NCBI GenBank assembly: GCA_002011615.1
Contig: MTOH01000006.1
Coordinates: 1 to 64,000, forward strand
Reading direction: 5' to 3'
Length of the DNA stretch: 64,000 nt
Origin: Candidatus Hydrothermus pacificus
Lineage (GTDB): Bacteria > Hydrothermota > Hydrothermia > Hydrothermales > Hydrothermaceae
A model generated the notes under the pieces. The model did no database searches. It worked only from the letters and a program-made list of their open reading frames with translations, and was not told the DNA's origin. The translations under genes were made by a program, and so were the position numbers. Shown piece by piece: positions 1 through 64,000 of this stretch; position 1 is the first letter of the stretch, and each line of letters begins with the position of its first letter.

Positions 1-64
1 TTCCTCTTTCAATTTTTTCAGGTAATCTGTCCAGGGCTTCTTTTAATGATTTTCTTAAATACAT
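1..64 (-). CDS. N-terminal fragment of an unrecognised protein, cut by the window edge
   Basis: An ATG at 62-64 opens a frame that stays open to base 1 and encodes about 21 residues beginning MYLRKSLKEALDRLPEKIER. The piece is charged and probably helical, and is too short to assign. Support that this is a real start comes from a promoter placed immediately upstream (72-101) with a -10 to ATG distance of 7 nt, the same arrangement seen at other genes in the window. There is no Shine-Dalgarno sequence. Confidence 0.45.
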   Translation of the reverse strand, partial: MYLRKSLKEALDRLPEKIERG

Positions 65-71
65 AAAAAGA

Positions 72-101
72 ATTTTAAGGGATTTTAAAAATTTTTGTCA
101 A
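72..101 (-). promoter_or_regulatory. Sigma-70-type promoter of the left-edge gene, leaderless type
   Basis: On the minus strand TTGACA (101-96), an 18-nt spacer and TAAAAT (77-72) are followed after 7 nt by the ATG at 64. Transcription would begin at or next to the start codon. Confidence 0.55.
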
Positions 102-149
102 GTTGATTATAATAAATAGCAACTTATATGAGTGTAAAATTTTATGATT

Positions 150-1526
150 TTAAATCAATATTTTTTCTAAAAAGGCTGGAACATAGATTTTTCTAAAGTC
201 TTTATTTGAAATTTCCTGTTGAAATTTTTCCATTACTTTTTCTTCTCCGTGTGTTAAAATTATCTTTGAGTTTTTATCAATAACTGAAATCCAGTTTAAA
301 AGTTCATCCTTATCCGCATGGGATGAAAAGCCATTAACTGTGTAAATTGAAGCGTTTATTTTTATTTCATCTCCCATTATGTTAACGTATTTTTTGCCAT
401 CAACTATTTCTCTTCCAAGGGTGCCCTCAGCCTGATAACCCACAAATATTATTGAAGTTGTGTCTTTCCATGCATGATGCTTTATGTGATGCTGAATTCT
501 TCCTCCCTCACACATACCAGAGCCTGCTATTATTATTGCTTCCCTTTTTAAATTGTTTAATTTTCTGGATTCGGTTACTTTTCTCACAAAATGAAGTCCT
601 GGAAAATTTAAAGGGTCTATGCCCTGTTTTATGAGCTCCTTTGTTTGTTCATCAAAACATTCTATATGGGGTTTGAAAACCTTTGTTATTGAAATTGCAA
701 GGGGTGAGTCTAAGAATACGGGTATCTTTTTTATCTCCTCTTTTTCCTGAAGTTCTCTCAATACATATAATAAATCCTGTGTTCTTTCAAGAGCAAAAGA
801 AGGAATTAAAACAACACCCCTTTTACAGGTTGAATTTATTATTTCTTTAATCTCCTGAACAGATTCTTTAAAGGGTTTGTGGTTTCTGTTTCCATAAGTT
901 GATTCAATTATAAGAGCATCAGGGCTTTTTGTTAAAGGGGAATCAGGGTCTCTTATAACGGGCTTATTTAAATTTCCCAGGTCTCCTGAAAATGTTATTC
1001 TTTTATTCTCCGCTTCTATCTCCACAAAAGCAGAGCCGAGAATGTGTCCTGCATCAAAAAATTTGAACTTTACATTTCTGAACTTTATTTCTTCTCCGTA
1101 ATCAAAAGTTTCAAAATTTTTTATTGCCAGTATTACATCCTCTTTTGTGAATAAGGGCTCTTCAGGAGGAAGTCCTTTTCTTATATTTTTTCTTGTAATT
1201 CTTTCAGCTTCTTCTTCCTGAATCTCCGCTGCATCAAGGAGCATAAGACCTGCTATGCCCCTTGTTGCATGAGTTGAAAAAATTTTCCCTTTAAAACCAT
1301 TTTTTACAAAAACAGGAATCATTCCTGAATGGTCAAGATGGGCATGGGTTAGAATTATGAAATCTATGTTGCCAGGAGTTATTTCATCCAGTCTTTTTTC
1401 ATTTTTTTCATAACTTCCTTTACCCTGAAATATACCACAGTCAACAAGGAATCTTGTATCTTCTGTTTCAACAAGATACATACTTCCTGTAACTTCTTTT
1501 GCAGCACCAAGAAATTTGATTTTCAT
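150..1526 (-). CDS. Beta-CASP metallo-beta-lactamase RNA-processing nuclease
   Basis: This is a 458-residue cytoplasmic protein of the beta-CASP branch of the metallo-beta-lactamase fold, the family of CPSF73-like RNA endo/exonucleases. The zinc signature HAHLDHSG lies at residues 61-68. Further metal-ligand motifs are DAGHILGSA, SGDLGN, SSHADKDE and a C-terminal ILTHGE. The beta-CASP segment with ESTYGNR and GSGMCEGGR is present. Length and motif order match the single-domain bacterial family related to Thermus TTHA0252, without the extra C-terminal domain of RNase J. It is transcribed alone, divergently from the V-ATPase gene, and has no Shine-Dalgarno. RNA as substrate is inferred from the family. 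Confidence 0.9.
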   Translation of the reverse strand: MKIKFLGAAKEVTGSMYLVETEDTRFLVDCGIFQGKGSYEKNEKRLDEITPGNIDFIILTHAHLDHSGMIPVFVKNGFKGKIFSTHATRGIAGLMLLDAAEIQEEEAERITRKNIRKGLPPEEPLFTKEDVILAIKNFETFDYGEEIKFRNVKFKFFDAGHILGSAFVEIEAENKRITFSGDLGNLNKPVIRDPDSPLTKSPDALIIESTYGNRNHKPFKESVQEIKEIINSTCKRGVVLIPSFALERTQDLLYVLRELQEKEEIKKIPVFLDSPLAISITKVFKPHIECFDEQTKELIKQGIDPLNFPGLHFVRKVTESRKLNNLKREAIIIAGSGMCEGGRIQHHIKHHAWKDTTSIIFVGYQAEGTLGREIVDGKKYVNIMGDEIKINASIYTVNGFSSHADKDELLNWISVIDKNSKIILTHGEEKVMEKFQQEISNKDFRKIYVPAFLEKILI

Positions 1527-1535
1527 GAGGAATTA

Positions 1536-1541
1536 ATTATA
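1536..1541 (-). promoter_or_regulatory. -10 box of the beta-CASP nuclease gene
   Basis: TATAAT on the minus strand lies 9 nt before the ATG at 1526, and no Shine-Dalgarno intervenes. The -35 region (near 1560-1565, TTCAAA) is weak and overlaps the divergent atpA -35 box. Confidence 0.4.
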
Positions 1542-1560
1542 ATATAAAGAAGATATTATT

Positions 1561-1590
1561 TTGAATTTAATCAAGATATTTCTTTATAAT
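1561..1590 (+). promoter_or_regulatory. Promoter of the V-ATPase A gene
   Basis: TTGAAT (1561-1566), an 18-nt spacer and TATAAT (1585-1590). Transcription would start near 1597 and give a short leader with a good Shine-Dalgarno (GGAGGA, 1604-1609) before the ATG at 1616. Unlike many promoters here it drives an mRNA with a normal ribosome-binding site. Confidence 0.65.
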
Positions 1591-1615
1591 TAAACTCAAA
1601 TTTGGAGGAAAGAAA

Positions 1616-3370
1616 ATGAAGCCTTATATAGCAAGAATTTCAGGTGTTCTTATTATTGCAAAAGGAATGCGTGGTTCAAGGATGAACGAAATAGTAAGAG
1701 TCGGAAAAGAAGGTCTTGTTGGAGAAATAATAAGACTTAGAGGAGACGAAGCTTTTATTCAGGTATATGAAGATACATCAGGGCTTTTTGTAGGAGAGCC
1801 TGTTGAAAGAACCGGCGAACCTCTTATGGTGGAATTGGGTCCTGGAATGTTGACTATTGCCTATGATGGTGTCCAAAGACCTCTTGAACTTCTCAAAGCA
1901 TCCGCTGGTGATTTTGTTTCAAGAGGGCTATCAGCTCATGCTCTTTCAAGAGATAAAAAATGGCATTTTGTTCCAAAACTCGAAAAAGGAATCGAGGTTG
2001 TCCCGGGTGATATAATAGGAGAAGTTCAGGAAACCCAGTCAATTGTTCATAAAATAATGATTCCACCTGATGTTAAAGAAGGGAAAATTAAGTCCATAGC
2101 AAAAGAAGGCGACTATACCATTGAGGATATTATATGTGAACTGGATAATGGAAGTAAGATAAAAATGTATCATAAATGGCCTGTCAGGTTTCCAAGACCC
2201 TATAAGAAAAAGATGGAACCCACAAGACCTTTAATCACAGGACAGAGAATACTTGACTTTTTCTTTCCTGTAGCACTGGGAGGAAACTCGGCTTTACCCG
2301 GGGGATTTGGAACAGGTAAAACAGTTCTCGAACAGACCCTTGCGAAGTACGCCCTTGTTGAAATAGTTATTTATATAGGTTGTGGTGAAAGAGGAAATGA
2401 AATGGCAGATGTTTTAACAGAATTTCCTCATCTTGAAGACCCGTTTCATGGTGGACCTCTTATGAATAGAACAATACTTGTTGTTAATACATCAAACATG
2501 CCTGTGGCAGCAAGGGAAGCATCAATTTATGTTGGAATAACAATGGCTGAATATTACAGGGATATGGGATACAATGTCCTTCTTCTTGCAGACTCAACAT
2601 CAAGATGGGCTGAGGCATTGAGAGAAATATCCTCAAGGCTTGAGGAGATGCCAGGAGAAGAGGGGTTTCCACCTTATCTTGCAGCAAAACTTTCTGAATT
2701 TTATGAGAGAACCGGAAGGATAAAATGCCTTGGAAAAGATGACAGGGAAGGTTCTGTTACCGCAATAGGTGCGGTGTCACCTCCTGGAGGTGACTTCTCA
2801 GAGCCTGTAACCCAGAACACTTTAAGAATTACGGGTGCTTTATGGGCACTTGACACATCTCTTGCTCATAGAAGACATTATCCTGCAATAAACTGGTTGA
2901 GGAGTTATACCCTTTATTACGGACTTATGGAGGACTGGTACAGGGAGAATGTGAGCAAAGAATGGCCTGAACTTAGAAGAAAAGCCTCAGAGATACTTCA
3001 GAAAGATGCAGAGCTTCAAGAAATTGTTCAGCTTGTTGGTCCTGATGCCCTTGAAGAACCCGAAAGAATATTGCTTGAAACAGGAAAGTTAATAAGAGAA
3101 GGATTTCTGGCTCAGAGTGCATTTCACGAGATTGATGCGTCCTGTCCTGTGGAAAAACAGGAAAAAATTATGAAGACAATTCTGAAATATCATGAATCTG
3201 CAGTAGAATCCTTAAAAAAGGGAAGACCCCTTGAAGAAATCTTGAACCCTGAACTGGTTGAGAGAATAATAAGATTAAAAGAACTTTCGCCCGAGGATTT
3301 TGAGACTGAGAAAAAGGAAGTTGAGAAGGAAATAGAATCTTTAAAAGAATTTGAGGAAGTTAAAGGATAA
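1616..3370 (+). CDS. atpA: V/A-type ATP synthase catalytic subunit A
   Basis: This 584-residue protein is the catalytic A subunit of an archaeal/vacuolar-type rotary ATPase. It has the N-terminal barrel, the bulge domain typical of A subunits (about residues 110-190), the P-loop GGFGTGKT near residue 230, and the catalytic region [12 protein letters not shown] followed by [17 protein letters not shown]. Length is normal. The start follows a strong Shine-Dalgarno and its own promoter. The context is odd: subunits B, D, E, C, F, I and K are not adjacent. An acyltransferase gene overlaps the 3' end by 20 bp and a nuclease gene lies divergently upstream. The remaining subunits must be elsewhere if a complex is made. 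Confidence 0.93.
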
Positions 3371-4013
3371 ACTTTTAAATAATCTTTTTAAAATTTTTTC
3401 TCTTCTATATTACTTTTATTGTAAGACACTTAGAATCAGGATTTTCGGGAACAAGGATTATCTACCCTATAATATAAAAAAGGGGGGAAATAACTGTATT
3501 TTTTGCTTCTGGCACTCACAGATCTTCCCGTTGATTTTTAGCCACAGAAATAAAGGTATAGCAGTTCTTGTTTCACGACATAGGGACGGAGAATTAATTG
3601 CAAAAATTTTAAGGAGTTTTAAATTTAACCTTGCAAGAGGTTCCTTTAAAAGAAAAGGAGAAATCGGTTTTTTATCCTTAAGGAGATTTTTAAAAAAAGG
3701 GTTTTGTGTTGCCATAACACCTGATGGACCAAGAGGACCGAGATGGCTTTTCAAGGAGGGAGCAATAATTCTGTCAAGAGAGACAAAAAAGCCTTTAATT
3801 CTGGTGGGAACAGGGTATTCAAGATTTATAGAGTTTAAAAGCTGGGATAGATTTAGATTGCCCTTACCTTTTTCAAGGGTCGCAATATATATATCAAAAC
3901 TCTATTATCCAGGGGGAGAAAATTTCGTAGAATTTATATCAGAAGAGTTAACCCGCTACACATCCCTTGCTTTTGAGTTGAGCAGGAATCCTGAAAAAAT
4001 AACAAGGGGATAA
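3351..4013 (+). CDS. DUF374-family lysophospholipid acyltransferase-like protein
   Basis: This 220-residue protein belongs to the DUF374 branch of glycerolipid/lipid A-type acyltransferases. Visible motifs are FWHSQIFPL near residue 50 (the HX4-type acyltransferase box in DUF374 form), [21 protein letters not shown] and TPDGPRGP, all hallmarks of this family. A hydrophobic N-terminus suggests membrane association. The start is TTG at 3351, inside the last codons of atpA, so translation is probably coupled. The 3' end overlaps the convergent comEC gene by 58 bp. The acyl acceptor cannot be read from sequence; a lipid A or phospholipid precursor is inferred from the family. Confidence 0.8.
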
Positions 4014-5071
4014 ATAAAGAAAATAAGAGAAGAGACCTTTTTCACATAAACACAGGAAAACTTAAAAGAGGAAAGAGCAGTATTTAAATAGAACAATATA
4101 TCCTTTGATAAAAAAATAAATCCCTTAATCCCTTCTTTTATAAAAAAAGGAAAAGGATAAAATAAAACAAAGATAAAAGAAGATATTATGGTCAATGTTA
4201 AAAAGGGAGTTAAAATCAAATTTGATATTATTGAAATCAGGGACAGGTATTTAAAATGATAAAGAATATAGGGAAACACTGAAATTTGTGCAGAAAAGGA
4301 AACAATCATGGGAGAAATTATGTATTTGTTGAAATTGACGAATTTTGTTTTAAAGAAATTAAAAAGAGGCGGATAAAATAAGAGAATTCCCCCGGTTGCA
4401 AGATAGGACAGAATAAAGCCGTGGTCAAAAAGCCACAAAGGATGTACTATCAAAGAAATAAAACCCGCCATTCCAAGGGTATTAAGTGATAAACTTTCCC
4501 TTTCTAAAAAAGCCATGAGTGAAAACACAAAAATCATTATATTGGCTCTTAAAACAGATGGCCTTAATGGTATGGCTGTTGTGTAGATTAAAAGTAGAGA
4601 AGAAGAGAGTATATAAGACAATTTGTAAGGAACTCTTAATATTCTTAAGAGTATAAAGAAAAACAGCCATATTATACCCATGTGAAGTCCTGAGATTGCA
4701 AAAAAATGTATTGTTCCTGTTCTTTTAAATCTTTCCTTAAGTGTCCTGCTGATTTTTGTTCTGTCCCCAAGAATTATTGCTTTTAAAAATCTTGAATCGT
4801 TTCTATTGAAATTCCTGTCAAACATTTTAGATAAAAATAGATGAACTTTTTTGTTTATTATAATGAAATTCTTTTCAATAGAGACTTTATTGTTAAATGA
4901 GAAGTGGATATACCCTGCAAGCAGAAATAGAATCCAGAAAAAGTTTTTTTTAAGTATTAACAGAGTTAAAAGACAGATTAAAATAATCAGAAATAAAGGA
5001 CAATTCAGTCTTTTTAATAAAATACCCCCACCGAATAAAATGAAACAGAGTAAAGAACTATACTTTCTTAT
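3956..5071 (-). CDS. comEC: Minimal ComEC/Rec2 competence-domain membrane protein, non-canonical start
   Basis: This protein has the ComEC membrane channel core. The signature GTIHFFAISGLHMGI is followed by about seven hydrophobic segments, with PLRPSVLRA and GFILSYLATGG typical of the competence domain. The first ATG is at 4825, but the same frame is open back to the TGA at 5090-5092 and encodes hydrophobic, membrane-like sequence up to there. That stretch contains no ATG, GTG or TTG. The start is therefore probably a rare codon, for example ATA at 5071 one base after the roadblock stop codon, giving about 371 residues. The N-terminal OB (DUF4131) domain and the C-terminal metallo-beta-lactamase domain of long ComEC proteins are absent. 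A DNA-uptake role is inferred from the family only. Confidence 0.8.
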   Translation of the reverse strand: MRKYSSLLCFILFGGGILLKRLNCPLFLIILICLLTLLILKKNFFWILFLLAGYIHFSFNNKVSIEKNFIIINKKVHLFLSKMFDRNFNRNDSRFLKAIILGDRTKISRTLKERFKRTGTIHFFAISGLHMGIIWLFFFILLRILRVPYKLSYILSSSLLLIYTTAIPLRPSVLRANIMIFVFSLMAFLERESLSLNTLGMAGFISLIVHPLWLFDHGFILSYLATGGILLFYPPLFNFFKTKFVNFNKYIISPMIVSFSAQISVFPYILYHFKYLSLISIISNLILTPFLTLTIISSFIFVLFYPFPFFIKEGIKGFIFLSKDILFYLNTALSSFKFSCVYVKKVSSLIFFIYPLVIFSGFLLNSKARDV

Positions 5072-5072
5072 T

Positions 5073-5435
5073 TTATTCCAGTATCTTTTTCAATTCCTCC
5101 GCAGACTTTTTGACCTGGATTCTTGCAAGACCGAGATTTTTAACTCCCTCTGTGAGTGCAATTGCGAGAAAAGCATCTTTGTTGACACTTCTCAGAAGCA
5201 CTGTGTATTTATCAGTTATAAAAAACATTTCTTCAAATTCTCCACCATCAAGACTTGTAGCAGCTTTTACAGCGTGACCTATTACATTTGCGAACTCAGC
5301 ATCGGCAACAGCGGGGTCAAAAGGCACTTCTTTTATAGCCTGTGAAAGGGCAATTCCATCCATTCCCACACAGGACACATAGGTTGCACCTGCAACTTTA
5401 TTTAAAATATCCTCAAGCACTGTCTGTAAATCCAT
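5073..5435 (-). CDS. Roadblock/LC7 domain protein (MglB-like)
   Basis: A 120-residue single-domain roadblock/LC7 protein, the fold of MglB, the GTPase-activating partner of the polarity GTPase MglA. Features include the N-terminal helix MDLQTVLEDIL, then VSCVGMDGIALS, the central VIGHAVKAATSLDGGEFEEM and the closing helix ending in LKKILE. No Ras-like GTPase gene is adjacent, so the partner is unknown. A Shine-Dalgarno (GGGAGG) precedes the ATG. The downstream comEC frame begins within a few bases of the stop, which suggests an operon. Confidence 0.85.
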   Translation of the reverse strand: MDLQTVLEDILNKVAGATYVSCVGMDGIALSQAIKEVPFDPAVADAEFANVIGHAVKAATSLDGGEFEEMFFITDKYTVLLRSVNKDAFLAIALTEGVKNLGLARIQVKKSAEELKKILE

Positions 5436-5459
5436 AATACCTCCCTTTTATAAAATTCA

Positions 5460-5489
5460 ATTATAAATAAATAGGTTTTCAAAAATCAA
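5460..5489 (-). promoter_or_regulatory. Promoter of the roadblock-comEC unit
   Basis: Minus-strand TTGATT (5489-5484), an 18-nt spacer and TATAAT (5465-5460), followed by a leader of about 20 nt with GGGAGG before the ATG at 5435. Confidence 0.55.
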
Positions 5490-5504
5490 ATAAAAGAACA
5501 AATT

Positions 5505-6872
5505 TTATACAAACTTATAGGAAGTCTTATCTTTTTTATCTTCAATGATTATCCCCAGGTTTTTCAAGTCATTTCTTATCTTATCAGAAAGGTCAAATCT
5601 TTTCTCTTCTCGCAGTTTTTGCCTTATTTCAATTATTATATCCAGAAGATCACCAACTATTTTTGACTCTATTTTTCTTTCAAAGTCTGTAAAACCGAGA
5701 ATCCTTAACATTAAAAGGACAATGGATTTAATTTCAAGAAATTTTTCATCACCTTTCTCATAATACAGATTGCCTCTTTTTACAAGGTCAAATATAAGAG
5801 CAAAAACCCTGGGGGTATTCAGGTCATCATCCATGTATTCTTCAAACTTTTTTATGTATTCTTTTGTTTCAGGGTTTTTGATTTCAATTTCTCTAATTTC
5901 TCCCTTATTGATAAAATTATCAATTCTTTCCCAGGCCGACTTTGCATTCTCTACAAGTTCTCTTGAATACTCAAGAGGTGAGCGATAATGAGATTTTAAA
6001 AGGAAATACTTTAAAACATTTGGAGAATACTCTTTTAAAACATCAAGAACCCTGAAAAAAAGTCCAGTTGACTTGCTCATCTTCTCACCCCTTAGATTAA
6101 CAGGTCCATTGTGAAACCAATATCTAACAAAGGGCTTACCTGTTGCCGCTTCGCTTTGAGCGATTTCATTTTCATGGTGAGGGAATATTAAATCCTGTCC
6201 TCCTCCATGTATATCAACGGTTTCGCCAAGATACTTCATACTCATTGCAGAACATTCTATATGCCATCCCGGTCTCCCTTTGCCAAAGGGGGAGTAAAAA
6301 TAAGGTTCTTTTTTCTTGGCTTTTTTCCAGAGGGAGAAATCAAGAGGGTCTTTTTTGGTCGGGTCGGGCTCAATCCGTGCTCCTTCCACAAGTTCATCTA
6401 TGCTCTTACCTGACAGCTTTCCATAATGCTTAAATTTCGAAACATCATACCATACATTTCCTTCAACATTATATGCAAATTTTTTTTCTTCAAGTTTTAA
6501 AACAAGATTCAAAATTTCTTCTATATGCTGGGTCGCTCTGGGATAAAAACTTGCGGGTTTTATGTTCATGCTTTTTTCTACTTCAAAATATTCTTTCTCA
6601 TATCTCTGGGCAATTTCTCTCCAGTCAACACCCTCTTCCCATGATTTCTTTATAATTTTGTCGTCTATATCTGTAAAATTTAATATATAGGTAACTTCAA
6701 ATCCCCTGTACTCAAGATATCTTCGTAAAATATCACCGGACAGGAATGCCCTCAGATGTCCTATATGGGGAGAATCCTGAACAGTCATTCCACAAAAGTA
6801 GATACCCACTTTATTACCCTTTAAGGGTTTAAATTCCTCTTCTTTTTTCATCAATGTATTGTAAATCCTCAT
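5505..6872 (-). CDS. cysS: Cysteinyl-tRNA synthetase
   Basis: A 455-residue class I aminoacyl-tRNA synthetase that charges tRNA-Cys. The HIGH motif is at residues 36-39 (SPHIGHLRAF) and KMSKS appears exactly in GEKMSKSTG near residue 265. Zinc ligands expected for CysRS are visible: Cys27 in YFCGMT, the Cys in WHIECSAMS and the His/Glu pair in PHHENEIAQ. The C-terminal helical anticodon-binding region is present and length is typical. Its ATG overlaps the stop of the upstream mrp-like gene by 4 bp, so the two are cotranscribed and probably translationally coupled. Confidence 0.97.
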   Translation of the reverse strand: MRIYNTLMKKEEEFKPLKGNKVGIYFCGMTVQDSPHIGHLRAFLSGDILRRYLEYRGFEVTYILNFTDIDDKIIKKSWEEGVDWREIAQRYEKEYFEVEKSMNIKPASFYPRATQHIEEILNLVLKLEEKKFAYNVEGNVWYDVSKFKHYGKLSGKSIDELVEGARIEPDPTKKDPLDFSLWKKAKKKEPYFYSPFGKGRPGWHIECSAMSMKYLGETVDIHGGGQDLIFPHHENEIAQSEAATGKPFVRYWFHNGPVNLRGEKMSKSTGLFFRVLDVLKEYSPNVLKYFLLKSHYRSPLEYSRELVENAKSAWERIDNFINKGEIREIEIKNPETKEYIKKFEEYMDDDLNTPRVFALIFDLVKRGNLYYEKGDEKFLEIKSIVLLMLRILGFTDFERKIESKIVGDLLDIIIEIRQKLREEKRFDLSDKIRNDLKNLGIIIEDKKDKTSYKFV

Positions 6873-7915
6873 TTTTTGAGGACCTCCATACTTATTTTTG
6901 CTGATATTTTCCTTGCTATATCAAAAAGAGCCTTCGTCGTTTCCCTGTCTTTATACTTTAAAACATATATTTCTCCCTCATCTCCTGAAGAAACAAGTTC
7001 AGGGTCAAAAGGAACCTTACCAAGGACCTCTGTTCCAATTTCCTTTACAAGTTCGTCAACCTTAGATTTTCCAAAAATTTCATGGACTTCCCCACAACTA
7101 TGACATCTGAAATAGGACATATTTTCAACCACTCCAAGAAGACTCACATTCACCTTAAAGAGCATATTTATTGCTTTTCTGACATCGTAAACAGCCACAT
7201 CCTGAGGGGTTGAAACCACAACGCCACCTGTTAAGTGCACAAGCTGAGATGTAGAAATCAGAGGGTCACCGGTTCCCGGCGGTAAATCCATTATTAAATA
7301 ATCAAGTTCACCCCAGTTAACATCAAACAGAAACTGATTCAAAGCAGAGTGAATTAAAGGTCCTCGCCATATTATAGGTGATTCTTTTTCAGTAAAATAA
7401 CCAACAGAAATTATCTTAACGCCTTCTCTCTCAGGAGGCACCATTTTGTTTTCTTCCACCACAACCTTTCCTTTAATTCCACCTATCATTGATATTGTTG
7501 GTCCATAAACATCTGCATCCAAAAGACCAACTTTTGCGCCCATTTCTTTCAAAGCAAAAGCTATGTTTATTGCAATTGTTGACTTCCCAACTCCTCCTTT
7601 ACCACTTAAAACAGGTATTATGTGCTTAACTCCTTCAATTTTTTTTCTCTGAGAAAAAGGTTCAGGAACTTTTGCATCTATTGCTATTTCAACATCTTCA
7701 ACCCATGATAGCTTTTCTTTCAAATTTTTCGTTATCTCATTTTTAAAATAATCTTTTAAAGGGCACCCAGGAGAGGTTAAAACAAGTCTCATCTCCACCT
7801 TTTTGTCGCCAATAATCTCCAGGTCTTTCACAAAATCAAGGGTTATTATATCCTTTCCAAGTTCAGGGTCAATTATTTTCTTTAGAACTTCTATAACTTC
7901 GTTTCTTTTACTCAT
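6869..7915 (-). CDS. apbC: Mrp/ApbC iron-sulfur carrier P-loop ATPase
   Basis: A 348-residue Mrp/NBP35-family ATPase, a scaffold or carrier for iron-sulfur cluster delivery. The N-terminal 90 residues form a MIP18/DUF59 domain (KIIDPELGKDIITLDFV). The deviant Walker A is PVLSGKGGVGKSTIA near residue 105, followed by DADVYGPT and MDLPPGTGD. The C-terminal cluster-binding CxxC is in YFRCHSCGE. A Shine-Dalgarno of the AAAGGAGG type precedes the ATG. It leads a two-gene unit with cysS. Confidence 0.93.
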   Translation of the reverse strand: MSKRNEVIEVLKKIIDPELGKDIITLDFVKDLEIIGDKKVEMRLVLTSPGCPLKDYFKNEITKNLKEKLSWVEDVEIAIDAKVPEPFSQRKKIEGVKHIIPVLSGKGGVGKSTIAINIAFALKEMGAKVGLLDADVYGPTISMIGGIKGKVVVEENKMVPPEREGVKIISVGYFTEKESPIIWRGPLIHSALNQFLFDVNWGELDYLIMDLPPGTGDPLISTSQLVHLTGGVVVSTPQDVAVYDVRKAINMLFKVNVSLLGVVENMSYFRCHSCGEVHEIFGKSKVDELVKEIGTEVLGKVPFDPELVSSGDEGEIYVLKYKDRETTKALFDIARKISAKISMEVLKK

Positions 7916-7938
7916 TTTTTCCTCCTTTTGAGAACTTA

Positions 7939-7968
7939 ATTATAGATTAATTTGACTAATCTTTACAA
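7939..7968 (-). promoter_or_regulatory. Promoter of the apbC-cysS unit
   Basis: Minus-strand TTGTAA (7968-7963), an 18-nt spacer and TATAAT (7944-7939). It overlaps the divergent leuS promoter face to face, so the two units could compete for RNA polymerase. Confidence 0.5.
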
Positions 7969-7980
7969 TTTACCTATAAT
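7952..7980 (+). promoter_or_regulatory. Promoter of leuS-recG, leaderless type
   Basis: TTGACT (7952-7957), a 17-nt spacer and TATAAT (7975-7980). The leuS ATG at 7990 follows after only 9 nt, and no Shine-Dalgarno can fit in an mRNA starting about 7 nt after the -10 box. Confidence 0.7.
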
Positions 7981-7989
7981 TAATGACTT

Positions 7990-10464
7990 ATGAAAGAATA
8001 CAATTTTTATGAAGTAGAGAGAAAATGGCAGAAAGTATGGGACCAAACAGGACTTTTTGAAAGTCCTGATACCTCTTCAAAAAAATTTTATGTGCTCGTG
8101 ATGTTTCCTTACCCTTCGGGTGACCTTCATATGGGACATTGTAGAAATTATGTTATAGGAGATGTAATAGCGAGGAAAAAGAAACTGGAAGGTTATGATG
8201 TTCTCCACCCATTTGGATGGGACGCTTTTGGTTTACCTGCCGAAAATGCTGCAATAAAAAGAGGAATCCACCCAAGAGAATGGACACTTAAAAATATTGA
8301 AGGCTCCAGAGAAGATATAAAGAAAATGGGAATTTCTTACGACTGGAAGAGGGAAGTGATGACATGCAACCCGAATTATTATAAATGGACTCAATGGCTC
8401 TTTCTTTTACTTTATAAAAGAGGACTTGCTTACAGGAAAAAAGCCTTTGTAAATTTCTGTCCCTCCTGTCAAACAGTTCTTGCAAATGAACAGGTACTTG
8501 CGGGTAAATGTGAAAGATGCAATACAGAGATTGTTAAAAAAGACCTTGAACAGTGGTTTTTCAAGATAACAGCTTATGCTGAAAGACTTTTAAAAGATAT
8601 GGAAAAACTTGATGGAAAATGGCCAAGAAGAGTAATAGAGATGCAAAAGAACTGGATAGGAAAATCTGAAGGTGCTCTTATAGACTTTCCTCTTGAACAA
8701 AATCCTGACATCAAACTCTCTGTATTTACCACAAGGGCTGATACAATTTACGGAGTAACATTCCTGACAATTGCCCCTGAACATGAAATTCTAAAGGTAC
8801 TCATTAAAGATTCTGAACACGAAAAAAAAGTGCTTGAATACATTGAAAACTCATTAAAGGTCCCTGAAATGGAAAGAGCAAGCATAGAAAGAAAAAAAAC
8901 AGGTGTTTTTACCGGTAAGTATGCAATTCATCCCTTTACAAAAGAAAAACTACCCATATTCGTTGGTGATTATGTCCTTGTTCATTATGGAACAGGAATT
9001 GTAATGGGTGTGCCGGGGCATGACGCAAGAGATTTTGAATTTGCAAAAAAGATGGATATTGATATAAAAATAGTTATAAAACCTTTTAATGAGGAGCTTC
9101 CAGAGGAACTGGAAAGTGCCTATGAAGAATACGGTGTAATGATAAATTCGGGAGAATTTACAGGGCTTGATTCGTTTAAAGGAATTGAGAAGGTATGTGA
9201 AAAACTTTCTGAAATGAATCTGGGTAAAAAAGCAGTCTCTTACAGGCTAAGGGACTGGCTCATTTCAAGGCAGAGATACTGGGGTGCACCAATTCCCATA
9301 ATTCACTGTGAAAATTGTGGCACAGTCCCTGTTCCTGAAAAGGACCTGCCCGTTTTATTGCCAGAAGAAGTTGACTATCTTCCAAAAGGCAAATCACCTC
9401 TTGAATCGAGTGAAGAGTTTATGAACACAGAGTGTCCTGAGTGCGGTAAAAAGGCACGGAGGGACCCTGATACAATGGACACTTTTGTAGATTCCTCATG
9501 GTACTATTTAAGATACATAGACCCTGAAAATGACAAACAAATTTTTGATAAGGAGAAGGTAAAACTATGGATTCCTGTAGACCAGTACATAGGAGGTGCA
9601 GAACATGCGACAGGACATCTACTTTATGCAAGATTCATAGGGAAAGTTCTTTATGATGAAGGACTTATAAACTCTGATGAACCCCTTGAAAGACTCTTCA
9701 CACAGGGAATGATCCTGAGGAAGACACCTTCAGGTGAGGTGGAAATGATGTCAAAAAGAGCAGGAAATGCAGTAAAGATTAAAGACTTTGTAAAAGAATG
9801 GGGAGCTGATGTTGCGAGAATAAATATACTGTTTGCAGGACCACCTGAAAGGGATTTTGAATGGACTGATGAAGGAGTCCAGGGGGCAAAGAGATTTCTC
9901 TTGAGGGTCTGGAAACTTTTCACAGAGAATGAAGATATTTTTAAAAAAACAGATTCACAGATAGATAAGGATAGACTCGAAGGCAAGGAGAGGGATTTAT
10001 ACAGAATAACACATATTTATTACAAGAGGGTTTTTGATGATATAGAAAATTATAAGTTTAACACCGCAATTGCAGCGATGATGGAATGGATAAACCATCT
10101 CTATTCCTTTGAGTTCAAATTGTCTCCAGTATTTGGATATTCTCTTAATATGCTCTGTATAACCCTGGCACCCTTTGCTCCTCATATGGCAGAGGAAATC
10201 TGGGCTAAAAAATCAGAACAAAGTATATTCAAACAAAGATTTATAGAACCTGATAAAGAGATAATAGAAGAAGAGAAAATAACTCTTGTTGTGCAAATTA
10301 ATGGAAGGGTAAGGGGGAAATTGCTTGTTGAAAGAGGACTTACTGAAGAAGATGTGAAAAAGATTGCTCTTTCAATTCCAAATGTCAAAAAACATATTGA
10401 AAACAGGAAAATAGTAAAGATGCTTTATGTTCCTGATAAAATATTCAGCATTGTGGTAAAGTAA
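7990..10464 (+). CDS. leuS: Leucyl-tRNA synthetase
   Basis: This 824-residue class I synthetase charges tRNA-Leu. The HIGH element is in YPSGDLHMGHCRNYV (about residues 40-54). A zinc-binding insert has CPSC...CERC near residues 158-180. The CP1 editing domain contains the conserved FTTRADTIYGVTF and the GTGIVMGVPGHDARD block. A second zinc-like cluster (CENC...CPEC) lies near residues 440-500. The KMSKS position reads MMSKRAGN, with Met for the first Lys and Arg for the last Ser. The catalytic lysine remains. The C-terminus has the usual VQINGRVRGKL segment. Translation appears to start on a leaderless mRNA. Confidence 0.96.
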   Translation: MKEYNFYEVERKWQKVWDQTGLFESPDTSSKKFYVLVMFPYPSGDLHMGHCRNYVIGDVIARKKKLEGYDVLHPFGWDAFGLPAENAAIKRGIHPREWTLKNIEGSREDIKKMGISYDWKREVMTCNPNYYKWTQWLFLLLYKRGLAYRKKAFVNFCPSCQTVLANEQVLAGKCERCNTEIVKKDLEQWFFKITAYAERLLKDMEKLDGKWPRRVIEMQKNWIGKSEGALIDFPLEQNPDIKLSVFTTRADTIYGVTFLTIAPEHEILKVLIKDSEHEKKVLEYIENSLKVPEMERASIERKKTGVFTGKYAIHPFTKEKLPIFVGDYVLVHYGTGIVMGVPGHDARDFEFAKKMDIDIKIVIKPFNEELPEELESAYEEYGVMINSGEFTGLDSFKGIEKVCEKLSEMNLGKKAVSYRLRDWLISRQRYWGAPIPIIHCENCGTVPVPEKDLPVLLPEEVDYLPKGKSPLESSEEFMNTECPECGKKARRDPDTMDTFVDSSWYYLRYIDPENDKQIFDKEKVKLWIPVDQYIGGAEHATGHLLYARFIGKVLYDEGLINSDEPLERLFTQGMILRKTPSGEVEMMSKRAGNAVKIKDFVKEWGADVARINILFAGPPERDFEWTDEGVQGAKRFLLRVWKLFTENEDIFKKTDSQIDKDRLEGKERDLYRITHIYYKRVFDDIENYKFNTAIAAMMEWINHLYSFEFKLSPVFGYSLNMLCITLAPFAPHMAEEIWAKKSEQSIFKQRFIEPDKEIIEEEKITLVVQINGRVRGKLLVERGLTEEDVKKIALSIPNVKKHIENRKIVKMLYVPDKIFSIVVK

Positions 10465-12558
10465 TTGCAGAAAATTAATCTAAATCAAAAAATTCAATTT
10501 TTAAAAGGTATAGGTCCACGAAAAGCAAGGGTTTTTGAAAAAATAGGTATAAAAACAACCGAGGATTTACTTTACTTTAAGCCAAAAAAATATGTTGATA
10601 GAAGGAGCATAACAAAGATAAGATACTTAAAGGCCAACCAGGATGAAGTGGTTTATGGTCAAGTATTTACAAAAGGAACAAGAAGGGTTGGGAGGAATAA
10701 AGAATTTTTTATAGTCATAATAAAAGATGAAACAGGATGGATGGAACTTGTATTTGTGAACACCCCCTATTTTGTAAAGTCTTTTAGAATAGGGGATGAA
10801 GTTGTTGCATGTGGTAAAGTTCTTGAGTATAAAGGTATAAAACAGATGTTTCATCCAGAATTTGAAGTTCTTGATAAGAAAAGGAGAGATTTAATACACG
10901 CAGGTAAAATAATACCCATATACCCTCAGATTTCAAGCAGTCAGGGAAAAAGTAAAATAATCCTGAGACCAAAATTTATAAGAACCCTGATATATGAAAT
11001 CCTTGAAGAGATAAAAGAGGACATACCTGAAAAACTTCCTGAATATATAGTAAAGTCTCAAAAACTTTTATCCAGGAAAAAGGCAATTTATTATCTTCAC
11101 TTCCCCTACAGCTTTGGAATTGCAGAAACCGCACAAAAAACTCTTATTTTTGAGGAATTCTTTTACTACTTCATTCATCTTATGTTATACAGATATCAGA
11201 AGTTTAAAACTTTTCCTATAAAGGTAAAGCATGAACTGACAAAAAGATTTATAGATTCCCTTAAATTTAAACTTACAAATGACCAGAAAAGGGTTATAAG
11301 AGAAATAGAAGTTGATATGGCAAAGGAATTACCGATGAGAAGATTACTTCAGGGTGAAGTTGGAAGTGGAAAAACCGTGGTTGCTCTTTATGCAGCACTA
11401 ATTGCCATTGAAAATGGGTTTCAGGTTGCGTTTATGGCACCAACTGAAATCCTTGCTGAACAACATTTTTCAGTTATAACAAGTTTTTTTAAAAAATTGC
11501 CGGTAGAATGTAGTATTTTAAAAGGGAAAATAAAGACAAAAGAAAAAAGAGAAATTCTTAGAAGAATTCTGGACGGTGAAATAAACCTTGTCGTAGGGAC
11601 TCATTCTTTAATACAGGAAGAAGTTGAGTTTAAAAATCTCGGGCTTGTTATAGTGGATGAACAGCACAAATTTGGTGTATCTCAGAGGGCAACTCTTGTC
11701 AAAAAAGGTAAGTTTCCTCATCTTCTTGTAATGACAGCAACACCAATTCCCAGAACCCTTGCTCTTGCACTTTACGGCGATTTAGAGATTTCAACCATAA
11801 AGGAGATGCCAGCGGGAAGAGGTAAAATCACAACAAGTCTTGTTAAAAAATCAAACAGAAAGGAATTCTATTCAAGACTTTTTGAAAAAATAATCAGGGA
11901 CAGGGAAAAAGTTTATATTGTGGCTCCTTTTATAGAAAAATCAGAAAAACTTGAAGTTAAAGCCTGTGAGGAAATATTTTCAGAAATATCAAAATGGTTA
12001 CCAGAGCAAATAAAAATCGGGATTCTGCATTCAAGAATTTCTTCTGAAGAGAGAATAGAAGTAATGGAAAAGTTTAAAAATGGAGAGATAAGCATACTCA
12101 CTGCCACACCTATGATAGAAGTTGGAATAGATGTTAAAGATGCAACAATAATGGTCATAGAAGGTGCTGAGAGATTCGGTCTTGCACAGTTACATCAGCT
12201 AAGAGGAAGAATAGGAAGGGGTGAAAAAGACTCCTTTTGTGTTGTTATAGTGGATGACAATATAAGTGAAGATGCTAAAAAACGAATAAATGCTTTCTTA
12301 AAAACAAATGATGGTTTTTCACTCTCTGAGGTGGATTTAAGATTAAGAGGCCCTGGAGATTTCCTTGGCACAAGACAGCATGGCTATTTAAATTTTAAGA
12401 CAGGGGATATATTAAAAAATAAAGATATACTGTTAAAGGCAAAGAGACAGGCAGAGGCAGTTTTAGAAAAGGACCCTGAGTTGAAATTGCTGGAAAATAA
12501 AGTAATCTCTTCAAATATATATACAGAAGACAGAATATTTCTATCAGAAATAGGATAA
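10465..12558 (+). CDS. recG: ATP-dependent DNA helicase RecG
   Basis: This 697-residue helicase remodels stalled replication forks. The N-terminal wedge/OB domain is followed by two RecA-like domains. Walker A is QGEVGSGKTVVA near residue 300, the DEQH motif is VDEQHKFGV, motif III is MTATPIPRTLAL, and motif VI includes QLRGRIGRG. The C-terminal LRGPGDFLGTRQHG matches the RecG signature. The start is TTG at 10465, directly after the leuS TAA with no gap and no clear Shine-Dalgarno, implying reinitiation from leuS. The residues after the TTG fit the usual RecG N-terminus. Confidence 0.95.
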   Translation: MQKINLNQKIQFLKGIGPRKARVFEKIGIKTTEDLLYFKPKKYVDRRSITKIRYLKANQDEVVYGQVFTKGTRRVGRNKEFFIVIIKDETGWMELVFVNTPYFVKSFRIGDEVVACGKVLEYKGIKQMFHPEFEVLDKKRRDLIHAGKIIPIYPQISSSQGKSKIILRPKFIRTLIYEILEEIKEDIPEKLPEYIVKSQKLLSRKKAIYYLHFPYSFGIAETAQKTLIFEEFFYYFIHLMLYRYQKFKTFPIKVKHELTKRFIDSLKFKLTNDQKRVIREIEVDMAKELPMRRLLQGEVGSGKTVVALYAALIAIENGFQVAFMAPTEILAEQHFSVITSFFKKLPVECSILKGKIKTKEKREILRRILDGEINLVVGTHSLIQEEVEFKNLGLVIVDEQHKFGVSQRATLVKKGKFPHLLVMTATPIPRTLALALYGDLEISTIKEMPAGRGKITTSLVKKSNRKEFYSRLFEKIIRDREKVYIVAPFIEKSEKLEVKACEEIFSEISKWLPEQIKIGILHSRISSEERIEVMEKFKNGEISILTATPMIEVGIDVKDATIMVIEGAERFGLAQLHQLRGRIGRGEKDSFCVVIVDDNISEDAKKRINAFLKTNDGFSLSEVDLRLRGPGDFLGTRQHGYLNFKTGDILKNKDILLKAKRQAEAVLEKDPELKLLENKVISSNIYTEDRIFLSEIG

Positions 12559-12596
12559 AAAATTTATCTATTTTAAAAAATTGTAAAATTAAGCCT

Positions 12597-14171
12597 TTAT
12601 CTTTTCATAACTTTATTTTTTATAATTTTATTTCCTTTTTTAAACTGAATAAAATATATCCCTGAGGGCAGTTTTTTAATCTCCTTCAGGAAAGTAGAAG
12701 AACTGGTTGTAGTTAAAGCTTTTCTGGACACAAGTTTTCCTGAGGAGGAGAAAATAAAAATTTCTCCTTCTTCAAAATTTGAAAATTTCATATCATCAAG
12801 AAATAAAGAGGAAAAGGCATTATACTTTTTATAAGAAAATTTATCTTCTTTTATAGAAACTCCTGCTTCAAGGCTTATTACAGTAAAATCTTTGTTCGTG
12901 TCGTAGCCCGTACTTACACCTGCTGTATAAAGATTCCCATCCTCTCCATAAATTATAGACTTGATTTTATCAAAACCATTACCCTGACCATTGTATGTGT
13001 ATATCCATTTTTCATTTCCTGATGTATCAAGGCTTATCACAACCGCATCTTTTCCATGACATCCACTGTTTATATATCCTGCCACATATAAATTTCCATC
13101 TTCTCCAAATGCAAGAGAAGTCGCCCTATCATTTCCATTGCCAGAACCATTATAAATGTAAATCCATCTCAGATTTCCAGAGGGTGTCAGACTCAGGACA
13201 GCGAGGTCAGTAGAATCGTTGTCAACAGTCACAAAACCCGCAACATATATGTTTCCATCATTGCCATAGGTTATTGATAGAGCCCTGTCGTCACTGTCTC
13301 CCGGTCCACTATAAGTATATACCCATCTTTCTTGCCCATAAGGAGTAAGACTTATAACAGCTATGTCTTCTTTTGTCCCGTAATTCCATACATACCCTGT
13401 AGCGTATATGTTTCCATCATTGCCATAAGTAATTGCCAGAGCCTCATCAAATACATTGCTATTATGTTCATAAATCCACCTTACATTACCCTGGTTTGTC
13501 AGGCTGATTACACCAAAATTGTTGTTTATGGTGCCACAAACATAAATATTTACATTCTCTCCAAAACAAAAAGACCTTGCCCTGTCCGCCGTCGGGTAAG
13601 CAGTGTATTTATAAATCCACCTTTCATTCCCACTTCCTGTAAGACTCACAACTGTGAAATCAGTCCATGTTCCATCGTTAAATGTGGCACCTGCAGTGTA
13701 TACATTTCCATCCTGACCCATTTTTATTGAGTAAGCGTGATTATAACCATAATTTGAAGTGCCTTCAAGGTTATAAATCCATCTTTCATTCCCATCTCCA
13801 TCAAGACTTATAACTGTTAGATAGGAGTGAAAAAGACTTGTCATGATATAACCAGACGCATAGATGTTTCCATCATACCCATATACGATTGAAAAGGCTT
13901 CACTTCCTGAACTGGAAGAACCACCGTAATGATAATTCCATCTTTCATTTCCATCTTGAGTCAAACTTATCACAGTAAGATGTTTCTCAAAATTGCATCC
14001 TTCAGTCCATCCCGCTGTATAGAGATCTCCGTCTCCGTATACAATTGAATTAGCCACGTCATCTTCATTTCCTGTGCCATCGTAAGTGTAGACCCACCTT
14101 TCTGTTTGAGCAGAAAGTATTTTAGAGACGACCAGCCATACCATTATATGGACACTTAGCAGTTTTTTCAT
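12597..14171 (-). CDS. Secreted eight-repeat beta-propeller protein with Por-type sorting domain
   Basis: The protein has 524 residues from the ATG at 14171, which has the strong Shine-Dalgarno AGGAGGTG and begins a signal peptide (MKKLLSVHIMVWLVVSKILSAQ). The mature part is eight tandem repeats of about 45-55 residues. Each opens with RW[IV]Y and carries a YGxDGNIYxAGY core and a closing VISL, resembling SBBP-type propeller blades. The last 70 residues form a C-terminal sorting-like module ending in LPSGIYFIQFKKGNKIIKNKVMKR. It is a close relative of the protein at 35151-37043. Export by a type IX-like system is inferred; the ligand or function of the propeller is unknown. Confidence 0.8.
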   Translation of the reverse strand: MKKLLSVHIMVWLVVSKILSAQTERWVYTYDGTGNEDDVANSIVYGDGDLYTAGWTEGCNFEKHLTVISLTQDGNERWNYHYGGSSSSGSEAFSIVYGYDGNIYASGYIMTSLFHSYLTVISLDGDGNERWIYNLEGTSNYGYNHAYSIKMGQDGNVYTAGATFNDGTWTDFTVVSLTGSGNERWIYKYTAYPTADRARSFCFGENVNIYVCGTINNNFGVISLTNQGNVRWIYEHNSNVFDEALAITYGNDGNIYATGYVWNYGTKEDIAVISLTPYGQERWVYTYSGPGDSDDRALSITYGNDGNIYVAGFVTVDNDSTDLAVLSLTPSGNLRWIYIYNGSGNGNDRATSLAFGEDGNLYVAGYINSGCHGKDAVVISLDTSGNEKWIYTYNGQGNGFDKIKSIIYGEDGNLYTAGVSTGYDTNKDFTVISLEAGVSIKEDKFSYKKYNAFSSLFLDDMKFSNFEEGEIFIFSSSGKLVSRKALTTTSSSTFLKEIKKLPSGIYFIQFKKGNKIIKNKVMKR

Positions 14172-14190
14172 CACACCTCCTAAGTTTAAA

Positions 14191-14409
14191 TCAAATTTTA
14201 ATCTGTTTATCCAGTTTTTCATCAACCCTCCAAACATCATATTTTCCGTCAAAATAAATAAAGGTAAGTTCTTTCTCAGGAAAAATAACCTTAAAATGCA
14301 CTCTAAAACCAGCGGAGTAGTCTGAAAGAATTACACAGTATATTCTCCCATTTTTAGAAATACATCTGCCCCCAAATCTATTTATCAGTTCACTTAGCTT
14401 TTCTTCCAT
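14191..14409 (-). CDS. Small hypothetical protein
   Basis: A 72-residue protein of unknown function, MEEKLSELINRFGG at its start. The remainder looks like a small beta-rich fold with one Cys in CISKNGRIYC. Its start overlaps the 3' end of the HTH gene upstream by 20 bp, and the secreted propeller gene begins 19 bp downstream. It probably belongs to the same short transcript as the HTH protein. No family was recognised. Confidence 0.6.
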   Translation of the reverse strand: MEEKLSELINRFGGRCISKNGRIYCVILSDYSAGFRVHFKVIFPEKELTFIYFDGKYDVWRVDEKLDKQIKI

Positions 14410-14602
14410 TTTTTATAGCCTCCTTTATCCTTTTCATAAGTCTTCTGGACTTTCTGTTTCCAAGAAGGACTTCTGTAAGATGATGATAAGAAACACCTAA
14501 GTAATCAGACAAAGATTTCAGAGTGGGAAAGCCTGCCTTCTGTATTTTCAAACGGAACTCATTCAACTTTTTCACCCTTTCAAGGTGCACCACTTTTGGC
14601 AT
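14390..14602 (-). CDS. Small helix-turn-helix protein
   Basis: A 70-residue basic protein with a helix-turn-helix of the Cro/XRE style: FPTLKSLSDYLGVSYHHLTEVLLGNRKSRRLMKRI. The wording SLSDYLGVSYHHLTEVLLG is the recognition-helix unit. A strong Shine-Dalgarno (GGGGGG) precedes the ATG. It is divergent from another XRE regulator at 14716, an arrangement like phage CI/Cro pairs, but no phage genes are near. Confidence 0.7.
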   Translation of the reverse strand: MPKVVHLERVKKLNEFRLKIQKAGFPTLKSLSDYLGVSYHHLTEVLLGNRKSRRLMKRIKEAIKNGRKAK

Positions 14603-14629
14603 CTTATACCCCCCTTGTTTGAAAAGGTC

Positions 14630-14705
14630 AAATATTTAACCGTAAAATATTTTCTTTTTATTGGTTTCATAAAAAAATTTATTATAAGAAAAATAGAAAT
14701 ATTTT
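14630..14705. promoter_or_regulatory. Candidate shared operator between divergent HTH genes
   Basis: Three copies of the palindromic core AAATATTT occur in the 113-bp divergent spacer, at 14630-14637, 14645-14652 and 14697-14704. Two have GTCA or GACA next to the core (GTCAAATATTT at 14628, and on the minus strand GACAAAATATTT). A weak plus-strand promoter TTGGTT (14661)-16 nt-TATAAG (14683) lies between them. The spacer is AT-rich, so the cores alone are weak evidence. Confidence 0.35.
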
Positions 14706-14715
14706 GTCAAGTAAA

Positions 14716-15066
14716 ATGAAAAAAATTCATAAAAATATAGGGTCAAGAATAAGAGAAGTAAGGAAGGAAAAAAAATTAACCCAGGTTGAATTTGCAGAGT
14801 TATTTGATATAACTCAGGATAAACTCAGCAAGTATGAAACAGGTATGGTCTGTGCACCTATTGAACTTCTTTTGAAAATCTCAGAGAAGTTTAAAATATC
14901 CCTGAACTGGCTTTTGAAGGGGAAAGGTGACAAATACACACCAAAAGAGCAAAAACTGGATGAGGATATATACACCATTGCAAAAAAAATGCAGACTTTA
15001 AAAGAAAAAAAACCTGAATATTTTTTGAATTTAAAAGACAGCATATCTCCTTGGTTGAAAGAATAA
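14716..15066 (+). CDS. XRE-family transcriptional regulator
   Basis: The protein has 116 residues from the ATG at 14716; an in-frame TTG at 14704 would add four. An N-terminal XRE helix-turn-helix spans about residues 10-65: IGSRIREVRKEKKLTQVEFA, then ITQDKLSKYETG and ISLNWLLKGKGDKY, the last typical of lambda-repressor-like regulators. The C-terminal 45 residues are helical and may mediate dimerisation. It is divergent from a second small HTH gene and followed 28 bp later by the cytochrome gene. Targets are unknown; autoregulation through the shared spacer is likely. Confidence 0.85.
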   Translation: MKKIHKNIGSRIREVRKEKKLTQVEFAELFDITQDKLSKYETGMVCAPIELLLKISEKFKISLNWLLKGKGDKYTPKEQKLDEDIYTIAKKMQTLKEKKPEYFLNLKDSISPWLKE

Positions 15067-15085
15067 TCTATGAAAACCTTATAAT
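15055..15085 (+). promoter_or_regulatory. Promoter of the tetraheme cytochrome gene, leaderless type
   Basis: TTGAAA (15055-15060), a 19-nt spacer and TATAAT (15080-15085). The ATG at 15095 is 9 nt beyond the -10 box and has no Shine-Dalgarno. The -35 box lies within the last codons of the XRE gene. Confidence 0.5.
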
Positions 15086-15094
15086 TTGATTATC

Positions 15095-16339
15095 ATGATA
15101 AAAATCATTTTTTTGATATGGAGTTTCCTGCCAAAAGAACTACCACCGGTTGATTCCTTTGATTTTGCAATTGCAATCTCAGTTCAGGTAGACATGGATT
15201 TCCATCCCTGTAAATGTGGTCATCCACCTTTCAGAGGTGGCGATATCGCAAGAAGGACATCTGTTATAAAAAAATTGAAGAAAAAATATGGAAACAAGAT
15301 TCTATATTTTGATGCAGGTAATTTTATCAAGCTAAATCAATATGTTCCCTATGCACCTCCTATCTTCTCAGAAATTGCAAAGGAAATGAAAATTGATGCA
15401 ATGGGTGTGGGTTATAACGAACAAATTGGTGGCATTGACTTTCTCAAAAAATGGGCAAATAAATTTCCCTTTGCCACGCTCATCCCTTCAATAGATTTTA
15501 TAAAAAAGGACCTGACCTTTAATCTAAACAATTTTAAAATCGTATTTACTTCATACTCTCCATTTTATGGACAGAAAAGTCCTGAGCCTGTTGAAAAATA
15601 CTTTAAAAACCCTGTTAAAAACAAAACTCTATATGTATTTGCAACAAACAATATGCTTCCTGAATTCTTTGAAAATCTGCCAGAGAATCTTGTTTTCATC
15701 TATGGAGCAAACCACAAATTCAAAACTGTGCTTGACACGATAAAACATAAATTTATATACATAGTTCCATCAAGATATGGAATATACTTTCCGATCTTAT
15801 TCTTCAAATATGTAGATGGCAAATTTAAAATTAAGTACTTTTATGAAATTCCTCTTGATTCTCATATACCCTCTGATGAAAAAATAAATACACTGGAAAA
15901 GAAATTCAATGAAGAAAAAAAGAAATTTGCAGAAGAAAGAGAAAAAGCTCTACAGCAGAAAAGGCAGGAAATTAAAAGAGAAACAAAAATAAAAAGCTCT
16001 GCAGACTGTGGAAAGTGTCATAAAAAAGAATATAAATCTTATCTTCTAAGTTCTCATAAAAAGAGTTTTAAGACTTTGAAGAAGAATAACAGGGATAAAG
16101 ATGTTAAATGTATGAGGTGCCATGTAACCGGTTTTGGCTATCGCGGGGGATTTGTATCAGAAATAGAAACTCCAGAACTTGCAGAAGTTGGATGTGTTGA
16201 ATGTCATGGACTCCTTTATTATCATCCAGAAAAGCAAAAGGCAAAGAAGGTAACAGAGAGCACCTGCAAAAAATGCCATAATCAGGAATGGAGTCCTGAT
16301 TTTAATTTTGAAGATTATAGAAAAAGAATTCTACATTAA
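15095..16339 (+). CDS. Exported tetraheme cytochrome c with 5'-nucleotidase-like N-terminal region
   Basis: The protein has 414 residues. A short hydrophobic N-terminus (MIKIIFLIWSFLP) may be the export signal. Residues 25-60 carry PCKCGHPPFRGGDIARR, a form of the PCxC...GG..RR block found at the start of UshA-like multiheme cytochromes. The middle resembles a degenerate calcineurin-type phosphoesterase (YFDAGNF, then an IYGANHK region), apparently without a full metal site. The C-terminal c554-like part has four CXXCH heme motifs (CGKCH, CMRCH, CVECH, CKKCH) near residues 305, 338, 366 and 390. Electron transfer is inferred from the hemes. It ends convergently with rplU, overlapping by 4 bp. 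Confidence 0.8.
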   Translation: MIKIIFLIWSFLPKELPPVDSFDFAIAISVQVDMDFHPCKCGHPPFRGGDIARRTSVIKKLKKKYGNKILYFDAGNFIKLNQYVPYAPPIFSEIAKEMKIDAMGVGYNEQIGGIDFLKKWANKFPFATLIPSIDFIKKDLTFNLNNFKIVFTSYSPFYGQKSPEPVEKYFKNPVKNKTLYVFATNNMLPEFFENLPENLVFIYGANHKFKTVLDTIKHKFIYIVPSRYGIYFPILFFKYVDGKFKIKYFYEIPLDSHIPSDEKINTLEKKFNEEKKKFAEEREKALQQKRQEIKRETKIKSSADCGKCHKKEYKSYLLSSHKKSFKTLKKNNRDKDVKCMRCHVTGFGYRGGFVSEIETPELAEVGCVECHGLLYYHPEKQKAKKVTESTCKKCHNQEWSPDFNFEDYRKRILH

Positions 16340-16647
16340 GATTTTATCTGCAGGATCTTTATTCTTGTCGCCTTTTGTCTGTGTCCCAGCTTTCTTCTGT
16401 AATTTTTTTTCGCTTTGTACTTAAATACTGTTATTTTGGGAAGTTTTATATGTTCAAGAACCTTTGCTTTAACCTTTGCTCCTTTTACATAGGGTGTTCC
16501 CACAACAGTCCTGTCATCTTTTCTTAGCATCAGAACTCTGTCAATCTCTATCTCTTTTTCCTCTATATCATGAACAAAGGGAACTACAATATCCTGACCT
16601 TCTTTAACATAAAATTGAAAACCTTTGTATTCAACAAGTGCCCACAT
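16336..16647 (-). CDS. rplU: 50S ribosomal protein L21
   Basis: This 103-residue ribosomal protein has the L21 C-terminal signature (KYKAKKNYRRKLGHRQKATRI, residues about 77-97). It is the last gene of the rpsP operon, one base after secG. Usually rpmA (L27) follows rplU; here the next gene is the convergent cytochrome, so rpmA must lie elsewhere. Confidence 0.96.
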   Translation of the reverse strand: MWALVEYKGFQFYVKEGQDIVVPFVHDIEEKEIEIDRVLMLRKDDRTVVGTPYVKGAKVKAKVLEHIKLPKITVFKYKAKKNYRRKLGHRQKATRIKILQIKS

Positions 16648-17016
16648 TTAGTTTCCCTCCTTTTTTTCTTCCTGCTGTCCTACAGGCATTTCAAAGGGAA
16701 CTTTTTCCTCCTCCTGTGTTTGAAGGGGCTTTAGTTTCATAAGTTCCTCTATCTTTGACTGTATAACAGGTTTTTTGACGGTTCTTCTTGGAGAAAGTAT
16801 AGCAGAAAAAAAGGCAGTAAGCATAAAAACAGCAACAAGTCCCCATGTGAGTTTTTGAAAAAACGTAGGAGCTCCTCTAACACCAAGAATATCCTCGGCT
16901 GCACCACCTCCAAAAACTGATGAAAGACCTGAACCTTTGGTCTGCTGAATTAAAACAATCACTATAAGTAAGATTGCACATAATACATGTATTATCACCA
17001 AAAAAGGTTTAATCAT
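16648..17016 (-). CDS. secG: Preprotein translocase subunit SecG
   Basis: A 122-residue SecG, the accessory subunit of the SecYEG channel. It has two membrane segments (about 5-25 and 55-77) and the conserved linker LIQQTKGSGLSSVFGGGAAE between them, the SecG signature. A charged C-terminal tail rich in Lys and Glu extends about 40 residues. It overlaps the tpiA 3' end by 8 bp, in the common tpiA-secG order. Confidence 0.95.
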   Translation of the reverse strand: MIKPFLVIIHVLCAILLIVIVLIQQTKGSGLSSVFGGGAAEDILGVRGAPTFFQKLTWGLVAVFMLTAFFSAILSPRRTVKKPVIQSKIEELMKLKPLQTQEEEKVPFEMPVGQQEEKKEGN

Positions 17017-17791
17017 ATTTCAAACTCCTTATTGAGTTTTTAATTATACTTATAAAAGAATCTTTTTTCAATGATGCACCCCCAACAAGTCCGCCATCAA
17101 TCTCAGGATTAGAGAGCAAAGATTCTACATTATCAGGTTTAATGCTTCCTCCATAAAGAATTTTTGTGTTATCAGCTTTTTGAACATCAAAAATCTCTCT
17201 TAATTTAGCTCTTATGAACCCATGCATCTCGCCTGCTATTTCAGGAGTGGCGGTTTTACCGGTTCCGATAGCCCATACAGGTTCATAGGCAATCACAAAG
17301 TCATGGTGTTTCTGAATAAATTTTAATCCCTGAATTAGTTGCCTTTCAACAACATCTTTTTCAATCCCCTTTTCCCTTTCTTCAAGGGTTTCTCCCACAC
17401 AGAGAATCGGAACCATACCCTCTTCAACTATTACTCCAAGCTTTTTTGCAATCATTTCATCGGTCTCGCCAATTATCTTCCTTCTTTCAGAGTGCCCTGC
17501 TATTACATACTTAACTCCTATCTCTTTGAGCATTAAAGGCGAGATTTCTCCTGTAAAGGCTCCCTCCTTTTCATAAAATACATTCTGGGCACCCAGATAA
17601 ATTCTTGAATCTTTAAGAACAGCCGATGCAGTATAAAGAGAAACAAAAGGAGGGCACACAGCAACATCAACCTTATCAAAAACACCATTATCAAAAGACT
17701 CCTTTAATTCATTAAGAAAATCTTCTGTTTCCCGAATACCTTTGTACATCTTCCAGTTACCCGCAATTAAAGGTTTCTTTACCTCAGACAT
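17009..17791 (-). CDS. tpiA: Triosephosphate isomerase
   Basis: This 260-residue TIM-barrel enzyme interconverts dihydroxyacetone phosphate and glyceraldehyde 3-phosphate. Active-site residues are visible: Lys in AGNWKMYKG (near residue 14), His in VIAGHSERR (near 98) and Glu in IAYEPVWAIGTGKTA (near 168). The phosphate-binding GGSIKPDN and GGLVGGASL loops are intact. Its start overlaps rnhB by 13 bp. Confidence 0.97.
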   Translation of the reverse strand: MSEVKKPLIAGNWKMYKGIRETEDFLNELKESFDNGVFDKVDVAVCPPFVSLYTASAVLKDSRIYLGAQNVFYEKEGAFTGEISPLMLKEIGVKYVIAGHSERRKIIGETDEMIAKKLGVIVEEGMVPILCVGETLEEREKGIEKDVVERQLIQGLKFIQKHHDFVIAYEPVWAIGTGKTATPEIAGEMHGFIRAKLREIFDVQKADNTKILYGGSIKPDNVESLLSNPEIDGGLVGGASLKKDSFISIIKNSIRSLKYD

Positions 17792-18396
17792 AACACCTCC
17801 TTTACCGGTTTAAAGCTTTTTCTATGAATTGGTGATATTCCAAAAATTTTTATTTTTTCAAGATGCTCTCTTGTAGGATATCCCTTATGTTTTTCAAAAC
17901 CATATTCGGGATATCTCAGAGCATACTTCTCCATCATCTTATCTCTCTTCACCTTTGCAAGTATACCTGCAAGAGCTATTGAATTTATCTTGGCATCACC
18001 CTTTATTACACCCCTTTGAGGAACCTTAATACCAGGAATTTCAAAACCGTCAACAAGTATAAAATCAAAGGGAACCTTCAACCTTCTTAAAGCCCTTTTC
18101 ATGGCAACAAATGTAGCATTTCTTATGTTTATTCTATCAATTGTTTTAGGGTATACCATTCCAAAAGAATATTTTATCTCTTTAATCTTCGTAATTTTTT
18201 TAAAAATTCTTTCCCGCTTTTCATGAGACAGAGTTTTAGAATCTGCTATCCCTCTCAACCTCAAACTCTCAGGTATATAACAGGCACATGCAATCACAGG
18301 TCCTGCAATTGGTCCGCGTCCTGCTTCATCCACTCCAACAGGAAAATTAGAATGGACTCCATAATATCTTTCAATAAAATTTTTTGCCCGGTACAC
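17779..18396 (-). CDS. rnhB: Ribonuclease HII
   Basis: A 205-residue RNase HII that cleaves the RNA strand of RNA-DNA hybrids. The first catalytic Asp-Glu pair is in VGVDEAGRGPIAGPV near residue 22, and the third acidic residue is in ILVDGFEIP. The block GDAKINSIALAGILAKVKRD and GYPTREHLEKI complete the family pattern. It lies between rplS (one base) and tpiA (overlap) in the ribosomal operon. Confidence 0.95.
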   Translation of the reverse strand: MYRAKNFIERYYGVHSNFPVGVDEAGRGPIAGPVIACACYIPESLRLRGIADSKTLSHEKRERIFKKITKIKEIKYSFGMVYPKTIDRINIRNATFVAMKRALRRLKVPFDFILVDGFEIPGIKVPQRGVIKGDAKINSIALAGILAKVKRDKMMEKYALRYPEYGFEKHKGYPTREHLEKIKIFGISPIHRKSFKPVKEVLCLR

Positions 18397-18397
18397 T

Positions 18398-18781
18398 TCA
18401 GTTAGTTTTTCTCTGTTTCACTCTGGCTGCCTTACCTGTTTTCCCTCTTAAATAATAAAGTTTCGCTCTTCTTACTTTTCCTTTGCGTCTTACTTCTATT
18501 TTTTCAATCAGAGGTGAATGAAGAGGAAAAGTTTTTTCTATCCCTACACCCTGTGTTATCTTTCTTACAGTGAAAGTCTCTGATATTCCTCCTCCTTTTC
18601 TTCTCATAACGACCCCCTCAAAGGGTTGGATTCGGGTTTTTTCCACAAGTTTCCTGCTCTTTACATCCTCTTTAAGCTCGGTAATTCTCATATATACTTT
18701 GACAGTATCACCGGGACCAAATTCAGGAATTTCCTTTTTGGCATACTCCTTTTCAATCTCCTTCACTTTCTGATAGGTCAT
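18398..18781 (-). CDS. rplS: 50S ribosomal protein L19
   Basis: A 127-residue L19 with the conserved [38 protein letters not shown] (partly quoted by position, residues 52-75) and [18 protein letters not shown] blocks. Its start lies 29 bp inside the 3' end of trmD, so translation of the two is interlocked. Confidence 0.96.
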
Positions 18782-19502
18782 TTTTTACCTCCTTTTTTAA
18801 TTCATGCAAAAGAGAGAGCTCTTCCTTATTTAATTTAATTTTATTCAAAAGTTCAGGTCTTTTGAGTAAAGTTTTTTTTAATGCCTCTTTTTTTCTAAAT
18901 CTCTCTATCTCTGCATGGTTCCCGGAGATTAAAATTTCGGGAACACAATAACCTTCAAATTCTCTGGGTCTTGTGTAAACAGGGTAACCCAGTATACCCG
19001 AAAAAAAAGAATCGCCTTCAGCAGAATCAAAATGACCAAGAGCATCGGGTAGAAGTCTTGAAATTGAGTCAACAAAAACAAAACAGGCAGGTTCACCTCC
19101 TGAGAGAACATAATCTCCTATGGAAATCTCCATATCTATATAATTTTTAAATCTCTCATCAACACCTTTATATCTCCCACAGAAGAGTATAAAATGCTCT
19201 TTCCTTGAGAACTCATTAACCATCGCCTGAGTAAGTGTCTTACCCGATGCTTCAAAAAGAACGGAGATACTGTTCTTATCTTTTAATTTGTTTAGAGCTC
19301 TTACAAGGGGTTCTATTTTCAAAACCATTCCACTTCCACCACCATACTGATAATCATCAACCTCTTTTGGTGAATCTGCAAAATCTCTCAAATTGTGAAT
19401 TTCTAATTTTAAAGTACCGTTATCAATGCACTTTTTAATCGGTCCAAAGGAAAATGCAGATTCAAAAAATTCAGGAAAAAGAGTAACAATATCTACCTTC
19501 AT
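18753..19502 (-). CDS. trmD: tRNA (guanine-N1)-methyltransferase
   Basis: A 249-residue SPOUT-family enzyme that methylates G37 of tRNAs using S-adenosylmethionine. Characteristic blocks are VTLFPEFF at the start, [21 protein letters not shown] and the knotted cofactor site [13 protein letters not shown]. The C-terminal domain is complete. Its ATG overlaps the rimM stop by 4 bp. Confidence 0.96.
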
Positions 19503-20008
19503 AATCCCTCTGGTATGTTCAAAATTATTTTTTCATTTTCAAAATCTATTTTTTTTATGTATTCTTTAATAGCAGGTAAAATAATTTCCCTGCCTTCTTC
19601 ATTTAGAATAATAAAATAATCATAGGGTTTTCTCTTCATAACAGTCTCAAGAATCCCTACTTTTTTCCCTTTTTCATCAAATGCAGTAAGTCCTTCAAGG
19701 TCAAAAACATAAAAGCCTTCGTCATCAGTTTCTATTAAATCTTCCCGTTTGACAAACAGGTAGTGCCCTTCAATTGCCTTTGCCTTTTCAAGGGTTTCTA
19801 TGTCTTTAAATTTAAAGATGAAGCGCCGCCTGCTTTTTTTCGCAGTTTCTACATCGAGTTTCTTTTGTTCTCCTTTATATCTGATGTAAAAATATTTATA
19901 TTCAACTAAGGTTTCTGGATATTCTGTTTCAGAAACTACCACTACCTCCCCTTTTGCTCCGTAGGATTTTAAAATCCTACCTACACAGATAAGCCCTCTA
20001 TACCTCAC
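19499..20008 (-). CDS. rimM: 16S rRNA processing protein RimM
   Basis: A 169-residue ribosome maturation factor that acts on 16S rRNA with ribosomal protein S19. The N-terminal RimM barrel begins [19 protein letters not shown] and the C-terminal PRC-barrel contains [16 protein letters not shown] and [13 protein letters not shown]. It overlaps khpA and trmD by 4 bp on each side. Confidence 0.94.
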
Positions 20009-20244
20009 TCCAAGATCTCAAGCATTGCTCTTTTGCCTTTCTTGGAAGCAGCGGCTGAGAGCAAAGTGCGCAGGGCTTTTGCAGTTTTACCTTCTTTCCC
20101 TATGACTTTACCCAGATCAGTAGACGAAACCTTAAGTTCATACACAACAACTCTTTCTCCGGGTATCTCTTTTACAGAAACATGCTCGGGATTATCCACT
20201 ATATGTTTAACCACAAACTCCAGCAGTTCTTTCATGTCATTCAC
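20005..20244 (-). CDS. khpA: KH-domain RNA-binding protein KhpA
   Basis: A 79-residue single KH-domain protein. The GxxG loop is in [17 protein letters not shown] near residue 50. This small protein lies between rpsP and rimM in many bacteria, and it binds RNA, often with KhpB. It overlaps rpsP by 8 bp and rimM by 4 bp. Confidence 0.93.
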
Positions 20245-20533
20245 CTCCTTTTGAGTCTTTGTTTATTGTTTCAGCAGGCGTCGCTTCATCTTCTTTTTTT
20301 AAATTCTTATAAAGTTTTACAAGAGCTTTAACCCGTGATGTGGTCTGGGCTCCTTTTTTTATCCACTCTTCGTACTTATCTAATTTCAGAGCAAAACCTT
20401 CTTTTTTAAGAGGGTCATAAAAACCGATTATCTCGCAAACCTCACCATCTCTTTTTTTCCTTGAATCAGTGACCACTATCCGATAGAAAGGTCTTTTCTT
20501 TTTTCCAATACGTAAAAGCCGAATGCGCACCAT
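20237..20533 (-). CDS. rpsP: 30S ribosomal protein S16
   Basis: This 98-residue S16 starts [20 protein letters not shown] and has [15 protein letters not shown] and [15 protein letters not shown], all typical. It leads the rpsP-khpA-rimM-trmD-rplS-rnhB-tpiA-secG-rplU operon. A Shine-Dalgarno (AGGAGA) precedes the start. The usual ffh neighbour is not upstream. Confidence 0.96.
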
Positions 20534-20578
20534 CTCTTTTATCTCCTAAATTTTATAAATTTAAAAAATAAGTGTTTA

Positions 20579-20607
20579 ATTATAAGGTAAAAGTAAACTA
20601 TTTGCAA
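20579..20607 (-). promoter_or_regulatory. rpsP: Promoter of the rpsP operon
   Basis: Minus-strand TTGCAA (20607-20602), a 17-nt spacer and TATAAT (20584-20579), leaving a leader of about 40 nt with a Shine-Dalgarno before rpsP. It is back to back with the chemoreceptor promoter. Confidence 0.6.
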
Positions 20608-20612
20608 TCTTT

Positions 20613-20642
20613 TTGACTTAAAAGTATAAAAAGTCGTATAAT
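20613..20642 (+). promoter_or_regulatory. Promoter of the chemoreceptor-lipoprotein-gcvT unit
   Basis: TTGACT (20613-20618), an 18-nt spacer and TATAAT (20637-20642). The TTG start at 20649 is 6 nt past the -10 box; the in-frame ATG at 20658 is 15 nt past it, with only a weak GGA before it. Confidence 0.65.
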
Positions 20643-20648
20643 AAATTC

Positions 20649-22328
20649 TTGGAAAAAATGAAAAAACTACTGAAATATTTCAGCGGATTAAGATTGAGAA
20701 TAATAATTATAATATCTATTTTCTCAATGGCCATTATCCTCCTTTACTCTTACTTTTACGCAAGAACAGCAAATAACCTGATTAATAAAAACTCTGAAAA
20801 GATTGCAAACATAATAAGAAATACTCTTAAAGGGGAAGCAGAAATAGCAATAACAACAGGCGATACAACTTTCATATCTTCTATCATGAGCGAAATTGTT
20901 AAGGACCCTGCCATACTATCAATCGAAATTTTTGATTCAACAGGCAATAAATTCATTGGGATATCAAAGGATAATTTTCAAGCAGAAAGTATTATCAACT
21001 TATGTAGCAGTGCCTGTCACAGGGAAAAAATCCCTGTTAAAAAACTGGAAACTCAAAATTACTTTATGTTCTCTTTTCCTATAATAACATTAGTAGATGA
21101 AAACGAGAAATTTATGGGTAAAATGAATGTATACTTCAGTAAAGAACCTTTTATTAAAATCCTTAACAGAATAACTTTTTTTTCAATAGTAATGGGAATA
21201 ATCGTTTTGCTCTTTGGATTTATCTTTTCCTTAACTCTTACAAGGTTGTTTTTTGAAAGATTAAAAAACATAAAGACAAAACTTATAGAAATTGCAAAAG
21301 GTGAATCCGATTTAACAAGAAGAATAGAAATAAAGGAAGATAGTGAGTTTCAGGAAATAGCGAATTCTTTTAATACATTTGTAAACAGTTTATCTAAGAG
21401 AATATTTACAACCAAGGCAAGTTCAATGAGGGTGAGTGAATTTTCAGAGAATATATCCAGTGCAATAGAAGAACTAACAGCCTCTTCACATGAAGTAACT
21501 GATACAGTTCAAAAGGTTGCGAATATGGCTACAGAGAGTGCTAAAAATGTTTTAGAAGCTTCCAAATCCATAAAAGAACTCCTGGACATAGCTCTCACAA
21601 CAAGCGAAGAAGCAAAAGAAATGCAGGAAATTGAAAATTATTCCTATAATCTTGCTCTTCAGGGTAGAAAAATATCAGAAAATGTAAGTGGTGAACTTGG
21701 CAGGGTTACATTTGCAATGAACAAATTGAGAAACAGTATAGATAATCTGGGAACATTACTAAAGGACATCCTTGAAATTTCAAATACCATCACTATATTT
21801 ATGAAAAGAACAAATTTACTTTCCCTTAATGCATCAATAGAAGCTGCCAGGGCAGGAGCCCATGGAAAAGGTTTCTCAATTGTTGCAAATGAAATAAGAA
21901 GACTTGCAGAGGATTCTTCTTCCTATGCAGAAAAAATACAGGGAATTGTTGAAAGAATCACTCTGACTCTTGAGGACTCAACAAAGGGATTAATTGATAA
22001 TCAGAAAGCCATAGAAAATGCAAAAGATACAATAATAAAAGCGGTAGAACAGCTAAAGAAGATTGCTGATGAGTCAGAGGAAACAATGGAAAAAATTGAG
22101 AAAATTGCAAAGTTAACAAATATGCAAAGGTCAGAAATAGAGAAACTGGCCAGATTTATGGACAGAGTGGGAGAAGTAACCGAGCAAACGAGTGTCTCTG
22201 CAGAAGAGATTGCAGCGAGCATGGAAGAACAGCTTGCATCCTTAGAGGAAATATCAGCTTCAACTTCAGAACTGGCCAGCATAAGTGAGGAACTTAAAGC
22301 AAGTTTAAGGGGGTTTAAAATTGATTAG
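20649..22328 (+). CDS. Methyl-accepting chemotaxis protein with possible heme c sensor site
   Basis: A 559-residue chemoreceptor (or 556 from the ATG at 20658). The layout is: membrane segment at about 17-38, an extracytoplasmic sensor domain at 39-172, a second membrane segment at about 173-200, HAMP to about 250, then the cytoplasmic signalling domain. The hairpin tip contains [20 protein letters not shown] and the [12 protein letters not shown] flank. The sensor domain carries CSSACH at residues 119-124, a CX3CH pattern that could attach heme c outside the membrane. No CheA, CheW or flagellar genes are near. Function as a redox or gas sensor is inference. Confidence 0.9.
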
Positions 22329-22950
22329 AAAATATCCATTGATAATTTTTGTGATTCTATCCTCATGTTTTAAGAACTCACTTATAGATAGAATAAGTGA
22401 TGATTACTTTCCCCTTTACAATGGCTTTAAAACTAAATTTCTGCACCTTCCCTATCAGGATACCACTTTTATAGAGGTGCTCAGAGACACTTCTATATTG
22501 GGACAGGAAGCCAAAATAACTTCTTTTTTTGGTGAGCAGAGGTTATTTAAAAAAGACAACGATTATGTAAGAGAATATTTAAAAGAAATATTTTATACAG
22601 GTGAAGAAAGATATGTCCTTGAAGAAGATTTTATTCCCTTTATTCCAGCCATCTTTATAAAAGGTGAAAACATTATTGATAGTGTAAAGAGGACAATTCT
22701 CATAGAAGGAGACACTCTTATTTATAAAAGGAAAATCAGTATCAAAACAGATGGTCCAAAATCTTTCAGGATTGATGAGGTTGAATTTGAGAATTCTTTT
22801 GAGGTTATACGAAAACTTGAGATAAAGGTGGAAGGTCCTATTATAAATTATGAAAAAATTCAGAACACCCATGAAGTTTATACTCCTTTAAAAGGTTTGA
22901 TATTTTATATTTTTTCTGAAGATACGTTTAAATATATAGGAGGTAGATAA
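22321..22950 (+). CDS. Hypothetical lipoprotein
   Basis: This 209-residue protein starts with TTG at 22321, 7 nt after a GGGGG Shine-Dalgarno and overlapping the chemoreceptor stop by 8 bp. The N-terminus is a lipoprotein signal ([16 protein letters not shown], lipobox Cys16). The rest is soluble and charged with beta-type patterns; no family was recognised. Its place between a chemoreceptor and gcvT gives no clear hint of function. Confidence 0.7.
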
Positions 22951-22951
22951 A

Positions 22952-24046
22952 ATGTTAAAAAGGACTCCTTTTTACAAATTTCATACAGAATTAAACGCAC
23001 GAATGGTTCCTTTTGCCGGCTTTGAAATGCCTGTTCAATACGAAGGAATAATCAAAGAAACCCTTTATACCAGGCAAAAACTTGTCTTATTTGATGTTTC
23101 TCATATGGGAGAGATAGAAATAAAGGGTAAAGACGCTCTTCATTACCTGTCCTATGTGGTATCTAATGACCCTTCAAAAATTAAAGATTATCAGGTCCAG
23201 TATGCTGTTCTTTTAAATGAAAGAGGTGGAGCTGTTGATGACCTTCTAATCTACAAACTTCCTGATAGATATCTCCTTGTTGTAAACGCCGCAAACACTG
23301 ATAAAGACTACAACTTTCTTCTGGAACATAAAAAAGGAGAGGTCGAAATAAAAAACCTGAGTGATGAGATTGCACAGCTTGCAATACAGGGACCCTTTGC
23401 AGAAGCTCATTTAAGGGACACACTGGGACTTGAACTTTCGGATATGAAATTTTACTGGTCAATGGAAACAAAATATAAAGATATACCCATTCTGGTTTCA
23501 AGAACCGGCTACACGGGTGAAGACGGCTTTGAAATTTATGTCAAAAAAAATTATGCTGAAGAAATATGGAATACTGTATTCAAAAATGATATAAAACCAG
23601 CAGGTCTTGGGGCAAGGGATACATTGAGACTTGAAATGGGATATCCTCTTTATGGTCATGAACTTAATGATGACATAAGCCCTCTTGAAGCAGGACTTAA
23701 AAGGTTTGTGAAATTAAAGGATGAATTTCTCGGTAAAGATAGGATAGTAAAAGAATTGGAGCAGGGTGTTAATAAAAAACTAATTGCCTTTTTCAGTGAA
23801 GAAAAAGGAAGCATCCCGAGAGAAAAAATGAAAATTTATGCAGAGGGTGAAGAGATAGGTTATGTAACTTCTGGAATATTTTCTCCCACATTAAATTATT
23901 CCATAGGAATGGGTTATGTTAAAAGCGACTTCACAGACGAGAAGGTGCATATAGACATAAGAGGGAAATTAAAGGAGTTTAAAATATGCTCCTTACCTTT
24001 TGTAAAAGAAACTTCTCTGAAAGTTTCTAAAAAGAGAAAGCAGTAG
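22952..24046 (+). CDS. gcvT: Aminomethyltransferase, glycine cleavage T protein
   Basis: A 364-residue T protein of the glycine cleavage system, which transfers the aminomethyl carbon to tetrahydrofolate. Family blocks are MVPFAGFEMPVQY, LFDVSHMGEIEIKG, GAVDDLLIYKL, SRTGYTGEDGFEIY and GLGARDTLRLEMGYPLYGHE. Length is normal, with the C-terminal barrel ending in CSLPFVK. The start follows GGAGG by 6 nt. The P, H and L protein genes are not nearby. Its 3' end overlaps the convergent rodA by 54 bp. Confidence 0.95.
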   Translation: MLKRTPFYKFHTELNARMVPFAGFEMPVQYEGIIKETLYTRQKLVLFDVSHMGEIEIKGKDALHYLSYVVSNDPSKIKDYQVQYAVLLNERGGAVDDLLIYKLPDRYLLVVNAANTDKDYNFLLEHKKGEVEIKNLSDEIAQLAIQGPFAEAHLRDTLGLELSDMKFYWSMETKYKDIPILVSRTGYTGEDGFEIYVKKNYAEEIWNTVFKNDIKPAGLGARDTLRLEMGYPLYGHELNDDISPLEAGLKRFVKLKDEFLGKDRIVKELEQGVNKKLIAFFSEEKGSIPREKMKIYAEGEEIGYVTSGIFSPTLNYSIGMGYVKSDFTDEKVHIDIRGKLKEFKICSLPFVKETSLKVSKKRKQ

Positions 24047-25204
24047 GAAATTAGTTACCATACTTGTCCCTCCATAACTGAAAAAAGGAAGGGGAATTCC
24101 AGTTAGAGGTATAATTCCCATTTCCCCACCAAGATTGAGAGAAAAAGAATAAAGATAAGAAAAAATCACCATAACAGAAAATATAAGGCTGAAGGAGTCG
24201 GTATATTTTAAAATGAATATGAGGTTCCAGAAAAACAAAAAGTATATAGCAAACAGAATAGAGCTACCAATAAATCCGAATTCTTCTGCAAAAGAGGCGA
24301 ATATAAAATCAGTATGGGCAGCTGGTAAAAAGGCAAGCCCCTTTTGCATACCCTTCATAAAACCCTTACCTGTAATCCTACCAGAACCTATTGCTATTAA
24401 GCCCTGGCTTATCTGCCAGCCTGCACCTTTTGGGTCAAGAGATGGATTTAAAAATACCTTTATTCTCTCACGTTGATAATCTTTTAAGACTTTGCTCCAT
24501 ACAAAAGGAGTGGCGAGCCCTATGAATATTGAAATCAGGATAAAGCAAAAGGCAAACAATCTGCGGATTTTAACATATATTATAAAAACTGTCAGTATAA
24601 TTAAGAAAAAAATAAAGGTAATATAGTTAAAGGAGAATATCAAAGAAAGAGGAGGAATGATATAAAAAAGTCTTACATTTATATCTGTTTTCCTGACCAG
24701 AATAATCATAAAAAACATAAATATATAAAAGATAGAGGAACCCATGTCCGGTTCTATAAGCACAAGCAGAAAGGGCAAAAAGCAAAGAAAAAAAAGATAA
24801 ATACTATCTTTGAATTTTACATTTTCTTTATTCTGTAGAAATACCGGAAGGGAAATCAAAAAAGGGACCTTTGCTATCTCTGACGGTTGAAAAGAAAAAA
24901 CTGGCATTTTTATCCATCTTTTAGGGTAAGGAGAAGTAAATAATGGAATTAATAAAAGTATTATTGTAATCAGATAATAGACCAGAAAATATCTGCGGGG
25001 TATTTTTATTCTTATAAACAAAAGATATATAAAAATTGCAAAGAATATATTCATTATATGTTTCTGAAAAAGACCTGTAAATTTGCCTTTTGATATGGAG
25101 AAGATAGTCAGACTGCTCAGTATACATGCGAAAATAACCAGAATTAAAGCCATGTTGTGCCTTAAATTTACATTCTTTTCTAAGGAAGTAGGTTTTTTTG
25201 CCAT
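23993..25204 (-). CDS. rodA: Rod-shape peptidoglycan polymerase RodA
   Basis: This 403-residue SEDS-family glycosyltransferase works with PBP2 in lateral wall synthesis. It has about ten membrane segments. Conserved motifs are FQPSEIAKVPFL, LIEPDMGSS and the C-terminal GGTSMVTNFLLLSL, with AAHTDFIFASFAEEFGF between them. Its start overlaps mrdA by 25 bp; it closes the mreBCD-mrdA-rodA operon. Confidence 0.95.
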   Translation of the reverse strand: MAKKPTSLEKNVNLRHNMALILVIFACILSSLTIFSISKGKFTGLFQKHIMNIFFAIFIYLLFIRIKIPRRYFLVYYLITIILLLIPLFTSPYPKRWIKMPVFSFQPSEIAKVPFLISLPVFLQNKENVKFKDSIYLFFLCFLPFLLVLIEPDMGSSIFYIFMFFMIILVRKTDINVRLFYIIPPLSLIFSFNYITFIFFLIILTVFIIYVKIRRLFAFCFILISIFIGLATPFVWSKVLKDYQRERIKVFLNPSLDPKGAGWQISQGLIAIGSGRITGKGFMKGMQKGLAFLPAAHTDFIFASFAEEFGFIGSSILFAIYFLFFWNLIFILKYTDSFSLIFSVMVIFSYLYSFSLNLGGEMGIIPLTGIPLPFFSYGGTSMVTNFLLLSLFRNFQRSFFYKR

Positions 25205-26799
25205 TTTTTGTAAAGATAATTAAAAATTTTACCTGCCAGTGGGGCTGCCACCTCTCCTCCCATTCCGGCATTCTCAACAAGAACCATAACCAGAAAAACA
25301 GGGTCTTCAAAGGGTGCAAAACCGCAGAAAAGAGAATGGTCCTCTCCAAAGGGATTTTGAGTGGTTCCTGTTTTACCTGCCACTTTCCATCCCTCTATAG
25401 CTGCGAGTCTTCCTGTGCCCTTTTCACCATTGCAAACATAATAAAGAGCGTTTTTAACAATTTCTATATATTTTTTTTTGAAAGGCAAAATTAAAGTATC
25501 TTTTATCTCCACATTGTCTGCACCTATTTTTTTTACAATATGAGGCTTTACCATTTTACCATTATTTGCTATCTGTCCTATAAAAACAGCTATCTGAATC
25601 GGTGTCAGAAGTATCTCGCCCTGGCCTATTGCAAGATTTAAGACATTACCTTCAGAAAATCCATAAGGCCCATACCTTTTATAATAAAAATCAATGTCAG
25701 GGAAATAACCTCTTTTCTCTCCAAACACATCAAAACACTTCTCTTCTTCAATCTTTGAAACATTTAATTTATCAAGAAATCTTTTAAGTCCTATCCTTCT
25801 GGCGATTTCATAAAAATAAACATCACAGGAAACTTCCACTGCTTTTCTGAAATTAACCTTTCCATGACCTTCTTTTTTCCAGTCTTTAAAGATCCTATTA
25901 CCAAGTTTATACTTCCCTTTACACTCAATAATTTCATTCGTATCTATTATTCCAAGTTCAAAACCTGTAAGTGCAGTAAAAATTTTAAAAATACTACCAG
26001 GAGGATAAACTCCACTTACCGCTCTGTTTAAAAGGGGATTAAGGGAATCATTTTTTATATTAAACCATTCTTTTTCGTTTACTTTTCCTGAAAGAATATT
26101 AATATCAAAAACAGGTTTGCTGTATATACTTAGAATTTCGCCATTCTTAATATTAATCACTATACAGGCTCCTTTTTTATAAGGTAGAAAAAGAGAATCT
26201 ATGTAAATCCCCATATCAACATCAAGGGATGTAATAATATCCATGCCTTTTAGAGGAGCAATTGCTGGCCTGACTTCCTGACCCATTATATTACCTTTTG
26301 CATCTACCATACGAAAGGAAATACCATCCCTGCCTCTTAAGAATCCTTCATAGATTTTTTCCAGTCCGCTTTTTCCTGTTCTATCACCAAGTGAATAAAA
26401 CCCTTTTAGAATTTCTTCTCTGGATGCCTTACCTGTCCATCCAATGGCATGGGAATATATACCTTTATAAGGATAAAGCCTGTAAGGTCTTCCTATTATA
26501 TAAATTTTCTTTTCACTCTGTTCAAGTTTCACCACTTCCTCAATACTGATATCCTCTTTAAGTATTGTATCTTCTATAAACACCTCGTATCCAGGTCTCC
26601 AGGAGGCAAGGACTTTTCCGTATCTATCAAATATCCTTCCTCTTAAAGCAGGGATTTCAATTTCTTTCACAATATTTCTCATAGACTTCCTGTTATATTC
26701 TTCTCCTTTAATTATTTCCAGATAGAATAGTCTTATCATCATAACTCCGAATACAACATAAATAAGATATTTCAGGACTCTGGGTATTTTCTCTTCCAT
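25180..26799 (-). CDS. mrdA: Penicillin-binding protein 2, rod-shape transpeptidase
   Basis: A 539-residue class B PBP that crosslinks peptidoglycan during elongation. An N-terminal membrane anchor (about 9-28) is followed by the dimerisation/pedestal domain with RGRIFDRYGKVLA and then the transpeptidase. The active-site SxxK is in VYPPGSIFKIFT, the SxN-equivalent is SCDVYFYE, and the KTG triad is in VAGKTGTTQNPFG. The order with RodA and MreBCD confirms the elongasome role. Confidence 0.95.
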   Translation of the reverse strand: MEEKIPRVLKYLIYVVFGVMMIRLFYLEIIKGEEYNRKSMRNIVKEIEIPALRGRIFDRYGKVLASWRPGYEVFIEDTILKEDISIEEVVKLEQSEKKIYIIGRPYRLYPYKGIYSHAIGWTGKASREEILKGFYSLGDRTGKSGLEKIYEGFLRGRDGISFRMVDAKGNIMGQEVRPAIAPLKGMDIITSLDVDMGIYIDSLFLPYKKGACIVINIKNGEILSIYSKPVFDINILSGKVNEKEWFNIKNDSLNPLLNRAVSGVYPPGSIFKIFTALTGFELGIIDTNEIIECKGKYKLGNRIFKDWKKEGHGKVNFRKAVEVSCDVYFYEIARRIGLKRFLDKLNVSKIEEEKCFDVFGEKRGYFPDIDFYYKRYGPYGFSEGNVLNLAIGQGEILLTPIQIAVFIGQIANNGKMVKPHIVKKIGADNVEIKDTLILPFKKKYIEIVKNALYYVCNGEKGTGRLAAIEGWKVAGKTGTTQNPFGEDHSLFCGFAPFEDPVFLVMVLVENAGMGGEVAAPLAGKIFNYLYKKWQKNLLP

Positions 26800-27191
26800 A
26801 ATTTAAAACCCGCAGTTAAAATAACAGAAAAAATAAATGTGTTTAAAATATTTAAAAATCCAGGATATATCAGAGAAAAAAAAGATAGATAGATAACAAG
26901 AGCAAGAATAAAAAATACAACTGTAATTTTATAGTTTATATTCCTTTTTATCCATATAATAAAAAAGGGTAATAGCGCAAAATAAAAAGGTAAAACCCAT
27001 ACTCTATCAGGAACAAAGCTTTCAATTGCGAGAGCATAGATAAAAGACAAGGGAAACGAATAAGCCGGTTGAAGTGTAAAATTAAGAAAAAGTAAAATTG
27101 AAAAAGAAAAGGCATGTTCAAAACCAGGAATAAAAAATCTCTCAAAGGGTATAATTGCGATTATTATCAAATAAAGTATTAAGTTCTTCAC
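26772..27191 (-). CDS. mreD: Rod-shape-determining protein MreD
   Basis: A 139-residue protein with four to five membrane segments, between mreC and mrdA and overlapping both. Sequence conservation in MreD is low, and the assignment rests on size, hydrophobic profile and position. Confidence 0.85.
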   Translation of the reverse strand: MKNLILYLIIIAIIPFERFFIPGFEHAFSFSILLFLNFTLQPAYSFPLSFIYALAIESFVPDRVWVLPFYFALLPFFIIWIKRNINYKITVVFFILALVIYLSFFSLIYPGFLNILNTFIFSVILTAGFKLWKRKYPES

Positions 27192-27850
27192 CTTATAAAA
27201 AACAGCGATGATTTTGATGGGTCAAAAAGGGGGGTTACTCTTATTTCAAGAAAAACTTCTCCTTCCTTTTCAATGACTTCATGCACCACTCCCACGGGTA
27301 TACCTTTCGGGAAAATACCTCCTATACCCGAGGTTAAAAGTGTGTCACCCTCTTTCACATCACTCCAGTATGGGATATACTCAAGCCTTAACATAAACTC
27401 ACCCCTGCTTTTTAAAACACCGATAATCTGTGTTCTTTTATCAATAACTCCTATTTTAAATCCGGGTGAGAAGATTGTTCTTGCAATAACTCTATTCTTT
27501 TTCACCTCCTCAATAAGCCCGACAAGATTACCGTTTTGAAGAACCACTCTGTTTAAAACATCAATTTTATCAGGGCTTGAAAAAGTTATAGAATAAGGAG
27601 GGAAAAGAGGGTAATAATATATTTTATATGCAGGGAATACAACTTCCTTATTTTTCTCTTTTAAAACACTGATAAGTCGAGATTTTTCCATTTCCCATGT
27701 TTTCAGTCTATCAATATTTTTTTTTAACAGAACAGCAGGAAAATATAAATAATCAAGAAAAAAATGACTTATAAAACTTCTAACAGGTTTTACTAATAAA
27801 ATAAGACTGAGAAGAAAAAATAAGGAAAGGTTGAACTTTTCATTCCTCAT
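27188..27850 (-). CDS. mreC: Rod-shape-determining protein MreC
   Basis: This 220-residue MreC has an N-terminal membrane segment (about 8-28), a short coiled coil and the extracytoplasmic beta domain. The block DTLLTSGIGGIFPKGIPVG is the recognisable MreC signature near residue 170. It links cytoplasmic MreB to the wall enzymes. It is slightly short for the family, mainly in the coiled coil, and overlaps mreB by 11 bp. Confidence 0.93.
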   Translation of the reverse strand: MRNEKFNLSLFFLLSLILLVKPVRSFISHFFLDYLYFPAVLLKKNIDRLKTWEMEKSRLISVLKEKNKEVVFPAYKIYYYPLFPPYSITFSSPDKIDVLNRVVLQNGNLVGLIEEVKKNRVIARTIFSPGFKIGVIDKRTQIIGVLKSRGEFMLRLEYIPYWSDVKEGDTLLTSGIGGIFPKGIPVGVVHEVIEKEGEVFLEIRVTPLFDPSKSSLFFIR

Positions 27851-28892
27851 AGGGTTTTCTTGACCTTCTCAAAACCTTCCTGTACTTGTCCATTTCCTCT
27901 AAGATTCTACCCACTCCTTTAACCACACATTTACGGGGGTCATCAGCAACTTTCACCTTTAAACCTGTTTCCTTTTCTATCAATTTATCAAGTCCTTTTA
28001 AGAGTGCTCCCCCACCTGTTAAAAATATACCCTTATCAATAATATCAGCAGAAAGTTCAGGGGGAGACTTTTCAAGAGCCTTTTTGATTGCATCCACTAT
28101 TTGAGATACAGGGTCTTTTAAAGCTTCCATAATCTCAGTCGAAGAAACAACAATTGTCTTGGGTATCCCGCTCATCAAATCTCTGCCTCTTATTTCCATC
28201 TTATTCTCATCACCCTCATAAACCACTTTGCCTATCTCTATTTTAACATTTTCTGCACCGGCCTCACCTATCAGCAATTTATACTTTCTCCTTACATAAT
28301 CTATTATTGCTTCATCCATTTCATCACCTGCTGTTCGTATTGAGACATTCGTTACAATTCCGAAAAGAGCTATAACAGCAATTTCTGTGGTTCCTCCTCC
28401 TATATCTATAACCATATTTCCTGTGGGCTCTTCTATGGGTAACCCGATGCCTACAGCAGCTGCGATGGGCTCGGAAACAAGATAAACCTCTCTTGCTCCT
28501 GCACTTTCTACAGAATCCTTAACCGCTCTTGCTTCAACCTCTGTTATTCCTGAAGGAACAGATATCAAAACTTTTGGCTGGGTTAAAAGAGCTTTTTTGG
28601 TAACTTTGGTAATAAAGGAATGCAGCATCTCCTGAACAAGCTCAAAATCTGCAATAACTCCGTCCTTCATAGGTCTTTTCGCAATAATTTCACCCGGTGT
28701 TTTACCAAGCATTTTTTTTGCTTCGTGCCCAACAGCAAGCGGTTTACCTGCAGTCTTATCAATTGCGACAACCGAAGGTTCATCAAGCACAATGCCCTTG
28801 TCTTTCATATATATAAGGGTAGTCGCTGTCCCCAGATCTATGGCAAGTTCGCTTCCAAAAGAAAATTTTAACCACTTAGGCCATTTAAACAT
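27840..28892 (-). CDS. mreB: Rod-shape-determining actin homologue MreB
   Basis: A 350-residue bacterial actin that organises cell elongation. Phosphate-binding motifs are AIDLGTATTLIY near residue 19 and VIDIGGGTTEIAVI near 164; the adenosine motif is FLTGGGALLKGLD near 290. The start follows the Shine-Dalgarno AGAGG. It is first in the rod-shape operon. Confidence 0.97.
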   Translation of the reverse strand: MFKWPKWLKFSFGSELAIDLGTATTLIYMKDKGIVLDEPSVVAIDKTAGKPLAVGHEAKKMLGKTPGEIIAKRPMKDGVIADFELVQEMLHSFITKVTKKALLTQPKVLISVPSGITEVEARAVKDSVESAGAREVYLVSEPIAAAVGIGLPIEEPTGNMVIDIGGGTTEIAVIALFGIVTNVSIRTAGDEMDEAIIDYVRRKYKLLIGEAGAENVKIEIGKVVYEGDENKMEIRGRDLMSGIPKTIVVSSTEIMEALKDPVSQIVDAIKKALEKSPPELSADIIDKGIFLTGGGALLKGLDKLIEKETGLKVKVADDPRKCVVKGVGRILEEMDKYRKVLRRSRKPYEE

Positions 28893-28922
28893 ACTTTCGC
28901 CTCTTTTTAAATTATTTTAAAT

Positions 28923-30752
28923 TTACTTTATATAAACTACCTTAAATTCTCCTGAATCTGTTTTTATAAAATAAATTCCTTTTTTATTCTTGCCAATGTC
29001 GACAAAAGCCTTTTCACCCTTCCATTTTATTTTCTCGGGTAAAATTTCTCTGCCAGCAGGGTCAAATATTCCTATTTTTCTGGATTTTACATCCGGAAGA
29101 TAAAGAATAAATTTTCCATCAATACCACTGTAAATTCTGGGTCTGTTTCGAGTTAAATTCTTTGTCTTTTCTTTCACAGAGGTCTGCAGATTCACTATCA
29201 TTCTTGCACACCCATCATTGAAGGGGTCTCTATAAGGAGCCCATGCACCTGTATATTCATAAGTGTTATTAGAATAAGGGGGTGCCTGATCCATTGCAAA
29301 ATCTGGGCCTTCTGTATTTCCCTGAATATAACCTACCCAGAGTGCTCCATCAGTATAAAGATAATTATTCGTATTGAGAGTATACCACTGGGGAGTGCTG
29401 TTGCTTATATAATAGGTTGTTTGATAAAGAACAGTTCCCGGAAGCCCACCCGGACCATCATCATCATAGAGATAAATATCCGCATTACCCGGTTGAGAAC
29501 CTGAACCCACTGCCAGCATAACCCGAACTTCAACCACCTCACAGGTATCAGGTGGAACAAATTTAACTCCCCATCCACCACCTGCACCGAACCAGTGAGT
29601 AAGCCCAACAGTTGTGGTATCGTTCAGGAAGTCAAGCACAACATTGTTACCCCTGGTCACAACAGGAACATCTGCATGAAGGGTATCATTCAGGGGAACC
29701 TGGTCTCCTGTTGCTTTTACCCATTCAATTATCTCATATTTACCTGCAGCAGACGCTGCCCACTGATTGAAATAGACTGTATCAAGTTCGCCCGGGTTTA
29801 TTGTTCCCATTGATACGGTATCGTTGTAAATTATCTGACCGGTTGCAACATTTCTTATTCTACAATAGGTATCATAAGAGTTTACCACAAGATTACCTGA
29901 ATTCTTAATCACTGCATAAGGAATGTAGCCTTCATTAATTATCAGGAAAAACCCCTGATTATTCGGGCTTATTTCATACAAAGTTAAATCAGTGACCTGA
30001 TAATTTGTTGTTTCAGGAGGAACAAATTTTATCGCCAGAGAATCATGAAACATATTTGAAGAGAGTGTATCATCTTTAACATACTGCAGTCCTATCTGAC
30101 CCGTGATATTTTCAATTCCTATACCAAAGGCAGGAGGTGCCTGAGGGTGACCATAGTTAAACTTACCTCTTTGAGGTCCGTACTGAAATGTGATTGTTGA
30201 ATCATTCTTATCAAGAATCAGCTGAAAGGTATGAGCACCTGCAGTATCGGTTCCATAATGCCATTCAGGAACATTTATAAAGGAGACTATAAGTGTATCC
30301 TGACCATTGGACCAGTAATAAGCTTCTCCTGCACCCAGGCCAAAGTTAAGGTCACCGCCAAGAGGAACAAGCAGGTCATTTGGCAGAGCAGGATTGGGTA
30401 TAAGACTTCCTCCCTGATGGGGTGACCACATCTGATTTGACGAAAAAGAAATTAATCCATTTGAGCATACCCAGAACCTGTCAACCTTATACCAATAATA
30501 GGGAAATTCAAATCCTATTGGAAAAGGTCCCACAACATTGTCATCACTGAGTCCCTGAATCTGGGTTCCATAACCCGTTATATCTATCCAGTTGTACTGT
30601 GGAATTCCTGGAATACCTGTTGTATCATTATCTATCCATGTGTATCCATATTGATCAGGGCCTCCCACACTTCCTCTTACTTCTGGATTGTTCACATTTT
30701 GTCCATTAACCACAACTCCCATAGAAAGGAGCATATTTATTATAATACTCAT
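28923..30752 (-). CDS. Large secreted protein with Por-type C-terminal sorting domain
   Basis: A 609-residue secreted protein. A short hydrophobic N-terminus (MSIIINMLLSMGVVVNGQ) acts as signal peptide. The first half contains a lectin/galactose-binding-like region with repeated WID, VGPFPIGFEFPYYWY and FSSNQMWSPHQGG; such domains are common in WOR-3-type cargo. A CARDB-like segment (about 260-365) and a jelly-roll-like domain follow. The last 80 residues resemble a type IX sorting module: IGIFDPAGREILPEKIKW and KKGIYFIKTDSGEFKVVYIK. The Shine-Dalgarno GGGGGT lies upstream. Substrate is unknown. Confidence 0.75.
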   Translation of the reverse strand: MSIIINMLLSMGVVVNGQNVNNPEVRGSVGGPDQYGYTWIDNDTTGIPGIPQYNWIDITGYGTQIQGLSDDNVVGPFPIGFEFPYYWYKVDRFWVCSNGLISFSSNQMWSPHQGGSLIPNPALPNDLLVPLGGDLNFGLGAGEAYYWSNGQDTLIVSFINVPEWHYGTDTAGAHTFQLILDKNDSTITFQYGPQRGKFNYGHPQAPPAFGIGIENITGQIGLQYVKDDTLSSNMFHDSLAIKFVPPETTNYQVTDLTLYEISPNNQGFFLIINEGYIPYAVIKNSGNLVVNSYDTYCRIRNVATGQIIYNDTVSMGTINPGELDTVYFNQWAASAAGKYEIIEWVKATGDQVPLNDTLHADVPVVTRGNNVVLDFLNDTTTVGLTHWFGAGGGWGVKFVPPDTCEVVEVRVMLAVGSGSQPGNADIYLYDDDGPGGLPGTVLYQTTYYISNSTPQWYTLNTNNYLYTDGALWVGYIQGNTEGPDFAMDQAPPYSNNTYEYTGAWAPYRDPFNDGCARMIVNLQTSVKEKTKNLTRNRPRIYSGIDGKFILYLPDVKSRKIGIFDPAGREILPEKIKWKGEKAFVDIGKNKKGIYFIKTDSGEFKVVYIK

Positions 30753-30805
30753 AAAAACCCCCTTTTTAAATTTTAAAAATAAATTATAAAGTAAATGATT
30801 TGAAT

Positions 30806-30835
30806 TTGTAAAGAGAAAGGATTTTGAAATATAAT
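30806..30835 (+). promoter_or_regulatory. Promoter of plsY-rhodanese-MauE, leaderless type
   Basis: TTGTAA (30806-30811), an 18-nt spacer and TATAAT (30830-30835), only 6 nt before the ATG at 30842 and without a Shine-Dalgarno. Confidence 0.5.
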
Positions 30836-30841
30836 ATTAAA

Positions 30842-31471
30842 ATGAAATTAATTTTAGCGATTATAACCGGTTATTTAATAGGTTCTATACCTTTTTCTTT
30901 TTTAATTGCGAAATTCTTCGGTAAAAAGGATATAAGGAAAGTCGGGACAAAAAATGTTGGTGGTGCAAATGTGGGGAGAGAGGTGGGATTTATTTTCGGT
31001 GTAATTGCAACCCTGCTGGATATGTCAAAAGGTGCGTTATCTGCTTTTTTAATTCAAAAAGCAGGGCTTGTATCCCCTTATGACCTTGTATCTGCATTCT
31101 TTGCAATAATAGGTCACTGTTATTCTTTATTTTTGAATTTTGAAGGGGGCAGGGGTATGGCAACTTCAATAGGAGCAATGGCTTTTTTTTCATTTAAAGA
31201 AACCGCTTTATCCTTTATAATATTTTCTCCTCTTTTCTTTTTCAAAGAAGTAGCTCTTGCAACCCTTTTATCCTTTGCGGGTCTGCCAGTTTTAATCTAT
31301 CTTATCAGAAAGGACACTGCTCTTTTAGTTTTTTCCTCAGCTATTCTCTTATTTCTGATATTAAGAAGGCTTTATTTTTTAAAACAGGACATAAAGGAAA
31401 AAAGACCCTTTTTAAAAACTCTTTTAAACAGGTTTTTATTTGACGCGCCTGAGAAAATAAAGTTAAAATGA
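30842..31471 (+). CDS. plsY: Glycerol-3-phosphate acyltransferase PlsY
   Basis: The protein has 209 residues from the ATG at 30842; an in-frame TTG at 30824 would add six but overlaps the promoter. This membrane enzyme acylates glycerol 3-phosphate with acyl phosphate. The three PlsY motifs are visible: GSIPFSFLIAK, VGTKNVGGANVGRE (a variant of the GSGNxGATN loop), and GHCYSLFLNFEGGRGMAT. About six membrane segments are present. The rhodanese gene overlaps its stop by 4 bp. Confidence 0.93.
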   Translation: MKLILAIITGYLIGSIPFSFLIAKFFGKKDIRKVGTKNVGGANVGREVGFIFGVIATLLDMSKGALSAFLIQKAGLVSPYDLVSAFFAIIGHCYSLFLNFEGGRGMATSIGAMAFFSFKETALSFIIFSPLFFFKEVALATLLSFAGLPVLIYLIRKDTALLVFSSAILLFLILRRLYFLKQDIKEKRPFLKTLLNRFLFDAPEKIKLK

Positions 31472-31941
31472 AAAGAACTCTTCTTGAAATTCTCATAATT
31501 TCTACTATATCAATAATAACAGGGTTTTCCTATATTTTTTTAAAAAAAATAGAGATTTTCCCTGAAAGCACAGAAATCTATCTTTTTTCAAAGAAATATC
31601 CCGAGATTAAACTTTTAAATACAGATGAAGTTTTAAAAATCTATAAGAAACAAAATGTTGTGATAATTGATGCAAGAGACAGAATTTCCTATTCTCAGGG
31701 GCATATAAAAGATGCGATAAACATACCTTATGATGAATTTGAACTTTATCCAGAATTTTTCCTAAACCTGTTTAAAAAAGATAACCAATTAATTATCTAC
31801 TGTGAAGGAGGATATTGCGAACAGAGTTTTATAGTTGCTGAAGGGCTTTTAAAAAAGGGGTTTAAAAATATTTATGTTTATATAGATGGTTATCCTGAAT
31901 GGGAAAAAAAAGGACTACCCCATGAAAAAGTTCCTTTTTAA
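31468..31941 (+). CDS. Membrane-anchored rhodanese-domain protein
   Basis: A 157-residue protein with one N-terminal membrane segment (about 5-25) and a rhodanese domain. The domain has VIIDARDRISYSQGHIKDAINIP and the active-site loop IYCEGGYCEQS, which holds two Cys residues five apart; the first is at the catalytic position. The C-terminal YIDGYPEWEKKGLP is typical. It is coupled to plsY by an ATGA overlap, and the next gene starts inside its 3' end. A role in periplasmic sulfur or thiol transfer is inferred. Confidence 0.87.
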   Translation: MKRTLLEILIISTISIITGFSYIFLKKIEIFPESTEIYLFSKKYPEIKLLNTDEVLKIYKKQNVVIIDARDRISYSQGHIKDAINIPYDEFELYPEFFLNLFKKDNQLIIYCEGGYCEQSFIVAEGLLKKGFKNIYVYIDGYPEWEKKGLPHEKVPF

Positions 31942-32356
31942 CAAAATATGGATAAGAGTTTTACAGATTTTCCTGGGAATTTTATTCATATATTCAGGTA
32001 TTTTAAAAATTTTAAACCTCTTTGAATTTTCATTAACCGTTGCAAAATACGGAATATTGCCTGAAAAATTAATAAACTTATTTTCAACTATGCTTCCCTT
32101 TTTTGAAGTGGTATCAGGATTTTTCCTTTTATCAGGATTTTTTATTCAGGGCGCATCTCTTATCATTTCTTTTTTGCTCTTTATTTTTATAGCTGCGGTA
32201 GTTTATGTAGTTTCAAAAGGTCTTTCCTTTGAATGCGGTTGTTTTGAAATACTGGGAAAAGAGCCAAAAACAGGGGTCCTGCTTATTTTAAGAAATATAA
32301 TCCTGATGGTTTTAAGTCTGAATGTTTTTGTGTCTAAACTAAAAAAACAGACCTGA
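31922..32356 (+). CDS. MauE/DoxX-family redox-associated membrane protein
   Basis: The protein has 144 residues from the ATG at 31922, inside the rhodanese gene's last codons. Four membrane segments are visible, with LGILFIYSGILKILNLFEF at the first, typical of DoxX/MauE proteins. A CxC pair occurs in FECGCFE near residue 102. MauE-like proteins often accompany thiol or sulfur carriers. The pairing with a rhodanese points to a membrane thiol-relay function, which is inference. Confidence 0.78.
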   Translation: MKKFLFNKIWIRVLQIFLGILFIYSGILKILNLFEFSLTVAKYGILPEKLINLFSTMLPFFEVVSGFFLLSGFFIQGASLIISFLLFIFIAAVVYVVSKGLSFECGCFEILGKEPKTGVLLILRNIILMVLSLNVFVSKLKKQT

Positions 32357-32419
32357 TAAAGGATGAAGTGAAAGATGGAAGGGATTAAAAATTCGATTTG
32401 TGGAATCACCTCACTTCTT

Positions 32420-32448
32420 TATGAACACAACAAATGCGAATAACGCAA
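32420..32448 (+). repeat. 29-nt dispersed repeat, copy A
   Basis: The sequence from TATGAACACAACAAA to TAACGCAA matches the copy at 37476-37504 at 24 of 29 positions without gaps. It lies in the convergent spacer between the MauE and FG-GAP genes. Confidence 0.5.
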
Positions 32449-32468
32449 ACTTCGAAATATTCAGAAAA

Positions 32469-33914
32469 TCATTTTATGGAAATTATTTTATGAGTATCTT
32501 TGAAATTCTCGGATTCTAATTTTAAAAAACAGATTCCTGAAGAAAGATTTAATTTTCTTAAACTTATAATCTTATTTCTAACAAAAATTTCTTTTATTTT
32601 ACTTCCTGATTTGTTGTAGATATAAAGGTAAATGGGTGAATGGGTTGATGGGTTAATGGGTAAGATGAGTTTGTCTTTTGTTATTGTAGGTATTTTTAGT
32701 TTTGACTTTTGACTTTTAACTTTTGACTTTTCCTCTATATTCTGTGCCCACTCATATATCCTTGTATTGTCATTACCCGAAATTATTATATCATTTATCC
32801 CATTGTTATCCACATCATAAATCGCTATTGATGAACCCGAACTATTCCCCGGCAATGTATCCCATATATAAAAATTGTTATTCACTGCATCATCAGCCTT
32901 TATTATAAAAACATAATCTTGTGCCTCAAGCACTATCTCGGGAATACCGTCTGCATCTACATCACCCGACGCTGAATAACCACCATAATATGTGGAAATT
33001 GTATTTATTATTAAAGTGTCAACTATCTGGTACTGGTTGTCACCTGTAGCCTCAAATATATAAACATCAAACTCATAACTCCCTATAAATCCTTTAACAA
33101 CAAACTCGATTTTTCCGTCCTGGTCTGCATCATTTACTGAAAAACAGTCTTTTATGTTTTTTGTCATCACATAATCCTGAAGAATTTTTTCATACTGATT
33201 ATTACCCTGTGCTTCATAAACCCAGTAAGTTGCACCCAGAGAACCCGCACTCATACCCCCCATAACAAATTCTATCTTTCCATCAAGGTCAAAATCACCG
33301 AAAGCATGGGTGGAGGAGGGAGCATCATTACCGGTAGTATCAGGGTCATCAGCAAAAATTAATTCATACTGATTGTTTCCTGTAGATTCATAAATTCCCA
33401 GATAACCATAGGGTGTAGTTCTATCCTTCACAATCTCAGGAATTCCATCCTGATCCATGTCATAAACACTTATAGGCAAAACCAGTGCAGGTCCCACCGT
33501 ATCCCTCCATACCTCATTTTTGGGATAGGAAAAGGAATCAGGGGATTCCCATATTAATATTCCATTAGAAGGCGGAGAACCTACACCAAAGAAAAATATA
33601 AAATCATATAATCCATCAACATCTGTATCATTTATCTTAAAAGGGACTAAAGAAAGAGTGTCTCCCAAGGATACAGAATCAGAAACCACGAATTCCATAG
33701 AACCCGGGGATATTTGCTCATAAAACCATATAATAGAAGCAGAATTGTTTTCCAATGTTCTAAATATGATCTCTGTAAGTGAATCCCTATCAGTATCGAT
33801 CACATTTACCATATAAGGGTACCCCTGTCCTCTTGGGATATACCCTTTCTCCACAAAATGACTTGCATTAAGAAGATTTATAAGAATAAATACAGGAAAT
33901 AATTTTCTCATCAT
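32469..33914 (-). CDS. Secreted FG-GAP/VCBS repeat protein with sorting domain
   Basis: The protein has 481 residues from the ATG at 33914. The reading frame extends upstream to a start at 33935, but that would pass through the hairpin at 33925-33948. A signal peptide (MMRKLFPVFILINLLNASHF) leads into about seven FG-GAP-like repeats with calcium-loop patterns such as DTDRDSLTE, DMDQDGIPE, DFDLDGKIE, DADQDGKIE and DVDADGIPE, forming a propeller. A low-complexity Lys/Ser linker (KSKVKSQKSKLK) precedes a C-terminal sorting-like module ending SSGICFLKLESENFKDTHKIISIK. No good Shine-Dalgarno is visible. Confidence 0.8.
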   Translation of the reverse strand: MMRKLFPVFILINLLNASHFVEKGYIPRGQGYPYMVNVIDTDRDSLTEIIFRTLENNSASIIWFYEQISPGSMEFVVSDSVSLGDTLSLVPFKINDTDVDGLYDFIFFFGVGSPPSNGILIWESPDSFSYPKNEVWRDTVGPALVLPISVYDMDQDGIPEIVKDRTTPYGYLGIYESTGNNQYELIFADDPDTTGNDAPSSTHAFGDFDLDGKIEFVMGGMSAGSLGATYWVYEAQGNNQYEKILQDYVMTKNIKDCFSVNDADQDGKIEFVVKGFIGSYEFDVYIFEATGDNQYQIVDTLIINTISTYYGGYSASGDVDADGIPEIVLEAQDYVFIIKADDAVNNNFYIWDTLPGNSSGSSIAIYDVDNNGINDIIISGNDNTRIYEWAQNIEEKSKVKSQKSKLKIPTITKDKLILPINPSTHSPIYLYIYNKSGSKIKEIFVRNKIISLRKLNLSSGICFLKLESENFKDTHKIISIK

Positions 33915-33924
33915 AAAATTAAAA

Positions 33925-33948
33925 GGGAGGGGCAAAAACGCCCCTCCC
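33925..33948 (-). terminator. GC-rich hairpin, probable terminator
   Basis: A perfect 9-bp stem GGGAGGGGC/GCCCCTCCC with a 6-nt loop lies 8 nt after the stop codon of the upstream cargo gene. It is followed on the minus strand by TTTTAATTTT, and the plus-strand side also has a T run. The downstream FG-GAP gene starts 10 nt beyond it. A 22/24-identical hairpin lies at 42289-42312. Confidence 0.75.
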
Positions 33949-33956
33949 CTTATTTT

Positions 33957-35150
33957 TTAATCTATCTTCACAAACCTGTGGTAAAGGGTTTTTCCTGTTT
34001 CAGGATTTTCTACTCTGAGGATATAGGTTCCTGAGCGGAGTTTTAAATCATTGAGATGAATCCTCTTTGTGAATTCTTTTTCAAAGACTATCCTTCCTGA
34101 AATGTCGTGCACATAAACCTTTACCCTGTTTTTAAAAGGAATTGCAAAATCAAGATTTATTTTTCCTTTGAAAACAGAGGGAATTGCAAGATTGAAAAAT
34201 GCCTTTTCCTTAAGGGATTGAACTCCTCCTTTTCCTGAAAATACAGGTCTTTCTTCAAACCTGAATATTCCCACAGGTCCTGCAATTGCATAGGTGCCTT
34301 CTACTTTTTCAAATTTTACTTCTATTTTCTCATCACTATATAACTGAGGCGGGATTTCAAAAAGGACTATTTCGGGATTGTTTGCAATAAGTTCTATTTC
34401 TTTCATAATCTGTCCGTCAATCATTATTTTTTCCGTAAGGTTTTCCTGTGCATATAAAACCGTGGCAAAATAGTATGTATATCCTGTATCAGGCTCAAAC
34501 TCATAACTCACATAATTATAACCCGCATCAACAGGAAATTGCAAATTAAAGAATGTATCCCTGTGGGTTAAATGAGGGGTTACTTCGGGATTTCCGGGTA
34601 TTGTTGTGAAATAGGCAATTGTATTCAAGAAGAGATTTTCAAGGGAAAGGGAATTTACGCCTCTTGAATAAACATCTATCTTTCTGAATTTTATTTCATA
34701 GGGTGCTGTATTTCCCTCCTGCCATACAGTATAAAGGGAATTATATGAGGGAGTGAATCGCACAACACTCTGAGGGAAAATTGATTTTGCAGAAGGAGTC
34801 TGGCTTATATTGTTCATAGGAGTCCCGGGATAGGTTTTCCAGTAAACATCGTATTCACCGGGTGTGTTATCCGCAAATACAGTATAAAGTCCGCCTGCAT
34901 TCACAGGATAAACAGAAAGAGCAGAGGGTGTTTCTGAGAGGTTTGTCCAGTAAAAATTTGTCCAATCTTTATGTCTTCCTGCTCTGTAAACCTCTCCGTC
35001 TACATTATTCTGCCAGACAACGAATATTGAATCACCGTATGTTTCAACAAAGGGATGCGAGGAGTTGTGCCCTTCTGGGTCAAACTGGTCACCCCACACA
35101 TTCCAGTTCTGTCCGGGCTGTCTTGTTCCGTAATATATTGTATCACCGTG
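33957..35150 (-). CDS. C-terminal portion of the stop-interrupted cargo protein
   Basis: The frame is open from the codon after the TAG at 35151-35153 to the TAA at 33957-33959, about 397 residues. The first GTG that could start it independently is at 35099. It has no signal peptide or Shine-Dalgarno, and the first 17 codons continue the upstream protein (HGDTIYYGTRQPGQNWN). It contains further VWQ-type repeats (FVVWQNNVDGE, YTVWQEGNTAP) and ends in a sorting-like module: VKVYVHDISGRIVFEKEF and LRSGTYILRVE, with final HRFVKID. Alone it could not be exported; it makes sense only as the C-terminus of the 35151-37043 product. Confidence 0.8.
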   Translation of the reverse strand, partial: HGDTIYYGTRQPGQNWNVWGDQFDPEGHNSSHPFVETYGDSIFVVWQNNVDGEVYRAGRHKDWTNFYWTNLSETPSALSVYPVNAGGLYTVFADNTPGEYDVYWKTYPGTPMNNISQTPSAKSIFPQSVVRFTPSYNSLYTVWQEGNTAPYEIKFRKIDVYSRGVNSLSLENLFLNTIAYFTTIPGNPEVTPHLTHRDTFFNLQFPVDAGYNYVSYEFEPDTGYTYYFATVLYAQENLTEKIMIDGQIMKEIELIANNPEIVLFEIPPQLYSDEKIEVKFEKVEGTYAIAGPVGIFRFEERPVFSGKGGVQSLKEKAFFNLAIPSVFKGKINLDFAIPFKNRVKVYVHDISGRIVFEKEFTKRIHLNDLKLRSGTYILRVENPETGKTLYHRFVKID

Positions 35151-35153
35151 CTA
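35151..35153 (-). other. In-frame TAG within a cargo gene
   Basis: The amber codon falls in HAVW-stop-HGDTIYYG. Matching repeats downstream read FVVWQ and YTVWQ, so a Gln codon CAG is expected; a single C-to-T change explains it. The frame is unchanged on both sides. Confidence 0.85.
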
Positions 35154-37043
35154 CCAGACCGCATGGAGTAAAGGACCCGTACCGCTTGCTATGCACGGGA
35201 AATCAAGATTTATCATGTTCGAGCCACTACTTGATTCCAAAATGAATTGTCTTATTAGTTCCGGAGACTCTGTTCTGAATGCAATTTCTTTTATATAGTT
35301 TGAGTTAGAACTATTAAGTTTGAAAAGTATATGAACAGAATCAATTCGAGTTTCAGCAGGTTGCTCTACAGTAATTGAAGCATGAGATGGCATGAGCGGA
35401 TTAGGTATTCCTGGGAAAAGATAATAGTTCCTTGTCCAAGTGGAAGATGTTTTTCTCGCATAAAAAAGTGTATCTGCACCTGTCCATGCAACACAGGGAT
35501 TATTTCTTGAATCAAGTGCAATTGCAGGAAATTCTCCTTTTCCGATAAGTTCAGGACCGTTCCATGTACTCCCTCCGTCAGGAGAGAAATAGTATTCTAT
35601 TATGTTTCCCAAGGAAGGCGTCCAGTCCTGAAGAACAAGATGTAATTTTTCGGAATTCGGTTCCCTTGCAAGATGCCTGTTGCCGTTGTATGCAAGGGGA
35701 TTCGGTGACTCTGAAGTCATGGAACCCCTGAGGCTGATGACAGTAAAATCCCTCACAGTATTTTCACCCCAGCTATATCCGGCAGCATAAATATTGCCTT
35801 CACCGTAGACAATAGAATATCCTCCGTCATCACCTGAACCAGGACCATTATATCGATAAACCCATCTTTCTTCCCCTTCTTTCGTAAGACTTATTATGAT
35901 GAAATCACGATAAGTATTTTCACCTGTACTGAAGCCGGTAATATAGAGGTTGCCATCTTCGCCTTCGGTAATAGACCAACTATCATCTCTTTCACCTATA
36001 GGACCATCATAAGTATAGACCCATCTAACATCACCGTTTGTTGTAAGTAAAATTACCCTTATATTCCGTTCATAATTTGAAGCGGTATAAAATCCCGTAA
36101 CATAAATATTCCCGTCAGAGCCGTAAATTACAGATCTTGCCCAATCACTCATATTTACTGGACCGTTATATTTATATATCCATCTTGGAATACCTGTGTT
36201 TGTAAAACTTATAACTGTAAAGTCACTTCCAGTACCATCTCCAGTTGAGTACCCAGCTACATATATGTTGTCATCTTCTCCATATACCATAGAAAGGCCG
36301 AGGTCTCCCCAATTTCCACCCCCGTCATAGAGATACACCCATCTCAATGACCCGGAAGATGTAAGAGAAATTACCGTGAAATCATCTCCAGTTGGAGTTC
36401 CTTGATAACTGCTACCACAGGCATAAATATTTCCATCATTTCCATATATAACACAAATAGCGCCATCATCTCCATTTGCACCATTATATCGATAAATCCA
36501 TCTTTCTGTTCCTCCAGAAGTAATACTTATAACAATAAAATCATCATCTGATGAAAATCCTCCATAACTATATCCAGCAGCGTAAATGTTACCATCATCT
36601 CCATAAGTTATCCATCTTGCCTCATCAGCCAAATCTCCCGGTCCATTATACCTATAAATCCATCTTTCACTCCCATCAGGAGTTAAACTTATGACTCCAA
36701 AATCCCCTTGTAAGTTTCCTGCCGTATAAATATAGTCATCTAATCCGTATACCAAGGAGTATCCCTCACTTCCTAAATATGGGCTAGGAGGATAAATATA
36801 TTTCCACCTCTCCGTTCCATCACTGGAAAGGCTCACCACCATAAGTTTAGCTGGCTCATCTGTCTGCGGAGATATGTCTCCGGTAGCATATATATTCCCA
36901 TCAAGACCATAGGTCACTGAATTAGCGTAATCCGGAGCCTGTGCTCCTCCATCATACCTATACACCCACCTTTCCACCTGTGCAAAAAGGGCACAGGGGA
37001 TAAAAATTCCTATCAAAAAAGAATATAAAATTATTTTTTTCAT
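35151..37043 (-). CDS. Secreted eight-repeat propeller protein, N-terminal portion before in-frame TAG
   Basis: The protein has about 630 residues from the ATG at 37043 (a GTG at 37049 is also in frame). A GGGGG Shine-Dalgarno and signal peptide (MKKIILYSFLIGIFIPCALFAQ) are clear. Eight tandem blades of about 45-55 residues follow, each RW[IV]Y...YGxDGNIYxAGY...VISL, closely related to the protein at 12597-14171. Then comes a BNR/sialidase-like segment (YYFSPDGGSTWNGPELIG, VAWTGADTLFYAR) that continues in frame past the TAG at its end to the C-terminal sorting module at 33957. The intact gene would encode about 1,030 residues. Confidence 0.82.
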   Translation of the reverse strand: MKKIILYSFLIGIFIPCALFAQVERWVYRYDGGAQAPDYANSVTYGLDGNIYATGDISPQTDEPAKLMVVSLSSDGTERWKYIYPPSPYLGSEGYSLVYGLDDYIYTAGNLQGDFGVISLTPDGSERWIYRYNGPGDLADEARWITYGDDGNIYAAGYSYGGFSSDDDFIVISITSGGTERWIYRYNGANGDDGAICVIYGNDGNIYACGSSYQGTPTGDDFTVISLTSSGSLRWVYLYDGGGNWGDLGLSMVYGEDDNIYVAGYSTGDGTGSDFTVISFTNTGIPRWIYKYNGPVNMSDWARSVIYGSDGNIYVTGFYTASNYERNIRVILLTTNGDVRWVYTYDGPIGERDDSWSITEGEDGNLYITGFSTGENTYRDFIIISLTKEGEERWVYRYNGPGSGDDGGYSIVYGEGNIYAAGYSWGENTVRDFTVISLRGSMTSESPNPLAYNGNRHLAREPNSEKLHLVLQDWTPSLGNIIEYYFSPDGGSTWNGPELIGKGEFPAIALDSRNNPCVAWTGADTLFYARKTSSTWTRNYYLFPGIPNPLMPSHASITVEQPAETRIDSVHILFKLNSSNSNYIKEIAFRTESPELIRQFILESSSGSNMINLDFPCIASGTGPLLHAVW

Positions 37044-37521
37044 CCTCACCCCCTGTTTCTAATTTCTTTTATAATTAAAAAATTGAAGAGGATCAGGTAA
37101 ACTCGATTTTTTTCTTGGTTTTTAAAGGTGGAGGGATTGTGGAAATGAAATTGCAGAAAATGAAAACGCACTTACCTCTCGAGAGAGTTCATACATGCTC
37201 CTCTCCTTTTTAAAAGTAAGTATTTTAATAATACAGGAAATTTTTTGATTTGTCAAGAGATATTTAAATTACAAAAAATAAATATGTAAAAAATGAATAA
37301 AAATTTACACTTTTTAAAAATGCCAAGATTCTGAATAATTATGAGAGGGTTGAAAAGCAAGGATTTCAGGGTTTGAGTCTTCCAAATCCGCATAAAATAA
37401 GACAACACACACTAAACGCGACAAATCCAATTAACCTATCTCGCATTTCGCGTAAGTTTCACCCGCTCGCATATTTATAAACTCAACAAACACGATTAAC
37501 GCAATAGATGCAAAAATGAAA
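37044..37521. other. 478-bp intergenic region with degenerate repeat
   Basis: No gene was found. It holds a CTCTCGAGAG palindrome (37176-37185) and an AT-rich stretch. From about 37380 to 37505 there is a more GC-mixed segment rich in CGC, CGA and AACGCAA words, containing one copy of a 29-nt repeat (37476-37504). The segment looks like a decayed dispersed repeat rather than coding sequence. Confidence 0.5.
37476..37504 (+). repeat. 29-nt dispersed repeat, copy B
   Basis: The sequence from TATAAACTCAACAAA to TAACGCAA is 24/29 identical to the copy at 32420-32448. Nearby 37408-37452 has looser similarity (CTAAACGCGACAAATCCAA), perhaps another decayed unit. Confidence 0.5.
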
Positions 37522-38523
37522 TCAACAGATTCTGGGGAGAATTTCTCCGGAAGGAATATCAACTATTCTTCTTGCTCCTATCCGGGTTTCTATAAACACT
37601 TTACCATCTCCTTCTTTAACCTCCCCTATTATCTCTGCATCTTTACCTTCATCAAATTCTTTTATAATTTTAAGTGTCCTTTCAGCATGTTTTTCAGGAA
37701 CAAAAATTAAAAATTTTCCTTCATTTGCAACGTATAAAGGGTCTATTCCGAGTATTTCGCATGCTCCAATAACCTCCTCTGTCAGTGGTATTTTTTCCTC
37801 ATAAATTAAAATTTCTGTTTTTGACTTTTCTGCAATCTCATTTAAAGAGGTTGCAACTCCTCCCCTTGTTGGGTCCCTTAAACAGTGAATTTCTACTTTT
37901 TCATCAATTAATTTCTGGACAATAAAATTTAAAGGCTGTGTATCGGATTTAACACCTTCAATTTTTAAATTCTCTCTTTCTATCATAACCGCAATTCCGT
38001 GCATACCAACAGGTCCGTTTATTATTATCCTGTCACCGGGTTTTACTGAATAAGGTGTTATATCAAGGGTGTGTTCTATTATCCCTATTCCGGATGTATT
38101 TATATAAATTCCATCACCTTTACCCCTTTCTACAACCTTTGTATCTCCTGTTATAACAAGAATTCCTGCTTTTTTGCTTGCATTTTTGATTGATTCCATT
38201 ATCCTTTCAAGTTTTTCAAGAGAAAAACCCTCCTCAACTATCAAAGAGAGTGAGATAAAAAGAGGCTTTGCGCCCGACATCGAAAGGTCATTCACGGTTC
38301 CGTAAACAGATAGTTCACCTATATCTCCTCCAGGAAAGAAAATTGGTGATACAACATAGGAATCGGTTGTAAAGGCAAATCTTTTTTCTTCAATTTCAAA
38401 TACCGCAGAGTCATGTAAAACTTCAAGATACCTGTTTTTTAAAAAGGGAAAAAGGAATTTTTCTATTAAGTCTTTTGTTCCCTTACCACCGCTTCCCTCT
38501 GAAAGGGTTATAAATTCTTTCAT
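37522..38523 (-). CDS. hypE: Hydrogenase maturation factor HypE
   Basis: A 333-residue HypE, which makes the thiocyanate precursor of the CN ligands of NiFe hydrogenase on its C-terminal Cys. The N-terminal SEGSGGKGTKDLI and the block ITGDTKVVERGKGDGIYI are typical, as is LRDPTRGGVATSLNEIA. The essential C-terminus reads PRIC, with Cys as the last residue, so it is complete. No HypF, HypC, HypD or hydrogenase gene is adjacent. It follows the sigma-54 regulator gene by 3 bp with a good Shine-Dalgarno (AAGGAGTG), so it is probably cotranscribed with the two-component system. Confidence 0.95.
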   Translation of the reverse strand: MKEFITLSEGSGGKGTKDLIEKFLFPFLKNRYLEVLHDSAVFEIEEKRFAFTTDSYVVSPIFFPGGDIGELSVYGTVNDLSMSGAKPLFISLSLIVEEGFSLEKLERIMESIKNASKKAGILVITGDTKVVERGKGDGIYINTSGIGIIEHTLDITPYSVKPGDRIIINGPVGMHGIAVMIERENLKIEGVKSDTQPLNFIVQKLIDEKVEIHCLRDPTRGGVATSLNEIAEKSKTEILIYEEKIPLTEEVIGACEILGIDPLYVANEGKFLIFVPEKHAERTLKIIKEFDEGKDAEIIGEVKEGDGKVFIETRIGARRIVDIPSGEILPRIC

Positions 38524-38526
38524 GTT

Positions 38527-39870
38527 TCACTCCTTCGAAATACCATATTTTTTCATTTTGTATCTTAAAACTCTTTCTGATATACCAAGTTTTTCAGCAG
38601 CCTTTGTCTGTATCCAATTGTTTTCCTCAAGAGTCTGAATTATCATTTCTTTTTCGATTTTTTCAAGGGTCTCAACCAATTTCCCGCTTTTTGAATATTC
38701 TCTTTTAAAATTTATAAAAGTGGGGAGGTGTTCTCTTTTTATATATTCACCTTCACATAAAACACAGGCTCTTTCAATTATGTTTTCAAGTTCTCTTACA
38801 TTTCCAGGAAAATGGTATTTCATAAGTGACTTAAGAGCCTCATCGGTTATACCTTTTATCTCTTTACCTTCTCTTTTTGAATAAATTTTTATAAAATAGT
38901 CAACTAATAAGGGAATGTCCTCTTTTCTTTCCCTTAAAGGTGGAATGTGTATTCTAACCACATTTAATCTGTAATAAAGGTCCTCACGAAACTTTCCTCT
39001 TTTCATCTCTTCTTCAAGATTCTTGTTTGTTGCACATATAATTCTCACATCAACAGGTATCTCTTCATTTGAACCGAGCCTCGTTATCTTTTTTTCTTCT
39101 ATAACCCTTAATAGTTTTACCTGGAGGGATAAAGGTAAGTCTCCTATCTCATCAAGAAAAATTGCTCCACCAGAGGCAAATTCAAATTTGCCTATTCTTT
39201 TCCTCTCGGCTCCTGTAAAGGCTCCTTTTTCATGACCAAAAAGTTCTGCTTCAACCAGTGTTTCAGGTAATGAACTTATATGGACAGGGACAAATTTTTG
39301 ATTTCTTCTTTTTGAAAGATAGTGTATAGCCCCTGCGATCAATTCTTTTCCTGTTCCGCTTTCGCCCGTTATAAGAACATTTGCATCACTTTTTGAGGCT
39401 TTGAAGACAATTCTCATAATTTCTTCCATTTTCCCTGAAGCATAAATCAATCTGTCATAGGAATATCTTTCCTTTAAGATTTCTTTTAATTTCTTAATCT
39501 CTTTTTTGAGATTCAGGTTCTCAATTGCCTTTTTTATTAAAATTAAAAGTTCGTCGGAATTAATGGGTTTTGTCAGATAATAAAAGGCTCCTTCTCTCAT
39601 TGCCTCTACTGCATTTTTTATATCACCAAAAGCTGTAATTATTATGATGGGAACAAGAGGATTAATTTCCTTCAGTTTCTTCAGAACTTTCATTCCGTTT
39701 ATGTCAGGTAATTTCTGGTCAAGCAGAACAAGGTCAATATCTTCTTTTTTAAATTCTTCAATACCTTCCCCTCCCCTTTCTGATTCAAAAACATTGTAAC
39801 CTTCTTTTTCTAGCAATTTTTTTAGAAGTATTCTCTGATTTCTCTCATCTTCCATAATAAGTATTTTCAT
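38527..39870 (-). CDS. Sigma-54-dependent NtrC-family response regulator
   Basis: A 447-residue three-domain activator. The receiver domain (1-120) has the phosphoacceptor Asp in DLVLLDQKLPDI. The AAA+ domain has Walker A GESGTGKELIAGAIH near residue 170, the sigma-54-contacting loop GAFTGA and Walker B GGAIFLDEIGDL. A C-terminal Fis-type helix-turn-helix ends the protein (TKAAEKLGISERVLRYKMKK). Its start overlaps the kinase stop by 4 bp. A near-consensus sigma-54 promoter lies upstream of the gene at 42332-43063, the plausible target. Confidence 0.95.
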   Translation of the reverse strand: MKILIMEDERNQRILLKKLLEKEGYNVFESERGGEGIEEFKKEDIDLVLLDQKLPDINGMKVLKKLKEINPLVPIIIITAFGDIKNAVEAMREGAFYYLTKPINSDELLILIKKAIENLNLKKEIKKLKEILKERYSYDRLIYASGKMEEIMRIVFKASKSDANVLITGESGTGKELIAGAIHYLSKRRNQKFVPVHISSLPETLVEAELFGHEKGAFTGAERKRIGKFEFASGGAIFLDEIGDLPLSLQVKLLRVIEEKKITRLGSNEEIPVDVRIICATNKNLEEEMKRGKFREDLYYRLNVVRIHIPPLRERKEDIPLLVDYFIKIYSKREGKEIKGITDEALKSLMKYHFPGNVRELENIIERACVLCEGEYIKREHLPTFINFKREYSKSGKLVETLEKIEKEMIIQTLEENNWIQTKAAEKLGISERVLRYKMKKYGISKE

Positions 39871-41312
39871 TTTTCTTGTAAATAAACTTTAAAAATTTTT
39901 TCTCTTCCCTGATGAAGTTCTATTTTACCACCATGAATTTCCAGTATTTTCTTTGTAAGATAAAGACCGACCCCCATCTCATTTTTTGTGGAAAAAAAAG
40001 GTTCAAATATTTTTTTAACTTCTTCCTCAGGAATCTTTTCTCCGTTATCCATAAAGTTTATAATTTTAAATCCCCTTTTCTTCTCTATCCATATTTTTAA
40101 ATTCTTTGCGTTAGCCTCAAAACTGTTTTTAATTATATTATTAAAGGCAATAAAAAGTAAATCCCTGTCACCATAAACCGTTTCTTTTTCATTTATATTT
40201 AGAGAAATTGCAAGGTCTTTTAAATTTTCTTTTAAATAGGTTATGGATTCACAGAGCAATTCCTTTAAATTTATTTTTTCTTTTTTTACTTCCATTTTTG
40301 TCAGCACTTTCATGGCGTCCATAATCTTTCTCATTCTTTCAACTTCTCCCTGAAGAATACCCTCACTTTCTTTTTCAAGGGTTTTTGAAAGCAGAGACAG
40401 GGTATTCAAAGAATTCCTTATTTCATGAGCAAAGCCAGAGGATATTGCACTTATCTCCTTTAAAGATTCTACTTCTTTTTCTTTTTTCAAACTTAGTTTC
40501 TCAAATTTTAAAATTCCATAAAATGCAAAAAATTCCAGAAATCCAAAGATGAAAATTAAAACAATAAATATAAAGGTATTTCTGGATTTGAAATTTCCAA
40601 GAGGTTCAAGGGAAAAACCTGCTATAAATCTTTTGTCTCCCAGATTTCTTTCAATATGGTATATTTTTCCTGCGGGAGTTTCAATAAAATAGGTGCCTTC
40701 ACCTTTTAAAGGCAAAAAACTTTCATAAACTGAAGTGTATAAAACAGGATTTTCTTTTTTATCCAGCACAGAGAAATAAACCATTTCTGAAAAGGAAAAA
40801 AGATTATTTAAAGCCTCATAAATTTCAAGAAGGGAGCCCCCCTTTTCTTCTGAAAGAGCAAGAACATTAAGGGTATCGAGAAAAATGTTAACAAGAAGAT
40901 ATGGTTTATCGTCAATTGCAACAAGGGTATGCGTGCTTTTATTCTTTAAATTTTCTTCGTAAAAAGAATTTATCTCCTTTTCATATTTCTTTAAAAGGGT
41001 CTTTCCATTAATTTTATCTTTTTTTATAAACCAGATTCCCTGAATAAGATTTTTCTCAAGAAAATCCTCAATTTTTTTATAGCTTTTAATTCCATAAAAA
41101 ACTCTATCTTTAATTTCTTTTAATTTTAATTCCACTAAATTTTTTTCTCCTTCTATATACTGGTTGATTAAAAGAGTAAGCAGATCAAAATTGTTGTGGA
41201 ATTTTTCTTTATAAAGACTTTCAATATTTTTATTTGAAAAATACACGGCAGTAAAGAGAAATAGAGCAAAAAGCAGGAAAACTCCACCAAAAAAAATAAC
41301 TCTTTTTTTCAT
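39867..41312 (-). CDS. Membrane sensor histidine kinase
   Basis: A 481-residue kinase pairing with the adjacent regulator. It has one membrane segment at about 5-25, an extracytoplasmic sensor of about 210 residues, and a second membrane segment near 245-265. The H-box is GFAHEIRNSLNTLSLL (His near 295), the N-box NNIIKNSFEA, then DNGEKIPEEE, IFEPFFSTK and MGVGLYLTKKI. The sensor domain has no recognised fold and no Cys cluster. Its promoter places the -10 box 7 nt before the ATG. Confidence 0.93.
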   Translation of the reverse strand: MKKRVIFFGGVFLLFALFLFTAVYFSNKNIESLYKEKFHNNFDLLTLLINQYIEGEKNLVELKLKEIKDRVFYGIKSYKKIEDFLEKNLIQGIWFIKKDKINGKTLLKKYEKEINSFYEENLKNKSTHTLVAIDDKPYLLVNIFLDTLNVLALSEEKGGSLLEIYEALNNLFSFSEMVYFSVLDKKENPVLYTSVYESFLPLKGEGTYFIETPAGKIYHIERNLGDKRFIAGFSLEPLGNFKSRNTFIFIVLIFIFGFLEFFAFYGILKFEKLSLKKEKEVESLKEISAISSGFAHEIRNSLNTLSLLSKTLEKESEGILQGEVERMRKIMDAMKVLTKMEVKKEKINLKELLCESITYLKENLKDLAISLNINEKETVYGDRDLLFIAFNNIIKNSFEANAKNLKIWIEKKRGFKIINFMDNGEKIPEEEVKKIFEPFFSTKNEMGVGLYLTKKILEIHGGKIELHQGREKIFKVYLQEK

Positions 41313-41319
41313 TATTTCA

Positions 41320-41348
41320 ATTATATGTTAATTTTTTTAAAAAATCAA
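41320..41348 (-). promoter_or_regulatory. Promoter of the kinase-regulator-hypE unit, leaderless type
   Basis: Minus-strand TTGATT (41348-41343), a 17-nt spacer and TATAAT (41325-41320), 7 nt before the ATG at 41312. The -35 box overlaps the end of the outer-membrane protein gene. Confidence 0.6.
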
Positions 41349-42338
41349 GCCGGCCTTTATGTTTAAAGCATTCTTTGTATATTCAAATTCCGAAATATTT
41401 GAAAAATTGAGTGTGTTTTCAAATTTTATATTTAAAAATAGATTTTTATTTAAAAACTTTAAAAGAGAAAGAGAATTTTTAATTTCTCTGTCATTTCTTT
41501 CATCGTAGATGAAATTCTCCTTACAAAAGGAGGAGTTGAAGTAAATTTCCATAGCTTTTCTGATGAAGATTTTCCTGAATTCAACTCCTGCTTTTAACTT
41601 TTCCCTGATGAAAGCTTCCTCAAAAAAGGGATCCTGAGTATAGGGATTTTCTGGAAGAAAAATGATACCATCTGGGAAATTAAAAAATTCATATTCTAAA
41701 GATATAAAAAAAGAATGTTCAAAGTTTAAAGGAAAATCAAAATTAACTCCTGCTTCATAAAAATAGAAATTTTTATCCAGAAAATCTTTGATGCCGTGGG
41801 ATAAAAAGGGGATTAAAAAGAAGTAAGGCATTGGTATCGAAATTGATGCTTTTGTAAAAAATCTTTGTTCATCAAGAGAATGAGAGATAAATTCTTTTCT
41901 GAAAAATTCCAGATTAACTGATAAAGGACACCTCTCTTTCAGATATACTTTGTAGAAATTTCCTGCTGAAACTTGGACGTGTCTGTAAATTTTATAAAAG
42001 GGTGTGTGAAATATATAAAAATTTGCATAGATTTTATCTTTATTTCCAAAATTTTTAAAGGTAAATTTTTTGGCAACTTGAAGTAGATTTTCAAAAATCA
42101 GGGTTGAATCATCAAAATTTAGAAGGTAAAAATTCGTTTCATTTTCGAAAGAGAAAAATAAACTTTTATTTATATAACCTTCCAGGTTCAAAATGTTTCC
42201 ATTTTCTTTTCTGTTTAAAAGGTAAAGGTTGTCAGTGAGTTCATATGAGAAAGAAAGGGCGGAAAAAGCATACAGATTTTTAAATAAAGGGAGGAGCAAA
42301 AGCGCCCCTCCCAATATATTCTTAAAATATCCTACCAC
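41337..42338 (-). CDS. Predicted outer-membrane beta-barrel protein
   Basis: A 333-residue protein starting with GTG at 42338, overlapping the upstream stop by 7 bp. A signal peptide (VGYFKNILGGALLLLPLFKNLYAFS, residues 2-26) is followed by alternating hydrophobic/aromatic strands rich in Phe and Tyr, with about 14 candidate strands. The chain ends in a phenylalanine (AGLIF), typical of outer-membrane barrels recognised by BamA. No family was recognised. Unusually, the DNA of the signal-peptide region contains a GC-rich hairpin (42289-42312). It lies between the tandem-repeat periplasmic protein gene and the two-component system. Confidence 0.6.
   Translation of the reverse strand: MVGYFKNILGGALLLLPLFKNLYAFSALSFSYELTDNLYLLNRKENGNILNLEGYINKSLFFSFENETNFYLLNFDDSTLIFENLLQVAKKFTFKNFGNKDKIYANFYIFHTPFYKIYRHVQVSAGNFYKVYLKERCPLSVNLEFFRKEFISHSLDEQRFFTKASISIPMPYFFLIPFLSHGIKDFLDKNFYFYEAGVNFDFPLNFEHSFFISLEYEFFNFPDGIIFLPENPYTQDPFFEEAFIREKLKAGVEFRKIFIRKAMEIYFNSSFCKENFIYDERNDREIKNSLSLLKFLNKNLFLNIKFENTLNFSNISEFEYTKNALNIKAGLIF
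42289..42312 (-). terminator. GC-rich hairpin inside the signal-peptide codons
   Basis: On the minus strand a 9-bp stem (one G-U pair) with a 6-nt loop, GGGAGGGGC...GCTCCTCCC, is followed by TTTATTTAAAA. It is 22/24 identical to the hairpin at 33925-33948 and sits 20 nt after the stop codon of the upstream gene. It may terminate or attenuate that transcript, although the downstream frame reads through it. Confidence 0.5.
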
Positions 42339-43063
42339 CTTCCTTTACCTCCACCCATTCTTCTTCCAGGTTTCATCTGAGAAGGTCCAGGACCTTTCCT
42401 GCCACTCCACAGAGGAAATCCCTGCATATCCCTTAAAGTTATCTCTTCTTTTGTTTTCAGATTTCTCATTTCTCTTGCCATAATCATTTTTTCACCATCA
42501 AATCTTATTTCAGAGCCTCTTATTTCAAGTTCATCTCCTGGTTTTATTCTGTTTTGAAGATACCATGATGGAGCAAGCCTTACCCTCAAAATTTCACCAT
42601 TTTGGAGTTTAACATTAGCCTCCATTAGAAGAGAAGGCGAGACAAGGTAAACCTCTTCAACCTTCCCTTTCACAGAAACCTCTGTCTGAGGATTATAAAA
42701 GCATCTTCTGGCACGTATTCTTGTTCTTATCCATAAAGGATTGTATGTTTCATCTCTTAATCTGAATCTAACATTGTTTTTAACCATTTCTTTCACCATA
42801 AAGACATTTCTGTAAGTATATTTTCCTGTAAGCGTTATCTTTTCACCTTGTTTAAAATCAGTATTCAAAAACCAGGAAGGTCCCAGATGTGCTGTAACCA
42901 CTTCTCCCTTTTCTGTTCTCATGTCAATCGCAACCACATTTACATTACCTGATGGTGAAAGAACCTCATATCTTTTCACCACCTCTCCTTTTATCTCCAT
43001 CTCCTGCGAGGATAAACTGCTCATCCCCGCAAGGAGCATTGTCAGTGTTAAAAGTTGTTTCAT
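42332..43063 (-). CDS. Exported tandem-repeat protein of unknown function
   Basis: The protein has 243 residues from the ATG at 43063, which follows the strong Shine-Dalgarno AGGAGG; the open frame begins at 43081. A signal peptide (MKQLLTLTMLLAGMSSLSSQ) leads into two homologous units of about 95 residues. Each has a KGxVxxxYxVxSP start, an LGPSWFL/LAPSWYL block, a GKYTYR or GSEIRF strand, and a closing LRDxxxxPLW. The pattern resembles OB-like repeats of MamS/MamX-type proteins, recalled from memory and unverified. The C-terminal tail is Gly, Lys and Pro rich. A likely sigma-54 promoter drives it. Confidence 0.65.
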   Translation of the reverse strand: MKQLLTLTMLLAGMSSLSSQEMEIKGEVVKRYEVLSPSGNVNVVAIDMRTEKGEVVTAHLGPSWFLNTDFKQGEKITLTGKYTYRNVFMVKEMVKNNVRFRLRDETYNPLWIRTRIRARRCFYNPQTEVSVKGKVEEVYLVSPSLLMEANVKLQNGEILRVRLAPSWYLQNRIKPGDELEIRGSEIRFDGEKMIMAREMRNLKTKEEITLRDMQGFPLWSGRKGPGPSQMKPGRRMGGGKGRW

Positions 43064-43094
43064 TTTGCACCTCCTTTTCACCTGATTTATATAT

Positions 43095-43112
43095 ATGAAA
43101 TTTTTGTGCCAA
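43095..43112 (-). promoter_or_regulatory. Candidate sigma-54 (-24/-12) promoter
   Basis: Minus-strand TTGGCAC (43112-43106), five A residues, then TTTCAT (43100-43095). The consensus is TGGCAC-N5-TTGCW, so the only departure is TTTC for TTGC at -12. A start near 43086 would leave about 22 nt with AGGAGG before the ATG. A response regulator with GAFTGA is encoded 3 kb downstream. Confidence 0.55.
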
Positions 43113-43157
43113 ACTTAAAAACTACTGATTACCAGTGATTTTTTAACTTCTATAAAT

Positions 43158-43188
43158 CGACAATTTTTGAAACCCGACAGATTTGTCG
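43158..43188 (-). promoter_or_regulatory. Candidate activator-binding site upstream of the sigma-54 promoter
   Basis: The 14-nt sequence CGACAGATTTGTCG (43175-43188) contains inverted CGACA/TGTCG arms, and a third CGACA half-site lies at 43158-43162. The palindrome centre is about 70 bp upstream of the -24 GG, the usual distance for an NtrC-type enhancer. Confidence 0.45.
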
Positions 43189-43190
43189 AA

Positions 43191-44306
43191 CTAATTCAAC
43201 CTTTTCATCAAGATAATTCCAGCAATTAAAGAAATTATATTTGGAAACCATATTGAAATCCATGCATTTACCTTACCCGCATCAGCAAGTTCTTCTCCTC
43301 CTACAAGGCATATATAATAAAAGGTGAATATAAAAAGGCTTATACCGAATGCTGTTCCATATCCTCCTTTACCAAATCTTTTTGCTATGGGAATACCTAT
43401 TAAAATGAATACTATGCTTGCAAAGGAGATTGCAAATTTTTTGTGAAACTCTACCTCAAGTCTTTGAATCTGCAGTTTTATGTATTTGTTGTACTTCTCA
43501 ACCTCTGCTTTTTTTCTAAATTTTTTTATATCTTTCAAAATCATATTGATGTTCATTTCTCTGTCGCTTCTTGATGTCCTTATTTTTCTGACATCCTCTT
43601 TTTCCAGCGGTATCTTCATGGTATATTTTCCGAAATCTATTTTTCTTAAAATTTCTTTGTCCTTTCCTGTTTCCTGAATAAAACCTTTTTCAAGTTTAAG
43701 AACAAGAAACCTGTCTTTTTCTGAATAAATTTCCCCTTTATCCGCAACTATTATTCTGTAACCTTCTTTTGTTTTCTCGTTTATCTTCACATCTTTTATC
43801 TCGGATGTTTTTTCATCTTTTCTTGATATATATATTTTATAGTTATCAATTTGATTGAATATGCCTTCTTTTAATTGAATTGTTGGTCGCGATTGATATA
43901 TATCAAAGAGCAAATTTTTCAGCTTGTGATTGCTCTCCGGAACTGTGTAGGCATCAAAAAAGAACATTCCTGCAAAAAGCAGAATTGAGAAAATAAAAGG
44001 TCCTCTTGAAAGCCTGAAAAGAGAAATACCACAGGAAGAATAACCTATAAGCTCAAAGTCCTGAGCAAGCCTTCCATAAAGAGAAATGGACGCAACCAGG
44101 ACAGCCATTGGAACTGTAAGGGCTATCATAAAGGGAAGTGAGAAACCTATAACCTTGAGAACCTCCATTCCTGGAACATTTTTTTTAATCAAAAGGTCTG
44201 CAATGTCAAATAATTTGTCAAGAAGTAAAATCATCAATAGAAAAAGATTTGCGCCGATAAAGCTGAGAAGAAAAGATTTTAGTATATGAAAATCTATTCT
44301 TTTAAT
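43191..44306 (-). CDS. lptG: LptF/LptG-family lipopolysaccharide-export permease, probable ATT start
   Basis: This protein of the YjgP/YjgQ family forms the LptB2FG transporter's membrane part. The first ATG is at 44237, but the frame continues upstream as IKRIDFHILKSFLLSFIGANLFLL, the usual first membrane segment of LptF/LptG. No ATG, GTG or TTG precedes 44240, so the start is probably ATT at 44306, overlapping the stop codon of the PASTA gene. That gives about 371 residues with six membrane segments and the periplasmic jelly-roll between segments 3 and 4. Whether it is LptF or LptG cannot be settled here; LptB and LptC genes are not nearby. Confidence 0.82.
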   Translation of the reverse strand: MKRIDFHILKSFLLSFIGANLFLLMILLLDKLFDIADLLIKKNVPGMEVLKVIGFSLPFMIALTVPMAVLVASISLYGRLAQDFELIGYSSCGISLFRLSRGPFIFSILLFAGMFFFDAYTVPESNHKLKNLLFDIYQSRPTIQLKEGIFNQIDNYKIYISRKDEKTSEIKDVKINEKTKEGYRIIVADKGEIYSEKDRFLVLKLEKGFIQETGKDKEILRKIDFGKYTMKIPLEKEDVRKIRTSRSDREMNINMILKDIKKFRKKAEVEKYNKYIKLQIQRLEVEFHKKFAISFASIVFILIGIPIAKRFGKGGYGTAFGISLFIFTFYYICLVGGEELADAGKVNAWISIWFPNIISLIAGIILMKRLN

Positions 44307-45099
44307 AATAAAGTTCTTCTTCCACTGTTGCTATAACAATATCAACCTTTGTGCCCTTTGGAACTTTTTTCCCTGCCCTCGGTGACTGGTCAATTATCAT
44401 GTTCTCAGGGTGTTCTGTTGATAGAACTCTTTTTACTTTACCTGCATCAAGCCCCCTTCTTTCCAGTAAACTCAGGGCTCCTGGAAAGTATTTCCCCACA
44501 AGATTGGGAACTATCACAAGGGAAGCACCTGAACTCACAAAAATTGTAATCGGTGTATTCTTTGCAACATTAGACCCCTCAGCAGGAAGGGTCTTGATCA
44601 CATATCCCTTTGGTATTGAATCACTGTTTACCTTTTTTATTTCACCTATTACAAGTCCGGTATTGATTATCTGGTTCTGAGCAGCTGAAAGTTGAAGTCC
44701 TTTAACAAAGGGGATCTTTACCATCTCTTCCATTTTTTTCTCGCCCTCGCCTGCAATATATACATGTATTATTCCACCTTCAGGTAAAACAGAACCAGGA
44801 AGTGGCGACTGTCTCACAATTACTCCCTTTGGATATTCACCTGACGGCTCTTCTCCATCCACAACAAGGAAAAGCCCCTTTTGTTCAACAGTCAATTTTG
44901 CCTGATTTGGATGAACACCCTTTAAATCAGGAACCTCTATTTTAGTCCTTGTCTCCTTCACCGCTTCCTTTGTTATACCCCAGCCCGCAGGAGGAGGTAG
45001 TTTTGGCATTATGAAAAAGTAAAACCCGAAACAGATTATAACCGCAGAAAGAATGGACATAAAAAGAGAAATCCATATAACTTTTACTGCATCAATCAT
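44302..45099 (-). CDS. Membrane-anchored triple-PASTA protein without kinase domain
   Basis: The protein has 265 residues. One membrane segment (about 10-32) is followed by three extracytoplasmic PASTA domains. Each has the V/IPxLxGxxxxxA pattern (VPDLKGVHPNQAKL, IPFVKGLQLSAAQN, VPNLVGKYFPGALSL) and a closing SPLPGS/LPAEGS/SPRAGK motif. PASTA domains bind peptidoglycan or lipid II. The Ser/Thr kinase usually fused in front is missing; instead there is a short cytoplasmic tail. A Shine-Dalgarno (GGAGGC) precedes the ATG. It lies in the long translation-factor operon, directly upstream of lptG. Confidence 0.88.
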   Translation of the reverse strand: MIDAVKVIWISLFMSILSAVIICFGFYFFIMPKLPPPAGWGITKEAVKETRTKIEVPDLKGVHPNQAKLTVEQKGLFLVVDGEEPSGEYPKGVIVRQSPLPGSVLPEGGIIHVYIAGEGEKKMEEMVKIPFVKGLQLSAAQNQIINTGLVIGEIKKVNSDSIPKGYVIKTLPAEGSNVAKNTPITIFVSSGASLVIVPNLVGKYFPGALSLLERRGLDAGKVKRVLSTEHPENMIIDQSPRAGKKVPKGTKVDIVIATVEEELYY

Positions 45100-45129
45100 T
45101 TTCCTGCCTCCTGTAAAATTAAGCTAATA

Positions 45130-46404
45130 TTATAAACTGATAACATCTTCAATTTCTATTTTTTCATCAGGAATACACATAGAAATACCCATTCTATCAT
45201 TATCCATTATTTCATTCAATGTATCATTAACCTCTTTAATACTCAAATCCTTAACCTTTTGCATAACAGTGTCAACATCAATGTAATTTGATAAATAAAT
45301 TTCAAGATTTGCAAGCCTTAAAAGCCTTGTTGATGTGTTTTCAAGGGAAATTGCAAGATTCCCCAGAGAAAAACTCTTTGCCCTTTCAAGTTCTTCTTCT
45401 TTAAGACCCTCCTCTTTAATTTTTCTTAATTCCTCCTGTATCACTTTAAATGTTTTTGAAAGATTTTTTAAGTCAACCGAAAAGGAAATTCCAAAAATAC
45501 CTGTATCCGAATGGAAGTCAACAAAAGAAGAAATTGTGTATACAAGACCGAGTTCTTCCCTCAGTTTCTGGAAAAGCTTTGAACTCATATTCCCACCTAT
45601 AACACTGTTTGAAATCATGAGGTGATATCTTCTCTCATCTGCAAAACCAAATGTTCTGAATGCAATCATACATTGAACCTGTCTTAAATGGGGGTAAATT
45701 TTCTTCCTCAGCAGGGGTTTTCTAAAGGGAAATGATGTCCTTTCTTTAAGTTCATTTGCTTTCTTTAATTTGAAGTGGTCCTGGATGTGTTCAACAAACT
45801 TCTCATGCTCCACATCACCTGCAGCAATTATAACAAGATTTTCAGGCAAAAAAATACCTGACCAGTAATCCAGAATATTTTCCCTTTTGAATTTCTTTAT
45901 ACTTTCTTCTGTTCCAAGTATTTCTTTTGATAGAGGATGTCCGAAAAAAAGGGATTCATAAACCATTGAATGGAGATTTTCATCGGGATCATCCAGGAAT
46001 TCCTTATATTCTTCTAAAACAACATTTCTTTCTTTTTCAATATCATCTTTTTTGAACAGGGGATGAGAAAATAAATCTCCTATCACATCAACTGCAATTT
46101 CAAGGTCTTCACCCGGTATTTTTGAGTAAACAGCCATCATCTCCTTGGCAGTAAACGCATCAAGCATCCCACCTCTATCCTCAACTTCTTTTGAAATCTC
46201 ATAAGGATTCCTGTTTTCTGTCCCTTTAAAAATCATATGTTCAATAAAATGTGTTATACCTCCAAGGTTTTAAGGCTCGTCTCTTGTGCCTCTTAAAAGA
46301 AAAGCTCCCAGCGAAACACTTTTAAATCCAGGAATTCTTTCAGAAACTATTTTTAAACCCGATGAAAGGATTGTTTTATTATAGAACCTGTTTTCTTTTC
46401 TCAA
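45130..46404 (-). pseudogene. M16 zinc peptidase gene with an internal in-frame TAA
   Basis: The frame opens at TTG 46404, inside the last codons of pnp, and reads RKENRFYNKTILSSGLKIVS, then GTRDEP, a TAA at 46270-46272, and NLGGITHFIEHMIFKGTENR. HFIEH is the inverted zinc motif HxxEH of M16 peptidases, and the distal Glu is in VVLEEYKEFLDD. Typical family members read GSRDEPENLAGISHFLEHM, so a Glu codon is expected at the stop. The largest intact ATG frame (46236) begins just after HFIEH and so lacks the catalytic residues. Without the stop it would be about 424 residues. It is either a recent pseudogene, an assembly error or a readthrough gene. Confidence 0.75.
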
Positions 46405-48487
46405 CTTCTATTGACCCTTTTTCAATTGCTGCTTTTCTTGAAAGTTTTAATCTTCCCTGTTCATCAATTCCAAGAACCTTAACCATTATCTCATCACCTA
46501 CTTTGACAATCTCGTCTGCTCTTTTAACTCTTTGTTTAGAGAGTTCTGAAACATGGACAAGTCCTGTTTTGCCGCGAGAAATTTCAACAAATGCACCATA
46601 GGGTGCAACCTTTACCACTTTACCCATGTAAACCTTACCTACTTCAATATCCTGAACTATCTCCTCAATTGTTTTTTTTGCCTCTTCAATATTCTCGTAT
46701 TCTGAACCATAAATAGTAACCTTACCGGTTTCATCATCAATATCTATTTTAACATCCGTTTTTTCAATAATCTTCCTGATAACTCTACCACCAGGACCTA
46801 TAACTTCACCTATTCTCTCTCTGGGTATAAAAAAAGCGGTTACCTTTGGGGCAAACCTGGAAAGCTTTTTTCTTGGCCTTTCTATTGTTTTGTCCATTAT
46901 GTCCAGTATAAAAAGCCTCGCATCCTTTGCTCTTTCAAGAGCCTCTTTGAATAAATTAAAGGGGAGCCCTTTTCTTTTTAAATCCAGTTGAATCGCGGTT
47001 ATTCCTCTTCTTGTTCCTGCGACTTTAAAATCCATATCTCCAAAATGGTCTTCAGCACCTATAATATCTGTCAGCAGAATGTAATCATCTTTTTCCTCCA
47101 TAAGCCCTATTGAAATTCCTGCAACCTGTGATTTAATAGGAACACCTGCATCCATAAGAGAAAGCGATGCACCACAAACCGTCGCCATCGAAGAAGAACC
47201 GTTTGATTCAAGGATATCTGAAACCACCCTTATAGTATAGGGGAAATTATTCTCCATGGGGATTAACGGTTCAACCGCTCTTTCTGCCAGATTTCCATGC
47301 CCTATTTCTCTTCTGGAAGGCCCCCTTAAGGGCTTTATTTCTCCTGTTGAGAAAGGTGGAAAATTATAATGAAGCATAAATCTTTTTGTTTCTTCTCCTT
47401 CAAGTTCAGAGAGTCTTTGTTCGTCTTCCTTTGTTCCGAGAGTGGTAACAACAAGTGCCTGGGTTTGACCTCTTGTAAACAGTGCGGAGCCATGGGTTCT
47501 CGGCAATATTCCCACCTCACAACTAACAGTCCTTATTTCTCTGTCTTTTCTTCCATCCATCCTGATTTTATCAGAGAGGGTTTTCTCTCTCACTATTTTT
47601 CTTTCTGTTTCATAAAGAACGTATAAAATCTGTTTTTCTTTTTCCGGAAAAATTTCTGAAAGGTTTTTGACAATCTTTTCTTCAGATTCTTTTAAAATCT
47701 TTTCCCTCATTGTTTTTTCGGGCATAAAAAGAGCATCTTCAAGTTCTTCTCTATATTTTTTTATTTCCTCATATATCTCTTTTTCAGGAATTATTCTCTG
47801 CCCTTCTTTTTTTTCTTTGCCTATCTTATCCCTAAGGGTATTCTGAATTTTTATGATATCGTTTATATAAGGCATTGCAAACTCTATTGCATTGCACAAG
47901 ATATCTTCTGTGACTTCCTTTCCCTGAAATTCAATCATCACTATTTCATCATTTTTACCGGCAAGCAAAAGATTAAAATCACTTTTTTCAATCTCTGACC
48001 TTGATGGATTTATTACAAATTTTCCATCAATAAACCCCACTCTTACAGCACCTATTGGACCTTCAAAAGGAATATCAGAAATTGTAAGGGCACAGGATGC
48101 GCCAAGGATGCCAAGCAAGTCTCCTTCCTGTTCCATATCATAGGACAAAAGATAAATGATGACCTCTATGTCTTCAACAAAATTTTTGGGGAAATGAGGC
48201 CTTAACACCCTATCAACAGCTCTTCCATATATTATCTCTCTATCTCTGGGCTTACCTTCTCTTTTGAAAAAACCGCCTGGAATTTTACCTGCAGCGTAGG
48301 TTTGCTCTCTATATTCCACAAGAAGTGGTAAAAAATCTCTTTCTTCTTCTGATTCCTTAGAAACAACTGTGACAAGTATTACACTGTCACCATATTTCAG
48401 GATAACGCTTGAATCAGTTTGCTTTGCTATTTTACCTGTTTCAAAAACAAGTTCTTTGTCATCTATTTTATACTTCGCAACTTCCAT
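46379..48487 (-). CDS. pnp: Polyribonucleotide nucleotidyltransferase
   Basis: A 702-residue PNPase, which degrades RNA from the 3' end using phosphate. Two RNase PH domains flank a helical linker; the second has FPPFSTGEIKPLRGPSRREIGHG and the active-site region GVPIKSQVAGISIGL with DHFGDMDFKVAGT. A KH domain (VIGPGGRVIRKI near residue 565) and an S1 domain (YGAFVEISRGKTGLVHVSEL) end it. The C-terminal tail is short. It follows rpsO by 6 bp, the widespread rpsO-pnp order. Confidence 0.97.
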   Translation of the reverse strand: MEVAKYKIDDKELVFETGKIAKQTDSSVILKYGDSVILVTVVSKESEEERDFLPLLVEYREQTYAAGKIPGGFFKREGKPRDREIIYGRAVDRVLRPHFPKNFVEDIEVIIYLLSYDMEQEGDLLGILGASCALTISDIPFEGPIGAVRVGFIDGKFVINPSRSEIEKSDFNLLLAGKNDEIVMIEFQGKEVTEDILCNAIEFAMPYINDIIKIQNTLRDKIGKEKKEGQRIIPEKEIYEEIKKYREELEDALFMPEKTMREKILKESEEKIVKNLSEIFPEKEKQILYVLYETERKIVREKTLSDKIRMDGRKDREIRTVSCEVGILPRTHGSALFTRGQTQALVVTTLGTKEDEQRLSELEGEETKRFMLHYNFPPFSTGEIKPLRGPSRREIGHGNLAERAVEPLIPMENNFPYTIRVVSDILESNGSSSMATVCGASLSLMDAGVPIKSQVAGISIGLMEEKDDYILLTDIIGAEDHFGDMDFKVAGTRRGITAIQLDLKRKGLPFNLFKEALERAKDARLFILDIMDKTIERPRKKLSRFAPKVTAFFIPRERIGEVIGPGGRVIRKIIEKTDVKIDIDDETGKVTIYGSEYENIEEAKKTIEEIVQDIEVGKVYMGKVVKVAPYGAFVEISRGKTGLVHVSELSKQRVKRADEIVKVGDEIMVKVLGIDEQGRLKLSRKAAIEKGSIEVEKRKQVL

Positions 48488-48493
48488 AATCTA

Positions 48494-48751
48494 TCATTTC
48501 CTCATCTTTTGCAAAACTTCTTTATATTTATCAAAATCTTTTCTTTTGAGATATCTCAGAAATCTTCTTCTTCTTCCAACAAGCTTTATAAGTCCATATC
48601 TTGAATGAATGTCTTTTTTGTGCTTTTTCAGATGCATTGTTATATCTTTTATCCTTTGTGTAAGGATAGCTATCTGAACCTCTACAGAGCCTGTATCCTT
48701 CTCATGTGCTCTGAATTTTTCAATTATATTTTGTTTAACTGTTTTTTCCAT
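48494..48751 (-). CDS. rpsO: 30S ribosomal protein S15
   Basis: An 85-residue S15 with the usual DTGSVEVQIAILTQRI, HLKKHKKDIHSRYGLIKLVGRRR-type core (positions 40-62) and LRYLKRKDFDKY. It overlaps ribF by 17 bp and precedes pnp. No separate S15-binding leader could be recognised. Confidence 0.97.
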   Translation of the reverse strand: MEKTVKQNIIEKFRAHEKDTGSVEVQIAILTQRIKDITMHLKKHKKDIHSRYGLIKLVGRRRRFLRYLKRKDFDKYKEVLQKMRK

Positions 48752-49649
48752 GAGTTACCTCCTTTATTTTCCTCACATCTTCTTCTATTTGCATCTTAAG
48801 GGATTGGATTTTCTTAAATCTTTTACTTTCCCTTAAAAATTTTTTGAATTTAATTTTTATTTCTTCACCGTACAGGTCTCCATCAAAATCCAGAATATAA
48901 GCCTCTATAATTCTCTCACTTCCACCCAGCGTAGGACTTTTGCCCACATTAATAGCAGATATATAAGTCTTATTCTCCAGATTAAGCTCACCCATATAAA
49001 CCCCCTTTCGAGGCAAAATTTTTACCTCTGGAACCTCAATATTCACTGTTGGAAACCCGATTTTTCTTCCTATTCTCTTACCACAGGCTACTTTGCCTTT
49101 TAACTCATAAAATCTTCCTGTAAATTTTTTAAACTCTTCCATTTTCCCTTTTTTCAAAGCCCTTCTTAAAGAGGAACTTGATATCTTCCTGTTACCCTCT
49201 TTTTCATAGGGAAGAAGAACTAATATTATATTGTTTTGAATGCAAAATTTCCATAAAGAGGGTGTATTACCCTGAGCCCTTTTTCCAAAAGTATGGTCAG
49301 GTCCTGCAACCCATACACAAGGTTTAAATTTATTATTAATTATTCTTAGGAACTTTCCATAAGGAAGATTCCTGAGATTTTCATCAAATTTTAAGAATAC
49401 AAGAAAATCAATATCAAACTCTTTTATTATACAAATCTTCTCATTCTCATCGGTCAGGACAAAATCCTTCTTTCCCTCGATAAAGACTCTGGGATGGGGA
49501 GAAAAGGTAATTAACATAGAGGGTTTTTCCCTTTCAAGTTCTTCAATTATTCTGATATGTCCCTTATGAAGCCCATCAAAACTGCCCACACTGATGGACC
49601 TGACCCTGCACTTTTCAATATCCTTTAAACTGGTGAAAATAACTTTCAT
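48735..49649 (-). CDS. ribF: Bifunctional riboflavin kinase/FAD synthetase
   Basis: A 304-residue enzyme that makes FMN and FAD. The N-terminal adenylyltransferase has SVGSFDGLHKGHIRII near residue 21 and VAGPDHTFGKRAQGN. The C-terminal flavokinase domain has GKVACGKRIGRKIGFPTVNI near 190 and GVYMGELNLENKTY. Start overlaps the truB stop by 4 bp. Confidence 0.95.
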   Translation of the reverse strand: MKVIFTSLKDIEKCRVRSISVGSFDGLHKGHIRIIEELEREKPSMLITFSPHPRVFIEGKKDFVLTDENEKICIIKEFDIDFLVFLKFDENLRNLPYGKFLRIINNKFKPCVWVAGPDHTFGKRAQGNTPSLWKFCIQNNIILVLLPYEKEGNRKISSSSLRRALKKGKMEEFKKFTGRFYELKGKVACGKRIGRKIGFPTVNIEVPEVKILPRKGVYMGELNLENKTYISAINVGKSPTLGGSERIIEAYILDFDGDLYGEEIKIKFKKFLRESKRFKKIQSLKMQIEEDVRKIKEVTHGKNS

Positions 49650-50524
49650 TCTTTGAAGATGATTTTCTTGGGTAAAAGTTTGTTACCGGAAATCTGACCC
49701 ACTCCTATAAAACTACCCCTGTTATCATAAACCCTTACAAAAGACAGCTGTCTTACCCCGTGGGAAAATTTCATAAAAGAACTTGTTCTCAATGTACTAC
49801 CTTTTTTAAAATTCTCGGTCCCTTTTTCTTTTAAATAAATTTCAGGAAAATGTAAAATACCATAATCAACAGGGAGAATTTCTTTTTCAATATTTTTTTC
49901 TTTTTCTGTCACAGCCTCTTTTATTGAAAAATGACCAACTCTTTCTCTTATAAGTTCTTCAACAATACCCACAGTCCCTATTTTTTCTCCTATATCCTTT
50001 GCCAGTGTCCTTATATAAGTTCCTTTTGAGCACTTTACTCTCACCTTACATTTAGGCATTGAAAACTCAAGAAGTTCTATCTCTCTTATAAAAACCTTTT
50101 TAGGTTTTGCCTGAAGTAAAATTCCCTCCTTTGCAAACTCATAAAGTCTTTTCCCTTTTCTTTTTACGGCTGAAAAAGGAGGAGGAATCTGTTCAATAAA
50201 TCCCTCAAATTCTTTTAAAATTTTCACAAAATATTCTCTTTTTATATCTGGAACCTCTTTTTTTAGAATCACCTCTCCTGTGATATCCCAGCTGTCAGTT
50301 AAAATCCCAAACATTATATCAGCAACGTAAACCTTTTCAAGTTCCATGACAAAAGACAGCAGTCTTGTTGCCCTGCCAAGTCCAACGACAACAACACCTG
50401 AAGCGTTGGGGTCAAGATTACCTGCATGACCCATCTTCTTTTCCTTTATCTTGTCCTTGAGAAATCTTATACAGTCATAAGTTGTCCATCCCTTAGGCTT
50501 GTTGAAATTAATGAAGCCATCCAT
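49646..50524 (-). CDS. truB: tRNA pseudouridine-55 synthase
   Basis: A 292-residue TruB. The catalytic Asp is in GHAGNLDPNASGVVVVGLG near residue 38. INFNKPKGWTTYDCIRFL at the start and KCSKGTYIRTLAKDIGEKIG are family blocks; a C-terminal PUA-like segment is present. It overlaps rbfA by 17 bp. Confidence 0.96.
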   Translation of the reverse strand: MDGFINFNKPKGWTTYDCIRFLKDKIKEKKMGHAGNLDPNASGVVVVGLGRATRLLSFVMELEKVYVADIMFGILTDSWDITGEVILKKEVPDIKREYFVKILKEFEGFIEQIPPPFSAVKRKGKRLYEFAKEGILLQAKPKKVFIREIELLEFSMPKCKVRVKCSKGTYIRTLAKDIGEKIGTVGIVEELIRERVGHFSIKEAVTEKEKNIEKEILPVDYGILHFPEIYLKEKGTENFKKGSTLRTSSFMKFSHGVRQLSFVRVYDNRGSFIGVGQISGNKLLPKKIIFKE

Positions 50525-50825
50525 CTTTCTCTTCTTCCTTGACTTTCCTGAATTTAATTTGCGGTATTTCCCTTATAAAGACCTTTTTTGATATTTTTCT
50601 TCTTATGTATCCCTTTGCTCTATCCAGGGCTTCTCTTATTTCTCTGTCTTCCTTATCTCTTAGAAAGGAATAATAAACTGTTGCCCATTTCAAATCATCT
50701 GAAACCTCTACCTTCAAAACCCATATATCTCTCAGCCTCGGGTCATTTATCTCCTCTCTGAAAATTTCTGATATTACCTCAAGCAAAAGAGGACCTATTC
50801 TCTGGCTTCTTTTATAAGGTTTCAT
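50508..50825 (-). CDS. rbfA: Ribosome-binding factor A
   Basis: The protein has 105 residues from the ATG at 50825, one base beyond the DUF503 stop and matching the usual RbfA start (KPYKRSQRIGPLLLEVISEI). This KH-like protein assists 30S maturation. Conserved EINDPRLRDIWVLKVEVSDDLKWATVYYS is quoted by position only (residues 27-55). The frame could be extended to 50861, but the extra residues are not family-like. Confidence 0.93.
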   Translation of the reverse strand: MKPYKRSQRIGPLLLEVISEIFREEINDPRLRDIWVLKVEVSDDLKWATVYYSFLRDKEDREIREALDRAKGYIRRKISKKVFIREIPQIKFRKVKEEEKDGWLH

Positions 50826-50826
50826 A

Positions 50827-51108
50827 TTAAAAATATTCCTTTTTAAAGTCGAGTATCTCAAAATCAGGGTTATCCTTTAAAAAATCAAATATTTTCTGGA
50901 CTCTGGAATTTAAGAAGTGTGTATCCTTACCTGCAAGTGCAATTATAAATTTACTCCTCTGCCACATGTTTTCATAATCAACTTCTGCAATTGATATTTT
51001 AAAATTATTCTGCAGACTATCTTTTATGCTCTTAACCACTTTTCTTTTATCTTTCAGACTTCTACAATAGGGAAGAAAAATTTCAAAGACGATTTTACCC
51101 GCTATCAT
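50827..51108 (-). CDS. DUF503-family protein (YlxP-like)
   Basis: A 93-residue protein of the DUF503 family, usually placed beside rbfA in the nusA-infB operon. It begins KIVFEIFLPYCRSLKDKRKV, typical of the family (LxxPxxxSLKxKRxVxxS). The biochemical role is not established; the location suggests ribosome or translation work. It overlaps infB by 4 bp. Confidence 0.88.
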   Translation of the reverse strand: MIAGKIVFEIFLPYCRSLKDKRKVVKSIKDSLQNNFKISIAEVDYENMWQRSKFIIALAGKDTHFLNSRVQKIFDFLKDNPDFEILDFKKEYF

Positions 51109-53372
51109 TCAAGTTTCTTTTCAACCTTTATTTCTCTGTAACACTCTATCACGTCACCTTCTCTTATCTGATCAAAATCTTTAATCTTAATACCACATTC
51201 ATAACCTTCAGCCACTTCTCTAACATCCTCCTTAAATCTTTTAAGAGACTCAATCTCACCTTCAAAAACAATCTTGCCTTCTCTTACGAGTTTAACTCTG
51301 GAATCCCTTGTAATTTTACCTTTTATAACCATACATCCTGCAATTCTACCAACCTTTGATATTCTGAACACCCTTCTTATTTCAACTTCTCCTGTTTTTT
51401 CGAGTTTTACTTCAGGTTCAAGTAGGCCCTCCAGTAATTTTCTCACATCATCTATCACCTCATATATAACACGGTATTCCTTTATTAAAACACCTTCCCT
51501 TTTTGACGCTTCTTTTGCTTTAAAGTCAATGCCTGTGTTGAATGCTATGATTATTCCTTTTGCTGCTGAAGCGAGAAGAACATCCGATTCAGTAACAATA
51601 CCAACCCCTTTATGCACAATAAGACTTCTCACTTCTTCATATTCAAGTTTTGACAGAATATCTGAGAGGGCATCCGCAGAACCCTGACAATCAGCCTTTA
51701 TTATCAGGGGAAGTTCTTTTAATTCACCTTTTCTTATTTTTTCCTGTATGTCGGTAAGAGCTCTGTAAAGTTCCCCCCTTGCAATCTGTTCTTTTTTTAA
51801 TAGCTTTTTCTCTTCAGCAACTTTTTTTGCCTCTTTCTCATCTCCAAAGGAAATCAGCATATCTCCTGCTTCAGGCAATTCCTCAAGTCCCTGAATCTGA
51901 ACCGGTGTTGAAGGTGGCGCTTCAAAAACTTTCTCTCCCCACTCGTTGTACATTGCCCTTACTCTTCCACAGGTGCTTCCAGCAACCACAAAATCACCCA
52001 CCTTTAAAATGCCTGCCTGAACTATAACCGATGCAAGAGGACCTTTACCCCTATCAAGTCTGGACTCAAGTATAACTCCTCTCGCACTGGTATCAACAGA
52101 TGCAAACAGTTCCATCTCCTCTGCCTTAACCAGAATTGCATCAAGAAGCTCTTCAATTCCTTCGCCTGTTATTGCAGAAACATTGACCGTCATCGTATCA
52201 CCACCCCAGTCCTCGGGAACAAGGCTGGAATCCGCAAGCTGTCTTTTGACAACTTCTGGGTTTGCATTGGGTAGGTCAATTTTATTAATAGCCACTATTA
52301 TAGGAACTTTCGCAGCTTTTGCATGAGAAATTGCCTCCTTTGTCTGCTCTTTTATTCCCTCATTGGCTGCTACAACAAGAACCACTATATCAGTCACCTG
52401 GGCACCTCTTGCTCTTAAAGCAGTAAAAGCCTCATGACCCGGTGTATCTATGAAGGTTATTTTTTCGTCATGATGTTTCACCTGGTACGCACCTATGTGC
52501 TGAGTTATTTTCCCATACTCCTTAGAAGCCACATCGGTTTTTCTAACATAATCCAGAATAGTGGTTTTACCATGATCTACATGTCCCATAACCGTAACTA
52601 CAGGTGGTCTTTTGACAAGTCTGCCTTCTTGTCTTTCTTCCTTTTTCTCTTCCAGTTCCACAAGTTTTGCCTCATAGCCAAAATCTTCTGCTACAATAGA
52701 AATAGTATCCACATCAATGATCTGATTCATGGAAACAAAAAGTCCCATGTTTATGCACTTGTGAATAATTGCACTGGGAGGAACTGCAAGCATTTTTGCG
52801 AGTTCGGCAACAGTCAAGGGACCCGAAATCTTTAATACTTTCTTTTTTTCCTCAACAATTTTTTTACTCTCTGAGTCCTTTTTGTGCTTCTTCTTTACCT
52901 TTACTCCTCTTTCTATAATTGCCATTGTCTTTTTTATCTTTTCCTGGACTTTCTTATCATCAAATTTTTTAACCTTTTCTTTTTCTTCTTTCTCTTCGGT
53001 CTTTATACCCAGGATTTCCCTTTTCCTTTTTAAACTTTCCTCCTCCTTTTTCTTTTCCTCCTCAAGCTTCCTCTTTATCTTCTCTTCAACTTCTTTCTCC
53101 ACTACGCTTCTTATAGATTTTACCGGGTAACCCTCTTTCCTCAATAGCTCTTTCAAAGCCTTTGAAGAAAGACCCAGTTCCTCAGCCAGCTTTATAACAC
53201 TCCTACCTTCCTTTTTTATCTCTTTTTTGCCTGTCTTCTTTTTAGTTTTAACAGTTTTTTTTGCTTTTGTTTTTTTTCTGACTTCTGATTTCCCTTTAGC
53301 CTTTACTTTTGATTTTGTCTTCGATGCTGGTTTATCTTTTTTCTTGGTTTTTTTCTCTGTCTTTTTTTTCAT
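51105..53372 (-). CDS. infB: Translation initiation factor IF-2
   Basis: This 755-residue GTPase delivers initiator tRNA to the ribosome. The first 170 residues are highly charged and Lys-rich, with an IF2-N helix-type segment (VIKLAEELGLSSKALKELL, near 60) and a second (LTVAELAKMLAVPPSAIIHKC, near 190). The G domain has GHVDHGKTT, DTPGHEAF, AINKIDLPNANPE and VSAITGEG. Domains II, III and C2 follow with normal spacing. Confidence 0.97.
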   Translation of the reverse strand: MKKKTEKKTKKKDKPASKTKSKVKAKGKSEVRKKTKAKKTVKTKKKTGKKEIKKEGRSVIKLAEELGLSSKALKELLRKEGYPVKSIRSVVEKEVEEKIKRKLEEEKKKEEESLKRKREILGIKTEEKEEKEKVKKFDDKKVQEKIKKTMAIIERGVKVKKKHKKDSESKKIVEEKKKVLKISGPLTVAELAKMLAVPPSAIIHKCINMGLFVSMNQIIDVDTISIVAEDFGYEAKLVELEEKKEERQEGRLVKRPPVVTVMGHVDHGKTTILDYVRKTDVASKEYGKITQHIGAYQVKHHDEKITFIDTPGHEAFTALRARGAQVTDIVVLVVAANEGIKEQTKEAISHAKAAKVPIIVAINKIDLPNANPEVVKRQLADSSLVPEDWGGDTMTVNVSAITGEGIEELLDAILVKAEEMELFASVDTSARGVILESRLDRGKGPLASVIVQAGILKVGDFVVAGSTCGRVRAMYNEWGEKVFEAPPSTPVQIQGLEELPEAGDMLISFGDEKEAKKVAEEKKLLKKEQIARGELYRALTDIQEKIRKGELKELPLIIKADCQGSADALSDILSKLEYEEVRSLIVHKGVGIVTESDVLLASAAKGIIIAFNTGIDFKAKEASKREGVLIKEYRVIYEVIDDVRKLLEGLLEPEVKLEKTGEVEIRRVFRISKVGRIAGCMVIKGKITRDSRVKLVREGKIVFEGEIESLKRFKEDVREVAEGYECGIKIKDFDQIREGDVIECYREIKVEKKLE

Positions 53373-53389
53373 TTATTCTCTCTTTCTTT

Positions 53390-54610
53390 TCATTCAAACA
53401 GGGTTTTATTTTCCTCAATTATTTTATCAATTTCGCTTTCATCGGCTATAAGCTTTGCACTTTTTAACCTGCCAATTAATTCTTCAATAGAAAAAACCCC
53501 GTCAACTTCCTTCGCAAGAATCGCTTTTGTTTCGTGATCAAGATTGAGTTTCTCAACAGGCACTTTTTTCTTCCCGTCATACTCACTTTGAGAAAGAACC
53601 CATATTTCTTTACCAACAAGTTTGGACGCGAGTAAAACATTTTGAGAGGCGGTTCCTTTTGCAACCCTTATTTCCTCATCAGGGACAACCGCTGTAATTT
53701 TGTCTTCTTCAATATTAACATTAACAGGATGTGCAGGAGAGAGTGCCCTTGCTGCAAAGGTAAGCATATCAGGGTCCCACTTTATTACATCTATTCTTTC
53801 GCCTGACAGTTCTTTTGTAACTGATTGAATTCTCGTGCCCTTAATTCCCACACAGGCTCCAAGAGGGTCAATCTTTTCATCTTTAGAATGGACTGCAACC
53901 TTTGCTCTTTCACCAGGAAATCTCGCTATACCTTTTATTTCTATTATTCCCTCCATGAGTTCAGGAACTTCCAGTTCCATAAGTTTTTTTAAAAAATCAG
54001 GGTGGGTTCTTGAAAGCTTAACAAAGGGTCTTTTACCTTTTGTATCTATTTCCAGAATAATTGCTCTTATGTTCTGTCCGGGTCTGTATCTTTCTTTTTT
54101 TATCTGTTCCTCAGGAGGTAAAAAACCTTCAACCTTTCCAAGACCCACATATATTCCTGTTTTATCAACCTTCTGAACCATCCCGGTTATTATTTCTCCA
54201 ACCCTCTCTTCAAAGCCTTTGTATATGTGCTGCTTTTCAGCCTCCTGTATTTTTTGAAGAAAGATCTGTCTCATCCTTAATATAACACTTCTCCCTATTT
54301 CGCTTTTAAGGTCTACAGGCACCTTTATCCTGACACCAGGAACAGCAAGAGGATAATATTCTCTCGCCAGATCAAGTTTTATCTGATATCTGTGGTCATC
54401 AATCTCCTTCACAACTTCTTTTTCAACCTTCATATCTATTTTACCTGTTTTTGCATCAATTTCAACCTCTATGGGGTAATCCGGATCCCTGTATACTCTT
54501 CTTATAGCAAAAACAAAGGACTCCCTTAAAGAACTCACAACAAATTCTCTGTCAAGCCCTCTTGTTCTTGTAATTTGGTCTATTAACTCTTTAATTTCAA
54601 AACTTTCCAT
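53390..54610 (-). CDS. nusA: Transcription termination/antitermination factor NusA
   Basis: The protein has 406 residues from the ATG at 54610, which fits the NusA N-terminus (MESFEIKELIDQITRTRGLD); an in-frame upstream start at 54649 lies inside rimP. Domain order is the N-terminal RNA-polymerase-binding region, an S1 domain near 135-200 (GIYVGLGKVEGFLPPEEQ), and two KH domains with GACVGIKGTRIQSVTKEL. The C-terminus lacks long acidic repeats. It overlaps rimP by 14 bp. Confidence 0.96.
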   Translation of the reverse strand: MESFEIKELIDQITRTRGLDREFVVSSLRESFVFAIRRVYRDPDYPIEVEIDAKTGKIDMKVEKEVVKEIDDHRYQIKLDLAREYYPLAVPGVRIKVPVDLKSEIGRSVILRMRQIFLQKIQEAEKQHIYKGFEERVGEIITGMVQKVDKTGIYVGLGKVEGFLPPEEQIKKERYRPGQNIRAIILEIDTKGKRPFVKLSRTHPDFLKKLMELEVPELMEGIIEIKGIARFPGERAKVAVHSKDEKIDPLGACVGIKGTRIQSVTKELSGERIDVIKWDPDMLTFAARALSPAHPVNVNIEEDKITAVVPDEEIRVAKGTASQNVLLASKLVGKEIWVLSQSEYDGKKKVPVEKLNLDHETKAILAKEVDGVFSIEELIGRLKSAKLIADESEIDKIIEENKTLFE

Positions 54611-55067
54611 TTTTATCCCACTCCGTAAGCTGTGTTTTTTTAATTTCACTGAAATTTATGTAAATAAGGTTATCTTCTCTTTCAAGGGTTATCTTATTAT
54701 CATTTACATCAACAAGGGTTCCTGTCTCTTCTTTACCTTCATTACAAACAACTCTCACATGCTTGCCTTTCGCCCATTCAAATTCCCTCTTTTTTCTGAG
54801 AACTCTATCAAGCCCGGGTGATGAAACTTCAAGAATATAATCCAGTGGAATTGATTTCAAATAAAGGAGTTCTGATATTTCTTCGGCCAGTTTTTTAGTG
54901 TCTTTAACAGTTATACCTGAGGGTGAATCAACAAAAATTTCTATTTTACCTTTTCTACCCCTTCCCTTCCAGTTTATATCCACAAGTATGTAACCTTCTT
55001 CTTTTAAAAAGGGCTCAATAATCTCTTCTATCTTTTTTTCAATTTCTTCTTTTTCAAAGGTTTCCAT
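54597..55067 (-). CDS. rimP: Ribosome maturation factor RimP
   Basis: A 156-residue RimP for 30S assembly. The N-terminal half has EGYILVDINWKGRGRKGKIEI and a following VDSPSGITV strand; LDYILEVSSPGLDRVLRKKREF, at about residues 80-101, is the strongest family block. A C-terminal SH3-like domain follows. It overlaps proS by 14 bp. Confidence 0.93.
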   Translation of the reverse strand: METFEKEEIEKKIEEIIEPFLKEEGYILVDINWKGRGRKGKIEIFVDSPSGITVKDTKKLAEEISELLYLKSIPLDYILEVSSPGLDRVLRKKREFEWAKGKHVRVVCNEGKEETGTLVDVNDNKITLEREDNLIYINFSEIKKTQLTEWDKNGKF

Positions 55068-56772
55068 TTTTCAAAAGTTCTCCTTTAATATTTTGAATTT
55101 TATCATAAATTTCATTCCCATCTGTCTCAATACTTTCCTTTGTTTTTCTCACTCTGATTTCAAAAAGGTTTTTTTCCATAAACTTCCTTCCGATTGTTAT
55201 TCTTAATGGAATTCCCAGAAGATCAGCATCTTTAAATTTAACTCCGGGAGTTTCATCTCTGTCATCCATTAAAACCTCTTCGCCTTTCTGGACAAGCTTT
55301 TTATAAAGCCTATCGGCTTCATCTTTTATTCTGCCCCTCATTTCAAGAGGAAGAATATGTATGTCAAAAGGCGCGATTGATAAAGGCCAGACCATACCGT
55401 CTTCGTCAGCATATAACTCCTGGGCAGCAGCCATTATTCTTCCAAGTCCTATACCATAACTACCCATTATAACAGGTTTTAATTGCCCATCTTTATCAGC
55501 ATAATACACATCCATTGTCTCAGAGTATCTTGTTCCAAGCTTGAATATGTGACCAAGTTCTATTGCGTTTTTTATTTCAAGTGGTGATTTACATTTAGGA
55601 CAAAGGTCACCCTGCTTAACCTTCCTTATATCAGCAAATTTCTTGACTTCAAAGTCAACCCCGGGAGTAACTCCTACAATATGGTAATTGTCTTCATTTG
55701 CACCAACCACACCGTTTTTAATACCCTTAACAGAGTAATCTCCCACTATTTCATCCACATTAATTTCCAGAGGACCGACAAAGCCTGCAGAAACCCCGAA
55801 TTCTTCCAGAATTTCTCCAGATTCAAAAATTCTAACTTCTCCTCCAAGAACCCTTGCAAGCTTTGCTTCATTTATCTCACAATCCCCTCTTACCAGGGCA
55901 AGGACTTTCTTTCCGTTTCTTTTAAACAGTATACTCTTTATTATCTCTCTGGATGTAACACCGAGAAATTCAGAAACTTCCTGAACACTCCTCACATCAG
56001 GGGTATGAATTTTCTCTTTACTTTTATACTTACCTTCGATTTCCTCATTCATCGGGTATGCCTCTGCTATTTCAAGGTTCGCTGAATAAGAACATTCATG
56101 GCATATTGCAAGAGAATCTTCTCCAGATGATGACTCTACCATAAATTCATGGGATTCCTTACCACCCATAACCCCTGTTGATGCTTCAACAATATTAAAT
56201 ACAAGACCACATCTTTTAAAAATTTTGGAATAAGCATCGTAGTGAAGTTCATAACTCTTATCAAGTTCCTCCCATGTTGCATCAAGAGAATAGGAATCTT
56301 TCATTGCAAATTCTCTGCATCTTAAAAGCCCTGCTCTGGGTCTTGGTTCGTCTCTGAATTTTGTCTGAATCTGATACCATATCTGGGGCAAATCTTTATA
56401 GGACCTTATTTCTTTCTTTATTAATTCTGAAACAACCTCTTCATGGGTGGGGGCAAGAGATAAGTCTCTACTCTTTCTATCCTTTAATCTGAACATATCG
56501 TCTCCAAAAGATATCCATCTACCTGATAATTCCCATAACTCCCTGGGAATTAAAGAGGGATAATAGAATTCCTGTGCACCAATTCTTTCCATTTCTTCCC
56601 TTATTATCTGTGATACTTTTTTAAACACTCTCCACCCAAGAGGCAAAAATGCATAAACTCCTGATGCAACCTGTCTTATAAAACCACCTTTTAAAAGTAG
56701 AATATGACTCTTTATATCTCCTTCCCTGGGAATTTCTCTCAAAGTTGGTATAAAACTCTTTCTCCACTTCAT
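55054..56772 (-). CDS. proS: Prolyl-tRNA synthetase, bacterial type with editing insert
   Basis: A 572-residue class II synthetase. Motif 1 includes EFYYPSLIPRELWELSGRW, motif 2 has KFRDEPRPRAGLLRCREFAMKDSYS (about 135-159), and motif 3 is MGSYGIGLGRIMAA. A YbaK-like editing insertion lies near residues 230-390 (KILFKRNGKKVLALVRGD-type block). A Cys pair in ICHECSY and another in LCPKCKSPL may bind zinc. It is the first gene of the long operon and appears to be translated from a leaderless mRNA. Confidence 0.96.
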   Translation of the reverse strand: MKWRKSFIPTLREIPREGDIKSHILLLKGGFIRQVASGVYAFLPLGWRVFKKVSQIIREEMERIGAQEFYYPSLIPRELWELSGRWISFGDDMFRLKDRKSRDLSLAPTHEEVVSELIKKEIRSYKDLPQIWYQIQTKFRDEPRPRAGLLRCREFAMKDSYSLDATWEELDKSYELHYDAYSKIFKRCGLVFNIVEASTGVMGGKESHEFMVESSSGEDSLAICHECSYSANLEIAEAYPMNEEIEGKYKSKEKIHTPDVRSVQEVSEFLGVTSREIIKSILFKRNGKKVLALVRGDCEINEAKLARVLGGEVRIFESGEILEEFGVSAGFVGPLEINVDEIVGDYSVKGIKNGVVGANEDNYHIVGVTPGVDFEVKKFADIRKVKQGDLCPKCKSPLEIKNAIELGHIFKLGTRYSETMDVYYADKDGQLKPVIMGSYGIGLGRIMAAAQELYADEDGMVWPLSIAPFDIHILPLEMRGRIKDEADRLYKKLVQKGEEVLMDDRDETPGVKFKDADLLGIPLRITIGRKFMEKNLFEIRVRKTKESIETDGNEIYDKIQNIKGELLKNGNL

Positions 56773-56780
56773 AGTTTTTT

Positions 56781-56810
56781 ATTTTAATTGATAAGGGGTT
56801 CTAAAATCAA
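56781..56810 (-). promoter_or_regulatory. Promoter of the proS-lptG operon, leaderless type
   Basis: Minus-strand TTGATT (56810-56805), an 18-nt spacer and TAAAAT (56786-56781), 8 nt before the proS ATG at 56772 and without a Shine-Dalgarno. Confidence 0.6.
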
Positions 56811-56826
56811 CAGGATTACTATTGTT

Positions 56827-57990
56827 TCAGGATATATAGCTTAAATCATAGCTCTCAGTGTATATTCTTCTTATGTTTTCAATCTCAATCTTATCAAGAC
56901 CAAAATTGGGAAATTTCTCAGTTAAAAGTCCATACTCTCTGACCATCCTGTCTATATCACTTCTTTCAACGCCATACTCTTTAATAGAAATCAAAAGACC
57001 TGTTTTTTCAAGATAGCTTTTGAAAAGTTCTTCTATATCATCTATACCATATATGTTTTCAAACCTTTTTATATTTTCAGGAAATTTTTGTTTCATAACC
57101 CTTATAAAGGGAACAAGGAGCATTGCAAGACCCACGGGATGAGAAATATTATCATAAAACCCTGATAAAACATGTTCGACCCAGTGCATCATTGCCGAAC
57201 CTCCTATTCCTCTGGTGGGTATCCCACAAAGAGCAAGAGATGATATATAACACAGATTTACTCTTGCCTCTTTATCTGCTGGATTATTCTTAATTCTCAG
57301 GGTCATCTCCATTGCACCCTTTATAAGTAAAACTGCAAATCTATTGGGTATATAGCCTTCCTCTTCAGCAGAAAGAAAAGGCTCAAGCATGTGAGTTATC
57401 ATATCAATTGAACCTGCTGCAAGATAGAAAAAAGAAAGGTGTTCTGTGAACTGAGGGTCAACAATTGATATCTGAGGATAGGTATAATCACTTCTGAAAA
57501 ACCACTTCTTTTTTTCTCCGGAATGTGTAATTACTCCGCCGGGGTTGTATTCAGAACCTGATGCAGGTATGGTTGATACCAGAATTATTGGTAGGGCACC
57601 TCTCTCAGGTTCTCTCTGAAGCATCATATAATCCCATATACTTCCTTTATTTTTCACTACAATTGCTATTCCTTTGGATGCGTCCATCACAGAACCACCA
57701 CCAATACCAATTATAAAATCACAGCCCTGTTCCCTCGCAATCTCTGCACCTTGATCCACCTCATCAACTTTTGGATTTGGTGTAATATTATCATAATGAA
57801 CAAAATCAATTACCTTTTCTCTCAAATTTGAAAATATCCTGTCAAGAAATCCCTTCTCCTTTAAAAATCTTTTACCCGTAACAAGAAACGCCTTTTTACC
57901 CAGCCCTCTGGCTTTTTCTCCGAGAATATCAATTGAATTGTATCCAAAATAGTATCTTGTCGGGAGATATAAAGAGAGATTTTTCATCAC
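56827..57990 (-). CDS. Iron-containing alcohol dehydrogenase
   Basis: A 387-residue group III alcohol dehydrogenase of the butanol-dehydrogenase (YqdH/Bdh) type. The NAD(P) site GIGGGSVMDASKGIAI is near residue 95. Metal ligands are in SIDMITHMLEPFL and the HWVEHVLSG...ISHPVGLAM block. Its ATG overlaps the DUF177 stop by 4 bp, an unusual partner because DUF177 is generally followed by rpmF. The physiological substrate is unknown. Confidence 0.92.
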   Translation of the reverse strand: MMKNLSLYLPTRYYFGYNSIDILGEKARGLGKKAFLVTGKRFLKEKGFLDRIFSNLREKVIDFVHYDNITPNPKVDEVDQGAEIAREQGCDFIIGIGGGSVMDASKGIAIVVKNKGSIWDYMMLQREPERGALPIILVSTIPASGSEYNPGGVITHSGEKKKWFFRSDYTYPQISIVDPQFTEHLSFFYLAAGSIDMITHMLEPFLSAEEEGYIPNRFAVLLIKGAMEMTLRIKNNPADKEARVNLCYISSLALCGIPTRGIGGSAMMHWVEHVLSGFYDNISHPVGLAMLLVPFIRVMKQKFPENIKRFENIYGIDDIEELFKSYLEKTGLLISIKEYGVERSDIDRMVREYGLLTEKFPNFGLDKIEIENIRRIYTESYDLSYIS

Positions 57991-58517
57991 CTTTCCTCCT
58001 TTTTAAGCATCTTTTTCAAAGCAGAAAGAGGGGTTTTAATCTCCATTTCACAATCACATTTTTCAGTATTTCTATTTTTGCCACATACAGGGCACAAACC
58101 CCTGCAATTTTCCTGACATAGAGGTTTCATGGGCAAAGCAAGCAAAATAAGTTCTCTTACAAGAGGAACAAGGTTCAGAACAGGCTCATTAAGATATATT
58201 GTATTTATATCATCTTCCTGTATCTCAACATCTCTTTTTTTCAAAAGTCTGTCTCTTCCTATTTTAATATAGTACTCACCTTTTTCTTCAAAGGTTCTGT
58301 TAAACCTCTCAAGGCACCTTGCACATTCGAGATTCACCTTTGTCTTTACATTTAGTTTTAAAAAGTATTCCAGCCTTGACTTTGTTATAAATCCCCTCAC
58401 TTCAAACTCTTTAACCACTATTCCTGATTTTTTTCTTATTTCAAGAATCTCACTTCTTTGCTTTCCAAAATCAAAACCTGTCTTTCCTTCTTTCAAATCT
58501 CTAATCTGTATTTCCAT
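57987..58517 (-). CDS. DUF177/YceD-family zinc-motif protein
   Basis: A 176-residue protein of the DUF177 (YceD) family, linked to 23S rRNA/ribosome biogenesis. The first Cys pair is in LECARCLERFNRTFE near residue 85. A C-terminal cluster CQENCRGLCPVCGKN...CDC (about 135-160) matches the family ending. In most genomes rpmF follows; here an alcohol dehydrogenase gene does. A clear Shine-Dalgarno (AAAGGAG) precedes the ATG. Confidence 0.9.
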   Translation of the reverse strand: MEIQIRDLKEGKTGFDFGKQRSEILEIRKKSGIVVKEFEVRGFITKSRLEYFLKLNVKTKVNLECARCLERFNRTFEEKGEYYIKIGRDRLLKKRDVEIQEDDINTIYLNEPVLNLVPLVRELILLALPMKPLCQENCRGLCPVCGKNRNTEKCDCEMEIKTPLSALKKMLKKEER

Positions 58518-58910
58518 AACAAACTCCTTTTTGAAATAAATTTATTTTTTAATTTTACCATAAAATAATTCTTATTTACAAACGGTTTGCAAGAAACACG
58601 TGATTATTTCTTTTTTAACTGTTTTTACCGAATTATCAAAAGACCTTCACTTTCCTGCAACCAATGTTAATTTTTCTGAGGAAACACTAAATTTTTCAGG
58701 GAGTAATTTCTAAAAACCATAAAATTTAAATTTTTTAAATCCCGAATTTCTCAAAAAATATATCCATTGCATGGGTGTGAATATGCGAAAATTGATACTT
58801 TTAATCTCCCCCTTCTCTTATAAATGTGTTATCTATTCGGGTTAAATTTTTGACGAGATAATTAGAGAGTTTGATTTTTTTTACTCTAAAGTTTTATAAT
58901 TATTCCTTTA
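58518..58910. other. 393-bp divergent intergenic region
   Basis: No gene was recognised. Near the DUF177 side lies a perfect 11-nt inverted repeat CAAACGGTTTG (58579-58589), a possible operator of LacI-like style. A TAAAAT on the minus strand near 58561-58566 may be the DUF177 -10 box. The rest is AT-rich, and a small RNA cannot be excluded. Confidence 0.4.
58871..58900 (+). promoter_or_regulatory. Promoter of the Hdr-like/transketolase/DHH unit, leaderless type
   Basis: TTGATT (58871-58876), an 18-nt spacer and TATAAT (58895-58900), 10 nt before the ATG at 58911, without a Shine-Dalgarno. Confidence 0.65.
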
Positions 58911-60851
58911 ATGAATGTCTTATTAAGAGAAAGTTTCTGGAATATACCTGAAGCCTTAAAGGTTTCATTCTATTTGCTTGCTCTTTTTGCCACATTGGTT
59001 TTTGCATATGGTATTTACCTGCACATAAAATTCTGGAACTCTGGAAGAGGAGAGCTAAAGCCAAACTGGAAAAAAGGAATCCTGAATTTCATAAAGTATT
59101 CTTTTTTGCAAATAAGACTCCTGTATGAAAAATTTGCTGGAATTATGCACCTGTTGATTTATGCAGGTTTTATTATACTGTTCTTAGGAACATTAACACT
59201 GACAATTCAGGAAAGGATAACAGAACCTTTTTTCCGGAATCATTTTTTAAAGGGTGTCTGGTTTTTAATATTTGAATTCACCCTCGACCTGTTTGCCCTG
59301 TTTTTTATAACAGGTATTTTAACAGCGATTATAAGAAGATATTTCATAAAGCCAAAAAGGCTCACCTATGATATCGATTTTCAGATAGTTGTCTGGCTGT
59401 TATTTTTAATAGGAATTACAGGAATTCTTGTTGAATCCTTCAGAATTCTGGGAGCAAAAACACCTTCTGCCAGTTTCTCTTTTATGGGCTATATTCTCTC
59501 TCTTCCTTTCAAAAGCTTATCCTTAGAAATGGTTAAGAAATTACACCTGAGCTTATGGATAATACACGCAATTCTTTCTCTTGGATTTATTGCATATATA
59601 CCTTTCTGTTCCCTGTCTCACATAATTTTTTCCCCTGTAAATCATTTTTTCCAGGACACAGAAAAAAACCATATTCAAAAAATAGATTTTGAGAAGGAAG
59701 AGTTCTTTGGTGTCCAGAAATTAAAGGATTTTGAAAAGAGAGAAATTCTGGGAATAGATGCATGTATAAAATGTGGAAGATGTTATGATGTTTGTCCTGC
59801 AGTAAGTGCAGGGACAGAGCTTTCACCAAAAAATGTTGTAGTTGAATTAAAAGAACTTTACTCAAAAAAGGATGTTGATGTAATCGACGGGATTGTTAAA
59901 TCCGATGAAATTCTGCCATGCACAACATGCCTTCACTGTGTTAAGGTATGCCCTGTTTTTGTTCCAATTCTTGATATAATAATTGGTTTAAGAAGGTATT
60001 TGTCCCTCTCTCTTGGCATTCTCCCAAAAACAGCATCAGAAACTTTAAAAAATATTGAAAGATACGGTAATCCATTTGGAATAACAGAGGATAGATTTTC
60101 AAAGTTCAAAGATATTATAAAATTTGCCGAAGAAGGTAAAGAATACGATTTTATCCTGTGGATAGGCTGCCTTGGCGCCTTTGAACAGAGAAATCAGGAA
60201 GTTGTGAAAAATCTTCTGGAACTTTTAAATAATCTGGAGATAAACTATGCTATTATAAAAGAAGAAAAGTGCACAGGAGACAGTGCAAGAAGGCTTGGAA
60301 ATGAATATCTATTTCAAATGCTTGCCGAAGAGAATATAAATAACTTAAAAAAATATAAGTTTAAAAAAATACTCACCTTCTGTCCCCATTGTTATCAGAT
60401 TTTCAAAGAGGAATACAGAGAATTCGGAGCAGATTTTGGGGTTATTCATCATACACAGTTTTTGAAAGACTTAATTGATTCAGGCAAAATAAATTTAAAA
60501 GATAAAAGTATTAACTTTACCTATCACGACCCCTGTTATCTGGGTAGATATAATGGAATTTTTGATATTCCGAGAGAGATAATTAAAAAGATGGGAAAGA
60601 TAAGAGAGCCTGATAGAAAAAAAGAGAACTCCTTCTGCTGTGGTGGAGGCGGAGGTGGTATGTGGCTTGAAGTCCCCTCAAAAGAAAAGATTAATGAAAT
60701 CAGATTTTCAGAACTCAGTAAATCTGCAGAGAATATTGTTACAGCATGCCCTTACTGTCTTATGATGTTTGACTTAGCTAAAAAAGTTATCGGGAATGAA
60801 AATATTAATTTGAAAGACATATCTGAATATGTAAATGAGTTTTCTATTTGA
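58911..60851 (+). CDS. HdrD-like membrane iron-sulfur oxidoreductase fused to a cytochrome b-type domain
   Basis: The protein has 646 residues. The first 270 form five membrane segments of a NarI/HdrE-like quinone- or heme-interacting domain. Two [4Fe-4S] ferredoxin motifs follow: CIKCGRCYDVCP near 284 and CTTCLHCVKVCP near 337. The C-terminal half has two CCG-type domains; one contains KCTGDSARRLGNEYLF and CPHC, the other HDPCYLGR, SFCCGGGGGGMW and ACPYC. This layout matches membrane-bound heterodisulfide-reductase-like proteins that pass electrons between the membrane pool and a soluble partner. The partner is not identified. It begins the operon that includes transketolase. Confidence 0.9.
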   Translation: MNVLLRESFWNIPEALKVSFYLLALFATLVFAYGIYLHIKFWNSGRGELKPNWKKGILNFIKYSFLQIRLLYEKFAGIMHLLIYAGFIILFLGTLTLTIQERITEPFFRNHFLKGVWFLIFEFTLDLFALFFITGILTAIIRRYFIKPKRLTYDIDFQIVVWLLFLIGITGILVESFRILGAKTPSASFSFMGYILSLPFKSLSLEMVKKLHLSLWIIHAILSLGFIAYIPFCSLSHIIFSPVNHFFQDTEKNHIQKIDFEKEEFFGVQKLKDFEKREILGIDACIKCGRCYDVCPAVSAGTELSPKNVVVELKELYSKKDVDVIDGIVKSDEILPCTTCLHCVKVCPVFVPILDIIIGLRRYLSLSLGILPKTASETLKNIERYGNPFGITEDRFSKFKDIIKFAEEGKEYDFILWIGCLGAFEQRNQEVVKNLLELLNNLEINYAIIKEEKCTGDSARRLGNEYLFQMLAEENINNLKKYKFKKILTFCPHCYQIFKEEYREFGADFGVIHHTQFLKDLIDSGKINLKDKSINFTYHDPCYLGRYNGIFDIPREIIKKMGKIREPDRKKENSFCCGGGGGGMWLEVPSKEKINEIRFSELSKSAENIVTACPYCLMMFDLAKKVIGNENINLKDISEYVNEFSI

Positions 60852-60890
60852 TTTTGGAAGTCTTTTAAGTATATATTTTTAAATCTTAAA

Positions 60891-61727
60891 ATGCACAAGA
60901 TAGAAATCCAGAAGATAGAAAAATTACAGAGCATAGCAAAGGACATCAGAAAAGATGTAATAAGAATGACAGGAGAAGCAGGTTCGGGCCATCCAGGAGG
61001 AAGTTTATCCTGTGTAGAAATCCTTGTTACATTATTTTTTCATATAATGAGACATGACCCTGCAAATCCTGAATGGAAAGATAGAGATAGATTTCTTTTA
61101 AGTAAAGGACATGGTGTTCCTGCCCTTTATGCTGTTCTTGCCAAATGCGGGTATATTGACCAGAATCTACTTCTGACATTGAGAAAATTTGGCAGCCCAC
61201 TTCAGGGACACCCTGATAAAAGATTTTTACCTGTTCTTGAAGCCTCAACCGGTTCTCTTGGACAGGGGCTTTCTATTGGGGTTGGAATGGCTCTTGCAGG
61301 TAAAATAGACAAAAAGGACCATAAAGTTTATGTGGTAATAGGAGATGGTGAATCTCAGGAAGGTCAGGTATGGGAAGCAGCTATGTTTTGTTCTTTCCAC
61401 AAACTTGATAATTTATGTGCGATAATGGATTACAACAAGTTTCAACTTGATGGAGCCATTAAGGAAATACTTGATATAGAACCGGTTGTTAATAAATGGA
61501 AGAGTTTTGGGTGGGAGGTTTTTGAAGTGAATGGACACAGTTTTGAAGAACTTATAAATGCTTTTGAAGAAGCTAAAAAGGTAAAGGGTAAGCCTCAAAT
61601 TATAATTGCTCATACAATAAAAGGTAAAGGTGTTTCATTTATGGAGGAAAACAATTATTTCCACGGTAAAGCGCCAACAAAGGAGCAAAAGGAGGAGGCT
61701 TTAAGAGAATTAGGAAAAGACCCATGA
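60891..61727 (+). CDS. Transketolase, N-terminal (TPP-binding) subunit
   Basis: This 278-residue half of a split transketolase binds thiamine pyrophosphate. Motifs are TGEAGSGHPGGSLSCVEIL near residue 25, LSKGHGVPALYAVLA near 68, GSLGQGLSIGVGMA, and the TPP/Mg loop VIGDGESQEGQVWEAAM followed by DYNKFQLDG. It overlaps the C-terminal subunit gene by 4 bp; together they form the pentose-phosphate enzyme. Confidence 0.95.
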   Translation: MHKIEIQKIEKLQSIAKDIRKDVIRMTGEAGSGHPGGSLSCVEILVTLFFHIMRHDPANPEWKDRDRFLLSKGHGVPALYAVLAKCGYIDQNLLLTLRKFGSPLQGHPDKRFLPVLEASTGSLGQGLSIGVGMALAGKIDKKDHKVYVVIGDGESQEGQVWEAAMFCSFHKLDNLCAIMDYNKFQLDGAIKEILDIEPVVNKWKSFGWEVFEVNGHSFEELINAFEEAKKVKGKPQIIIAHTIKGKGVSFMEENNYFHGKAPTKEQKEEALRELGKDP

Positions 61728-62674
61728 GAGAGTGGAACCTGGGAAAACCAACGAGACAGGCATATGGTGAAACCCTGGCAGAACTGGGTGAAGAATATCC
61801 TGAGATAGTGGTTCTTGATGCGGACCTTTCCAAATCCACTCATACCTATATATTCGGGGAAAAGTTCCCTGAAAGATTTTTCAACTTCGGGATAGCAGAG
61901 GCTAATATGGTCTCTGCTGCTGCTGGACTTGCAGCATCGGGTAAAATTCCCTTTTGTTCTTCCTTCGCATGTTTTATGATAAACAAAGCCTTTGAACAGA
62001 TAAGAATAGGAGTTGCAGGGAGCAGGTTGAATGTAAAGTTTGTTGCCTCTCATGGGGGAATATCTGTTGGTGAAGATGGATTTACCCAGCAATCGGTTGA
62101 GGATATTGCCCTTATGACCACATTCCCTGAATTTACCATAGTTGTGCCTGCAGATGAGTTTGCAACAAAATGGACGATAAGGGAGTGTGTGAAACATCCC
62201 GAGCCTGTTTATATAAGAACAGGAAGACCCAGGGCACCGATCATATATGATGAAAATACTAAATTTGAATGGAAAGGAACAAAAACACTGGAAAAAGGTG
62301 AAGATGTTACAATAATATCTTATGGGTTGACCCTTCATATGGCGCTCGATGCCCATAATAAGCTTTTAAAAAAAGGTATTAAGTCAAGGGTAATTGATTT
62401 TTACACAATAAAACCCCTTGATGAAGAAACCCTTTTAAAGGCATCTGAAGAAACAAAGGGAATAGTTATAATTGAGGAACATCTTTTAAACGGTGGACTC
62501 GGCTCAATGGTTGCAAGGTTTTTATCTGATAAAAATCCATGCAAAATAAAAACAATAGGAATAAACGATGCTTATGCAGAGAGTGGTAAACCGGATGAAC
62601 TTTTTGAAAAATTTGGATTAACTGTTGAAAATGTTGTTCAAAAAGCTGAAGAAATAATGTCAAATGGTCGATGA
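61724..62674 (+). CDS. Transketolase, C-terminal subunit
   Basis: The 316-residue second half carries the pyrimidine-binding and C-terminal domains. Blocks include VVLDADLSKSTHTYIF, FFNFGIAEANMVSAAAGLA (the catalytic Glu of TPP activation), SHGGISVGEDGFTQQSVEDI, and the C-terminal IIEEHLLNGGLGSMVA. The DHH gene starts 11 bp before its stop. Confidence 0.95.
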   Translation: MREWNLGKPTRQAYGETLAELGEEYPEIVVLDADLSKSTHTYIFGEKFPERFFNFGIAEANMVSAAAGLAASGKIPFCSSFACFMINKAFEQIRIGVAGSRLNVKFVASHGGISVGEDGFTQQSVEDIALMTTFPEFTIVVPADEFATKWTIRECVKHPEPVYIRTGRPRAPIIYDENTKFEWKGTKTLEKGEDVTIISYGLTLHMALDAHNKLLKKGIKSRVIDFYTIKPLDEETLLKASEETKGIVIIEEHLLNGGLGSMVARFLSDKNPCKIKTIGINDAYAESGKPDELFEKFGLTVENVVQKAEEIMSNGR

Positions 62675-64000
62675 GTTTCTTAAGAAGAAAGGCTCAAAAG
62701 ATTCTATTGAAGTTCTCTTAAATCCACTTTCATTATTGTCATCCCCTTTTGATTATGAGGATTTAAAAAAAAGTATAGATTTTCTCAAAGAGAAATCAGA
62801 ATATGGTGAAAAAGCACTCCTTATTGCTCATGAAGATATGGATGGAATAGCCTCCCTTATCATTTCAATCTCTCTTCTAAAAAGTTTAAACATCCCCTAT
62901 GAAGTTTATATACCCTCCAAAGAAGAAGACCCTCATGGGATTTCTCATAAAGTTATAAAATGGGGAATTGAAAAAGACACCAATTTTTTATTTGCTCTGG
63001 ATTGTGGGATTTCTGATGTAAGAGAAATTAAATATGCCCAGGAAAATGGAATGGATGTCCTTATTCTTGACCACCACAGGTACGGTCATTCTTATGATTC
63101 TTTTCTTTTTATTCATCCAAAAAAAGGCAGCGGGTTTCCCTATCTCTCTGCTTCAGCTCTTTCTCTTTTACTGTTTTATGGCTACCATATATTGGAAGGA
63201 AGAGATTTTGATTATATTTATCGCGAGAATCCTGATGAGATAATCCTGTCTGCCTGTGGTATCCTTGCAGACAGAGTTCCATTAATAGGAGACAATCTAT
63301 TTATAGTAAAAAAGGCAAAACAAATAATAGAAGAAAAAAGGGGGAATCTTTATAGGATTTATAATGAAGCTACAGGTAAAGAGCCGAGCTTATGGAGCTT
63401 TGTCAGCAGTTTTTCAGCTCTTACATCTCGGGAAGGTAAATCTCTTTTGCTCTATCTCTTTGAAGATGGTGATATATCTCTGAAAAAAGAATATTTATTA
63501 CGTATACTTAAAGAAGAGAAATTATCTATGAAATTATCCAAGGAAAGCCTGAATCTTGCCAAGGAATTCATAGACATTAGAGAACACTTTGTACTTGTGG
63601 TGGATAAAAATATAAGGCTGAGAAGCCTTGGATGGATTGCAAATGTTTTAAAGAGAAAATACTATTTACCTGCAGTGGTTATAGCTTACAGAAAAGATGG
63701 GATATGGGTGGGTGAAGGAAGAAGTTTTCCCCCGATTTCTATATACAACGCATTTAACAGAATAAAGGACCTGTTTGTAGATTTTGGTGGTCATCACTAT
63801 GCAGCAGGTTTTTCCATAAAACAGGAAAATCTTAAGTTCTTTGATAAGAAATTTGAAGAATCCATTAGAAAGGAAAAAGAAAAGAACTGGAAAGAAAAAG
63901 TCGATATTTTGATAAATGGTGATTATCTCCATGAATTAGAAGATATTTTGAACCTTGGAAAGAAAAACTTTTATCTCTCATGCTATTTAGAAAATATAAA
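62664..64000 (+). CDS. DHH-family phosphoesterase, RecJ-like, partial at window end
   Basis: The ATG at 62664 overlaps the transketolase stop, and the frame is open to the window edge (at least 445 residues). Motifs of the DHH superfamily are IAHEDMDGIAS (motif I), ALDCGIS (II) and LILDHHRYGH (the DHH motif), followed by a C-terminal DHHA1-type VDFGGHHYAAGFSI (GGHxxAAG). This is the RecJ/NrnA-type exonuclease family. The exact substrate, single-stranded DNA or short RNA, cannot be told from the part seen. Confidence 0.85.
   Translation, partial: MVDEFLKKKGSKDSIEVLLNPLSLLSSPFDYEDLKKSIDFLKEKSEYGEKALLIAHEDMDGIASLIISISLLKSLNIPYEVYIPSKEEDPHGISHKVIKWGIEKDTNFLFALDCGISDVREIKYAQENGMDVLILDHHRYGHSYDSFLFIHPKKGSGFPYLSASALSLLLFYGYHILEGRDFDYIYRENPDEIILSACGILADRVPLIGDNLFIVKKAKQIIEEKRGNLYRIYNEATGKEPSLWSFVSSFSALTSREGKSLLLYLFEDGDISLKKEYLLRILKEEKLSMKLSKESLNLAKEFIDIREHFVLVVDKNIRLRSLGWIANVLKRKYYLPAVVIAYRKDGIWVGEGRSFPPISIYNAFNRIKDLFVDFGGHHYAAGFSIKQENLKFFDKKFEESIRKEKEKNWKEKVDILINGDYLHELEDILNLGKKNFYLSCYLENI

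Follow-up and report, generated by a model that had tools for sequence, protein, structure and literature searches.

A catalytic A subunit gene standing apart from its partners, and the probable A-type ATP synthase it serves from scattered loci in a bacterial class

Operons are commonly credited with helping the subunits of large complexes come together in the right ratios, and A-type (V/A) ATP synthases are usually encoded in a single one. The window analyzed here, a stretch of 64,000 nucleotides (positions 1 to 64,000 of contig C3) from the 2.06-Mb, 19-contig genome of Candidatus Hydrothermus pacificus (G000), carries a gene for the catalytic subunit A with no partner gene beside it. Does this gene belong to a working enzyme, and where are the other subunits? 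The first-pass annotation had presented it as an A subunit encoded without its partners, coming either from a dispersed operon or from a repurposed or leftover gene. We consider it very probable that A is the catalytic subunit of a complete, working A-type ATP synthase whose subunits are encoded at four loci. This explanation builds on the observed gene inventory, on linkage, on the congruence of phylogenies and on patterns in the upstream sequences.

The A gene (1616-3370, forward strand) is a single-gene locus encoding 584 amino acids, identified by its domains, motifs and position in trees. All four V/A A-subunit Pfam domains score above their cut-offs, and the Xtn domain, Walker A and GER motif are all present (Pfam domains, structure-sequence alignment). 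Residues 4-556 align with the solved A subunit of Pyrococcus horikoshii, with which a 17-residue and a 12-residue stretch are kept, and the P-loop, GER and Walker B regions are intact. The protein scores 866 bits against PRK04192 (cut-off 470), and 902 bits against TIGR01043, “ATP synthase subunit A”, which is under the curated equivalog cut-off of 972. The initial impression of a complete protein with an intact P-loop was thus correct.

Upstream, a divergent beta-CASP-type metallo-hydrolase gene (150-1526, reverse strand; ORF list and profile match) bounds the A unit, which therefore begins with A. The best NCBIfam match of this hydrolase is a type VII CRISPR Cas14 model (467 bits, cut-off 800), and it is perhaps a housekeeping beta-CASP nuclease. 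The intergenic region (1527-1615, forward strand) holds, by consensus match, a promoter-like pair, TTGAAT-18-TATAAT, at 1561-1590, and a GGAGG ribosome-binding site ahead of A, with an SD duplex of −9.3 kcal/mol. A scan of 1300-4300 found 16 promoter-like sites where 8.7 were expected, and for this reason the promoter that had been ascribed to A is only suggested. Downstream lies a DUF374 ORF (3351-4013, forward strand; PF04028, 84.9 bits), initially read as an acyltransferase and included in the span 1616-4013 that was marked together with A. Its TTG start is uncertain, and the reported overlap with A amounts to 20 bases provided that this start is used. No DUF374 homologue (at least 30% identity, 60% length) was found in the fetched loci, among them those of A from 19 other genomes, some of these loci being cut by contig ends. 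The ORF is probably an unrelated neighbor; a link with A was rejected, because the DUF374 neighbor is not conserved beside the A of relatives.

No other V-ATPase genes were seen in the first 9 kb of the window. A conserved home for A was likewise rejected, as its neighbors are shared no further than the genus or family: clusters c30-c32, for instance, in genus g2, c14, which reads like an outer-membrane-protein-like sequence, in family f3, and LeuRS in f11. In the window leuS lies at 7990-10464, 4.6 kb downstream of A, and in three f11 genomes (L166, L169, L170) it lies directly 3′ of A. This proximity is perhaps the trace of an old shared neighborhood.

The partners are found elsewhere in the genome, an assembly that is 95% complete with 0.01% contamination. 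Subunits B, C, D, E, F, I and K are all present. B stands alone on contig C1, at about 128 kb, followed by a glycosyltransferase gene, and scores 754 bits against TIGR01041, under the cut-off of 845. D also stands alone on C1, at about 192 kb, some 63 kb from B. The remaining genes form an operon, H-I-K-E-C-F, on contig C15, in which the families of I, K, E, C and F are confirmed by Pfam, and the candidate H (121 aa, no Pfam match) is named by its position as the first gene. The genes following this operon read as IMP dehydrogenase and others. Genome searches returned one copy each of A, B, C, D, F and I, while E, K and the candidate H are known from the C15 operon. Three genes carry PF00006, namely A, the standalone B and a Rho-like gene, which a reading of its sequence, rather than a family search, identifies as Rho. 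A second A was not found in the genome search, nor were F1 alpha or beta subunits in the PF00006 search, and an F-type ATP synthase was therefore rejected as the main enzyme. The genome thus has four loci in place of the usual single operon. The A gene does have partners, and the dispersed operon is the one of the initial suggestions borne out. The case is not that of an otherwise intact operon lacking A, since B and D have gone their own ways as well.

The enzyme looks like a synthase. The K subunit of G000 has 105 amino acids, with PF00137 over residues 42-101, and reads as a single hairpin with its carboxylate in IPET, so that the two-helix K with one carboxylate per hairpin, a synthase-type feature, is present. 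The best solved-structure matches of K and I are the Thermus K (58.8 bits; its precursor has 99 aa, similar to the K here) and the Thermus I (191 bits), and A is nearest to Pyrococcus and Thermus A among solved structures. By reading, one hairpin was found in 13 of 13 scattered-set K ORFs seen, and two hairpins in 6 of 6 K ORFs of the operon-type sets in the class, which have 156-173 amino acids, PGTQG with no acid in the first hairpin, and E in the second. This difference suggests that the scattered enzyme is a synthase-type A-ATPase and the operon enzyme an NtpK-type pump. By this reading the latter, which is not the enzyme of the window, resembles the Na+-pumping V-ATPase of Enterococcus hirae. 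In G000 neither an operon-type A nor an operon-type B was found; its A falls outside the operon-type V-ATPase clade, and its K is not a double hairpin. Sodium specificity was considered from K and dropped, as the Thermus K has the same residues (GTxxAQARIG, PET).

Do the separate genes belong together? Trees were built for A, B and D, and not for C, E, F, H, I or K. The scattered A genes form one clade in a tree of 99 rows and again in a tree of 92 rows with phylum members (SH-aLRT 100 in both); this clade of 19 rows includes the A of G000 and spans six families. The scattered B genes (73 rows, SH-aLRT 100) and D genes (63 rows, SH-aLRT 97) also form one clade each. One gene labelled as B, on C12 of G040, was set far apart from the B family by a branch of 10 and was later excluded. 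The nearest group in every tree is Nitrospira/bin47 (support 95, 91, 89, and 97), whose members keep operons; it has long branches, flagged by the tree tool, and its position as sister is unsure. Operon-type genes from the class fall among Synergistota/Bacillota-like V-ATPases, together with the main V-type found in the rest of the phylum. The comparison with operon-encoded A subunits that had been proposed at the outset places the scattered A in a clade separate from the operon-type A of the class. Genes from three loci with one history argue that A, B and D serve one enzyme.

It could instead be that each gene was gained from a donor of its own and that the set only resembles a single enzyme. 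The whole set may indeed be of foreign origin, as the A-type differs from the V-type of the rest of the phylum: in a search of 147 phylum genomes (E ≤ 1e-190; 115 with a match; partial copies are missed), scattered-type A with 63-73% identity occurred in 19 genomes, all in the class, and the best identity outside the class was 57%. However, the A, B and D trees agree on the nearest group and give one clade each, and we therefore grant separate donors little chance. The agreement fits the acquisition of one whole operon, or its ancient presence, followed by scattering of a single synthase.

The layout was followed in 41 genomes, 40 of them from the class, in which I, A, B, D, C and F were placed and linkage was counted within 5 kb. 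Within the class, 21 genomes have the scattered type only, 15 an operon-type V-ATPase only, and four (G023, G029, G035, G037) both, giving totals of 25 and 19. The layout is thus widespread and not shared by all relatives, the 15 operon-only genomes lacking it. Three genomes (G007, G023, G036; 82-92% complete) were counted as scattered with no A found, their B or D being in the scattered clade. In scattered sets A-B were linked in 0/22, A-D in 0/22, B-D in 0/23, D-I in 1/23, and C-F in 5/24, compared with A-B in 19/19 and A-D in 10/18 operon-type sets. C and F are kept with I only in the order of the window (G000-G004). Among the other scattered sets with all six genes, 14 of 15 have them in six separate places, and G027 in five. 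In G039, contig ends suggest a B two genes upstream of A, an arrangement missed by the linkage count. Operon-type sets vary as well: D is detached in f4 and f6 and I is in f10, and in f6 I-C-F lie away from A-B. The linkage count includes partial A genes (G012, G015, G021, G038) and B genes resting on weak N-terminal matches (G026, G031); the A of G035 is cut by a contig end. On contig C152 of G009, where A is normal and B is split between two ORFs, lies a further gene (L200:154-1800) for an A-like protein of 548 amino acids with no recognizable P-loop and PF00006 barely at the cut-off; this protein was excluded from the A trees.

Could the scattering be an artefact of assembly or binning, with contig breaks or mixed strains parting genes that are in fact linked? 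The window begins at base 1 of its contig, and the class relatives are drafts, some copies of A or B being fragmentary or lying at contig ends. Yet unrelated genes flank each of the four G000 loci on both sides, in an assembly of few contigs, high completeness and hardly any contamination. Furthermore, A and B are apart in every scattered set and linked in every operon-type set of similar drafts, three of the latter even sharing genomes with scattered sets. We regard an artefact as very unlikely. That A is a leftover or repurposed gene no longer working in a rotary ATPase, as its isolation in the window and its score under the TIGR01043 cut-off might suggest, is scarcely credible given the partner genes in the genome, the intact catalytic motifs, the lack of any other A in the genome search, and the one history shared by A, B and D, for A over six families.

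Outside the class, A and B mostly stay together. From the 80 best of 544 loci by similarity, 77 had room for a next gene, and B follows A in 76 of them (73 found by script, plus L040, L067, and L082, whose B reaches further back into the A ORF than the script allowed). The sole exception is L042, a euryarchaeal A with no B in the next 6 kb. A 70-genome phylum sample, read by eye with weak matches unlisted, contained 55 genomes from outside the class: A and B were adjacent in 36, apart in three (G040, G092, G082), cut by a contig end in three, and untestable as a pair in 13; profiles confirmed the genes in 13 of the 36 adjacent cases and in all three apart. G040 and G092, both of family f12 (L282, L283, L286), have an A of the operon lineage with no adjoining B, and a search for C (PF01992) in G040 found none; f12 is perhaps a second, independent scattering. 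Two genomes of family f14 (G042, G068; L278-L281) carry two A-B-D clusters apiece: one is a V-type operon, the other a distant third type with a 123-aa K, and in the latter no C was seen.

When did the synthase genes come apart? In a LeuRS tree with 30 of the 41 genomes, the order of the window branches first, and scattered genomes sit on several branches. The simplest reading is scattering before the radiation of the class, followed by loss of either enzyme. From this one marker, with open forks, we infer that the scattering probably predates the class and was inherited vertically. Most class families with scattering would then have gone on to six loci.

The start signals of the standalone genes differ from those inside operons. 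We called a start leaderless-type when a TANNNT −10-like box ended 5-10 nt before the ATG and no SD was present; related rows in all these counts are not independent. Of the 23 readable standalone D genes, 22 have the box and one (G012) has an SD, the D of G038 (1/24) being masked and out of the readable count; the D of G000 is leaderless-type, with a box spacing of 9. Inside operons, D has the box in 0/7 and an SD in 7/7, and operon D of outside genomes has the box in 2/17. The single D of G040 has a weak box. The box is also frequent in standalone F (9/10) and C (7/11), compared with operon F (1/9) and operon C (3/10). Standalone A has it in 9/18, all nine in f3 and f9, the remaining nine having an SD, and operon A in 0/12, with an SD in 12/12 (one, L193, counted from a doubtful GTG start). 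For standalone B the counts are 8/18 boxes and 10/18 SD, one gene having both and one neither; another choice of B starts (4/18 boxes, 9 SD, 5 neither) was judged poor and not used.

The background has to be kept in mind. AT-rich upstream DNA makes a −10-like box likelier by chance, at about 0.24 for f1 and f2 when all six spacings are taken together. The box is common in f3 and in f9 (28% of 60 genes at a spacing of 8 nt), as counted in genes of the fetched loci with a rough choice of starts, and in f9 genes an SD is no commoner than at internal ATGs (0.17 vs 0.19). Leaderless-type starts in general look common in f3 and f9 loci, e.g., L145, L164, L167, L199 and L303. In f11 the box rate is near background, yet D (4/4), C (3/3) and F (3/3) all have it. 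A weaker SD of standalone D as a rule was rejected (A vs D, p = 0.04; B vs D, p = 0.38; rows not independent). Leaderless mRNA from promoter boxes adjoining the start codon has been described in Deinococcus-Thermus (PMC12340547), and extensive leaderless transcripts in Mycobacterium tuberculosis (PMC3898074). The patterns predict that the standalone genes are autonomous, often leaderless, single-gene units.

In G000 both A and B are preceded by ordinary SD leaders, and the separation of these two genes therefore needs an explanation other than leaderless starts. A wider reading is that the scattering is a maintained expression design, in which promoter and translation mode replace operon position in setting subunit ratios. 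In favor of it, f1, f2, f7 and f11 combine SD-led A (9/9) and B (8/9) with leaderless-type D (11/11), a subunit present once per complex, and the D of f4, which is out of a V-type operon, has a leaderless-type start in 5/5. On the other side, A and B of f3 and f9 are mostly leaderless-type, and D split from the operon-type set in f6 has an SD in 3/3 and no box (0/3), and the D of f5 has an SD in 1/1. We hold this design to be speculative and rather unlikely.

For the synthase as such, we propose that the complex would be made from A (C3), B (C1), D (C1) and H-I-K-E-C-F (C15). The standalone genes would work autonomously from their own promoters, and standalone D, nearly always with a −10 box adjoining its start codon, would give a leaderless mRNA, its transcription start being predicted from the box. 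The separately made subunits would assemble as usual, with an A3B3 head turned by D/F, an E/H peripheral stalk, and C; the membrane part would consist of I and a ring of two-helix K subunits. If this assembly is active, an ion gradient, whichever the ion, would drive ATP synthesis, or ATP hydrolysis would run it in reverse. Two NADHdh (complex-I-like) genes in G000 could supply the gradient.

How does this arrangement compare with known systems? The A-type synthase of Thermus thermophilus and archaea consists of the same subunit families and is encoded in one operon, whereas here A, B and D are alone, and H-I-K-E-C-F apart. One study lists distant locus tags for the A-type synthases of two archaea, Ignicoccus hospitalis (A Iho_1305, B Iho_0679, F Iho_1081, c Iho0682) and Nanoarchaeum equitans (A Neq103, B Neq263, c NEQ217) (PMC3149612), tags which suggest that the genes are scattered. 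According to the same study, every subunit but c was detected in I. hospitalis, so a scattered A-type synthase can be expressed, and the complex of N. equitans is without several subunits. Unlike these archaea, in which operons are generally fragmented, our case concerns a class of bacteria, several families of which have the genes at six loci. Split F-type atp loci are described from Aquificae, Beggiatoa, cyanobacteria and others, with the remark that how species cope with them needs study (Koumandou and Kossida 2014, PMC4154653). They share with our case a rotary synthase locus that is broken between catalytic genes and still in use; they differ in that three blocks are usually kept, while here A, B and D are each alone. 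In the open-licence literature, judged by the titles and abstract starts of the matches listed, we found no bacterial class with a scattered V/A-type synthase. Scattered archaeal A-type and split F-type enzymes are thus known, and the class-wide scattered bacterial A-type synthase looks like a new form of such a layout.

Where annotation takes ATPase genes to be colocated, it can mistake the enzymes of such genomes for partial ones. One tool, ProAD, joins separate clusters into complete sets where possible (PMC11738941). Across a large part of this class, an ATP synthase has its catalytic core encoded by single genes that lie apart from one another. The four relatives with a second, gene-clustered rotary ATPase offer a natural paired comparison of how subunit ratios are reached without co-transcription.

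Follow-up and report, generated by a model that had tools for sequence, protein, structure and literature searches.

A premature in-frame TAG in a large T9SS-type cargo gene of Candidatus Hydrothermus pacificus, probably a recent nonsense mutation

Cargo proteins of the T9SS type A kind begin with a signal peptide and end in a C-terminal sorting domain, with large repeat domains between the two, and an in-frame stop in a gene of this kind can be set against several described situations. In pseudogenes, in-frame stops arise mainly by transitions from particular codons, while UGA is alone among the known bacterial stop reassignments in a survey of bacterial genetic codes (PMC8629427); in crAss-like phages, TAG is recoded to Gln (code 15; PMC9523058); and in pyrrolysine decoding, UAG likewise stands in frame. 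The gene described here lies in a 64,000-nucleotide window (contig MTOH01000006.1, positions 1 to 64,000, assembly GCA_002011615.1) of Candidatus Hydrothermus pacificus. Read through its TAG, it has the three features of type A cargos, including a sorting domain over the NCBIfam cut-off, but the signal and the sorting domain are encoded here on separate reading units. It resembles code 15 in having TAG where Gln is expected; however, no suppressor tRNA accompanies it, RF1 is kept, TAG is a normal stop, and the gene sits on a bacterial chromosome, not in a phage. It also differs from the pyrrolysine case, since PylS falls below its cut-off, a CUA tRNA was not found and the protein is not a methylamine methyltransferase. 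With ordinary nonsense pseudogenes it shares a lone premature stop, the presence of intact family members close by, a relative that keeps the sense codon, and other family members broken by stops and frameshifts, although no further decay is seen here yet. Further, pseudogenes are recognized by a disabling lesion relative to an intact homologue, and here the TAG stands against Q in the relative G011.

On the forward strand, positions 35151-35153 read 'cta', that is, TAG on the minus strand, and this codon is residue 633 of a minus-strand frame that, read through it, gives 1,030 residues (33957-37049; 1,030 codons with one TAG). The frame is made up of two ORFs, at 35151-37049 (632 codons, GTG start) and at 33957-35099 (380 codons, GTG start), with 397 more in-frame codons past the TAG. 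The coordinates and peptides of the original prediction, which described a 1,030-codon gene split by the TAG, were correct; read-through translation places HAVW before the stop and HGDTIYYGTRQPGQNWN after it in one frame, and the motifs FVVWQ and YTVWQ, cited there as downstream counterparts of the interrupted site, are present.

The N-terminal half (35154-37049, minus strand) has the likelier start at an ATG at codon 3, MKKIILYSFLIGIFIPCALFAQ, which we favor over the GTG. The sequence beginning at this point (that is, after the GTG and one codon) reads as a putative signal peptide, signal peptides being judged here by sequence and hydropathy and not with a dedicated predictor. It is followed by delta-60/SBBP-like repeats (residues 27-440), in which a TIGR02608 match at residues 142-181 stayed under the cut-off, and by the beginning of a second repeat domain (residues ~450 to 790) that holds the TAG. 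The C-terminal half (33960-35150, minus strand) is coding-like and consists of the remainder of that repeat domain, a further domain and a tail (residues ~945-1029) with the T9SS C-terminal sorting domain (Por_Secre_tail) at 33996-34169 on the minus strand. On the read-through protein, TIGR04183 (T9SS type A sorting) scores 30.8 bits (cut-off, 23), whereas the PF18962 match to the C-terminal half is under its own cut-off. The earlier reading of the product as a secreted cargo is borne out. The uninterrupted former gene would thus have carried signal peptide and sorting domain on one polypeptide, as a type A cargo does, while, as encoded, the two lie on separate halves unless the TAG is read through. 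Equally borne out was the claim that neither half has both, since a search of the N-terminal half gave no sorting domain and a scan of the C-terminal half by sequence and hydropathy gave no signal-like stretch. A PDB sequence search returned no match, and single-sequence structure prediction of residues 441-1030 (mean pLDDT 40.7, the C-terminal domains alone being moderately confident) was too poor for placing the TAG within the fold and was kept out of the argument.

The gene was evidently once whole, because the same-order relative G011 reads straight through the site with Gln in one open ORF (1,003 aa, aligned to residues 449-1029; GVWQHEDTIYYGERK over the TAG site, with Q at the aligned position). 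The more distant relative G006 has VVWQ there; that is, the premature TAG is not conserved in orthologues, and the Gln that had been expected at this codon is what the relatives show. Identity to G011 is 38% before the TAG and 36% after it, and the coding score per codon is 0.197 for the C-terminal and 0.199 for the N-terminal half (genome median, ~0.23; out of frame, -0.24), so the long open continuation past the TAG exceeds what chance would give. Since neither measure changes past the TAG, the downstream half has not decayed, and the lesion would therefore be young; no second lesion has accumulated in the 1,030 codons. Judged from these comparisons, the interruption would be young, not real, or tolerated. 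No close relative for a strain-level comparison turned up in a pattern scan of the genome contigs with the C-terminal half, and no other genome among those compared belongs to the genus or family of the source organism. About 20 kb away lies an intact gene paralogous to the N-terminal repeat module, a redundant cargo with its own sorting tail (12597-14252, minus strand), and its positions 12855-14171 are 44% identical to residues 3-445. The immediate neighbor (32469-33935, minus strand) is an intact FG-GAP cargo gene with a sorting tail, which follows a TAA and shares the frame by chance.

Por_Secre_tail gave 87 matches at E<=1 in the 2.06-Mb genome, about 35 of them above the cut-off, which makes the T9SS-like cargo set apparently very large for a small genome. 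We surveyed 758 kb (37% of the genome) for interruptions, taking some stretches at regular intervals and others from around 78 sorting-tail genes. Besides the main gene, two TAG-interrupted and about five frameshifted sorting-domain genes were found among the 78 tails; roughly one such gene in ten in this genome is broken. One of the former is a BNR/sortilin-repeat cargo gene of 1,221 codons (C1:215190-218852, minus strand; L087:15187-18852) with TAG at codon 186 (C1:218295-218297), a position at which the residue varies among BNR relatives (Q, N, A, S, D). The other is an M6-peptidase cargo gene of 1,510 codons (C11:41272-45801, minus strand; L153:273-4802) with TAG at codon 80 (C11:45562-45564), whose N-terminus has no homologue in the class to give the expected residue. 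The apparent frameshifts, called by eye from two-frame translations, are at C2 ~128190 (L093), C1 ~304790 (L149), C10 ~61700 (L146), C14 ~17590 (L151) and C8 ~640 (L173), and all five fall between a signal-bearing and a tail-bearing part. No sorting-tail gene in the 758 kb was interrupted by TAA or TGA. The expected TAG share of new nonsense codons is 0.33 by all single-base routes (transitions weighted 4:1) or 0.58 by transitions only, and the probability of three TAGs in three is accordingly 0.33^3=0.04 or 0.58^3=0.19; that is, the excess over expectation is mild, and a TAG-specific pattern was rejected because three of three lies within expectation (0.04 to 0.19). The three TAGs fall in unrelated places (633, 186 and 80) and unrelated domains, with differing codon contexts. 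Mixed lesions at arbitrary positions, as seen across the stops and frameshifts, are the outcome expected when members of a large, redundant family turn into pseudogenes. Overall, 8 of the 10 lesions found were in cargo genes, compared to ~23% of the sampled coding sequence, a figure that is approximate as detection was uneven and weaker outside tail genes.

Among a fresh nonsense mutation, an assembly error and amber readthrough, the original prediction made no choice; the first of these (or else a variant or consensus error) fits, whereas readthrough is disfavored. Under readthrough, an amino acid would be inserted at the TAG often enough to yield a full-length, surface-sorted form beside a truncated periplasmic one, which agrees with the intact, coding-like C-terminal half, with the presence of near-cognate Gln tRNAs (UUG, CUG) and with the restriction of the in-frame cargo interruptions to TAG; the absence of a second lesion is also predicted by readthrough, as it is by a sequence error. 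However, RF1 is present above its curated cut-off in a profile search of the whole assembly (2.06 Mb in 19 contigs, 95% complete), so RF1 loss was rejected. The tRNA with a CUA anticodon that was to be looked for was absent among the 46 tRNA genes of this assembly (0/46), which led us to reject an amber suppressor tRNA and, with a PylS search that reached no more than a partial match of 22 bits (cut-off, 178), pyrrolysine decoding as well. TAG is also a routine, clean stop: it terminates 44 of 351 non-overlapping genes of at least 150 aa (464 kb sampled), and 41 of the 44 have a short or non-coding continuation after it, the other three being one gene that runs into the start of the next and two of the cargo interruptions. 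Many clean TAG-ended genes, combined with no bridging peptide and with clear decay of the downstream part, had been named beforehand as a refuting outcome; the clean TAG ends are there, but the decay was not seen. RNA folding past the three cargo TAGs showed no excess over shuffles (z of 0.15, 0.75 and 0.05), so a stimulatory structure downstream was rejected, the test covering structural elements and not all stimulatory elements being structural. Nor do the three positions share an architectural boundary or a codon context, G011 lacks the stop, and mean TAG readthrough in E. coli reporters is only ~0.01-0.8%, varying with temperature and medium (PMC11126739). We consider readthrough of this gene quite improbable, and the wider proposition, that UAG is partly read through and at least three T9SS cargo genes yield both truncated periplasmic and full-length sorted forms, very improbable. 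Separately, a tRNA at C1:271437-271507 (plus strand; L106:238-308) has an unusual anticodon loop, for which ARAGORN gives a four-letter anticodon, cgca; it is probably a tRNA-Ala(CGC) whose loop departs from the standard length.

That the C-terminal half has become a gene of its own by re-initiation, giving two functional proteins, is hardly credible: its earliest possible start, a GTG, does lie only 17 codons past the TAG, but this start would fall inside the repeat domain, the half is devoid of a signal-like stretch so that its sorting domain would be unable to reach the periplasm, and G011 retains a single ORF. More weight attaches to the reading that the assembled base is incorrect, or a minor strain variant in a mixed population, with the gene intact in most cells. 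The consensus is not perfect, because an A9 run (C1 about 240,400-240,430) splits the sole pth (peptidyl-tRNA hydrolase) gene and because the ~797 kb of stretches read contain eleven isolated single N bases (e.g., L085:5851, L098:6942 and L151:4193), or about one per 70 kb, which point to places where the consensus is ambiguous. The pth gene, essential in bacteria studied, appears as two partial matches with a frameshift at C1:240174-240616 (minus strand; L248/L249), either an error in the sequence or slippage within the run of nine A, so that at least one lesion in the assembly is probably unreal or tolerated. The lack of any other decay in the affected gene is likewise compatible with an error or variant. 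However, the TAG at 35151-35153 is not in a homopolymer, the kind of tract in which indel errors arise, and errors should spread evenly, whereas the lesions are concentrated in the sorting-tail genes; biology is therefore favored, and we regard an error or minor variant at this position as unlikely.

Hence, we favor the hypothesis that the TAG is a real and recent nonsense mutation in the sequenced population and that the gene was recently broken, which we hold to be probable. The former product would have been one of many large T9SS-type cargos, in which a Sec signal peptide is followed by repeat propellers and, at the C-terminus, by a sorting domain. A single substitution would have changed a sense codon to TAG, the closest relative having Gln there. 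Translation would then be ended by RF1 after codon 632, leaving a truncated product with the signal peptide and a partial second repeat domain and without the sorting domain, which would be retained in the periplasm and probably degraded, while the downstream half, having no signal peptide, would not be usefully made. We infer that living cells do carry this base, although the population may not be fixed for it. The concentration of the lesions in the cargo family is what ordinary turnover of redundant secreted genes would give, and the event is most likely an ordinary nonsense mutation.

As a nonsense mutation, the case is minor, one more instance of turnover in a large redundant secreted family, and it calls for caution in that annotation pipelines will list the interrupted gene as two. 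Readthrough, if shown, would be a new way of regulating surface display in a lineage for which no recoding is known, a reading that the evidence disfavors. Finally, we observed an apparent frameshift in an ankyrin-repeat gene at C3 ~100240 (plus strand; L043), where the reading changes from FVKLLMERG to GKGANPNVGAEDG.
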